From: Bugula neritina
Lineage: Eukaryota; Bryozoa; Gymnolaemata; Cheilostomatida; Bugulidae
Length of the DNA: 60,000 nucleotides
Assembly (NCBI GenBank): GCA_964035545.1
Contig: OZ037768.1
Span: 18,581,700-18,641,699, forward strand
Direction of reading: 5' to 3'
In this document: positions 1-60,000 of the stretch, one piece after another
Layout: each line of letters starts with the position of its first letter
Position numbering within the stretch: position 1 is the first letter of the stretch
Translations under genes and position numbers: made by a program
Notes under the pieces: model-generated
What the model was told of the DNA's origin: nothing
The model's input: the letters and a program-made list of their open reading frames with translations, nothing else
Databases searched by the model: none

Positions 1-24
1 AGTTTCTAAATACCTACTTTACAG

Positions 25-1777
25 GTGTGAAAAGGCCTCCTGCTCTTCTTTGTACTAAGCTGGAATCACAGATCGATATAGGCAGCTACGAAATTTCATC
101 AATAGAACCATTACATGATCTAAAAAATGTTATCAACAAAATTTTAAAAGAACTACCTAAAGCTGCAAAGAATAAAGAACTCAAGGAAAAATTGACCAAT
201 CTTGTTTCAGACATTGAAGGTGAGTAGAGATTCTAACTTGCTAGTAGAAATTGCTAACACACATTTTCAATATTGTCTATATCAAAATTAAATAGCCATT
301 TCAAAAACAATTATAAACCTATACAAACATGAATTATAGCTCAAAATAGAGAAATGAAGGGAACAGAATGCCGGCTTAATTTGGTAAAAGTCACCATCAT
401 GCTACAAGATTTCCAGCACACTGAAGATGGGAGAGCCATGTACGTTATGCTAGCAGCATTGACAGAGCTGCAAAGTTTGGCATACATGTGTGACACTAAT
501 AGATGTCCTAGAACAATCCTCAGGGCATATAATCAAAGTTTTCTTTTTGCCATTAAGTGCATGGAACTATTTGAAAACCCAGAAACTTGCACCAAGCGCG
601 CTATGTTTGGGATGCCCTTCCATTGCCTTTCAGTGCACTTGCCTGAAACATTGAGACTTGTTTCAGGCAGATCATTAGTAGCCGAACACGCTGAAAGGCA
701 CTTTTATAAACTAAGGTGCGTACTAAAAAATAATACTAGTACAACAGGAATTTATGCAAAGTTTGTCCACTCACTTGAAAATGAATGCAAATAGCTTACT
801 ATAGGGGTGCTGTAGAAAGAACTCAGATCTATTTAAATTCAGCCCTGATAATATTACTGTGATATATGAAAACAGTATTGTTTTAGGGAACTAACGCTGA
901 GGTGCTCCAATAGAAAATCGCAAAGTATTATAGCAAGTGCTATGTTTAGAATAGTGGTAGAAAGAAAGGCTGCTGATGATGCCATTACCAGCTACGGCAG
1001 ACAGGAGCACACTATCTCCAATGCATGTAGTGGCCTTAGCCTAGGACATAACACCATATTCTCAAACAAGTAGGTCACTGTCTGATAAGTAAGAATAGTA
1101 GCTACTTTGTTGTGTATGATATTGCTACTAAACACAGGCAAATATGCTACTTAAAAGTCTATCACTATTTTTACACTAGTTTCCTCAAAGCTCATAGGAC
1201 AGCAACACTTCACCATTTCCGACGAATTGCTGACTTTCTAGAAATTGGAGAAGGAGTTTGGTTCAAGGTACATGATGGGGGAGTAGAGTTCAAGGATGGA
1301 AAAAACTGCCCAGACAACTACAATTCAGGGCCAATATTAACTCATTTCAGGTAAATATCTTAACTACCTATATACCACTATATATCATATATTGTATATA
1401 TCATACAACAAAAGTAGACTGTTTCTTCCTAAAAATTAATCAAAGAAAATAAAATTAATTAAAGAAAATAAGCTTCCACTTGAAGAAAATTAAATGGAAA
1501 TTCTTTACAACTTGAATCTAAATTGCATGTCCTAGCTTGAAAAAAATTGCATACAAAATTTGAACAGCTACTATCTAATTTTTATTAATTCTAAGCAGTT
1601 TGTTTTATTTAACATGTTTGGTAACCACCAGAAATTTTTTTGTTAGATCGAGAAACATGAAAGACATTAACAACATGCTGAAGACAAGCTGGGAGTTTTG
1701 CATCAGAAATAAAAACTCATTAAAAATTCCACTTTTGTGTGACATGCTGACAGATAAGAAGACAGCTGATAAGCAAG
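25..1777 (+). CDS. 5'-truncated multi-exon gene, uncharacterised multicopy family (possibly transposon-derived)
   Basis: Five exons join in frame: 25-219, 340-715, 914-1069, 1138-1350 and 1647-1777. Each has an AG acceptor, a GT donor and a matching phase. The gene starts left of the window. Visible segments are a stretch ending EPLHDLKNVINKILKELP, then a Cys-containing block (RCPRTILRAYNQSFLFAIK, FHCLSVHLPETLRLVSGRS, HAERHFYKLR), then a block ending GPILTHFR. From memory these order-specific motifs recall a large uncharacterised protein family in sponge and cnidarian genomes that behaves like mobile-element or domesticated-transposon sequence; I cannot name its function. The donor after codon HFYKLR is GTGCGT, weaker than the others. 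After 1777 (phase 1) no acceptor lets the frame continue into the open block at 1885. Family assignment is uncertain; the exon chain itself is well supported. Confidence 0.5.
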
Positions 1778-1795
1778 GTAAAATATTCTTTTGAA

Positions 1796-1850
<55 letters not shown>
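1796..1850. repeat. Compound (AT)n(AC)n(AT)n microsatellite
   Basis: Alternating AT, then about ten AC units, then AT again, directly after the donor at 1778. It lies between two exon blocks whose frames do not match. Confidence 0.9.
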
Positions 1851-1884
1851 GTTATTTATATGTTAATTACAAGCAATTTGAAAA

Positions 1885-2791
1885 ATGAGCAATAATTTTC
1901 TTCTGCCTAAAATGTCTATTGATAAAATTTTAACAGTGTCAAGAAAATATGAAGAAATCAAGCCTGCTATAAGCAATGTGTTGAGTAGTTTGGCAAAGGA
2001 CAAGCATAAAGAAGTAGAGAACTCTATTGCTGTTTCTGCATCCAATACCTTGAATGAAACAGATGAGAAGCTTGATGAATCTTCATATGTGTGTGCTGTA
2101 CCATTGTTGACACAATGTAAGTAATTTTAGATGCTGCCTCCCAATTTTAAAATTACTTATCAATTTGAAATACATCAAATACACTAAGAAAAAATTATTT
2201 TAAATTGGCAGGCCAGACAGAGGTACCAAGCATTTTGCCTAAGAAACTTCAACAAAAGAACACAGTTACTGGTATGTTGCTTTAAGTATGGTTATCATAC
2301 ACATATAACATACTTATTTTCAGTAACATAAGTTATAGTCATTTAGATTTAGAAAATAGAACCATGCAGCTACTATAATGACTTCAGGGCAGCCAATGCA
2401 CTCACATGTAATCTGAAATAATTAGAATCACCCTGGTGTTTTACAGCATATATTTCTGCCCACCTTACTTGCAATCAGTTGCTTTTCAATTTTAGATGCT
2501 ATGAGGAGTCTATGGCCTTACAGTAAAACGATTTTAGAAAGCTTTCTTTCAGCTAAACACCGGTTCAAACAACATAACTCTTGCGTTAATAAATTAATGT
2601 TGAAATCTGCAAGCCATAAAGTAAAGCCATATTTCTTGAAATTTGTTAAAATATTAGAGGAAGAAGAAAAAGCAAAAACCATAAGCAAGTTCAGAGATAG
2701 AGGACTGATTTCTATGGAAAGTAACTCAGAAGACAATTGGAAGATTAAAATTATTAATTATTGGTTGAATCAAATTAATGAGTTTCTATAA
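1885..2791 (+). CDS. Three-exon open block, lysine-rich protein of unknown function; 3' part of preceding gene or separate gene
   Basis: Exons 1885-2116, 2212-2271 and 2496-2791 join in frame (phases 1 and 1) and give 195 codons from ATG 1885 to a TAA stop. The protein is rich in Lys, Glu and Ser, with a helical charged stretch FVKILEEEEKAKTISKFRD near the C-terminus. No domain is recognised. The upstream edge is unclear: an in-frame TGA lies at 1879-1881 and an (AT)n/(AC)n array at about 1796-1850 sits just upstream. The block is therefore either a small gene starting at the ATG (AAAATGAGC context) or the continuation of the preceding gene after a frame change near the array. Confidence 0.4.
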
Positions 2792-2929
2792 TAAAATTAT
2801 TCGCATCCTTTTTTTCTATTTTTTTTCTAACTTTAAGAAAAATAAACCTAAATGTGAAACCAAATCAATATCAAAAGATGAAACTATTTTTTCTGAAGTG
2901 TAATTCAACATCACTAAACATGTTTGTTC

Positions 2930-3250
2930 TAGTTCAACATCATTATGATTAATATTATGACATGAGTCTTACAGTTAGTGTTATTGATACTCATACTGAT
3001 ACTCAGTCTCATGTCGATACTCATAGCATTAGCTGATGACTTTTATTAGATACGTCATTGCCAGTAACAAAATGAATACAAATATATAAAAAAATTAATG
3101 AATAATAATTATAATAATAATATACATTATATTAAATTAAAATAATACTAATAGTATTAGTAATAGTAAATAATAAAAAATTATTATTAAAAATTACTAA
3201 TAGTAATATATTACTATTAGTATTAGCCGTAATGCTAATACTAATAACTA
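2930..3250. repeat. Low-complexity tract of ACTGATACTC-like and TAATAG-like words
   Basis: Degenerate short words (GATACTCA, TACTAATAG, TTATTA) run for about 300 bases without coding potential. Similar words recur at 29.3 kb and 30.4 kb, so this is one class of degenerate simple sequence scattered through the region. Confidence 0.6.
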
Positions 3251-3762
3251 TAAGATCATCACTATGAATATTATGTGAGTATTTGCTGAAAAATTTACTT
3301 ACCCTGTCCCACAAAAAATACTTTCACTGTTGTATAATTCCAATCTCAGTTTGTCACTTGGAGAGTGAGAATAATATAAACACGCAGACGGTACCCAGCT
3401 ATCGCACTTTGTACACTGTATAGGTCGCGAATAATGAGCCAATGTAATGGATTCTCATCCTCATTATTATAATTACTGTTGCGTATGTTTTGAATGCTGT
3501 AATTGTAGCTAAGTTGGGCTAGCTTTCTAATGCCTTATTATTGTGATTGTTGTTAAAGCTTTCAGTATAATGTAATTTTCATGAAATACGCATTCCAGAG
3601 TTATTTTCTCTTTCTGCTATTTTATCGTTTTGCATTAATACTGATACTGGAAATTTGTGTGGCTTTTATGAATACCTTCAATACATAGGTTGGCCTATTG
3701 AATTATTCGTTTTCCTTTGTCTACTTTTCTTTTGTTTCTGTCAAGCTTAACTTTCTTTTGTC

Positions 3763-3927
3763 TGTTGGAACATTCTAGATGTGAATTCTTGTGTATAAAA
3801 GCAGGCGAGTTTCCAGTATAGTTCAGACTACTACTGGAGCTCGCTGGTAGTTGGGCCCTAAGCTGTATCTGATACAATAAAGGTTATCCTTATTTGTACT
3901 CAAATACTTGGCTTATTCTCTCTAACA
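3763..3927 (+). mobile_element. Possible solo LTR
   Basis: The segment opens TGTTGGAACATTC and closes TCTCTAACA, the TG...CA ends of an LTR. It contains a TATAAAAG box at about 3796 followed about 80 bases later by AATAAAGG, a promoter plus polyadenylation signal layout typical of an LTR R-U5 region. No clear target-site duplication flanks these ends and no internal retroelement ORF is next to it, so the limits are uncertain and U3 may extend upstream. Other readings are a promoter or a SINE tail. Confidence 0.3.
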
Positions 3928-4764
3928 CAAAGAGTATGTTCAGGCACTAGTTGCATTCATAACCCACAGTTTACTACACCATAAATACAGCAATTTGCTT
4001 GAAGTCTCAGTATGTTCAGGAGTGGATGTTTCATATTTTATAACCCCCCCCCCATTCAATATATAAACTCCCCATTCTAATTTTTTACTTTTGCGTTGTA
4101 TTTACATGAATTATATTACGTTATTTAAATAATAATAGTTTAAGAATTATAAATATTCTGCAATTTTAGATAAAGTTACTTTTTCTAAATTAGGTTATTG
4201 TTTACTTCTCCCCCTAGCGTCACGACATCCTACGCGCTCTTTTGACATCAGTACAATCACGCATTCAAAGCTTATCATAACATTGTCAACATTGCATTGC
4301 ATAAGCAGAGAGCTAGTAGCTAGTAACTAGTAATAAGTGCGTTGGTGTCTTCTCACCTCTACGTGTTCAACGAAGCGCGAAGTGATGCGCACTGCTAATT
4401 CCTCAGGGGAAAATATAGCATTTTCAGTGTATAAATCACTAATTTATGAGAAATCTAGTAAGGTTATTGAAAAAATAAAAAAACTTACACTGGAGAAATA
4501 TCTCAGGATTCCAACCGTGCAATTTTTATTCAGATACCATGTTTTACTGCTGAGATATTTTACTGGTACTGAAAAGTCAGCTTTTCAGCCAAAATTGGCC
4601 AAAATTGGGCAGTTTTTTGTCTATAACTTTGCAAAAAAAGTGAAAATTGAAAATTCCAAAAAAGTTGCACTGAAGAAAAAGAAGATCTACAACATAGTTT
4701 TTAAATTTTGGCTCTAGCACAATTAGGGGAGATTTTATTTTACTGGTACTGAAATCTTATATGA

Positions 4765-6757
4765 TTACAATGCAAACCTCAGTGAGGCAGTTGCAGCTAA
4801 AAGGTTGCCCTTAACTATCCTGTGTAGTGAAACCACTGTATGTATTATGTATACTATATATGTATGTATTATAATACATACATATATAGTATACATAATA
4901 CATACAGTGGTTTCACTACTTACAATCACATATATGTATACTATATATGTATGTATTATGTATACTATATATGTATGTATTATGAGCTCTCATATTAAGC
5001 TATTTTGTTGCCAAAACATAATAATATAATATTTACCACCAAATGTTGCTTGCTGAGGTTTTGAATCAGAGGCTGTTGTGTTTATTGATTCCCCGTCCAA
5101 ATCTGCAAAATAAGTGAAGTTTTATCTGGTCTAAAATCTGATAAATTATGTATAATTATTTTTTTATCAGCTGCAAAACTATGCAATATAAAGTGCTTTA
5201 AACGTCTTAAAATTAATTTACATATTTTTAGATTGTTTTAGAGTTTAATCAATCGATCAAAGATTTTATAGCAAAAGGCGGCAACAGATTTGAGTATTTT
5301 ATATCACAAAATATAATTATTTTGTAAATTGATGTCTTGCAGCAATTGCATAAGTTTCGTATTTTATAATGACTGCAAGAATACAATTAGACAACATAAT
5401 GCTGAATATGTTTTAAAAGATATATTTTTAGGTAGGAAGGCACAACTAAATTTTGAAAAGCAAAAAGTTGCATTAAACCTCGCATATGTAGCCATTTTAC
5501 ACCTTTGCTCTCCTATGTCATGGAGTCTGTTCCTTTAATATATGAATAATATATTAGGGTATAGATACCAAACATCTTAAGATCTCTAGTGGCACTGAAT
5601 AATGCCAAGTGGCAGAAGCTTTTCACTGTTGTTCCAATGCATGCATGCAAATATATTTTCGACCATTATATTATATACCGATAACTTTAGAGTTTTTGTT
5701 ATAATCATACGGTAAATTGTGTTTTATAACTTACTACCATGATTTCTGTTATGATCATGGTTATTTTCATAGTTATATGACACATTGCTGATAAAACCGC
5801 TTACCTTTATTGTTCATGGATTTGTAGTCTTTGTACTTCAGCGCCACTACTACCGCCACCACTATTGCTATTACAACCACACTTCCAAATATAATCCCAA
5901 TAACACCGCCAATAGGCATCTTAAGGGTGTTAGACTCCTTAGACTTCTCAGGACTTTTTATGCTCTGTTTTTCTGGTGTGGGAGAGGGCTTAATTGGGCT
6001 GCTCATTTTGACGGCAGGTTTGGTAGTTCCTTTAGCTTCATTAGTTGTTGCTGACTTTGACTCCAATTGGCAGCTTCGGTTCAAAAATTCTTAAAGCAAA
6101 ACCAATTACAGTTGTAAATACCTGAGCTATTCAATGAGCCATTAGCAGAGATAAAATAAATCATTCCTTTACTGATAGTGGCTAGTCAAGTAGTTAAATC
6201 AAAAGCTCGAGAAATATTGTATTACATTTTAGAATGCTTCTTTAGTTTTGAATTATATAATGATGGTTATATAAGATTTTCAGGCATCGCAGTTTTTATT
6301 ATCTCAACTAAAAGTAACTTTCTTTAGATCTCCTATAAGCTTGCGATATCATAAATGAAAAATAAGTTACAGTTCATTAGTTCTGCAAAAATAATAAATG
6401 AATAAAACTTTACCACAGATTGTTAAAATTTAAAAAATATATTAATCTGAATTATCTAACTTTGCTGAAATATATAACATGTACATGAGAGTAATACCTG
6501 GACAAAATGATTTACAACGAGCTTCATTTATTGAGGATTGAACCACGCCATCGCATATTTCAGAACATGGCCGATACTGGGAGAAGTGTTCAACATAATA
6601 GCAGTAGGTTTCGTTGACTCCATGTAGCCCAAGCTGGTTGCACTGTACAAATGTTATTTCATTCGCTAGCCCAGAGCATCTCCAAATTCTGCTGTCTGCT
6701 GGGGCGGCCATCCCAACCATTGACAGGTAAGCGACATGCAGTAATACCGAGACTATC
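4765..6757 (-). CDS. Cysteine-rich single-pass membrane protein, receptor-like (first exon not found)
   Basis: Exons (minus): 6757-6498, 6089-5805, 5102-5037 and 4796-4765, joined in phase 1 each time, with stop TAA at 4767-4765. The first listed exon begins with a hydrophobic stretch (VSVLLHVAYLSMVGMAA) that reads as the end of a signal peptide; its acceptor is preceded by a long pyrimidine tract, so an initiating exon lies further upstream and was not located. An ectodomain with eight cysteines in about 65 residues follows, ending CKSFCPEFLNRSC across the splice, a spacing reminiscent of TNF-receptor-type cysteine modules. A Ser/Thr/Pro/Lys-rich stalk and one membrane helix (GGVIGIIFGSVVVIAIVV) come next, then a short cytoplasmic tail with KYKDYKSMNNKD. 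The last 32-base exon is the least certain. The ligand is unknown; TNFR likeness is an inference from Cys spacing only. Confidence 0.5.
4824..4919. repeat. Perfect 96-bp palindrome (48-bp arms, no spacer)
   Basis: The left arm begins GTAGTGAAACCACTGTATG and the right arm is its exact reverse complement; the centre lies between 4871 and 4872 (ATTA|TAAT). The arms hold both a unique-looking end (GTAGTGAAACCACTG) and an AT-rich TATGTATTATG core. The core is repeated in direct orientation just downstream at about 4931-4983. It lies just upstream (+ strand) of exon 4796-4765, within an intron of the minus-strand membrane-protein gene. Confidence 0.9.
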
Positions 6758-6849
6758 CTACAATAATCTATGGCTTATAGGAGGAGTATGAAAAGGAGGA
6801 AGAGCAGCGGCAGCAGCAGCAGAAACCTATCTTATAAATTTTAACGTCT

Positions 6850-7271
6850 GCTGTATAATCTCTTTTCTTCATTGCTTTAAGACTTATTTTTTTATTTTGT
6901 GAACATTTCTGATATATATTGCTATAGAATATAAATGATTGATTAATGAGGCATCTGACACTTTTTCTAGTTTTAAAATATGAAATCAATAATAATTACT
7001 TGACATTGATAAATTTAATTTTTTAAGCAAGATTTGAAAATGAGTCTAAATTTTTTTTAAACAATACATCGAAATAAACATGGTACTGTGAATAATATTT
7101 GGTTAGCATACATACTGAAATTATTACTGCTGATATAAAAATCCAAGTTATTAAATATCTTTATTTTGTGTAGGTAAAATGTAGATTAGCAATATTTAAG
7201 CTGCACTTCATATGCAATAGTCATTATATGTGATGCAGCTAATTGTTGAATTATATATATAATTATATATA

Positions 7272-7346
<75 letters not shown>

Positions 7347-9690
7347 GTATTTGTATAGCAGCTTAGAAGTTTGTTATCAATTGATATCAGATAATCAATG
7401 AGATAGTGAAGACACTAAAACCAGTGAGGCTAATAAATATGTGGAAATGTTTGGCACCTGCCTCTTTCTATAGCATCAAAGCCAGGTGGCTCAGCAATGT
7501 CTTTGTATGCATGAAAAGTCATTGAATATAGTAATGACTTATTGGTATGCCAAAGTCATTCCATTGGAATGTAAAGGTGAAAGTCTAGCAAATTTTGTAA
7601 AGAATTTAGCATGACAAAGGTCAATGAATCAAAATAATAATCTTGGCAGTATTTACATTGTATAACAGTGAATCACTTCCGATCGGATTTAATAGCTCCT
7701 TTTATAGAGGTGTAACCTGCATCTTTCAAGCCTTTATACTTGTCTTTCACTCAATTTAAGCAGATGCAATCTATGCATCTGATACACATTTATAATTTAT
7801 ATTGAGTTTGAATCTAAAAATTCCATAAGGTGTGACTATCACAAGTGCATGGGTGGTTTGATTCTCGTTTCAGTCTATTGTCTGAGAAGTATGCAAAGGT
7901 GTGCACAAAAACCATGTTGAGGCGTGTGAAGCTTCCAAAGATAGTTGAATTAATTGTTCAGGATTAAATTTGTTACTTTGCATCATGCTAAAGAAATTGC
8001 TGGAATGACAAATGTGTTGCATTTTTTGTATTGATTATCGATGTGCAGTCAGTTGGCTCAATAAAAGCATAGAAAAAATGTGCCTATCTGACAAAATATG
8101 ACTGGAAGAATAATGACGAAATTATAATAATCACATGGCTATTACAACTATGCCAAGTGTCATGGCAATATATAAAAGCAGCAAAATTTACTAAATGCCA
8201 AAACTAGATTCAAAAGAATTTTAGTAACAGCAAGGGATAGTATTCTATATAGTTATTGAAATTGTGCCACAGCTATTGCTTCTATACAGGTGGTGAACAG
8301 TAGACTTAGTGCTCAACATTACAAAATGGAATTGTAACTTATTCATTATGTTATGCAATTTGCACTTATTTGAACTTTTATTTTTATTGCAGACTTGAAA
8401 TTGTTATAAGGCTCTTAAATAACTTGTCAGTGAGTATAAAAAGCAAAAATAAAAAACCAATGTTAAAGTTTTTGCTGTTCTGCCAATGAAATCTTAATCT
8501 ACTAGTTGCAAACACAACTCCAGCAGTATGTATAGTTTGCTTCATTTCAGATTGATGCTTTATTGTAACAGTAAAAGAGTCTTTAGTATAAAATAAATTA
8601 GTAGCAGGTTAAACTTTACAAAATACATAGCTCTATTGACAGATAGAATTTTCTCCTTGTCCGTAAGGGAGGGGGGGGGGGGAGATGACACTTTAATGTA
8701 AGGCAGGACAAATATTTAAACAGCTTATAAAGTAATTCTAAATAATCTTTTTATAGTTTATACTGTATGTACCCATGCAAAAGTAATTATATGACAAGGG
8801 TGACACTCACACTTGTACACTAAGTAAACTGTTACATAATTGTAAAGACAATTAAAGGTTTTGATAAATATGGAAACTGAGGTATTAATTAAAAGATAAA
8901 GTAAATTTAAATCATTTCTCACTAACACGCACCACAATAGGTTTTATAATATCTGTAGTATTAGACTCTATAAGCTTCTAAAATTTTGAAGAAGTGATCG
9001 AAAAATTCCAATATAGGCTAGATTTTTAAAATTTTGAATCCTTGTTTTACTTAGAAATCTTATCAAGTCACATTCTTTCACAATATTTGTTATCTTGGGC
9101 ATAGGTTTATCTTAAGGTTTCTATTTTAATTTATATGTCTGCATATATAACTTTAATACACTTGTATCTTCTGCTGTCTATAACTTTCAATAAAATTAAA
9201 GCAATTTAATCTCAAAAAATTAATCATCTGTTTAAAAGTCAATCAAATCCAATTAAATCTATTACATAGTGCCTGATGCATAAAATTTGTATGTTCTTAT
9301 ATGACATGTGTTTATCATTTACCACTAATCCATGTTCTTTTACTGGGTCAAAGCTGTGCACCAAATACTTGATTGGCTGCATAAACACGTTTGGTAAGCT
9401 TACCTCTGTTAGCTCATAGCAAATAACGCAGAGTAAAGTACAAGGCAAAGTCATTGTACTTACCACCTGTGATTCACCATGCTGAAGGAGGTTGCAGCCT
9501 TTTCCTTGTAAGCTCAAAACCAGACTAAATTCTTTTGAAAGCAGTGGAACATTCTTTATGAATCACGGTTATCCCTCATATTCCCAGTAATTGTGAAGGT
9601 GGAATTTTTGTAAACTTTTGTCTTAGTCATAACAAAACTGCTAAATATATACCATTATAATAAGCTCTGAATGTATAGTCCGTGCAGATA
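6850..9690. other. Intergenic stretch with no supported gene
   Basis: AT-rich sequence with one (AT)n array and a G-run (8668-8682). A minus-strand open stretch near 9517-9239 contains a good donor (GTAAGT after CACAGGTG at about 9467) but no matching downstream exon, so I do not call a gene. Confidence 0.5.
7252..7341. repeat. (AT)n microsatellite
   Basis: About 90 bases of nearly uninterrupted AT dinucleotides, starting with three ATATATAATT units. Confidence 0.95.
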
Positions 9691-9805
9691 CTGGGAATTT
9701 CTAAGCACTGCGTTCTTGCTGTTGGAATTTCCCCAAGGCGCGTCGCGGTGATGTGTAAATAAGCCAAGCGAATCGGCGTCACGCGACAGTGATCACACGA
9801 TAAAG
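9690..9805. promoter_or_regulatory. CpG-rich patch with kappaB-like site
   Basis: Within an AT-rich region this patch carries about nine CpGs in 90 bases (GGCGCGTCGCGG, CGGCGTCACGCG). At 9724-9733 is GGAATTTCCC, whose reverse complement GGGAAATTCC fits the Rel/NF-kappaB consensus GGGRNWYYCC. A half-similar GGGAATTTC lies at about 9693. The composition suggests a promoter, but no gene start is assigned on either side. Confidence 0.3.
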
Positions 9806-10106
9806 CTAATACTTATCGTTATGATGGGTACATTGCCCGTTTGTAACTCTATCCTATTATACTGATTATGACTGGCCCAATTAGTAAGTATAAACTAAAG
9901 TTACCAATTTAATGCATAAAACCCCTGAAGTCTAATGTATTAGAGGCTCTCACAATGCAGCTAAGCAGTTTGTGCTGCAAAAATGTAAACTCTATAATAA
10001 AACATTGCACACTATCCAGTATTTAACGTCTAGCTGAAATAAATATCTATAGCGTGGATATAATATATTTAATGCACACACAAGCCCAGCAGTGTACACA
10101 TGTGTG

Positions 10107-10172
10107 TATGTTGTGGTGTTGTGGTGTTGTGGTGTTGTGGTGTGTGGTGCTTGGGCGAGTGTGTGGTGTGTG
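10107..10172. repeat. G/T-rich minisatellite
   Basis: Repeats of GTTGTGGT, then GTGTGGTG variants, followed directly by a TATATGTA-type AT array with inverted copies to about 10260. Confidence 0.8.
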
Positions 10173-10987
10173 TTTACATATAGTATATGTATATAGTATG
10201 TATATGTATATAATATGTATATAATATATGTATATTATACATATACATATAGGTATATGTGAGCGATTTAAAAATGTTTTTGAGAAAGTTTATTTTCCGT
10301 TACAGTAGGGGGTATGCAGCTGATAAGATTATTATAATTAATTAGTATCCATGTAATTTATTGAAATATCTTATCTACATAGTATATGTATGACAGTACA
10401 TAGAGAAGCAAATTTTCACCTTTGTTCACCTTTTACCTCCATGTCCTGACGATAACATAGAGCAGCAAAGAATTATATGAATGCTATATCACATACTATA
10501 TTATTGATAAAATACATACATAAGGCAAGCTAGTGAATAACTTCAAAATGCTTAACCAAAGGGTTTCTTCTATAGGTTGAAGTGTAATAAAAAGGCATTA
10601 TTTTGAACACGCCGTATTATTGAAAAAGTGTACTGAACAGTAATTATCACACCACTTACTGGTTGGGGTACACATAACTCGTATTTAAAAGAAAATATCT
10701 AGAGCCCCATAATCTATGATTTATAAACAAATATGATACAAACACAGCAATGATAAAGAATACATATATATGTATATATGTAAACTTTTTACTTATTGAA
10801 ATATAATTTATTATTAAACAAGAATTGATAAAGTTTATGGCTGTTGAGTATATAATATATTACACAGTATAATATTGTTATATGAAGTCTATATAGCAGA
10901 TGGAAGCTATTTTACTGATTATATTAAGCTATACTTTATATGCTAATTATATAGCAAACTTTGACGGAAACATCTAGGAGTTCATTG

Positions 10988-11762
10988 TTAGATCAGGCAT
11001 TCAGAAGTCAAATTAGCAAGATGCTCTGTAACCACAGAAAAATCGAATGCAAAATGCTTTTCAGCCCCATGAGTCCAATTTACTTGTGAATCTTGTGATG
11101 TATGGTCAATTATTTTAACCGGTTCTCTAACTAGTATACAGTATCTAGAGCAGTTGTGGCTCAAAGGGTTTGTGTCTGTGGATGCTGCCATTCCACCTCT
11201 TGGAAGAAGCGAGACAAACTGTAAAACATCATTGCAACAATTTTTGAAAACAAGTCAACAGCTATATGCAATGACTTGATGCTTATTATTTGTGATAACT
11301 CGCCCAATCAATAATTATATGTAATGCAATTACATTCAAAGTTCCTTTTACAAACCTCCCAGCATTGGTACATAATAATGCAGTGGATTGCATGTAAAGC
11401 AGAAGTAATGACTGCATCACACACTAATTAAATTAATTTTATAATTTTTTGAGAAGAATATATAGAAGGCTGATACATCTTAGGTAAATTAACAAAATAA
11501 TAGCAACAGCTAATAAATATTGTACTTGCTTGATCTATTTATAGAAATTACTGATAAATTCAAAGACTTAGGCCTTTTGAGTTATCACAAGTTAGTAACT
11601 ATTGGCATCCAACATTTTATAGCATAAAAGATATTCAAATAGTACGCGCTTTGTCAATCTTTTGGAATTTTTAATATAACGATTAACTATAAGACAATTG
11701 CACAGATAAACTATTACACTTACCAACAATAAACATAGCACGCATTTACCACTTCCTGCCAT
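10988..11762 (-). CDS. Two-exon small secreted protein (copy A)
   Basis: Exon 1, 11762-11724, encodes MAGSGKCVLCLLL and ends at a perfect GTAAGT donor. Exon 2, 11218-10988, follows a TTTTACAG acceptor in phase 0 and runs to TAA. The 89-residue product begins with a hydrophobic signal peptide (VLCLLLFVSLLPRGGMA) and continues ASTDTNPLSHNCSRYC, then a hydrophilic tail ending NLTSECLI. A potential N-glycosylation site (NLT) and three cysteines lie in the mature part. No family is recognised. The tandem duplication preserves both exons, and exon 2 is its best conserved part, which supports this being a real gene. It could also be the start of a longer gene, but exon 2 ends in a stop. Confidence 0.5.
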
Positions 11763-12457
11763 CTCCTGATGTTAAAAAGAATACAAAGAGCATTTGCAAG
11801 TAGCACTTGTAGTTATTACAGGTGAACTGCACATGAGTGCTTTGGGTCATAGCTGTTTTTGGTATATTTAATAAATAGTCTTATATAAAAACTCTGGTTA
11901 TTGTTATGTTGTTGCATAATAACAATTGGGATTGTTAATATCATAATAGTGATATTACTCATGTAAACTTAATAATTTTCCCAAAATTGAATTTATGCCG
12001 ACATGAGTTTTCCAAAGAATCTGGTGCAGCGTTTCAGGCAATTGCAGCTATAAGTGTAATGCACAAACTTAAAAGCTTGTATTTTATCCTAATAGTGATT
12101 CTTATAAGAATCATGCATACAGCCTTTGACAAAACATTATAAATTTCTAGTGCTGCATATTATAGAGTAAGCGTAGGACCACCAGGGCAACAGGCCAGTC
12201 TAGCCCAAAAATAAGCTGTCTTGTGCGGAATTTTTGTGCTGGTAATATGCTGCGCAGGAAGCGCAGAAAGCTTGTGCAGGTGTGATCTAATTGGCTAGTT
12301 ACCAGTACTTAAAATTTAGCTGAAATTAATATCAATAGCATGGACAATGTGTGTGTGTGTGTGTGTGTACTTTATTAAAATATTTTATCTATATAATATA
12401 TGTATGACAGCTAGTACATATAGAGAAGCAAATGAAAAATCTTCAGCCCAAATGTGT

Positions 12458-13184
12458 CTAAATGAGTCCACTTATTTCAACTGGTTCTCTAACTAGTATA
12501 CAATATCTAGAGCAGTTGTGGCTCAAAGGGTTTGTGTCTGTGGATGCTGCCATGCCATCTTTTGCAAGAAGATAGACAAACTGTAAAACATCATTTCAAC
12601 AATTTATGAAAAGCAAGTCAGCAGCTATATGCAATGACTTGATGCATATTATTTGTAATAACTCACCCAATCAATAATTATATGTTTAATGCTGATGGCA
12701 TATCAACATTGAAAAGTTTGCTTAGTTCAAAGTTTCTTTTACAAACCTGTCAGCATTAGTAGATAGCAAAGCAGTAGATTGTGCGTAAAAGAAAAATAAT
12801 GTCTGTATCACACATCATTTAAATCAATTTCGTAAGTTCTGAGAATAATATGCAGAATGCCACTACAGTTTTTGGGAAAACAAAGAACTAATTGCGACAG
12901 CTAATAAATATTACTTGCTTTCTTTCAGGATCTTGCTCTCTTTATAGATAATTGTTTATGAATTTAAAGACTTAGATCATTTGAGCATCGCAGGCTATAA
13001 GTAACTATTGGCACCCAACATTTTATAGCATAGAAAATATTCAAATATAGTATGCAGGCTTTGTCAATCTTTCCAAATTTATAATATATTTATAATATAG
13101 CAAAAAACTATAAGACAATTGCACAGATATTAGAATAAACCTTGACACTTACCAACAATATACATGTTTACCATTTGCTGCCAT
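12458..13184 (-). pseudogene. Decayed tandem copy (copy B) of the small secreted-protein gene
   Basis: The homologous exon 1 (13184-13153) reads MAANGKHVYC and has 32 coding bases against 39 in copy A, a net loss of 7 that shifts the frame at the same GTAAGT donor. Exon 2 (from 12580) keeps the TTTTACAG acceptor and the block MAASTDTNPLSHNCSRYC, but stops about 16 codons after it, losing the C-terminal half. Either the copy is a pseudogene, or it uses a different 5' end to make a shorter peptide. Confidence 0.5.
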
Positions 13185-14034
13185 CTTCTTTATTGACGTG
13201 TTAAAAATAATGTAAAGCATATGCAGGTAGTCCTTGTAGTTATATGGGGGAATTATACTTAGATGCTTTGAATTGATTTTTTTTAGGTTATATATTTCAT
13301 AGTCTTATAGAAAAGCTGGTTATATTTGCCATGTTGTGTTATAACAACAAATAGGATAATAGCGGTATTACTCATGTGAACTTGACAGTTTTTGTAAAAG
13401 ATGAAATTTGAGTGGTTATGAATTTTCCATAAAAATCTGAAGCAGTTTCAGCCAACTGCAGTATAATGCACACGCTGAAAAGCTTGTAATCTAATAGTGA
13501 TTCTTATATAAATAATGCGTATACAACCTTTTACAAAATATAAACTTTATATTACTCAAAAAATATCTAATACAGCATATTAAAATGTAATTAATGAGTG
13601 ATGCTATTATTTTAGTGATCAAGCTCTAACCTATATCAATTTTCAAAATGTCTATAAATAATCAATGATTTGAAATTTGCTTAATTGCTATGCTCTATTC
13701 ATGTATGAACATTTGAAGTAGTACAAACTAAACATACAAGCTCAATACTCCAGATAGGTTTTAATTACATAGTGTTCATAATTCTTTCATGTGAAAGTTT
13801 GAAGTTGTCCCTGACCAATAGGTATTATCAAAAATAATAAATATATGCAGTGAGCTTAGAGGTGAATCCTTTCCAGTTCAGCATTTTATGGTGTTTATGC
13901 AAGACTGGCACAACTAAAACCAGCTATTAATTTCAATTTACGTGAACATAGCATAAACTTTCAAAAACCAATAAGCTGTTGTGGTAGGTGAGAAAATTGA
14001 GTTTGCAATTTCTAGTAGTAAATTATGTATTCTC

Positions 14035-14245
14035 TTAGTTAGGCATCTACACTAGGAAAGATTGCAATTGGCATCTATCCTAGGCAGATTTGGCATAGTT
14101 ACTAGGAGCATTGCTAATTCAACTAGGGGAGATCGCAATTGGCATCTCTACTAGAGAGTATTGTAATTGGTTTTTCTACAAGGATGAAAGTGCATAGTGA
14201 TTAGGTACATGGCCAATCTTACAAGGAAAATCTTCAATTAGAAAA
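14035..14245. repeat. Degenerate repeat of an ACTAGG...GATTGCAATTGGCATCT word
   Basis: Variants of GCAATTGGCATCT occur at about 14064, 14130 and (as GTAATTGGTTTTT) 14162, each preceded by an ACTAGG-like word. The unit is irregular and non-coding. Confidence 0.5.
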
Positions 14246-14659
14246 AAAGCCAATTGTTACCGCTGCTGGTAGAATAACCAATTCCAAACAAAAAATTCCA
14301 GTTATGTACAGTAATCATCTAAGCTACAACTATATTAAGGTTACTGGTGACTCAGTCTATAAGTGGTTATAGATAAGCTTGAAGCAGTTATTGAAATTTC
14401 CTACTCAACAGCAGATGCAGAATAAATTGTTATTTTAATAACCAATGAAATGGCGAGTGCTGAAGCATCTGCAGGCCATAGCTTCGCAAGCTGAGTTATA
14501 ATAATCATTCTGTGACAAATTAATTTACAGTGTATCAATATATTATATATTATAGAGAGTTGGCAGAGATATTGCTACAATTGGTTGATCTATTGTTATA
14601 CTTTAAACATCTATTTGCCACATTTGACTTACAACTGAAAGTTAGAGCATGTCTTGTAT

Positions 14660-14765
14660 AAAATAAATTTTTTTCTCACTAAAATTTGAACCCAAGACCT
14701 CCAGCTTCCAAGCAGGCACGCTAACCATTACATTATGGGGTTCACTGGATAAACTCATCACTACA
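14660..14765 (-). mobile_element. tRNA-derived SINE fragment (copy 1)
   Basis: Read on the minus strand it gives a tRNA-like head: box A TAATGTAATGGTTAGCGTGC, then CCTGCTTGGAAGCTGGAGG, then box B GGGTTCAAATTTT, and an A-rich end. It matches the element at 56640-56715 over about 70 bases. The arms do not form a sound cloverleaf, so it is a SINE head and not a working tRNA gene. Confidence 0.65.
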
Positions 14766-14909
14766 CCTTGTGCATAAAGCAGAATGACTTGATGTTTTCG
14801 TATGACCCAGCAACACAAGAGTGGTTGCATATACCCAAAGAGACAAACAAGATTTGAAGCTAGAAGTCCATATCTGATAGAATACGGAAAAGGAGCTTTC
14901 ACCTGGAAT

Positions 14910-16440
14910 TAAAGACTGCTGACTAGTATATCTAATAGCTTTTTTCTTATTGTGTTTTTATTTATGGCCCTGATTTACTGATGTGTAAAGCAGTTTAATT
15001 TTTTTCTCTCACCCACCAGTACATTGCATAAACATGTGAAATACTTGAAAGTTGTTATAGCACAGTATGTTTAAATGAGAAAATTTATTTTAGAGCTATA
15101 TGCAGGTATACTCTATAATATAATTGTTGTAAGCTTAAAAAGCTGTGTTAATCAACCTCTAGCATAATTCTCAGTTTATTCTAAATAAAATGTTTATATC
15201 TATGAATTAGTATTACATCAAGCACTGGTATCTAGTAAATAGTTTTAGTACGCAGCTATAGCTGTTACATCATCATAAAATTATCATGATATTATTATAG
15301 TGTGAACTTAAAGGTCAAAAGAATGTAATTGCTGGATGTAAAAAAAAATTCCAAATATAAAATTAACGTAAGCAAAGAAGCTTAGCTAGTTTATAATAAT
15401 GTAATATGTATATGTTTTGATGCCAGCCATTATTGTTTTGCTATGACTATGCAACCACTATAATAGACCTTTGTTAGAAGGAGAGATAATTTCTATAACA
15501 TACTCTAAGCAGTAAGTTTAGACTGCTATAGATGCATCATCAAAATTTGATATGCAGAATTGCTCTATGCTTGCTCCTGATATTTTTATCAAGGTTAGCT
15601 TAAATAAAAATCGGCTAACGGAAAGTACTTCAAATATTAACTTTCTTATAACCTATACTCTACAGAATTTTAAAATTGTTTTTTGTTCTTAAACTTACTG
15701 GCATAATAATATTTTGCTCTATGGTTATATATATTTTTAAACATTTAATCTACTTTTTCAGTGTTTCTTCTCTCTAATGCACCCATCTCCATGTAGCATA
15801 TTTTACTTATATAATGCCTTTAAAGGTTAAAAAAAATTGAGAAATATACATTTTTATCAACTTTTTTTCGACATATTAAGATAAATTAATTCTGTTAAAC
15901 TTTTCATAAAACCTTAAAAATTACCAGAAGACTTTTTTTACTAAAATTGGTCATATTCTGTAATGCTATTTTTTGCATTATTGTGTCACTTTATAGTACA
16001 ACCTGAATATATAAAACTTTGCACGGAGCTATATAAATTATGCATTAGATATTAAAGTATATGCAGATAATTTATTGAATATAAGAATGATAAAAATATA
16101 TACTATTATTAATAATAACACTTAACATGCTAGATGAATAACTAAAAACTGTTTGATTCAGCATTTAAAATACATTACTCAAAATAGTTTTCCTTGCATT
16201 GACCAAACGTATTAGAAAAATTGTTTAAATGTTAATTGGTAATTTTACAGTAAAGGGCTAAAAGTTTTATCAAATACATTAAACTGCTTTGTCTGTTCCA
16301 TTAAATAGTTGGTGAACAGATATAATTTTGCCAAATGCGTTTAATCGTATTTTAATGGTATTTCCCCAATATATGCATTTTATATGATTATAGCTGAATT
16401 AAAATTTCGTTTAAAATTATTCATGAGTTTATATTTGAAT
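14910..16440. other. Intergenic stretch, nothing recognised
   Basis: AT-rich sequence without long open frames, splice-consistent exon chains or repeats that I could see. Confidence 0.5.
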
Positions 16441-16454
16441 TTTCCGTAATGCCT

Positions 16455-17730
<1,276 letters not shown>

Positions 17731-18719
17731 TTTATTATTTCTACTCACTTCAGGTAAAATAACAAATAAATACTCTAAAAATTTTTTTTTTAATAAACAG
17801 AAGGATTATAAGATAAAGGTGTTGAAGCTTTAAAAAGAGTAGAAATCTTAAAACAGAGAATTATAGCTTAGAAAGCCATATATAGAATTGGTACTAGCAA
17901 ATTTAAAACTCAAAATAAAAAAAACAAGATAAGCTATTTAGTAGCTGAAAGCTTTGAGGATGTATTTACAGAGAAGCAGTGATTGATGGGCTGCAGATTT
18001 TATAAATTATTTCCTGAACTTGAATGACAAATCTTTTGCAACTGAGTGATATCGGTATACTATATTTCCAAAACATGGTGGTGATAACTCTCAAGATCCA
18101 TTACACTATTATATGCCTAGCACCACACCAGCACCAGAAACTTAGCTTAAATCTCTCTGTTGTTCAGAGTAGCAATGTAGGGATTCTGATAAACTGGTTT
18201 GAGGTCTAGCTAAAGCACAAATGGTTGACCTTTGAATTTTTCAACCTTGAGTTTTAACTCTAACGCAGTAATATTTCATAGAACATGATATAAAATATTA
18301 TGGCTTATTAGCAGATGTTTATAAACTTTACTTTGTGAGTTCACAGCTCAAACATAATGTAAATTTAGTAAATAAATAATGTTTGGTGCCCATTTCAACT
18401 ATTTTATAAATTATTATAATCCTATTGGCGGATTGTCTTTAGAAATAAAAGTTTTTATCAGTTAATTTGTGAATGATTTCTGAACTGTGAGCTACTATAA
18501 CAGGCAAAGGCTTATTTTAAAAAATAGATGTGGCAAGACTGCCTCTTTATTGTATAGTAGCATACTAGTTTTTAATAATTGATTTTAGAATTTCATCTAA
18601 TTTTAGCAAGGTGTTTTAGATGTTCTAGATTTTTAGATAATATTCAAGTTTGCTAAACACCTAAAATATATATGACCAAGAATTGACACAATTGCAATAG
18701 AATATAGAATGATGACAAC

Positions 18720-21700
18720 CTAATTAATTACAGGTAAGAGATCAATGAAAATTTTCTTGCTCTTTTCATTTACAGAGTAACACAAGTTAAAGTATTGTTT
18801 GGATTGAAATTTTTCTCTCAAAACCCCAGCTACATCTGTTAGCAGATCAACTAGCTCTACTCTCTGTACAGATGGGTGGTGGACAGGAAGGCTGTTCAGG
18901 ATTGATTCTCTAAATTTCTTTATCTCTGTGCCTGTTTGGAGCTTAGAAGCTCTACTGTTGGTGACTCCTGAGAGATGTTCAGAAAAGCATTTGAAAAACA
19001 TTCCAGCTTTCGATCTAAAGAATGTCAAAAGAGAAAAGACTGCATACATTCTAAAAACAGAATTTTCCACTATTTCTAAAATACAGCTCAACTCATAACA
19101 GTTGCTTCAAAAATGTAGTTTCTCACGATACCTGCTGTCTGGTAAGGTTGTGAAGCAGATGTAGCAATCTATTGGTACGTTTAAAGGCCTGAAAGATTGT
19201 CTATCCCATTCTTGAGTTTTAATCGCAGAAGGTAATTGTTTTTGGGCTGGTTTATATTGCAGCTCTATCTCATTCTCAGGCCAAGGGAACTCATCGGTAG
19301 ATTCAAAACTATGAGGAGCTCTGTTGTATATGGCTGAAATATCTCCTCTGCAGCAAGAGAGGAACAGTAGCTAAAATATTTAAGATATTTTTTCAAGTCT
19401 CAGCTAAGTATTATAATTACACTTTAGGTGAACTTAAGAAACAATTGACAAATCACAGATATTTTACGTGGTACCCACAACGATTAAAACGGTTTTGATG
19501 AGAAACGGAATGAATCATAGATATATACTTCAATAAGTGTTTTTTAAACCTAAACAAGTAAAGCTCTTCAACTAAGCTTATACTTTAGGAATATTCCTAA
19601 CATGTCCAGAGTTAAAGTGATTCACTACTTCCTGTACTGGACAGTTAGACTCGCCATCATGTCCATAAATCATTCCATCTTTACCGTGAGAGAAGATAGC
19701 AAGAGCAGCCATTGCACCATGTCCTTCTGATTTAGAGAATTCTGCTATGAAGCTGAGCATTTCATCTGCAGGTACATTGCACTTAACATCAACCTAAAAC
19801 GTTAAAATGGTATGACTGGTAAATTATTATAATAAGTAGCTAAAAGGAACCCACAGCGTTAATTATGCTAAAGTTGCGTTTATACTTTCACAATTTTCAG
19901 TCAGAAATTCAACTTTAAAGTTTTTAGTGCTAATAAATTAAATATAAAACAATGAAAGAAGACAATACACATTTTTCTTCTTTCCATTTTTATTTCATAA
20001 GTAAAATTTTGGGCATAAACACAACTACTTTGTATTTATTACTCACAGCAAATCCAAAGTGGTCAGTTAAGATTTTTTGGGCAGAGGTTAAAGTTTCAGA
20101 CCGTCTTTTAGAGATTGTTATCTCATGTGATGTTGCATTAGAAGATATTTCTAAGTTGTTACAGATTATCAGAGCTCTCCCTCTGTTGTTTTCACTTATG
20201 ACCATTTTGTTCTCCAACGACTTTCTCATTTCACCACCGTCCAATCTACTCGGCTTCTCATCACCAGACTTTCTCTCTTCACCATCAGTAGTTGCTCTCA
20301 ATACACCATCATCTGATGTTATTTCACCAGAATCTGATTTACTTGCTCTACCATTATCTGGTCGATTCTCTTCACAATCATCTGTTGAAACTTCTTCACC
20401 ATAATCTGGTGTACTTGTTTCACTTGCTTCATCTGCCAGACACTCATTCCTATCTCTGATGTATCTCTTGCTCAGAGTTGAGTTTACACTCACTTTCTGA
20501 ACATCAGGATCACAGCTGAACTCATCGATCAGGGAGTGTATTGACTTGTAACGCCATAGCTCTGGTACTGAGTGACTATAAATTTTGGTAAACATTATAA
20601 GCATTCACTGTCCACTATTTTTTGTAAACAAACTATATTATTGGTGTTACCATACACAAATAAAGTTGCCAATGATTTATACAGTATAAATTAATAATGA
20701 CAATTATGAGTGCCAATTAAAAAATTATCTGATGTTTTTCGATAGCTAAATATTAAGTGGTACCTTCTTTTGCTTTCTGCCGTGTTATACTGTACAGAGA
20801 GCATCAGGTAGTCAGGTCCAGGTGGTACTAGGTTCAAATCTGCTTCTTTTTCAAAACTTTGTATCACTGCTATCTGACAAATATAATAACATATATTTAT
20901 AAATTTCCATATACTATATATGTTTGTAAAAAGAATTTTAAAAACAAAAAAAATGTTTATTTTGTACCTTAGGCTTTCCATTGTATAAAGGCAAGTCCAT
21001 ATCATTTAGTTGGTTCTGTATAGACACCTGTTTAGGTTCTTCCACAATGTCTGTGTTCATGACAACAAGCAGGTGATCTTCTGCTCCAATTGTTGTCTGG
21101 TAAAGCAATATTATTTAAAGTGAATTAGAGTAGCTTTGATCTTTTGTTTATTAAACTCTGTTTTGTCAAATAAAATTTAGAATTTTCTTGAAACAAAACA
21201 GTTTAGGAACTGGTTTAATTGCTAAATACACTCGAAGCTATTATAAACAACTGAATGGTCTTTAGTTAAACTTTTTATCAAATGTAGTTATATTAATAAG
21301 ACATTCTGCACCTAATGTTTTCTTTAGAAAAATAATTTGTTTACAAATAGAAGAATACTAACCATGTAATGCAAAACATACATGATATACTGTAATACCA
21401 TAATAATATAACAACATGCTGCAATTAAATATGGAAAGATCATAATGTATTTTATAAACATTAATGACATTCCACAACTTACTATGTCGCCAAACTTTCC
21501 ATTTGTTGGAAAAGACAAGCTAGCTGATTTCTGTCGATTAGCAACTGAAGGGTGTGAAATGGGTGACAGTAGACGGGCGGAGTCAAGCAGTGAATATTCA
21601 TTTAACAAGTATTTTAGCACTCTGAGAATAGTGTCAGTATATTGGTAATATCTTTCAGGTAATGAAAGTTGTAGCGGAAATTCTACGCCAGTAAGCATTT

Positions 21701-23840
21701 CTATTATTTTGTATTTAGATTTCAAGCTCAAGTTTGTGTAATCACCGAGCACCTTCTGGATATAGTACATCTCATGAAATCCTTTTCTATGGATTATCTG
21801 TCCACAATCAACCATTTGTGTGTTTGGTGACTTCTCAATGCTTTGTCTTGCTGACAAAGGAAGATGTAGCATAAAGTCAGCAAATACTTTGGTGTTGTAC
21901 TTGGCAGCAACATAGTGAAGTGGTGTGTTACCGTATACATCCGGATACATCATGTCTATTATGCTCATATAATGTAAATAATCTTGCAGCAATTCGTAAA
22001 GCTCTTTCTGAGATGGAGACAAGGCCATAAGGTGCAAAATGTTCTGGCGATATTTGTTATGCTTTTGTAAGTGAAGGCGCATTGTATTTAAGTCAGATAT
22101 ATCTGCTACCTGCTCAAGAAGCTCATCTAGGGCATTAAATTTTCCAAACCTGATCAGTGAGAGAATGGGAGTATTGCCCTCCTTATCTTCACAAGTGATT
22201 AGTTTCTTCACACTTTGGCCATGAAGCTGTGAAGTGAGAAGAATTTCCACAACTTTCTTGTTATAAGCAATGTGCAACGCTGTTAGGCCATTCTTGTCTT
22301 GTAAATAAATCAGGTCATCATTTTCTGAAAACAATTTACACAGATATTCTACAATACCAGTCCTACCTTCAGCAGCTGATACATGCAATGCCGTGAATCC
22401 ATTGTTATCGGTGGACAACAAATATTCTTTCTGTCGGTGTGGCCTAACTGATTCCACAAGTACTTTTGCAATCCCTTTCTTACTAGCAAAGTGCAGCGCT
22501 TTCCAACCATTGCTCGCTTTCATCTGTACAAGTTTATCATCTCTTGGATATAAACTACAGAGATACTCAACTATGTCAGCTTTACCATAAGCTGCTGCCA
22601 TATGTAAAGCTGTACAATCATTCTCATTAACGGAAAACACCAAATTTTTTTGACTGTTGGCATCTACAGACTCGACAAGTAGCTTTGCTATTTCCCGATT
22701 AATTGCTACGTGTAAAGGAGTTGAACCTTCTGAATCCTTCATCAGTAAAAATTCACTGTCACCGGGATACAGACTACACAAGTATTCTACTATACCTGCT
22801 CTCCCAGCTGCAGCTGCTCTATACAGGGCTGTGCACTGATTATTGTCAACAGATTTTACAAACTCACTTCGCTTATCTGGTGCAACAGATTCCACGAGCA
22901 GTTCTGCTATTTTTCTATTTGTTGCAGAATGTAGAGCTGTGCAGCCATCACTGTTTTTTGTAGCTGCTAGGTTATTGTAGGTTGGAAGTAAACTGAGAAG
23001 ATATTTTACTACATCAACTTTATCTAACGCAACTGCAGTATGTAATGCTGTAAATTGGAGAGATGTGACAAATGAAATTGAATCGATTTGTCTTTCTGGT
23101 GATACCGACTCTATAAGTAGCTTTGCTATGGCTTCGGTTTTGGCATAATGTAGAGCTGTACTGCCATCACTATTTTGTTTTAGTATTAGCTCATCATTTG
23201 GTAAATACAAACTGCAGAGATAGTCTACTACATCTGTTCTACCCATTGCGGCAGGCTCATGCAGCGCTGTACACTGATACTTGTCAGCAGACAGAACCAA
23301 GTCTTTCTGCCTATCTGTTGTTACTGACTCTACAAGTAGTTTTGCTATTTCACGGTTACTAGCATAATGTAGAGCTGTTTTACCAACCTTATTTTTCTTT
23401 AATATCAGTTCATCATTATTTGAACATAAACTGCAGAAATATTCAACCAAATCAGTTTCCTTTGTGTCACTAGCTAAATGTAATGCTGTACATAGATATT
23501 TATCAGCTGATAGAATGTATTCCATTCGTCTTTCTGGTGTGACTGACTCTACAAGTAGCTTTGCTATTTCTTTAGTCTTCGCATAATGTAGAGCTGTTTT
23601 GCCACACGAGTCACTTTTTAGTATCAATCCATCGTCAACTGAATCTAAGCTGCATAGATATTTCACCACGCCAGTTCTATCATGGCTAGCTGCTACATGT
23701 AATGCTGTACAGCCTTCCTTGTCAACACGATCTAGATATTCTCTTCTCTCCTCTGGTTTAACTGACTCTATAAGTAGCATTGCTGCTTCCTTATTTTCAG
23801 CATTATGTAGATCACTACCAAAACCTGTCCTGCTATTCAT
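18720..23840 (-). CDS. Ankyrin repeats - inactive caspase-like domain - acidic linker - caspase domain
   Basis: Seven exons (minus) join in frame with consensus splice sites: 23840-21483, 21096-20968, 20873-20764, 20575-20047, 19793-19584, 19370-19132 and 19014-18720; total 1,289 residues. A GTG 24 bases upstream of the chosen ATG is open, so an extra 5' exon is possible. Residues about 1-560 are ankyrin repeats in about seven 70-residue double units (CTALHVAA...VEYLCSLYP and GKTALHYA...AKLLVESV). After a helical region comes a caspase-like segment: DHLLVVMNTDI where SHG is expected, NGKPKIAVIQSFEKE where KPKLFFIQACRG is expected, then GPDYLMLSV and PELWRYKSIHSL, matching p20-end to p10 order without catalytic His or Cys. 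An Asp/Ser/Glu-rich linker follows. The second domain has NRGRALIICNN, DHFGFAVDVKCN, AIFSHGKDGMIYGHDG (catalytic His), NIPKLLFLSCCRGD (catalytic Cys), PIDCYICFTTLPDSRSK and a p10-like end. It is a likely cysteine protease; signalling role is inferred. If the ankyrin exon belonged to a separate gene it would need a stop before its perfect GTAAGT donor, and there is none. Confidence 0.8.
20150..20455 (-). other. Acidic low-complexity linker between the two caspase-like domains
   Basis: Within exon 20575-20047 the protein runs through repeated short S/T-D-x-G-E words (TPDYGEEVSTDDCEEN, SKSDSGEITSDDG, TTDGEERKSGDEK). Many Asp residues are followed by Gly, Ser or Asp, so the linker could hold self-cleavage sites; this is inference. 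Confidence 0.7.
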
Positions 23841-24497
23841 ATTGGAGACAAAACTAGCATTCACTTAGCATGACTTACAGCTGAAACGAATTATATACAC
23901 ATGCGTAGCTATGACTCTACACTGGCTAGTTTATTTCCTTATACAACATAATATACAGAGGCTGTAGATGGCTTGATGTCAGGGCTGAAGAGCCACTACA
24001 ATTGCAACAATAAGAATGCCCTATTTGCTTTATCTCAAACAACCTGTTCAATTATATTATGCAAATATTGGCTTTCAGAGATGAGCTGTGTAAATATCTT
24101 GTTCTATTTAAGCTTAAAAAGTTCAGCTAGCAAAAATACTTGTCTATTAATCATAGAGGGTACTGGTGTAAAAAGAAGCTAAAAAAAAAACTGCAAAGAG
24201 AGTAGCTAGTATTTATGGTGTTGAAGAAAATATGCACATACCTATTTTTATTATTGCAACATAGATAATTGAGATACATTTAGATAGCATAAAATTCTAC
24301 TAAAATTTGTCAACCATTTAACATAAGCTGGTGCAGTTCTACAGCAAACATTTTGGAAAATCATTAGATTCAACCTGTCACACTGTTTATAGCCTGTGAT
24401 AAATTGACTAGTTGATGTGAAGGGGAGTAAGCTTTCTACTCAAACCAATAAATAAGCAGAGGCTATAAAACTGGCAAAGTTCCTGAATAATGGACTG

Positions 24498-24639
24498 GTT
24501 CTATAAGCAGCTCTCAGTTGGGGTGAAGGACGAATTTAGTTTGGGGGTCCCAAGTTTTGAGCTAGGTGCCTATTTCCAAACTTTAGACCCCCCAACTAAA
24601 ATCATCCTTCACCCCAAAACTCGGAGCTGCTTATAGAAC
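24498..24639. mobile_element. Foldback/MITE-like element with long terminal inverted repeats
   Basis: The left end GTTCTATAAGCAGCTC is the exact inverse of the right end GAGCTGCTTATAGAAC. Inward pairing continues with mismatches through GGGGTGAAGGA...TTTAGTT..GGGGGTC for about 53 bases per arm, leaving a spacer of about 35 bases. There is no coding capacity. No clear target-site duplication is seen. Confidence 0.7.
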
Positions 24640-26060
24640 AATTCTATAATGATTTGTTGTGCTACATACTACATTACATATTCTACTGCCTAGCAATACA
24701 TGATGCCATGCCAGCTGGCAGGCTTTGCTGAAAGAACTAATATGAGTAAAAAGCCCTATATGTGTTATTTTAATTTACAGCTACCACATGCCATCTATAT
24801 AAGTTAGTCAACTGCTATACAGGCTGAAATGGAAGTATTATTGCAACATCCATGGCTCAACTTGTTTTGTTACTTTCATGAGCTAGAGATTTTAATTTGC
24901 CTAACTTTGAAAAGAATGTTGGCATACTATTGAGTTTGCCATATTGACTAATGCATATTCCAAAGAACTGCATTCTATTATTCACAAAATTGTTGAATGG
25001 TTTTAGGTAGACTATAGTCCCCATTTCAGATGGGGCATTGAAAATGGGGTAAAAGCAGGATAAATTTTAGACTTTATCCATGAAGTTACTTGTTAAAAGA
25101 GACTAAGCTCTATGTAAATTTTAAAAAGTATAAAAAGTATAGTTTATACACTCTCTGCTGTGGTCAAGACTCAAACCAGTTTGCATTGCTGACAGACTAA
25201 CTGTAGATGTTGCAAAATGACTTTGAAGTCAGCATCTTTAGAGATCTTATAATGCTGTGAAAATCATAATTAATAATAAGATTAATTTATATCGCCTAAT
25301 TAACACGATCTATTAATAATATATAACTTCTACATACTTGGTTGCCCTGACAACCCTTACTCAACTGCTGGAAAATTTTTATATACAATATGTGCAGGTA
25401 ACTCCAAACTCTGCAGAAGACTAGAGCAGTATTCAATATAGAGTCGGTGAAAGACTTTGCAAATAGATATTCAAAGCATACATATACTCCTTTATTGGTA
25501 TATATATACAAATGTATATATACTTATACTGCACAATATATATATATATAATTATATATATGCTGATTTAGCCGACTGGCATGCAACTAGCTTAAATATC
25601 TCAAGAAAATGGAGTTGTCTTTCCAAAGTACCATGTTACTATCAGTTTAGTGTAGGAGTGGTCACATTTATGTATGGTGTAACTATAAAGATAAATACAA
25701 ACATGAGTATTTAGCTAGCTACAATTTATGAGAAAATTTAATTCATGGTGCTTGATCTTTTTTGTTTATAATGTAGTCGTAAAATAGAAAATTTTATTGT
25801 TCATATAATATTTATTATTTAAAACTAAATATTCGTCGTGCAAAAACACAAAACTATTAGTGAACATTATTTATATATTTAAAACCCTGGATGGTAACTG
25901 TTATAGGCAAAGTTGCATAGAAAACTATATAGAAAAATAGTTATATATTTTTGGTTAAATCATATCCGCAGCAGAAATGCCTTTGACCATTTGAGCAATA
26001 ATATATTAATAACACATAAATTCTTTTTGACTGAGTAGACACTAAGTTGAATAATATCTT
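24640..26060. other. Intergenic stretch without supported genes
   Basis: AT-rich with a short (AT)n run near 25536-25562. A weak box-B-like word (GGTTTGAGTCTTG on the minus strand, near 25170) hints at another degraded tRNA-like fragment, too poor to call. Confidence 0.4.
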
Positions 26061-26063
26061 TTT

Positions 26064-28531
26064 TTATTCTTGCTTCGGTTTTCCGTCTTCAAGCTGTTGA
26101 AATATAAAAATTTAACCTTCAAACAACTTATACATTAAGTTAACCTTTTGAGAGCTTAACACACCAAGATGTGATCAACACTAAAAATGGGACAACTCCT
26201 AACTGAATGTGGAATGTGTGGAGACAAAGTAGCAAACTTGAAGGTAATTTTTGATGTAAACACACGATATGTTAGTGTTTAATACAGATTAAAGTACAAT
26301 CAATTTATCCGAGTGTTTAAAAGAGTAGTACAGCATACATGCATCACAAGAAAAATGTAAACTTATATCCAGAAAACTTGAATTTAAAGTTCTGTTTTTA
26401 CTCACCGTAACCAGAGCTCTGCCAACCGTACCAATAGTTATTCCACCAGAGAAATACAAACATAATACCCAAGATCTCATATACATAAAGTCTGGATCAG
26501 AATATCTGCAACATAGAACACAACATTAAGTTATAAGTATCAACAATGTCTGGGTCAATATGAACAAATGTAAGAATCAACTGACAAACAAGCGATTGCT
26601 TTGACATAGCCAAACAAATTAAATATTGATAGTGCAACGTTGGAAAATAAATTGAACACTCTATGGGCTGATTAAAAGTTACTGGGTGTGACACACCCCT
26701 TGACAAAAACTACACTATTAGTAATAATCAACAGAATGCCGCCAATACTTATACTGAGAAGGCAACAGCAGAGTTTCTCTAATGCTTACCCAAAAACACC
26801 AAAGGCAACGAGGCACTGAGTCACAATAGCTGCTACCACGGTTACTGCTACTCCAACTCCCAAGCCAGGTAGAGATTGGTCAAAAAAGTACCACAGTCCC
26901 AAGCTAAGCAATGCAAGGGTGATGAATAGATGAGTATTGCTATCAAATGCAATTTTCTGTTTTCAAAATTAAGGAATTGTAACTTTGTCAGTTAAAAAAA
27001 ACTATTGCACAGTACAAGCATAGAAAGCCAATGTAAAAATCCAAACCTTCATGAAAGTTTATTGTGTTCTTGCTAGAAATTATTCTAACTTAACAAAAAA
27101 CATGAATATGTTTTGCATAAACCTGGGAGCTGAATATTTTACAACATACACTCCGTGTGTGATCATCCCAATTCTATAGTCACCTTCGCCAGGCACAGTA
27201 AGACAACAACTAACATTGTAAGACATAAAATTAATCTGCTATTTGAACAAGAAACTAAAGTTTTGCTTTATTATGTACGCTTGAAAACAAAATGTCAATC
27301 GCAGTTATCAACATGAATTTTGAGAAACCCAAAACTAGTAAATAATTTGCAAACTTCCAATTATACAATGAACACTAAATGTTGAGAGTGTAAAGGATAC
27401 AGCACTAGCATGGTTGATGCCAACAAAGGTTGCGATGCACCTCATGACACTAGACCAGTCCTGATGTTTCTCACCATATCCAAAGAGAGTGTCTAGCTTA
27501 GGGTATAGCAATCCAATTACAGCTAAAATAGAAATACAAGTATTACCATTACTGAAATACTCATAGGGCACCCTATTATTAAACTATGAAATTGTAATTA
27601 TTAGAAAGCAAATAATAACTCGGCACACTTACCCGCAGCCAGTCCGAATGTGGGAGGCACCCACCAAGCAGAGTTAAGTTTGTCAGCAAAAACACCCGGA
27701 GGGAATACAGTTACTTTGTTTTGTATTTGGAGAAAATTCAGCAGGACTGCAAACATCATTCCCAGAACAAAGAGTGAGATGAAGCGTTTGCTCAGTGGTA
27801 AGGATGTTGATATTCTGTAACTCTTGCAAGTATCCAACCTTAAAAATGTACAAGAAAAGATATATTACAACTCAAACCTTGAGCTAGAGTGAGTAAATAT
27901 TATGAGACGAGTGTACACAGCTGAGTTTAGGTAGTTAACAGAGATGTAATTCTCAAGATTTGAGAAATTGGATAAAAACTGTAAATTTTATAATGATTTT
28001 TAAATTAAAATTGCAATGGCTTGACACGTATAGACCACCATGCCTCTAGGACTTTTATGCAATATTGCACATGTATTTAATCACTAATGAAATTTGGTAA
28101 TAGTGTTCAAACAAACATGAGAACTTTTGAAATTTCCAAAAATGTCTTATGCAATCGGAAATCAAACCAGAAATTAGTAATAAAAGTAGCAAAAAACCGA
28201 AAAAAATGTCTCAACAAAAATTATACCTGCTGATGTTGGGAAATTTATTTGACGGTTTGCCAATATCTGTTGGTTGATCATTTGACGGTTGATGATTTTG
28301 TTGAGATAAATTTATACTAGATTTAGTAAAGCCAGTATTGTCTAATTGAATGTCTGAAATACTGTGCCAACGTTTAATAAGAGAAGATGTCTGACAGTGG
28401 CTCTGGGACGACAAAGGTGAAGGATACTGTCCATCTGGACAGCTGTAGCTCCTCCTATTACGAGCTCGAAACTTTTGTGAAATCACGCATTCTTGACATT
28501 CTAGCATTATGCTTTCAATTTCAGAGTTCAT
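26064..28531 (-). CDS. INSIG: INSIG (insulin-induced gene protein), ER sterol-regulatory membrane protein
   Basis: Six exons (minus): 28531-28227, 27838-27633, 27522-27401, 26956-26790, 26505-26406 and 26093-26064; phases agree throughout and give 309 residues ending LEDGKPKQE. INSIG proteins are polytopic ER membrane proteins that bind oxysterols, retain SCAP-SREBP and bring HMG-CoA reductase to degradation. Diagnostic stretches: NSAWWVPPTFGLAAAVIGLLY across the exon 2/3 splice, DWSSVMRCIATFVGINHASA, FITLALLSLGLWYFFDQS, and PDFMYMRSWVLCLYFSGGIT. The hydrophilic N-terminus (about 100 residues, Ser/Gln/Asn-rich) is longer than in vertebrate INSIG2. An acceptor (TTCATTACAG) about 30 bases upstream of the ATG indicates a 5' UTR intron, so the promoter lies further upstream, perhaps near 29.6 kb. 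The gene looks intact. Confidence 0.95.
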
Positions 28532-29318
28532 GATTTATATGGAGCAATCAGAATCTATGCCCTGTAATGAAAAAATTGCAAATTAAATCCTTTTTATCCA
28601 TCTACAGCGTAAAAAATTTAAATAACAATAATCTTGACTAGCTTTCCAAGTATTAAGTTAACATGGAGCTTATCAACAAGTGCAATGCTCACAACACATA
28701 TCTACCATGAAAATTTTGACTTAATCTTTTTAACAAGAAGTTCCATAGAACGACTCTGTTTCAATTATAGTTACTCCTAATGTAGAAAACCTGTTGAGTT
28801 TTACACTAATTTAGTATTGGCCAACTAATTACAAGCAATAAATTCAGATTAGATAAAATTAAATTTAAATAACCATAATGGATCTCATAATATTTATACT
28901 AAATAAAAATGCAACACAAACACGTAAAACTAAATTCGATTTTCATTATAATAATAATTACTACTAATACTATGGCATAATGTCTACCTAGTTCTACACT
29001 ATGATATCGATTCATGATTGCCATAACAATAATGATACTCGTATCAATATCATATAGTTATATTATAAGATAAGTGTAAGTTATAAATTTATTATATTAA
29101 CAAGAAAAAAAAACTTAATACTAATAGTTACAAATAACAAAATTATATTATCATAATCATTAATGATTATCATATGATTATGTTCAAATCATAAAATTAA
29201 ATGCTTCAATTTTATTTATAATGAAAATTAAAATGTTAATATTCAATTATTATTATTAAATTTAATAATTTTGAAAATCAAAACGAATATCAATATACTA
29301 TATAGTTAAACACTTTTC

Positions 29319-29440
29319 CTAAAATTTAAATAGTAAGTTACTAATAGTAATAGTAATACTAATACTAATAGTAATAGTAATAGACATAGTATTAGTAATA
29401 GTAATAGTAATATAACTTAAACTTGCGTCAAATTTTAAAG
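29319..29440. repeat. Trinucleotide-like (TAATAG/ACTAAT)n tract
   Basis: Runs of AGTAATAGTAATACTAATAC and variants, non-coding, upstream of INSIG. Confidence 0.75.
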
Positions 29441-29629
29441 GTAATCTTTTTTGATTATAAAATACTAATAGTAATCGTATTAAACTGATCTTACTTGAAG
29501 ATTTGTACTTCAGTAGTAACAGCAAAGGGTTTGGTTATGAGAATGAAGAGATATGGTTAATGACAGGACAACAGAGTTCATGAGAGTTCAGAAATCGCCT
29601 GATAGCGAAATACTTTACATAAATGCAAG

Positions 29630-29775
29630 TTCGAGCGGACCAATGTAGCTATCTATCTATGTTTAATAATAGTCGAGTTCTAAGTCAACGTAAAACACCT
29701 CATGTAATGTGGCTGATCACGCGTGTTAAAGTTTCACATTCTGGCGTGATATCGTTTGGCCAATCAAAATTGCAG
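29630..29775. promoter_or_regulatory. Candidate promoter region between INSIG and TRAIP
   Basis: A locally GC-richer stretch with two CCAAT motifs (GGACCAATG at about 29637 and GGCCAATC at about 29758), a CpG cluster (GATCACGCGTG) and a short inverted GGCGTGATATCG. CCAAT boxes and a 5' UTR intron in INSIG suggest an INSIG promoter here. No clear sterol element (ATCACCCCAC type) was seen. Confidence 0.3.
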
Positions 29776-30359
29776 CTTTCTCTACTGAAGCATGGCGTTT
29801 GTTTATAGTCAATCGATAAGCCGATACTATCATCAATGGTTATTGTTGTTGCGTTATGGGCATTAGTTGAAGCTAGAATAACTCCGCACTAACATAAGTT
29901 TTTTAAAGAGAGAATAACTCTTAAAAAAGAAAAAAGGGTTTGTTGTAAGTCGAAACTAGTTTCAGAATTTATATCGATATAACAATGATATTGAGGATAG
30001 AAAATAACAGCGCGGAATTCAAGTGAGCAAAGCTGAAGCTTAATTTATTATTATTGATAATTTAGTGGAGCCAGCAGTTCAGGTTCTAGCAACTATGAAA
30101 ATAGTTTTGCAGTGATAACAGGCGTAGTCACGGTTGTTACATATAATACTCATTGTAATGGTATATTAATATTTAAATATTTATAATCAATTTAATTTCA
30201 TCATATGTTTATAATTATAATGATAATCAATGTCTTGTCTATGACTTTATCAGTATCAGACTCAGTTTCAGTCTGAGTCTTGTATAATCATTAAATTTAA
30301 TGAATAAATTATTAAATATAATGATTATCATTTTGATAAAGTAATAAACTAAAACTTAA

Positions 30360-30720
30360 AGTTAAACTGTTACTGTTAGTGTTACACTTAGTGGCATAGT
30401 GCTAGTGTTACTCTTACTATTAGTATTAGAGTTAGTGAAACTGAATGTGATAGTGATACTAAGTCTAATACAGTGAATGACTCAGTGATAGTTGATAGTG
30501 ATGGACCGTTAGCGTCAGACTTTAGAGTTAGACTTAGTTATGCTTATACTTATAGTTATAAGTTAAACTTAAAGTTAGTGCTCTCTGCTATCTGCTAATA
30601 TAAATTATAAGTACAACATAAACATTGACTTATATTTATAATTTTTAACTATAACTGTATAAGATTAAGTATCAGTAGTACTATTAGTATTAGTATACTT
30701 AGATCTCTAACTAAATTGTG
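30360..30720. repeat. Degenerate TTAGTG/TTAGTA hexamer-like tract
   Basis: Long run of GTTAGTGTTAC, TTAGTATTAGAG, AGTGATAG words over about 350 bases, including inverted TACTAA forms. Non-coding. Confidence 0.6.
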
Positions 30721-30989
30721 TCATCTGAGTTGTTTGAATGGATGCAGGTCATTTCGTACACAAGTCATTTCGTACACAGTTAGTGAGAAACTTAGTCAGT
30801 ATCTTTTATATAATAATCAGTAACTAGCAATTTTTAGATTGTCACTAAGTCTAACTTGTCTTTGCCTTTGGTGAGGTTAGCAACAGATAAAAATATTAAT
30901 TTTGAAATTTGTTTTCTATTTGCAAGATTTTAATTAGAGTCATTTACCAGGAACTAATTATTTTAAAGGTTGATCGTTAAAATAAGGAT

Positions 30990-33900
30990 ATGTTTGGAAG
31001 TGCTGTTTGTCAGATATGTACAGACCAGTACGACGCAGAGAAACCCATTGCAGCAATGCCTTGTGGTCACACTTTTCATGATGACTGCCTGAGTCGCTGG
31101 TTGCTAACTACAAGAAACTGCCCATCCTGCAGAAAGCCATTGAAAAAGAGTCAGAATCCTATTCACCGGGTGAGTTACCATGGGTTACAAACACTAATCA
31201 ATAAATATGTGTAGAATAACTCATTAACTAGAATGTTTTCTCTTTCTAGCTGTTCTTTAGCTTAGAGCACAGTGGCTGTTCACCTGCTGGAGCAAGTCAA
31301 AAATCTCAAGATTCTGCACTGTTAGAAAAAAATAGAAAATTACAAGTTCAAGTGACATCTTTGCAAGCTGCTATTGAAAAATTTAAAGTGTAAGTCTTGC
31401 AACCAATCAATTTCTACAGTAGCTCAATCTAGTTCATTACATGGAAAATTATTTCAAAGGACATTGCACAATATATGTCAGTTCAAGTAACTTTTAAAAA
31501 TTATTTGCTTCAACAAGTAACGAAATACTTTTCTGTTATCAATGTTGTTACAGTAAATATGTCTTTTTCCATTCAAGCTACTAGATCCTTTATTTTTAAT
31601 TTTAGAAACCAGGCTGGTTTAAAAGTTCACCGTTTAAACTTTCAGGCTTGCTTAATAATTGGGTTGTGTGGTGCAGCAGCTGAAAATGACATGCAGTGAA
31701 AGTTAGCTATAATTAGTAAAGGTTTTATAGTAGCTGTAAAGTCAAACGTCATAGACTGCTAGCGATCAAAAATCCCAAATCAATTCATCACATCAGCAAA
31801 ATTCATTATAAAACAAAATTGTTTAGGCATACAACTTTAAAACAGTATATAGATGGAAACTAATACATGCAAGAATATTTTAATACTGCATAAGTGAAGT
31901 GTGTCAGGGATTCTTTAAGGAATGCAACTTGAAGTAGATGAGTGATCCTCACCCTTACCACTATTAGACCTATAGCTTCAAGTAGCAAAACTACCCTCAT
32001 AATACATAATGTTTGCTGTCAGAACATTTTATGAAGCATCGCTATATTATAATCATGTATCAAACTATCTGTTGACCTTCGTTTTAGACATCACAATACA
32101 ATTCAGACTATTGCTGACTGCATCTTTGGGATAAATTTTAAAATGTAAACTTCTTTGGTATATAATACAATCAGAATCAGTTTAGTTAACCCTATTTTAT
32201 TTTGAACACCACTTTTATAAATATATTTTTATGTATTCTATCAGTGAAATATTTTATAAAAACTTATAGAGAGTGTCAAGACGCTGATAGTGAGAAGGCT
32301 GCTCTATCTTATGCACTTTCTAACAAGAGCAGCGAAATAGAGGTTAGTATAAACATGTGTTTTCAAATATTTTCAAATAATAAATCCTATAGCTCTTTGT
32401 GAGAGTTGTCTCATATTTAACAAAAGTCTAATAAGGCACGTAAGTTCATGTTGTGTATTTAAAGATTTAAATGTACAATTAAGTTACTCATGTTGAACAT
32501 TACATCACATCAGTTTTTAATCGATAATTAGAGTTTTTCTGCTTCCAATATTGGATTGATTGACTGGCACAAGAAAAAGCTTTGTAAATTTGACATTAGA
32601 AAGTTGTCTTGTCATTGTGTGATTTAGGTGTTGGAGAAAACACAAGAAAAGTTGAAAAGAAAAATACGAGAATTCACCGTCAAGCAATCAGAGCTGGTGG
32701 GGGTAAAAGATGAGTTGAACCATCTCCGTAATGTCCAGACAATAGTTCAAGGTGAGCAACTTTTAGTTGCTCATTTTTTAGTTTAATTTTGAAAGATATT
32801 GTTAAAAAGATCATTTTGATTGTCTGAATGTTTATTGAATTACTTCAATTATCTTAAGGTGTTGAAAAAGATGTGGTGAAGATGCTGGAAGAGAAAGTAG
32901 GTTATACCCCGCAGCAACTGACCTACGTGGTTCTCCTTCGTCAGCAACTCAGCAATTCCAAGAAGACTTGTGAAAAGTTGAAGCGGGAAATTGGGGAATG
33001 TCGGGAAAGCCTTCTATCCTATCAAAGGTGTCTAATAAACAATATTAAAATGCCAGAAGAGTCATTTTATATTAAAACCAACTCTAAAAAAAAAATTTTA
33101 TACATGTATTTTACTTTTGGTTGAAAATTGCAAAAGTGCCTTAGATTAGGTGGAATATTCGAACATGTTTTTAGAGGAAATTTGCGAGACAGTCAACTGT
33201 TGAGATATGTTTTGTGACATCATTTTGTTTACTCAATTTCTTAATTTTGTGCAGAACTTTGTAAGAGATTTATGGCTATAGTTGTTAATAATACACGTGT
33301 TCTTCTGTTAGGCATGATGCATGTATATGTTTATACTTCTGCATATATTGCAGGAGTGTAAACTTATACATTATATTGCTGAATCATCATTTAGAAGTGG
33401 TTTTTTTAGAGACTCGGTTAACTTTCTGGTTGTTTTCTTGGCGTTCAAGGACAGTTTAATCACGGTGTGCAAGCATTGCATTTCTTTATCTTTCGAGAGA
33501 TGCTTTTAAGTTGTATCGAAGTATTTTTTATTTTAGAAAGTATGAGTCAAGTGAAGCTGAAATAAACTTGTTGAAACTGGAACTCGCAAAATCTGAAGCA
33601 CACAATCTTGCCCTTGAGAAGTAAGTCAACATAACTAGCTACAATTTGTAAAGAGAATGTGTACCTCAATGCATTGGCAGTTTTTTTCAGAAGTTTCTAT
33701 TATATACAGTCACTCTTGTGGTGAAAGCAAATTGTCGTTTTATGTGTTTATGTATTTATTGGGATTCCATCTTGTTAGGAAGTGTAAAAAGCTGATAAAT
33801 TCAATAGACAGTCCCAGTGGAGTTTCTGCAAGTCTGGCAAAAAGAATTGTACACCAGAGTCCAGCCCCCATGTTTATAACTCCGTTACCTTCTGAGAAAC

Positions 33901-36535
33901 CTCTGAGTGTGAATGAGAAGTTGAGTGAAGGTGGGTAGATTTTAGTATAAGTAAAGAATCAGTTATACTACTTTGCTAACTTAATGCATTATTGTGTTTA
34001 TAAGGAGTTGTTCCACCTGCTTTTACAAGTCCAATTTTTTTCATCAAGTCACATGTTTTTTCCTAATTATTCAGCTACTTCTGATTGCAGACTGTTACGA
34101 AAAAACCGTAACGGTCCGCAATCCAAATTACCTAAATAAATAAGAAAAAACATGGGAAATTAAGCAAAATTAAAAAGAACCTTGATTATTTAGGTGTATT
34201 TATTGATATTTTACTAGTTTTGGGCAAAAACCCATGTTCATTAACAGCTAAATTGTGAAAAATAGCTAAAAACTGAAGATTTCCAGTGTGTACTAAATTA
34301 AGTAAAATGACCCATAGGCTGCAATACCATGGAATGATTTAATTTTTGAAATAAATATATAAGGCTTTACGTTTATATCCAATGAACGTTGTTTACACGC
34401 AATATCTTTAGTTTTTAAATTGTAAACTACATAATGATTAGTTGAAAGTGTTTATAACATTCAGCAGATGACAATCCTAAAACTCGCCTTAGTTATGGTA
34501 ACAATGATGATGAAGAGAGTTATATGCCTGTACCAAAAGTCGCAAAGAAATCAAAATATATTGAATCTAAATCAAATCTAACTCAGGGCAGGAAAGGTGA
34601 CTGTTTTATTCTACATTATATATTCCTATTGGATCAGCATGTTTAGTGTTTTATTCTATTACTAAACTGACATATTCGTTGGTTTACACTACTGTATTCT
34701 TTGTAATAATTTTTGTTGGCTGTTGAAACTTACAATGCGTTAGTTGCAAAGTATTTTATATACATTTTGTGATATTAAAATATCTTGTTATTGTGAAATA
34801 TATAATTTAGTTATTTTATGTTTGTGGAGCTGGTCTTTTGCATTGGCAAAACTAGATTTTTATTTACCATTTCAATCATTTGAATGGTTAACCTCCATGT
34901 TTGTAGTCTAAGTATGTGTTGCTCTGCTATTGTTACATGTGAAATGAGTACAGCATATAAACTGTATTCACTCTTAGATGCTGGAGATGTCACTCCTCCA
35001 GTTAACCAATCAGCTCTGCCCATCAAACCAAACAACTCGCTCAAGTTCAAGGCATATCGACGGAAAAATGTGTTACAAGAATTTAAAAGGTTGAGGCATT
35101 ATTTTATATTACTTGATCATTATAATTCATGTTTCCCTGTATAGAATAATGTGAAAACACGCTTTATTATTAATAGGAGCTCTCTGTTATACTCAGTCAT
35201 GTGCAGACGACTCACATGTTACACTTCCAACTCTCAACCAATAAACATGTGCCTTTTCTCAATATTTATGTATTCCTTGCAAATATTTATGCGACTGCTA
35301 AATTGCTTCTCACGTGCAGCTAGTCTAGATAGGTTTGGTTTGTGTTGTGAAATTAGCTATCAGTAATTGATTTGAACTTGCCATTTCACTGTTAATTTCC
35401 TGTCATGCATCTTACAGGAAAAGTTTTATGATTGTACTTGTATTTAGCTGATGATATTTTCCTAGGCATCCAGTTTCTGGTAAACATACTTGATGTGAAA
35501 ATAGCTTGACATTTCTTTGCATAAGAAAGGCTATAGTGTCACTTGAATATGCTGTTTGATTTTTTAGGAATAAAAATAGTACTTATGAGTCCAAATATTT
35601 CAGACATGGTTTTGATGGCATGGGTGGGCAAACACAATCATGTAAGTTAATAAGTTAAATGATATTTTCAGATATACAAACTGCTTATTTATAGTATCAT
35701 TTTACTTTGCCAATTAAATAGCTCTTCTGCATATATTAATTGCCATGCATCAAGCTTGAAGTTCTAACTTTTTACCACGTTAGCTTAGCAATTGTAGCCA
35801 ACTAAATGCACAGCATTTCAAATAGATTCCCTTCATTTATTTTATCATATAAATTTATGTTACCAATAAAGATGTCTGGCTAATGTATAACTTGTTTTTT
35901 AAAATTTGAAGAACTTTGTCTGCAGTGAGGTTTTTAAAATTTTTACTGTTTGAGTTTTTCATTTTCAAAATGAAGTCTTTGGTTTAGCAACTTTTAAAGC
36001 ATATATTTTCGTTTTTTGCTGTGTTTTATAATGCAATCAACAAATCTTCTTCATGATCCGTGATGATAGGGCGGTGCTTATGAGTTAACAATCTTTCACT
36101 AAATATTAGCACCAGCTAAACAAAATATGCTGGAGTGTCAAAATTGCTTAAATAGTTGCAGTTCTCAGCAGATCTGTTAAGATCTGGAAATTGAATTGAT
36201 CCAATTGGAGTTAGAGCTGTGACAGACAATCAGTTTCCATAATTTTATACATACTAAAGCTACGGCACACAGTCATTATTATATTTAGATAGTGCAATAA
36301 GTCTCATTGATTAAATAAATGTTATATTCATTCTTGTTGGATATATGCTTATATAATGTTTAAAATGGTATGGCCTTGTACGGAACCAAACAGTTTCAAT
36401 CTCTGTTCAATTGTAGATAATCGTACACAAGATGCAATGCAATTCAACATCTTCAAAAAGTCCGCAAAGAGACAGGAGAAGACAATCTCATCAACTCACA
36501 AATATATCCCAGAAGAGGTCATACTTATTGAATAA
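30990..36535 (+). CDS. TRAIP: TRAIP (RNF206) RING E3 ubiquitin ligase
   Basis: Eleven exons: 30990-31169, 31250-31389, 32270-32342, 32628-32751, 32859-33027, 33537-33620, 33779-33930, 34468-34596, 34978-35089, 35568-35641 and 36417-36535; 451 residues, close to the human length of about 470. The N-terminus is a RING-H2: CQIC, CGHTFHDDC and CPSC at residues about 7-48. Exon 2 starts LFFSLEHS like the family's LFFDL, and a long coiled coil follows (exons 2-6: EKNRKLQVQVTSLQAAIEKF, VLEKTQEKLKRKIREF, LLRQQLSNSKKTCEKLKREI). A conserved-looking FDGMGGQTQS lies near the C-terminus. In animals TRAIP ubiquitylates the CMG helicase at stalled or converging replisomes and in mitosis; the nuclear role here is by homology. 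All introns have GT-AG ends. An AATAAA lies at 36617-36622, about 80 bases after the stop. Confidence 0.92.
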
Positions 36536-36764
36536 GTTTATTCATGATAATTTTAATTTATGCGAGTATATTCAGATTTTGATTACTATATTTTTCTTAA
36601 GTATTGTAATACTACAAATAAACTTTAGTATACTAAGAAGCTATATTGTTCTTGATAATAACAAACTTCAGACTGCTGTTGTTGATAAGTATAATTGTAT
36701 ATAGTGTAGCTGACAAATAATACATCTTGGTGGATCAATATAAATAGATAGTATCTCAGCAGAA

Positions 36765-38145
36765 CTAACTTTTAAGCTCAGCAAATACACTGTTGAATTC
36801 TGAACTAAAATTATAATCTTGTGTGAGTCCTCTGCTTTCCCCCAAATACGAGGTTACCTGTGTCATATTCACCACTGGATTGATTCTCACAGTGGGAGGT
36901 GATGAGGGTAACAATTGTCCCTTTTTGTTCATGGATTTCAGTATTGATTTGCATGGATAATCAAGAATTTGAGTGTCATCTTCCACGCCGGAGTATTCCT
37001 CCCCTGCATGTAACTGTCTATGTAATATCTTCATCATTGCTACTATTGAGTCTGCGGTTTGCTTGCTCATAGAGAGCAGCTCTGAAGCTTTATCATGGTC
37101 TGTCTCATTCTCCGTACTTTCCTTGGTGGTGACCGTACTCCTCAACTGCTTCCGACTACTTGTTGGACTAACAGTCTGGTGTGGACATAGTTCAGGAATT
37201 GCATGTTGACTAGTGGTTGAATTTTTCTGCTGCAATGGCAATAAACTATTGTTACTTTTATATAAATCATGATCACTGATGTTTTAAAAAAGACTAGGTA
37301 TAGAGTATAGACAGTACAGCTAGTGTAATCTAATTGATCCCATTGCTGCTGTCTTTAAATGTAATGAAAACTTCATTTGCAAAATTAACTGATATTTTAT
37401 AATAAAGTTCAATACAATTATGTATAGAAAGTTCTGGAGAATTAGAGGATAATAATGTATTTTTGTAGGGTCTACCGACAATATTATATTCGCTTTGCAT
37501 ATGAACCATAGAACCATAAAATACATCACAAATTTCACTTGGGCTTGCCATATGAGTAAATATTTTTGCTTGCAGCACCCACACTGTGGCCAGACTTGCA
37601 AAAAACTGATGTGCACAAAATTTAGCTTTAGATTATAAAATGTGCTAGCTGTAAGGGTATGAAAACTTTTGAAATTGAACACACCATTGCACAAAATTTT
37701 TATCTAATTAACTGAGCTGGTTGGTTGCAGAAACATGAGAATTTTATTTTATCAAGTCTCACGACACATGTGTATAGTCAATAGTATTCTAATGAGCTGT
37801 TAAAGTGTTACTCACTGTGTTGATGTTGGGTAGACAGTCACTATGAGTTTGTTTGGGTGTGTCTTCTTCAAGGAGAACTAGTGGTAAACTCGATCTTCGG
37901 ACATTTTTGCTACTCAATCTTGGCAACCTAAGAAGTGATAAAATCTCATTTGAGATACAACCTCACCTGTTTTCTAGAATAAGTTTGGTGATTGCTTTAT
38001 AAACCAGTAAAGCTCCAAAAACTCACCGATCATTTGTTATTTTCTTCATCTTATCATTATCATTAAAAAAATTTTAAATCTCAATCAAATCTTAAACAAC
38101 TTATCCTTACCTTAGACCATCATGAGTTTGGCGTCTCTGATGCAT
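36765..38145 (-). CDS. Three-exon gene of unknown function, convergent with TRAIP
   Basis: Exons (minus) 38145-38111, 37927-37816 and 37229-36765 join in phase (2, then 0) with consensus sites and give 203 residues beginning MHQRRQTHDGLRLPRLSSK. The protein is polar and Ser/Thr-rich, with a short helical stretch DSIVAMMKILHRQLHAGEE around residue 100 and a C-terminus ending SSEFNSVFAELKS. No domain is recognised; low-complexity arms with one helix are common in small chromatin or mitotic adaptor proteins, but this is only an impression. The stop lies 229 bases from the TRAIP stop, so the 3' UTRs probably approach or overlap. Confidence 0.65.
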
Positions 38146-38149
38146 GGTT

Positions 38150-39610
38150 TCGTTTGGTGTTGTTAATGCTTTGGTAAACTACCTCCTACCAAGCCCTGCT
38201 TTATACCTCCCTAAGTCTCTTGTGATTGAAAACATTTATATCAAACTAAAAGCCGCTATTGGCCACTCAATACTATGTCAACAAATTAAAATTGATGTAT
38301 CCATTACAAATCAACTCAAACATTCGGCTATTGGTTTATATAAAAGCTTAATTTATGTAAAGTCAGATTGAGCTGCTTGTTTGTTTGTTCAAACTGCAAT
38401 TCAATTATTGGTATCTTGGATCTTATCAAACACTTGGTGCCTTCAACTCACTATCAGTAACTATAATTATAGTACTTCACAGACAAATATCATATATACC
38501 TATATATAGTAACACTATGACTTAAACTTATGATTTATTACTTCAGTTTACCAAAATAAGTTCTCACCACATCAATGTATTTACGTAATTAGTGTAAGTC
38601 ATCTTAATTTATTGCTCCAATGTCCAAAGTTTATGACTATTTGGATACTATCTTGGTTTGCAGGCTTGACGTACGCTATGTCTCTTTATCAGCCAACAAT
38701 ATTGTAATTACGACAATTCCCAGACAGGGCTAATCTATCTGCATGAAACTTGCTTTCGCTTTGCTTTTACTTTGTACATGTGATACGACTTGTAAGAGTC
38801 GCACTGCTCTACTCCAGTATCAGCTGATAGTTTTTACAAAGACTGTACCAACAAAGTATATTGTAAAGGAAAAACAATGTATTACATATCATCAAAGTAT
38901 AAGAATATAGTGCCTTGCAACTGTTCATAAAAACACAAAGTGTAAACACTTCTTCCAATTTCTCAAGTACATGTTTTGTATGCTTTAATAAATATCTTGA
39001 AGATACTATGTAAATAAAATATCTGGTATTTGAGTGTTGACAACTTACTACATTGAACTGACGTCACGATTAGTTCTAAATAATATTATAGCTAAAAATT
39101 TTGTTTACACATTAACACCAATAATTTGCACAGGCTATTTGTATAAGTGTAAGAAAACAATTAATTTTAAACACTCAAGTGGTAAAAGTATTAGTCAATT
39201 TGACAAGGAGTCTGATAAATTACGTCAGCAATTATTCCAAGTGTTTACAATATTTATGAGAAAACGTCAGTTCTTATTGCATGATACAAATGAAGGTGAA
39301 GTTAACAGAAACACATTGCTGTTATTTTTTAGTTTGATGTAAGCATAATATTATTTCATCCACTTTACATTAAACATTTTTCACTGCTGACAAATTAGCC
39401 AGCTATTATATTAAAAAACAATGTAGATAAAATATAGGTTTTTGGAGTTGATTCTAGGGCGACAGTTGCAGCAGTGACTGGCTTGCAACTCATAATCTAA
39501 TACTATATTTAGTAATTATGTATTTCATCTTTACTATTCTAACAAGAATTCTCCACTCCACTACACAGAAGACTAAAAGTTTTGTTGATATATATGATAA
39601 CTTATACCAA
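38150..39610. other. Intergenic stretch
   Basis: A 102-codon plus-strand open frame at 39034-39342 has no recognisable motif, no splice-linked neighbours and ordinary AT-rich composition, so it is not called. Otherwise nothing seen. Confidence 0.4.
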
Positions 39611-39614
39611 ATCA

Positions 39615-42600
39615 TCAGATCCACCAAGGCTTATAGGGCATCAAGTGGCTCCCAAATTGAGTCGTCTGATTGGCTGTTGCATAACCTAGAAGCTCCATTG
39701 CTTTAGCACATACTTTCTCTGCAATCTCATTTACATTATATTCTGTATCTTCATACAATAAAGTGATATCCACTTTCGACATTGGCTCTGTTATTTTTCC
39801 CAACTCTTCGGTGACATTTAGCTAAAATGCAAAACAGACATGTTTTGTTTTTCTGATTCTTAAATAACTTCGGTGTAACTAGTGAGAATGCTGAGTGGGG
39901 TGAAAATGAGGAGCTTGAGTACTTTCACCTTATAAAACTTTTAAAACTTCAAATTCATTGTTTACTCACTTTTCAATTTGTTACTATATCACTACCATCA
40001 GGACAGTACTGATGGGTTTAGCTGCAGTAGCAGGAAAATTGCATTAGCCCTTAAGCAATGTTTTTGCATTTGGTTTCTTAAAAATAAACATGATAGGTTT
40101 GCTAGAACTCTTATCTTTACAACCAGTCATTTTACACTTGCCTGACTTTGTATGTATCCTTAATTATATAGAGTATGGAGGTTACCATATGCCTGCTGTT
40201 ATATTTAATATGATGTAGCAACAAAGCTTTCTAACTAGTAGTGGTAAATATTCTAAATAACATTTTGACACATTTTTAATACTTATGATATCTCAATTTC
40301 AACTGAAACATTAGATTTTAACTTCAACTTTTGTTGCATTTCAAGAATTAAGGTCTTACCCTATTAGGTTTCTAAAATTGACCACCTGCCTTCAGTCTTA
40401 AACTCTTTCTTTAGGATTGAAATTATGTAACGCCCTTAACACTCTGTTAAACTGGTAATAACATTTCAATTAACCTGATATTTTAGAAAACTACAAAAGA
40501 CACAAACTTTTACAAGTTGCAACATGTATAAATAAATTAAAGGTAACATATTTGATGTGTTATTCATACAGCTGATGTTTTTCACTATCTGCATGAAACT
40601 ACTCTTAATTAACTAAAGCAAGGTTTAGCTACCAGAAGCAATGTTTTATATACCATCGGTTAGCTTCTATTTTATTGCAAATGTAATTTTTTTTTTTAAA
40701 TTTATTATTTTTTTCCATATATGCAATTTAGAACATTTACATGCCTTTTCTTAAAAAACCACTAGGTGTATTGTTTTATTGAAAGAAGTGAGAGTCTATT
40801 TGTGAACAAGTAAACTTTAAATACTTTGTATTTGCATATTGTTGTTACACTGTATAGGCTATCGCCGTTCAGCACACAGTATTACAAAATAAATTCCAAA
40901 TGTATAAAGTAGATAAAATGGCATTGATCAAGTTTCAGCAGCTGTATGTTAACAATTTTTCTCTCCAGGGTTGGTTTCTTTTTGACTGGAACCTTTTATG
41001 AACTGAGGAATATTTCTCTATAACCTATGTGTGTATATAAACCATGGCCTGCAATAATCTTTCCATGTACATCATATGCATGTACGTGACTGTATGCATG
41101 ATTCTTAGTCTATTAGTGATACCTCACACAATGCAAATAAACAATAAATATTTCTTGACCTCGGTATTACCAGTCTACAATATATAGTTAGAGTTATCAG
41201 CCCTCCCCATAGGACGGTTTCTTTACGGATTTCTTCTTTAGTACTTATTTGGCCAAAACTCGATAAAAAAGCCAAGTAGTAAAATTTTTATGTATACAAG
41301 TGGTTTTTGCATTGTTTCAGTGAGTTAGATATTACGTGATGTTAAAAAGTATTAAAATTAATGAGAATTAGAGTTTTTGCAATTATATGTTATTTTCAAA
41401 TGCAGTTGTTTCAAGTTGCTTTTAAATAACCTAACTAGCTAAACTTTTATTTCTTATTATAGATAAACTGCTAGATATATGAGTTACCTTCAGAAAGTCA
41501 AGTATCTTCTCCAAAGATTCTGTAGGGTTTTCAATCATATCCTCATATCTTGTAAACAAATATTTGTGCGAAATATCTAATCCACCATTTTTTAAAGAAT
41601 TCTTCAACTTTCGCACTGCTTTTATATCTCTTGTTAGTCCAAGGCAGTATTCTCTAGCTATATCTACAGCTATTGGTTTGTCCTACACATGTAAGACATG
41701 AATTTAAATTAGTCAACAACTAAAAATGAATAGCTCAATATATTCTAAATATAAATGTTTTCTTTGTTAGAATTAATTTCCAAAACACCTTTTATTTTTA
41801 TTTTTAATCTTGAGTCTGGGGTATTTCATGAAAAAACTCTTAGAGAAAAAGAATTTATTCTCTTAGTTAGTATAACATTACAAATTATCTCCACATTGAA
41901 TAATTCTATCATTTTTGTAATAGCCTGCAGCAGAAATAGATGTGTCAAACTTGTAAGAAGGAAATGATTATAATCTAAACTTGCTACTTGGAGTGGATGT
42001 GCAAATAAAAATGACTCATGACTCGTGGCTCTTTTATATTAACTATTGATTAGTTCATTGAAGAGAGCAGGTGTAGTGGTTAGAGTGCTGGCCTAGTAAA
42101 CACAAAGTCAGTGGCTCAGCCCAAACATTGGCGGTCATGTTAAGAAGTGCATTCAGCCATAATAACCCATGCGCCACAAATTAAAAAAGTTTAGCCCTCT
42201 TTACAAAACCCTTTTCATCAGGGGTTCTTACAGGGATGGCGACTATAAACTCACATGACTGAGTTTATTGAGGGGCTAATCTACCATCAGCCTAACAATT
42301 CTGTGTTGAATATACATCTAATATTTAGTTCAAATAAATAGAAGTAAAAATGATATGCAAACCTGTAGCAGGTTACTTTTGTATGTTACCTTGATGACGG
42401 AAAACGCGTTGGTGTCATCTCTCAAGCGCTGCCATAAATTTAATATGACAAACCTCGGATCCGCTGCCAGGTGGACAAACTGGAGTGAGTCATTTAGAAA
42501 CAGGAAGTCCTGAAGTTCTAAGCCGCTGGTTTTGTAGATGTCCACCATCCTCACCGCCCTAGACTCACATCTGTGTAACACACCACACTATGATTGGTTA

Positions 42601-45434
42601 TTGTTGAAAAGGCATAATATCAAATCTTAATAGTATTAACAAATATCTACTACACCATAAGTCATAAAAATATGTACCAAATATGATGTTAGAGTCAAAA
42701 TAGTATTGTATTACAGCAAATATACAGCTTATCATGTACATAGAAATATTAACATTGTGATGGATAAATACTTCAAAGTACATTTTGAAGTAATTAAGTA
42801 CTATGCATTAACTTATGATTTTTGGAATATAAATTTATAAAAGTACATGCAGCTAGAAACGTAACACTTATATCTGTATGCCAAATTAGTATTAACTAAC
42901 CAGCTAGTTTACAAATTCAAATTTGCCCATGCACTCACAGCTCTAGTAATTTAGTACTACACTCAAATGTTCACCTTTCACCTTTCACTCAAATATTTAC
43001 CTTTAATTCAAATTTTCAAGTTATATCAAACCTAACCCCGAAGAAAATTGAATTACAGTAATAAATAATTTATTAATTTATGCAAAATCAAAATGTTCAA
43101 AAAGCTCTTCTCTACTTGACAAGTATACATTTGTAAATAATATTATAGAACCGAAGTTATGGAATAAGCTCTGTAATAAAAAGAAAACTATAGGTTCCAG
43201 CACTGAGCCTTCCAGCAGTCTAATAAACTATAATAATTGATAAAATAATAATAATTAAATATTTATCATAAAAAATAGAAATAATCTTGCTTTTGGTCTT
43301 TTTATAAAAGCCATGCAATAGTTTCTTCAAGTTTTAACGTACGTTGTTGTGTTGAATGTGCAGCCAGCTCTGTGACAGCCAGGTGAGTGATGTCTTATGG
43401 TGTGCCCATCTGGTTTCTGCACGGAAGCTTGTAACTTGTGAAGCAGATTATGGTCACATGACAGCAAGTCATCTGCGTATTGCTTCATGTTGTGTTGGTT
43501 GAATTTAGGGAACGCTGGTGAGACTTTAGAAATCCAACTAAAGTATACAAACTTTATATTCAATTTTAAATAATATATGCATTTGATGTTAGACCCAAAA
43601 TATTCTTATATACTGCAGCAAGTCTTATATAACTTACCATGTGCATGTAAAGAATGTGAAAACGCTATGTAGATACGTTGGCTATATTTCATGTAATTTT
43701 ACAATGTAAAATGGTAAATATGTATAATGGTATCTATCTGCATACAGTATATATATCTGCGAAATAAATTCTTATATACAACAAATATATATTTTAGAAA
43801 ATTTTATAACTAATGGCTCATATTACTTAGCTATTTTTTACAAACACTTTAAATATGCAACATTTTGCTGACACTCTTGCTAGGAAACTAACCTGTTTAT
43901 TTTTTTATATTATTAAGATTGAGGATATTTCGCATCAAACAGCGCACTGAGATTTAAGGGTAAAGCAACTCTTAAATAATTTATGCAATGCATAAATATT
44001 GCAGTTTTGTAGATGCTTTGATAAAACATAGCATTTTAAATTTGATAGAAAAATTATTTGACAAAATTAATGTCAATGTACACAGTTATATACAAATAAG
44101 GTAAACTCTTACTAATCTAGCTGATGGATATAGTATACGTCGGGATGGTTTCGTAGCAACTGGGTAATTGCATCACCATGAGGAAGATTTTCAATGCCCA
44201 GGTACGAGTAGAGTACAGCTTTAGTTCGAAGTATGTCACTTGTTTCATTAATCGGAGTTACTTTTGTCAAATTTTCAAGCTCACTGCAAAAACCTTCAGT
44301 GACATCACTTCCAGGTTTTGCAGCCATATTGTTTGGATGTTCCGTGATGTCATCCTTTAGCTTCTTGATAGTACTATACCAGCTAATGGTGAAGTAGATG
44401 TGCACCACCTGCACCACTAATCCTGTTATTACTAGAGCTAACACGGCCTTCAAAAGTATCTCTAAAAAGAAATATTTGGCTATAAACATAACAATAATCT
44501 AGTAGAATATTTGACTGTTTGTTACACCTCTAGGCTAGCCTTTGAACATTAAACACAAGTTATAGGTGTCCATTGTTCAGGACTATATAGCAATGATCAG
44601 TATCAATTATAGAGTTGTGGTAAGAGAATGAAAATGCTCCAAAATGTAGCTCTGTGGAAATTTTATAGCTTTGCGAAGTAATAGAAGTTGCATCACATGA
44701 CATTCATATACTGCACATACAATTTTGCTATTTGATTTCATACAACAAAGATGAAATTATTGATTTATTAATACCTTGTTTGCAAAATCACTTTGTCACA
44801 AAATTAATTTAAATTGAACTTTCTCTCTTCACTTAAAAATTTTAATTGTAAACAGTATAATATTATAGGAAGATACTATTGTGTAGGTTATACACATATT
44901 ATTCTTTGTTAGCGAAACCAACTCCCTGTTTCTACACCATAGCATGAAAATTGGGTTATCTTTATGCAGAGCATAATCTTAATACCATAATTATGTGCTA
45001 AAAGTTAGTTTGAGAAGAATTTTGAAACATACTAAGATTCAAATTTTGCTTAATAAAATTTAGGTTGTATAAAGAACAAAATCAATATTTTTATTGAACA
45101 TCAATGGCATAATTTTGGACACTAATGAAACTAAAAATTTGAGTTCATCCACAATTTTTTTGGCATTATAACTTCTTTCCTCACCACAGCCATGCTACTA
45201 GCACGTGTCTTCAAAAATTATGACTTAGGATAAACTTACTGCATCAAAAAATATTTTATAGGTACCTTATCACACTTGCATATAAATGTTTGTTTGCATG
45301 ATGCCATAAAAATTATTACTCTCACCTTTTTTAGGAGAACAAATTTTTATTCTGTTGTCATAAGCTGGCATTTTTGCAACTTTATGGCAGATTTGCACAA
45401 GATCAACCGTAAGTTTTTCTTTCTTCCATATCAT
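39615..45434 (-). CDS. Type II membrane protein of the carbohydrate sulfotransferase fold, PAPS motifs eroded
   Basis: Six exons (minus): 45434-45326, 44461-44113, 43537-43343, 42570-42390, 41682-41488 and 39821-39615, all phase-consistent, 411 residues. A short cytoplasmic tail (MIWKKEKLTVDLVQICHKVA) precedes one membrane anchor (LLKAVLALVITGLVVQVVHI), the Golgi type II layout. The lumenal domain follows the Gal/GalNAc/GlcNAc 6-O-sulfotransferase order: a first strand and loop with RNHPDVYYIHQLDY (family: NQHPDVFYLYEPL), then CESRAVRMVDIYK (family C-K-SKAV-VK-IR), then FVHLAADPRFVILNL (family LVRDPRAV--SR), then YLFTRYEDMIENPTESLEKIL and a C-terminus ending MPYKPWW. The PAPS 5'-phosphosulfate loop (R-S-G-S-S-F) is replaced by SYLGIENLPHG and the 3'-phosphate motif has lost its first Arg and Ser. 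It may be catalytically dead or bind a different donor. Confidence 0.75.
42062..42300 (+). mobile_element. tRNA-derived SINE
   Basis: The head AGGTGTAGTGGTTAGAGTGC matches tRNA box A, and GTGGCTCAGCCC about 35 bases later is an altered box B. A tRNA-unrelated body of about 180 bases follows (GTGCATTCAGCCATAATAACC ... GAGGGGCTAATC). It lies in the intron between exons 4 and 5 of the sulfotransferase-like gene, in opposite orientation. The body differs from the 14.7 and 56.6 kb elements, so it is a second SINE family. Confidence 0.5.
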
Positions 45435-47770
45435 AACTTGTGAAGTCTATTTCCAGCATTCAGAAAGCTCTGTGTGCATGTGAGCATGTAAGCACCTCTA
45501 AAAATCTAAAAAATAATATAATTACATAATATTATTGAAAAAAATGGCTTTAAAACTAAATTTTTAACTTATTAAAAATTAGCTTCATATGGTTTGTATA
45601 TATAAATTGTTTTTTAATTGATATCACTGTTATGGGTTAATATCATAAGTATTACAGCGCAATTAATTTCTTCAGCAACATATTTCTAATGAAGAAGTAA
45701 TACCAAACAACCATAAACCTATTTTCAAGCTGCAAATTTTATTTGTGCAAAAATTTGCCTGCTTATAATTTTAAAATAAATACTTTCTAACATGAATTTT
45801 AATATGTTGTTACAAATACTTACCATAAAGGTTGGGGAGTCTACGGCAGAAAATCTGGTGCGCTACTTTCTCGCTTGCTGATCAAAGTGTGCTACGATCA
45901 GTTTTGTTATATTATATTATAGAACTTGGGATAGATTAAATTTCTTGGCTACTAAATGCCATTAGACATCATGAAGATGAGAGTATATATACGTGGAGTT
46001 TGACTACACTCTACATTATCCTCTGAAACTTCTAATAGAGTTAGAAGTGATTAATAAGCATTATTTGTTAATAAACCCTAGGGGTTTAGCAGCAACACAT
46101 TGATTATTTGCCACTAGCTAAGGCAGTGTTGACCATCACAGAACAATCAACTGTGTTGCAAAATGAACACAAATTGTTAGTAATATTTGACTATTTGACT
46201 TTATTTACAATTAAACAATAGCTGTGATAATTCAAACTGCTTTCTTTGTTGAGGAAGAACGAAGTATAATACTCATATATATGCTATTACTTGCAATGAT
46301 AAGAAATTACTGCAAATTCTTCACCTATCATGCATGCCATGGCAAAAATAAGCTGTAATTGATTAGAGAAAAGATAATATAATATTATGGGCTATAGATG
46401 AAGTCGATGTATTTTTCCAATGCTACTGACTAATCCTATTAATTACTTTGCAGTTGATGGACAAGTTTATTCCGCAGTTGCTGGCAAAGACTAAAACGCA
46501 TTTATAGATAACACAGAGGAGCAAAAGACATTACAGCATTTTATTAATAGAAACATTTTGTAAGACATCAGCAACCATAGCAGGCTAATAACTATTAACT
46601 TTAAACATTGCGGTCAATTAAACACTGTTTATTAAATATATTGATATAGAAGTTGTATTAGAAATAGGTGGTAAGCAAAACGAAACTTAACTATAGCTGA
46701 AGTAAACTCTTAAAGGCAAACAGTTGTGAATTTGAACAACATTCTTGCTTTGTCTGTATTAGATGTGTTGTAAATTGTCAGCTGCAGTTGCAAACCTCCT
46801 TGTTTCTGGAAAATATATAATAAAGAAATCAAGCAATGTATAAATTAGTTTTTGAAAGACTTATTTAAATGCACTAAGCCAATTTTGAAGTGAGTATAAT
46901 TAATATGTCAATATTACTCTATCATGCATTTTTAGATTTAGAAAATACTTTTTAATAGCCTAGAGAGTTTTTTACTTTTAAATAAAGTGAGTTTAAAATT
47001 AACCAAAGGCATCAGAAAGCTTATTATAATTATCACAGCGCAAGTAAAACTTTTGCAACATTCAAGAAATGATCAATCATGAAAAACAGCAACCAACTCA
47101 TTTATGTAGGCCATTGTATGCAAGATAGTATAAAAAAGACATGTACATTGCTTATAATATCTGTCTCAGCTCACGATTTTGCTTATAGAGCTAAATTTGA
47201 TTCCATGCAAAGTTTGATATGCTGTTTGTTAGCTCATGGTATGTTAAGGCAAAAGACAGCATAGGCTGAAAACTAATAGCAGACTTTTCATTCATTTTTT
47301 GAAAAAAGTATTTTTTCTCTTAGTTTCAAGCAATATTTTAAACCCTAGCAGTATTTTTGCTAGGATTTAGAGCACTTTGAAACAAAGATTTTAATTTTTG
47401 AAATTTGAAATGAACTCTAATATAAATTATACTGTTTTTGCCGACGAGAGCTTTGCAGCAGATAGAAGCTTTACTATGAAAGAACGTCACATTTAAAAGC
47501 ATCAACAACTAGAATAGTTTTGGTTGCAAAATTTTATAGCATACAGAACTTGCAGTATTGTTTTTAGAGGTTAACTTTCTATAAAGAATAGCTAAAAACA
47601 TGTCATCTTCATTATTTCAATCTTTTGCAAATCATACTGTATAATATGGTAAGATGCTCTACTTAAAGAGATTGAGTAGCTAAGAAAGCAAACAACTGTT
47701 TAGGTGTGCTTATATACTTTTGCTGAAACAAATGTTGAGTTTCAGTTAATTATGTGAAAATATAAGTACA
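45435..47770. other. Intergenic stretch, including 5' region of the sulfotransferase-like gene
   Basis: A GC-richer patch with TCTGGTGCGCTACTTTCTCGC near 45850 could be the 5' UTR or promoter of the minus-strand gene. The rest shows no supported coding sequence. Confidence 0.35.
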
Positions 47771-47774
47771 CCTT

Positions 47775-50700
47775 TCAATAGAGAAGATATCTGGCTATGG
47801 GGAAGTACTGCGCCAGGTTGTCACTGTCATACATGTACGTCTTCTCCTTGTCCTTCGGGAATACATCTCTGAGGTACGCTGAGCCAGGTAGATTGTCTAC
47901 ATCGTACAGGTAACTTGAGTGTGCAGGTTCACTCACCTCTCTAGCGCCTGAAATGTTATTATGAGATGCAGTTAATTATAGAATACATCTTAATTAGCTT
48001 GAATATGTATACCAATAATGAATTAAAAGCAACTAGCATTGATTATAAATATCATTCTTATATTGCATAATAATGTACTTTTTCAGTATTTTAAAGAATA
48101 TAGTTTTAAAGCATATATGCTAAAAAAATTATTCGAAAAATAATGAGTGAAAACGTTTACATCACAACAAAAACTTATTTATTTAAGAAATTGTGCAAAC
48201 TGTAAATAAAGCAATGATTATACGATTGAACTACACGTATGGGAGCTTTGGATTTCAGCAAACTTATTCTAATTAATTTTAACTTATTTATAATTTTGTA
48301 GGTTAGCAGAGATCATAAACATATTCTAAAAGTATAATGAACTTATAGAATCAATATCATATACATCTTGTTTGGTATAACAAAGGTCATCATATTTTGC
48401 ATAACACACAAACGCACGCACGCACATACATGACCAATTCCTGTACATTTCAAACACAGTTGCCTTTTTGTAACAGCTCCAACTCTCCAAAAACAGAAAT
48501 ATTTATAAAAGTTGAAAAAAGTTTTCTGAACAGGAAAAACCCTCATTTGATAGAGAGTTTATTGCTAGAGTGTTTATTTATTAGTATTCGAAAAGATTTA
48601 TTGCTTTCTCAATCACAATAATATACATGTTTGGTTATTTTATCTAACTTAACAAATAACTTTATATACTGTGTCTAAACCAGCTCTAGGTTTTGAGTTG
48701 AAAACTGAAATGTATGCTTAGGATCAATTCTCTAGTATTATTAGTGTCTTGAAACAGCTCTACAGAATAATATGAGTATGTTTACTTCAGCAAACTTTTA
48801 CTAAGTCATAAAGTTTGCTTCATCTAAACAGTTTTTAAATAACATGACACTCTAATAGCTGGTACTCTGCAGTGCAGATGTATCAACATACCTGTTTTAT
48901 GTTTGTACCGATTAAATATTTCATATGCTTTTTCTTCAAGTTTTTCTAAATCCAAATTCATATAGTCTCTCTGAACAACAGAATTTTTTGTGTTACCTTT
49001 CAATCGGCTCTTTTCTTTTGCTGGAGCCATTGCCTGAAGCACAGATATCACTTTCAAATTTTCCTGCTCATCAAAGTTTTTGTATAAATTGATTTAGTAA
49101 TGAACAGTATTCAAGGTTTATAATAATTGTTGACAAAGAAAAGCCTAATTTTTAATGTTTAATATACAGAGTATAATTTATTTCATAGACAATAAATTAT
49201 TACAATATAACAGTCACTGTTATTAAATTAATTTTATATATATGCTCATGGCTGACATTTAACTTAGTTTTTGAGCCAATACAGTGTCTTGTTGATATAA
49301 GTACATATTATTTATGAAACAATATTTAGGATCATCTCAAGCTCTCAAGGAGAGGGGCTATAAGATATAAATAGACCTGTTGTATTATTGGATTCTACTC
49401 AACTGTCATATACTGTAATTATTATAGATTATGCTTATAATATGATAAGGAATGTTTTGACTTGGAGTTGCCCCTACTGAGCTGATATGCACTACCTTGA
49501 AGCTGTTTTGCACTCTACTTATATTGTACTGGTTATGTAATCTATTTATGTTCAATTCCTTCTGTGTAAGATAATACAAACATGTTGGTGTATTGTTTAA
49601 AAATTCATACATAGTACTTTAACTTCTTTAACATTTTTTCTAAATTTAAAGCCATTTATTGCATTACAGAGCAGACCCAAACTTTTTCATATTTCATCAT
49701 TTTATGAAATTTTTGCTTTGCGTATGAAATTTAATGAACAATAAAATACATCCTTTTAACTATTTAAATAACTAAAATATGTGCTTATATATAAAGGAAG
49801 TTTCCCAAACCATGCTGTCTAGCACAGCATACTATATTTAGCACACTACAGTACTATCTAGCACCTGCAGTGTACTGTGTAGCGCTATACTGTTTAGCAA
49901 ACTGTACTTTTAAAAATTTAGTGAAAATTCGAATATATTCATGCATTACAATAAAATATGCTAGAACTCATAACTTCATCTAAAAGATAACATATTAGAG
50001 TATCGCTAGCTGCATTACCCCTTAGCAGTGTAAATTCAGTCTAAGCTAATCTTAGACAATGATGAGAACTAAAATAATGACAAGCATCTAATAATGCACA
50101 TTATCAATGTAACATAATATTCTGCAGTACCTCATCAATCTCTCTTTTCATCCTCAAATCTTCTGCATTCTGCAACATACGCTTATATTTGTCACTGCTA
50201 CTGCTTTCTTGGCAATATTCTTTAGTTTTCCCAATACTATTCTCTTCCATCTCTATGGCTGCTCTAACTTTACCCAACTTTCTCAATAATTCTTCTTGCT
50301 GTTTTACCAGTTTATTAGCCGTTTCGTACTATATAGCATAATATTAGAGTATAAATTATTATTTAAATGGGTACCCTTGCTTATGCATTGAAGCAAAGTA
50401 AATTTCTAACCATATGAACTAATCCCAAACTTCATCTAAACTGTTCAACAACACAAAATACCCCCACAAGTTGTTAATCTCAATAAATAAAACTTGTGCA
50501 GTTTATTTAATTAGTGTCATTGCATTTATATAGACTTGTAGGTCATGGCTATGCAATTCATACAAAACAACAATTAACTTTATATAAGAAATACATATTA
50601 TATAGATCGAATAGGTATCAAAAATCTACATAAACATTCGCTATTGAAGAGCAAAAAGCTTACCTTGTAGTCACGTAGAGCTCGGTTGTTAGTGAGATGT

Positions 50701-50795
50701 GACAGCATGTTATGACTGCGGGGCATCTCGTATGACCCCCCACACATGGACTTGACAGCCCGAGTACGAATCTGACTTGCAGTGTCACTACTCAT
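47775..50795 (-). CDS. Four-exon charged, helical protein of unknown function
   Basis: Exons (minus): 50795-50664, 50328-50131, 49063-48892 and 47947-47775; phases 0, 0 and 1 agree; 224 residues. The N-terminus has MPRSHNMLSHLTNNRALRDYK, followed by a long Lys/Glu-rich segment with coiled-coil character (YETANKLVKQQEELLRKLGK, MLQNAEDLRMKREIDEE), then a Tyr/Asp-rich C-terminal segment with two similar phrases, SSYLYDVDNLPGSAYL and KTYMYDSDNLAQYF. No signal peptide or membrane helix. The family is not recognised. The regular charged helix followed by a tyrosine-rich tail would suit a cytoskeletal or axonemal component, but that is a guess. Confidence 0.65.
49813..49912. repeat. Degenerate minisatellite, about 20-base TAGCAC...CTGT units
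   Basis: Five TAGC-led units of uneven length, each with TAGCAC/TAGCGC/TAGCAA followed by ACTAT or ACTGT, in intron 3 of the 50.8 kb gene. Confidence 0.55.
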
Positions 50796-50849
50796 TGTTT
50801 GGTAAAGCTGGGCTATCTTCAGAGAGAACTATGAGCGCTGCTAATATAT

Positions 50850-53815
50850 CCTACTACCACTACCATAGCCTGCAAGATGTAGAGTACTGCTAAGTTCGCA
50901 TTTAGTACGACTTGATACTTTGCTTTAGCATGTTACAGGCTTCTAGTATAAAATTTAATTAGCATTTATATTTATAAATTTGACCATCAAATTAATTCAT
51001 TATATTCGAATTTGTTTCAATTATTTAAATACTTAACGGAAGTATGATTTATAAAAACGTACAATTTAGAAAGTAATTAAATAATACAAAAACAGAATTT
51101 TTTTCAAAGATATCGTACCTTTGCAACTAAACAGCGGTAAGCGCTGATATTACGTACATATAACTACCTGTAAACAGGTGTACCTACTAAATAATATTAT
51201 AGATTCCCTCTAATAAATGCATTGGACTGTCTAATTATAGTGATAGTATATTGATTACCAGTGTTTATTCTATGTTTCGTTTGAGTGCATGATTCACTCC
51301 AAACATTGAGTTCCCCTGCTGAATACTTATAACAAGCCAACTTTCATTATACAATTTATATTCTATGATATGAGCTGCTGCCAAGGTGCTGCTGTATAAA
51401 AAGCACATGTACTTCTTGAACAGCTTTGTTGCCGAAATAACTTTGAAGCAACCTCTTGGACAATGCTTTAATAACTATTTTTTGTTATATTACATAGTAT
51501 AGAGATGTGTTGGCATAATTAATTTATTCCACGGCAATAATGAATATTGTAGATTATTATGGATCTTTATAATATTATATTAACTGTGAAACATTGAAGT
51601 TTAAGAATACTCAAAACCTTTTTCTACCGCTAGCATGTTAGTTATAACATACCATGGTAGGAATGACTCATGGCACAGCTGTTACTCAATGTCAAGGTCA
51701 CAAGCACTCTTGCCCTAACTTTATTTTAGTTTTATAACCTATAAAAAATATATTAGCCGTTAATGCAAGATATTCATCATGTACAAGTGTACCACCCAGT
51801 GTAGAGACATCCACTTGCGTAATTGCTACAAAACTACTTTAGCTTTTTCTTTACATAGGTAATATATATTTTAATTTAATAAAATAATCACAATACTTCA
51901 ACAAACTATTAATTAAGTCTTTCTTAGGGAATTATTGCTGGTATAAATACATAACAAGATAATTTCAATGGTCAGATCTCGTTTTGGTTAAAATCTATAA
52001 TTCTAAAGTAAATATACTAAAATGAATATACTTGATTACAAACCTTACCAGCAGCTAGTATGTGAAGTTAAAGCCCAGCCAGCAACAACTCTATCTAAAT
52101 AAGTGTAGTGGCATTTGCCTCTACACAGCAATGCATCCATGTAGTTTATTCATAGATAATCATAGTATTATTGTGCGTAGATGTGAAATAGAATAACAAT
52201 TAGAACAGTGAGATTACTAGCACAAATAAAACTCAAACTACAATTATACCATTAGCTATGCTTACAGCAAAAGAAAAAATGTGAAGTGCAATTTGTCAAT
52301 TTAACATGATAAAATGTTGAACTATATTACTTCATTTACATTATTATACTTTTATTATAATTAAAAAGATGATAATAGTTATAGTATATTTATTCGTATA
52401 ATTAGCATATAATCCATATGATTATAACATAATTTGTATAATTATTATATAATTTACCATATATAACTTGCTTTGAAAGCCATATCTTGCATTAAGTCCT
52501 AATAGTAGTTTAGTTTTTTACACTTGAGTAATGTTTGCATTAGATTATTGGCCATTGGCAACTCATGAGTTATTTCATAGTACAGACTCTCAGTACATAT
52601 TTTATTATTGCTTGTCAAATTTAGCCCAATAACTAAAAATACTAAAATGTAGTGGGAGATAGGTGCGAAAGTGCCATTTTCAAACATGATTTGGCAATTT
52701 TGGTAACTACAGAAACTGTTTTGCTGCTTTTCTTACCCGAGTGTGGACCCATCGAAAGTTGATATTACAGCTGTTTTAATGTTATTGGATGAACCACTTT
52801 GAAATTTACGCAACCAGCTGAAATATGTGTTGTTGAATTCATAATCAATAGTAGATGCTCCGTAACCTTTTACGGGTATAGTTCACATTATCACTTATTT
52901 TGCGTGCGTGCTGTTTGTGTGCAATTACATGTGCTTGTAATTGTAGCTTTTGCAGGTTTACTTTAATACAAATGAATGGTTAATTTTACTTGTACTTATT
53001 ACTGTTAAATGTAACAAATTTTACATTGACACTTACTGTCAAGGGAATGATTATGAACTATAAGCAGCATACGCAGCAAGTAACCACTTTTCCTACACTA
53101 CTGAGTTGTTAATTTAGTAGTTGTCTTCCTTCAAGACTGGGATGCATGCAGGTGTACTAGAATAAAAAGTGCAGGATTTCATGTGTAAACGTGTACTGTA
53201 TATTATAATGATACACAAAGTATATAAAATATGTTGCGGCCAAAGGTATGAATGATTTGGCGAATGATTGTCCCCACTTAACCTACAACTAGCAGAACCA
53301 ACACTATTTCCCTGTAAATGTTTGATGAAACCATATGAACCTAAATTATGAAAATAACAATCTATGATTACGTCATGGTAAAAGAGTGTTCACAACTGAG
53401 CAACATAACATAACAAAATACATAACAATGTAGAATAAAACAGTGTTAAAAACCCCACACAATATAAAGTGTGCACAACTCTAATGAATCCTCCATTCAG
53501 ACCAGCTGAAATATATAAAGTTAAAGAGTAGAGAACTAAAAAATAAATATAAGTTTACAATAACAAAATACTTTTGTAATAAACAAAAAAGGAACAAAAA
53601 TAACTTTTTAGTACAAAACAAAACATTTCAAGTTCTAAGAATTGTTCACATCCACAAATAAAATTGAAAAAAATATAGAATTAATATAAAACAGATAACA
53701 TTCGGGTTTTATTGTTGTAGCATAAAATTACTAATTAGACACTAGAACAGGTTCCACCTGACCACAGCTGCAAAGGTGCACTTTGTTTATGAAATCAGTC
53801 TATTATCAACAAATC
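50850..53815. other. Intergenic stretch without supported genes
   Basis: AT-rich; a TAATTATA-rich patch lies near 52380-52450. No exon chain or repeat family recognised. Confidence 0.45.
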
Positions 53816-53819
53816 CATT

Positions 53820-54077
53820 TCAAACAAAGTTAAAGCACGAGATACCACCAGTCCTGGGCTGTGGCCCCATAACCATAGGTACTTGGTTTTTATGTGTAAC
53901 TGCCACCTACATAATAAATATATAAGGCAAAGTGTAAATACTGACACAGTGTTATTTTCATTTGGTCTGTAATAAACAGATTACATAAACAAATTATTTC
54001 CATAACCAAGCTTAAATGTGCAGTTAACCTTTTTTGAATAAAACCAGTACTAGCTTGCAGTTGATAATAATAATAAT

Positions 54078-54117
<40 letters not shown>

Positions 54118-54131
54118 ATATATATAATAAT

Positions 54132-54207
<76 letters not shown>

Positions 54208-54294
54208 TTTTACTATTGCGAAGGTGTGGGCCATGGTACTCTGTTCTGTGCTGATGAGGGGACAAATCCCGAAACAGCTGCTGTCCACAGATTG

Positions 54295-54336
<42 letters not shown>

Positions 54337-54347
54337 GCGCGCACACG

Positions 54348-54395
<48 letters not shown>

Positions 54396-57300
54396 CACAT
54401 AATATGATTTATAAAAGAAAAATAAAACCAATAAGAGACTGAAATGTTATAAGCTTACAGTACAAGGTGGTTGCATCCAAGGTTCACCGTCAATCTGCAT
54501 TGGGAGTCGTTTCCTGCTTCTTATAACGACAGAAGCACACTGAGCCAGTCGTCTGCAGTTACTCCTCAGTCCCGTCTTGACAGCCCCTAAGTGAATGCAT
54601 TTCTCCATACCAACGACCTCTATTAGCCCATCCCCGATGTCTTTAAATATGTAATATTATAAATAAGGCATGCAAAACTTTTATAAAAGAATAAAAATAA
54701 AAAAAATCTGCTCATTTGCTATATGTGAAGAAAAATACTATACTAATAAATAGAATGAGATAAGATTGCATGCAAAAAAAAGAATAAAATTAATTATGTA
54801 CATTACTCTCACTATAAAGTTTAAAATAGAGATTATGTACTTGAGCACTTAAGCAGCGGCAAGCAGTGTGCATTGTGCTAATGAGGAGACAAACCCTAAA
54901 ACAGTTACTATACACATATTAAGTTACATATATGTGTGTAAGCGCGTGTTTGAGTATATACACACACACGCGCGCGCGCACGCACGCACGCACACGCACA
55001 CGCACACACACACACACGCACACACAAATGTTCACCTTGAAATGCAGTTGTGAGATCATTAATGTCTGATAATTCCCCGTCACGAGATTTTGATAAACGG
55101 CGAGTTTGACTGTTTTCCCCCCACAAGTTGGACCCCGCATGTGCACTCGGTATGTTCAGTAAGCATATTCCTTCCAAACTAGGTCCGTTTGCAAGATTTA
55201 AAGCTACGCCATCACACTAAACACACAACAAATATTTTTGTAAATAACTTTATATGCAAAATTTTATGAGAAGCAAACGAAAAAAATTGATCCATAAATT
55301 CCTTTGTAACTTGTTTTACTATAATTTTTATTATTTATTTGACTATTTTAGTCATTAAGAACTTTCTAGAACTCTATTATAAATTTAGCTCTATTGATTC
55401 ATTTACCATGACATCGATATTCTCATGCAGGTTCTTGCAGGTGGCAGATATGGTTTCTGCCGACCAGAACTCCAGGTACCAGAGTTTGTTTCTCACTCGG
55501 CTGTTGAATTTCTCCGGATGTTTTTGTCTCATCATGTGAAACTGGTGCGCCACCTGTGCATCCTGGAAAACAGAGATTGGTATATCAGGTCCTATACATT
55601 GGCAGCAATAAATAAATAAGCAGAAAACTGTTTTAAAGATAGCATTTCTTAACCAAATTAAACATCGCTACTAAGAAATAAAAAATCCATGCTAAATAGC
55701 TTCATATCAATTAAGTTTAGAATCATTTTTAATTAGTACCTTCATTATAATAATCATTTTACAACAATTCATTATGAGAGAACATCATTAACCACATAAT
55801 TATTAGATAATTAAAATATTACAAGTTGATATACAGTTTATGCAGAAAATAGGAAATAATTAATTATAATTTTTTAAAACAAAAAGCTGCCATACATTTT
55901 AAAAATGAGCAAGCATATTTACATCCATCAATCTCACAGCTGTGGAATAACATCAAAAACATAGTACTGGTGGTTTAAACTAACAGATAATAGATAATAA
56001 TAGAATAGAACAAATAATATAGAATCAAGATATATAATTAAGGCATGTATCACAAATATATCACATAATTATAGATAACATATTATTATATTGCGTAAAT
56101 AAATTTACTGTAAGAGACATATTAAAATATTTATTTAATCAGACAGAACTTTGGACCATAAAATTAAATGGCCATCTTCAAATTTTAAACTAAAGATGGT
56201 CATGTTATATCATGACAAAAAGTGGTTTGTTTTAACATGTTTTTTAAAGTAAATTTTCCTATCACAAACTATCATGAGCTTATACAGACACAGGACTATA
56301 CTTACTACACCAATACTGAAATAGTTATTGAATATATTGCAGGGTATAGGATCTCCTTTCTCTTCCTCTCCATCACCAGAGTTGCTAAACTGAATGTGCC
56401 ATCTATCTAGCATTACCGTGTGACCTAGACTAACTCTCTTCAAGATCTTGATTATACTCTCTCCCTCATAACCCCCGCCCCAGCGTAGACATCTAGCCAT
56501 GTCATTACCTGTGCCCAGAGGTAACACTACCACTGGGGGTCTTTTGGGCAGATCCAGCTTGTCTAGAAAATAGCATCGACTTAAAGCAAACAGAACTAAA
56601 TACAGCAATGGCATTGTAGTGTTGAGATTACACAGTGGTCCCTGTGGTGTAATGGTTAGAGCGCCTGCTTGCAAGCTGGAAGTCTTGGGTTCGAATTTCA
56701 GTGGAGGCAAAAATTTTATAGGCCTGAATAAATTAACAATAACTACATATTAGTGATATAATTAATTAATTTGCATTTATAATGAAAATTTGTCATTAGA
56801 CAAAAATCTTTGAGGGGTGCCGCTCTATATGCATTTGATAAAAAGTAGGAAGTTGAAATATAGAAATGACACCAACCCATAGTGTCAAGGAGCCAACCAA
56901 CTGTGCCATCGCCTCCACACACCATCACTCTGCAGTCAATATCCTGAAACTGTTTCAACGCAACTGAGGGTCCACCATCTTTCAACATGTTGAATACTTG
57001 ACGTGGGTTGAGAAGGTACTGAAACTTCTTTAATAGCCTCATACCTTGCTTGCCGCCACTCTTTGGGTTAATGAATACAACAAGAGGGATGGCGGATGGC
57101 GGAGGAAGAATGTGAAGTGAACTAGATGCAGCAGACATTGAGACAGTCGAGTTCTGCCGGGAGAGACGACCTTGTCTGTCAAGGACACTCGGACTGATGC
57201 AGGTTGGAGGTATTATATGCTCTCTCAGATCTCCAAGGTCACATTCCAGTGGAATCAGAGAGCAACATTTATTGTGAACCTGAAGAGTAGTGAGTGCAAA

Positions 57301-59917
57301 TATTATGTTAAGTAGTTACAGTTCATTGAGAAGACAACTTTAGTATGAAAGGCAAGTTAGGAAGCGTCTAAATATACGAGAAAAAAGTTAACTTAAACAA
57401 AAGACGCTTAATTGATTTCTCTCTGCAATAAATTTAAACATAATTGTTGTGTATTTTGCATGATTGGATAAAAATAAACTTTAACACTTTGAATGTTCAC
57501 AAGCATGTGCTAAAGAAATCATTGTTATCAACAGCTGTAATGTATGCAACAAGTAAATATCTAGAAAAAGAAGTTTCTAATAAACAAAATGCTACATAAA
57601 TACTGTCTTATAATGAAATATTTCGTAAAGTAAAGTTTACCAGACTTACATTAATCTGACACCATCTGCAATGCAGACCAGTTATTCCAGTTTTTATTGT
57701 CTTTCGACACTTGAAGCATTTGCCAGCACAATTACCTTCCACCCAGTGATGCAACATCGGCTAAAATATTATGTTAGTAAAAATTTAAACATCAATAGAA
57801 TTTCTTTCAATGACAAAATTGCAAAAGATGTTACATTAAACCACATGATAATTAAACATTGAGGATTATGAAAGAAAAACATTCTAGTTGATAAACCACG
57901 ATTGGGTATTCCTAAAGAGTAGACAACTCTCTAACAGCCTACAGATCAATCTATATATTCATATAAAAGTGGGAAATATACTGATTAGCCTAATGCGGGA
58001 GAATTGACATATAGAGGTGAAGCAGGACCCTGAAGTACAGAATATAAAGTGTACATGTGCACGCAGTACTTACAATGTTTATGTACATAACTACAGTGTG
58101 TATACAGTAACAACATCTATGCGTACCTCTTTGTCACTACTGTTGCTCTAAGATTTCACAAATAATAAAAATAGAGTGTATGACACACTAAATATTAGCA
58201 AGATAATTTGACAGGAAGGTATTTAGACTGTTATCTGATTTTCTCTGCTGCCTAGACCAGCTGACACTGTGTCAAGGCCTTCTGAAACGCAGCACTTGTT
58301 TTAGCTATCACATTCTAGACAGTATGATAAAGTTTTGCATCCTGTAAAAGTATATTATACTGAAAATTCCAGAAAAAATATCCTTTAACCTTTCATATTA
58401 TGTTCAAATAACCCTAACCGATTAAGATAAACAGATGATGCCTGGTGAACTATTGCTTTATCAGAGAAATTGAGATGTCTAGCCATACAATTAAAACAAA
58501 TATTTTAAAGAACTATCAACTGTGAAAATAGATTCCATGAAAAACTTTTTAAAAAAAATTAAGCAATTTTAAAAGTTAGAGCTAGAAGAAATAGCAAATG
58601 CACATAGCATTGTTCTGTTCTTGCAAACTCTATGTTACAACTTCTCTGTTATCAAAAGTTTTGGTTGATAAGTTTTCTTTATAAAACACTTTAAATGTTT
58701 GCAATCAAAAAATTCGAGCACAAAAATTTTATGTACTCAAGAAATCTTTATATATCTACTAAAGCGTTACTTGATAGTGGCCCAAAGTCAGTTGGAAAAA
58801 TTGTGACTTTAAAGTAGCTATACCTTTCGTGACAAAATCAAATCTAATTCATACTAACATATTTTTAAATGCAGCAAAAAGTATAAATGGTGGACTTACT
58901 GGAGTATTCTTTCTAGATTTGGTGTAAGTAGTAATACAGCATGCAGGAGCACGTGAAGCACATCTTTCATGGACAGTATATTTACAGACTGCAAAACAAC
59001 GAGACATCATAACACATACACATGTGAGAACGTGAAAGTAGACCAAATTACAAGCGATAATTAGCACTAAACTCAAAACCTGGTTAGTAAACTTGCCCAC
59101 TTGTTACTGCGCATAGCAAATGCAAAAAACATAGCAATAAAACTTCCTAGTAAAGGAAAGTTAGAATTTTTGAATACATTCTTCAAAGAAAAGCTTACAT
59201 TTACAAGAAAGTCCTTGTTTGCCAAAGACAACTAAAAGATTACGACAGAGATTACAGTATGCTCTTTTAGTGAAGTGTTTAAGACGCCAGACATGAGAGC
59301 CATCATCTTGAACATTCTAGAAAGTAGAGCATATGCATAACATCTGTAAACAGCAGTTATTTCAGGGTTTGTCTCCTCGTCAGCACAGAACAAAGTACAA
59401 TAAAACAAATTAATGATTTTACGAAAGCATGTTATACTAAAACACTGCACTATTCTACTGTATAACATGTAAATAGTTCCTCTTGACTTTGGCAAAAATA
59501 TACACAAATTGAAAAAAGAAAACTATCTCTAAAAGCCTCAACAAGGTAGTTTACTGACAATAAAATGCAAACAAGTTGATTATCACACCCAGAATAATCC
59601 ATAAACAATTCCCAAAGCTTAAAATATTTTCAGATACAAAAAAAGTAAAGAAATTCATCTGAGAATGAAATATTTCCTCTGCTACTCACTGCCTATATTT
59701 TAGTTTGAAAATAACATTTGCTATTCCCCATAATAGAATAGGAGAGGAAAGGACAAAGCGGAGATAGGTGAGAAAAATAATAGAAAGCAGTAGAAACCTT
59801 ATCAAGTCCAAGTAAGACCAATAAAGGGATGCTAGTCATACCACCCCTCTTCCACTCTTCAATAGTAACCATACCATCAGAGTCATAGTCTATCTCTTGC
59901 ATCATTTCCTGAAGAAT
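53820..59917 (-). CDS. DGK: Type I diacylglycerol kinase, C-terminal 567 residues (5' end beyond window)
   Basis: Ten exons (minus): 59917-59798 (EF hand, [18 protein letters not shown]), 59316-59199 and 58988-58900 (first C1: [26 protein letters not shown]), 57760-57650 (second C1: [17 protein letters not shown]), 57279-56877 and 56562-56306 (catalytic: [50 protein letters not shown]), then the accessory domain in 55562-55407, 55216-55036, 54640-54459 and 53906-53820 ([35 protein letters not shown]). All phases agree and the stop is in place. EF hand plus two C1 modules defines the Ca2+-regulated alpha/beta/gamma class, which phosphorylates diacylglycerol to phosphatidic acid at membranes and so ends DAG signalling to PKC. 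The upstream EF hand and RVH domain should lie past 60000. The ATP-site GGDGT and GTGND motifs are intact. Confidence 0.95.
54066..54204. repeat. (AT)n microsatellite with TAATAA interruptions
   Basis: About 140 bases of AT dinucleotides in the last intron of the diacylglycerol kinase gene. Confidence 0.95.
54297..54391. repeat. (AT)n(AC)n compound microsatellite with CGCGCG interruption
   Basis: ATATAT, then ACACACGCGCGCACACGCAC, then pure AC for about 40 bases. Same intron as the array at 54066. Confidence 0.95.
54957..55027. repeat. (AC)n/(CG) microsatellite
   Basis: ACACACACGCGCGCGCGCAC followed by alternating ACGC and ACAC units; alternating purine-pyrimidine throughout, so Z-DNA-prone. 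Lies in a diacylglycerol kinase intron. Confidence 0.9.
56640..56720 (+). mobile_element. tRNA-derived SINE fragment (copy 2)
   Basis: TGTGGTGTAATGGTTAGAGC (box A), CCTGCTTGCAAGCTGG (anticodon-arm-like) and GGGTTCGAATTTC (near-consensus box B) followed by an A-rich end. It matches the minus-strand element at 14.7 kb over about 70 bases. The acceptor and T stems pair poorly, so I do not call a functional tRNA. It lies in the intron splitting the kinase catalytic domain. Confidence 0.65.
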
Positions 59918-60000
59918 CTACAAACCACGCCCATCTGGTGAATACAATTTTGTACCGTATACTCTAGTTGACTTTTTATCACAAAAATAAAAAACGTTGT

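Follow-up and report, generated by a model that had tools for sequence, protein, structure and literature searches.

The succession of an inactive and an active caspase domain within a single protein has been described in Acropora corals, where caspase-X, as presented in the main text of the corresponding paper, carries an active domain preceded by an inactive one that lacks both Cys and His (PMC4715348). In the same account, two caspase domains are recognised, four copies are reported from A. millepora, the cDNA described encodes 721 aa, and killing of HeLa cells increased when the inactive domain was absent (PMC4715348). The term “ankyrin” is absent from the main text of the paper (PMC4715348). 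The gene analyzed here, from the bryozoan Bugula neritina, carries an ankyrin arm, a degenerate caspase-like segment and a catalytic caspase domain. An earlier note on this DNA knew of no described protein with this order; none with ankyrin repeats, a pseudocaspase and a caspase was found among the matches listed in the open-licence literature, as far as the texts available there extend, but the tandem of a dead and a live domain is precedented by coral caspase-X (PMC4715348). New here are the ankyrin arm, the half domain, the copy number and the phylum. No study of the cell-death repertoire of this animal was found among the matches in the open-licence literature searched.

Gene model in the window

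The window is the whole stretch of 60,000 nucleotides that was analyzed (C4:18581700-18641699), and the gene lies very probably on chromosome 4 of B. neritina tzBugNeri2.1, a genome with a total of 216.00 Mb in 320 scaffolds as stated in the available part of its publication (PMC11480708). On the minus strand the sequence reads as seven exons (23864-21483, 21096-20968, 20873-20764, 20575-20047, 19793-19584, 19370-19132 and 19014-18720) joined in frame across GT/AG introns of phases 0, 0, 2, 0, 0 and 2, in agreement with the seven phase-matched exons proposed earlier. Exons 2 to 7 occupy 18720-21096, and the 2.4-kb ankyrin exon (exon 1) lies upstream of them. This exon is open from 23864, and its first ATG, at 23840, is most likely the translation start, which gives a protein of 1289 aa. 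A Met shortly ahead of the first repeat was also present in nine other copies of the gene, namely those whose exon lay wholly inside the fetched stretch (in five copies the stretch ended within it), so that the most straightforward reading is a protein of 1289 aa that has no death-fold domain. The features are:

18720-23840, minus strand: whole gene, from the likely start ATG at 23840 to the stop at 18720, seven exons, 1289 aa
21483-23840, minus strand: exon 1, ankyrin repeats (to about 22185; Pfam Ank families) and conserved tail (about 22184-21483; matched, together with the segment, at 18 loci)
20968-21096, minus strand: exon 2, first segment, strand-3-like part up to GKPK, without SHG
20764-20873, minus strand: exon 3, strand-4-like IAVIQSF (without Cys) and strand-5-like PPGPDYLMLSV
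20458-20575, minus strand: first part of exon 4, helix SIHSLIDEF and VNSTLSKRYI, the latter resembling by eye the last caspase (dimer-interface) strand
20185-20457, minus strand: middle of exon 4, variable acidic linker
20047-20184, minus strand: last part of exon 4, beginning of the catalytic caspase domain (RGRALIICNN..)
19584-19793, minus strand: exon 5, p20 with the catalytic His motif FSHGKDG (19694-19674), ending in ..IPK
19132-19370, minus strand: exon 6, LSCCRGD with the catalytic Cys (19361-19341), intersubunit linker and IDCYICFTTLPDS
18720-19014, minus strand: exon 7, remaining p10 (helices, last strand NLCYSVNEKSKKIFIDLLP) and stop
18546-18551, minus strand: AATAAA poly(A) signal, about 170 bases past the stop

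Pfam searches of a 1297-codon model recognised ankyrin repeats, in 15 stretches when the single-repeat model Ank was used and in 12 with Ank_2, and a single Peptidase_C14 match at residues 1005-1222 (E 4.3e-15; 56.5 bits vs. a cut-off of 21.4), listed no death-fold domain in the protein model, and gave no match to the first segment. The ankyrin arm and the tail together comprise 786 aa. The NCBIfam scan of the ankyrin exon returned three rows, all far below their cut-offs, and Rfam had no matches in the window. Elsewhere in the window, coding frames for C2H2 zinc fingers were observed downstream of the gene (16553-17202, minus strand), and frames at 56213-57315, also on the minus strand, contain what we take to be a motif of the diacylglycerol kinase catalytic domain.

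Copies of the gene and other caspase loci in the genome

The genome searched comprised 215.8 Mb in 295 contigs. With the first segment as query, 44 matches with E up to 10 were obtained in this genome, of which three are the window gene itself; given these matches and the same gene order at other loci, the segment is not a chance feature. The order ankyrin, tail, segment, caspase was recovered in all 14 loci fetched first (L039-L052; tblastn E up to 0.05); in L052, tblastn left the opening pieces of both segment and caspase unmatched, and exon 2 of this locus was later read by eye. L053 sits inside L039 and was left out of the locus set. The tail as query pointed to 19 places (the window, the 14 fetched loci and four more), and all three of the more divergent loci L054, L055 and L056 had segment and caspase pieces in the same order (the exon-2 part of L055 by eye). 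In total, at least 18 loci, the window gene among them, share the order ankyrin, tail, first segment, caspase, such locus counts being lower bounds from a search that scores the best candidates only. These loci are distributed over chromosomes 8 (eight), 1 (three), 2 (two), 4 (two), and 3, 6 and 9 (one each). Across the 18 loci, the open frame at the tail is 491 to 3025 aa long, and the ankyrin arm varied in length and sequence between copies.

The 19th tail match, L057 on chromosome 9 (C9:9344500-9348500), was rejected as a member of the family: the caspase stretch behind its ankyrin exon (GKPKIVVIQACSGG) is of another, more canonical kind, an in-frame TAG is present, and the segment is absent. 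In L039 and L040, the exon 3-4 piece of the segment occurs again between segment and caspase. Trees built from different parts of the gene disagreed: L039 grouped with L041 in the caspase tree only, and the partner of L047 was L049 for the segment and L041 for the tail. From this disagreement among segment, caspase and tail trees, exchange among copies appears possible.

Median dN/dS, calculated from pairs with dS under 2, was 0.32 for the segment (62 of 91 pairs), 0.23 for caspase exons 5-6 (54 of 91) and 0.34 for the tail (29 of 91), in a set from which L052 was dropped and L054-L056 were left out. A single segment pair, L045/L046, reached 0.99 with very few changes. As judged from these ratios, both the segment and the caspase are under constraint. 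Moreover, 11 of the 15 automatic models gave uninterrupted reading frames of 446-555 aa, so that a relic or pseudogene is unlikely; the other four are failures of the models (extra exons read through in L039 and L040, a GC donor in L048, no clear exon 2 in L052).

For caspases in general, at least 176 exon-level matches to Peptidase_C14, many of them clustered, were found in the same genome (150 of 295 candidates scored), which at the level of sequence matches is a large caspase expansion in B. neritina. Clusters of these matches occur, for example, on chromosome 1 (32.8-35.5 Mb), chromosome 6 (2.5-6.3 Mb) and chromosome 7 (5.0-7.7 Mb). The best C14 match of the genome, L001 (C4:5000994-5001812), encodes a full-length caspase domain in a single open frame, with STH.. 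in the place of SHG and FDASFG in that of QACRG; judging by these replacements, it is probably a stand-alone pseudocaspase.

Ancestry of the first segment and state of the catalytic domain

The first segment of the window gene displays the landmarks EDHLLVVMNTD, GKPK/IAVIQSF, PPGPDYLMLSV, SIHSLIDEF and VNSTLSKRYI. The loss of both catalytic residues, as read in the earlier note, was confirmed: GKPK/IAVIQSF has no Cys, and MNTD stands where SHG would be. The same pattern was observed among the copies. An SHG-like motif was absent from the segment in all 18 loci (L052 and L054-L056 by eye), and a Cys occupied the catalytic place in one of the 18 (L047, which reads IRTC but lacks the RG that would follow; the count includes four copies inspected by eye). 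Conserved elements included PPxPD[YF] in 18/18 loci and NSTL in 16/18 (NSTY in L055, SSTL in L052), and 14 segment copies aligned over 127 columns with a mean column identity of 62%. On visual inspection, the first strand of the segment corresponds to the caspase strand at whose end the catalytic His normally lies. Neither strands 1-2 nor the initial helices of the fold were found in the segment in this way, and the 386-base intron ahead of it offers little room for them.

Profile searches (Pfam C14, PDB caspases, hhalign) gave no significant match for caspase ancestry of the segment. In both domains of the window gene, a phase-0 intron falls right behind a Lys ahead of strand 4 and a phase-2 intron just past strand 5, an agreement that was read freely in the window gene and for which the phase was imposed by script in the 14 paralogues; all 15 modelled loci fit the shared pattern. 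Among other caspase loci, five of the eight scanned matched the pattern searched (L001, L003, L006, L007 and L008), none of these five having an intron at the first point; L005 also reads through it, and L002 and L004 were outside the comparison. The profile register with its anchor fixed by the intron ranked first of 273, 277, 277, 284 and 259 registers in five overlapping window sizes, and hhalign chose the same register. Because of the shared intron places and phases and the intron-fixed register, descent from a caspase is supported, the segment being the C-terminal half (strand 3 to last strand) of a caspase with the same two introns, from which the catalytic pair was lost. The designation pseudocaspase used previously is supported as to the missing pair and the descent, but it applies to a C-terminal half only and not to a whole domain as in c-FLIP, which the word suggests.

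The earlier note had put forward structure prediction as a check of the fold. In a low-confidence single-sequence fold of the segment, the top six Foldseek rows were all MALT1 (three entries, six chains), caspases or caspase-like folds made up 25 of the 46 VIA rows shown, c-FLIP among them, and the predicted strand order was beta-alpha-beta-beta-alpha-beta, as expected. The best neighbours are caspase-like, but model confidence is low and the folds resemble caspases weakly.

The second domain of the window gene keeps both catalytic motifs, FSHGKDG and LSCCRGD, as noted before, and the His (SHG) and Cys (Cys-Arg-Gly) motifs were present in 18/18 loci. In caspase-1, the catalytic residues are His237 and Cys285 and the pocket residues Arg179, Gln283 and Arg341, as given in the available text of the source (PMC11121540). 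The place of Gln283 in the P1 pocket was taken by Ser in 16, Cys in one and Gly in one of the 18 loci. Ahead of the place of the WRN motif, the site of the second pocket Arg, [FY][ST]T[LM]PDS was found in 18/18 loci; the next exon, read in 15 loci, begins with SK[AP]G in 13, SKRE in L048 and DTFV in L052, and WRN was not seen in these 15, an Arg or Lys lying nearby in a gapped alignment. An Arg invariant in the eight copies aligned is by eye a candidate equivalent of Arg179; the HMMER alignment does not put it at that position. The domain had been called a complete caspase; this stands for the His/Cys dyad but not for the Gln of the P1 pocket. With the pocket Gln missing and WRN unseen, cleavage after Asp is not assured.

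Possible function and comparison with described systems

The architecture, the copy number, the constraint and the intact dyad can be read from the genome sequence itself. On this basis, we consider it on balance probable that these genes form an expanded bryozoan family of ankyrin-armed caspases, in which the half-caspase segment docks on the protease and holds or licenses it, and the ankyrin arm binds a ligand or partner. The segment retains a strand resembling the dimer-interface strand of caspases, through which it would dock on the catalytic domain at its p10 side, either within one chain or across two, similarly to c-FLIP on caspase-8 and as modelled for caspase-X. Once docked, it would hold or license the protease. 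The ankyrin arm may bind a ligand or partner and bring chains together, in place of the CARD or DED of initiator caspases. We infer the docking from this strand and the regulation by analogy with c-FLIP and caspase-X, and a sensing role for the arm is likewise presumed.

Several other explanations were considered, and the confidences attached to them are not mutually exclusive. The gene model rests on genomic sequence, and two or three adjoining genes might have been wrongly joined in it; yet the segment ends and the caspase begins within the same exon 4, and tail and segment start are fused in one open frame in L055, which makes such joining unlikely. With the same order found at 18 loci, that reading is nearly refuted, and a single gene running from the ankyrin arm through a caspase-like segment without the catalytic pair to a caspase with it, as first proposed, is upheld. 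It is improbable, to a lesser degree, that the segment is not derived from a caspase but is a small alpha/beta domain private to the family, serving as adaptor or folding spacer, with landmark matches due to chance. Such an origin would agree with the lack of a significant caspase profile match, the N-terminal half of the fold that was not found and the low confidence of the structure models, but it is opposed by two introns matching in place and phase, the first of them missing from other caspase exons (the five pattern matches and L005), a register ranked first of 259-284, caspase-like folds at the top of both structure lists, and a strand order that agrees with expectation.

As regards function, the caspase-derived segment might be a surface for oligomerisation or recruitment that drives activation in trans between chains, instead of a brake. 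The interface-like last strand (NSTL, 16/18) and PPxPD[YF] (18/18) are among its conserved parts, and the second exon 3-4 piece in L039 and L040 might fit a docking module; against this, the whole inactive domain of caspase-X lowered activity according to the text available (PMC4715348). We regard this reading, which overlaps with the docking and regulation favoured above, as rather unlikely. Equally doubtful is the view that the second domain is not an Asp-specific caspase, the protein acting as a scaffold or as a protease with different specificity, and the segment being a relic. The pocket Gln is replaced in every locus (Ser 16, Cys 1, Gly 1), 13 of 15 loci have PDS and then SK[AP]G at the WRN place, and, according to the part of the source available, function is predicted to be lost in mouse caspase-12, where Lys replaces Arg341 (PMC11121540), but the His and Cys motifs are kept in 18/18 loci, the dN/dS of the caspase is 0.23, and P1 preference is described in the same text as varying widely among clan CD proteases (PMC11121540). 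The first part of this view is compatible with the regulated ankyrin-armed caspase preferred here. Slightly less doubtful, though still tentative, is a one-chain, receptor-like multigene family that combines a variable ankyrin sensor, a half-caspase regulator arisen by internal duplication of caspase exons, and a caspase-fold executioner with a changed P1 pocket, possibly acting in immunity or colony self-recognition by cleavage at residues other than aspartate.

If the regulated ankyrin-armed caspase is the correct reading, the protein may be a cell-death or immune enzyme that carries its own sensor and a built-in partner. The union of a live caspase and a dead partner in one chain would then also have arisen far from corals, and half a domain would be able to suffice as partner, so that the amount of pseudocaspase needed for control becomes a directly testable question. 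Together, the 18-locus family with variable ankyrin arms and the 176 or more C14 exon matches suggest that this colonial animal has an extensive cell-death repertoire.

Compared with described systems, the gene resembles initiator caspases in that a long N-terminal region for interactions (a CARD or DED prodomain in the latter) precedes the catalytic C14 domain; here, this region consists of ankyrin repeats and a degenerate half caspase, with no death-fold domain in the Pfam listing. As in the pair c-FLIP and caspase-8, a dead caspase partner stands beside a live one, possibly by way of the p10 interface; the protease-like domain of c-FLIP is whole, unlike the bryozoan half domain. Oyster caspases, as described in the available main text, are likewise an expanded invertebrate set with unusual prodomains (dsRNA-binding) and some members devoid of catalytic residues in degenerate active sites, but the dead members are separate genes and “ankyrin” does not appear in that text (PMC7836458). 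The TRADD-N expansions resemble the present family in that they are confined to particular animal lineages and join ankyrin repeats or a caspase to modules of the death fold; in the portion of that work available, ankyrin and caspase are alternatives behind death-fold and TRADD-N domains, with no dead caspase half alongside (PMC8195603). The inactive domain of caspase-X is whole as described, so that its regulation is transferred to the bryozoan gene by analogy only (PMC4715348). Both have the order of dead and live domains in tandem and several copies per genome, but in the bryozoan gene, differing from caspase-X as available in its description, the first domain is a half, unmatched by Pfam, and is carried behind a 786-aa ankyrin arm and tail at 18 loci (PMC4715348).
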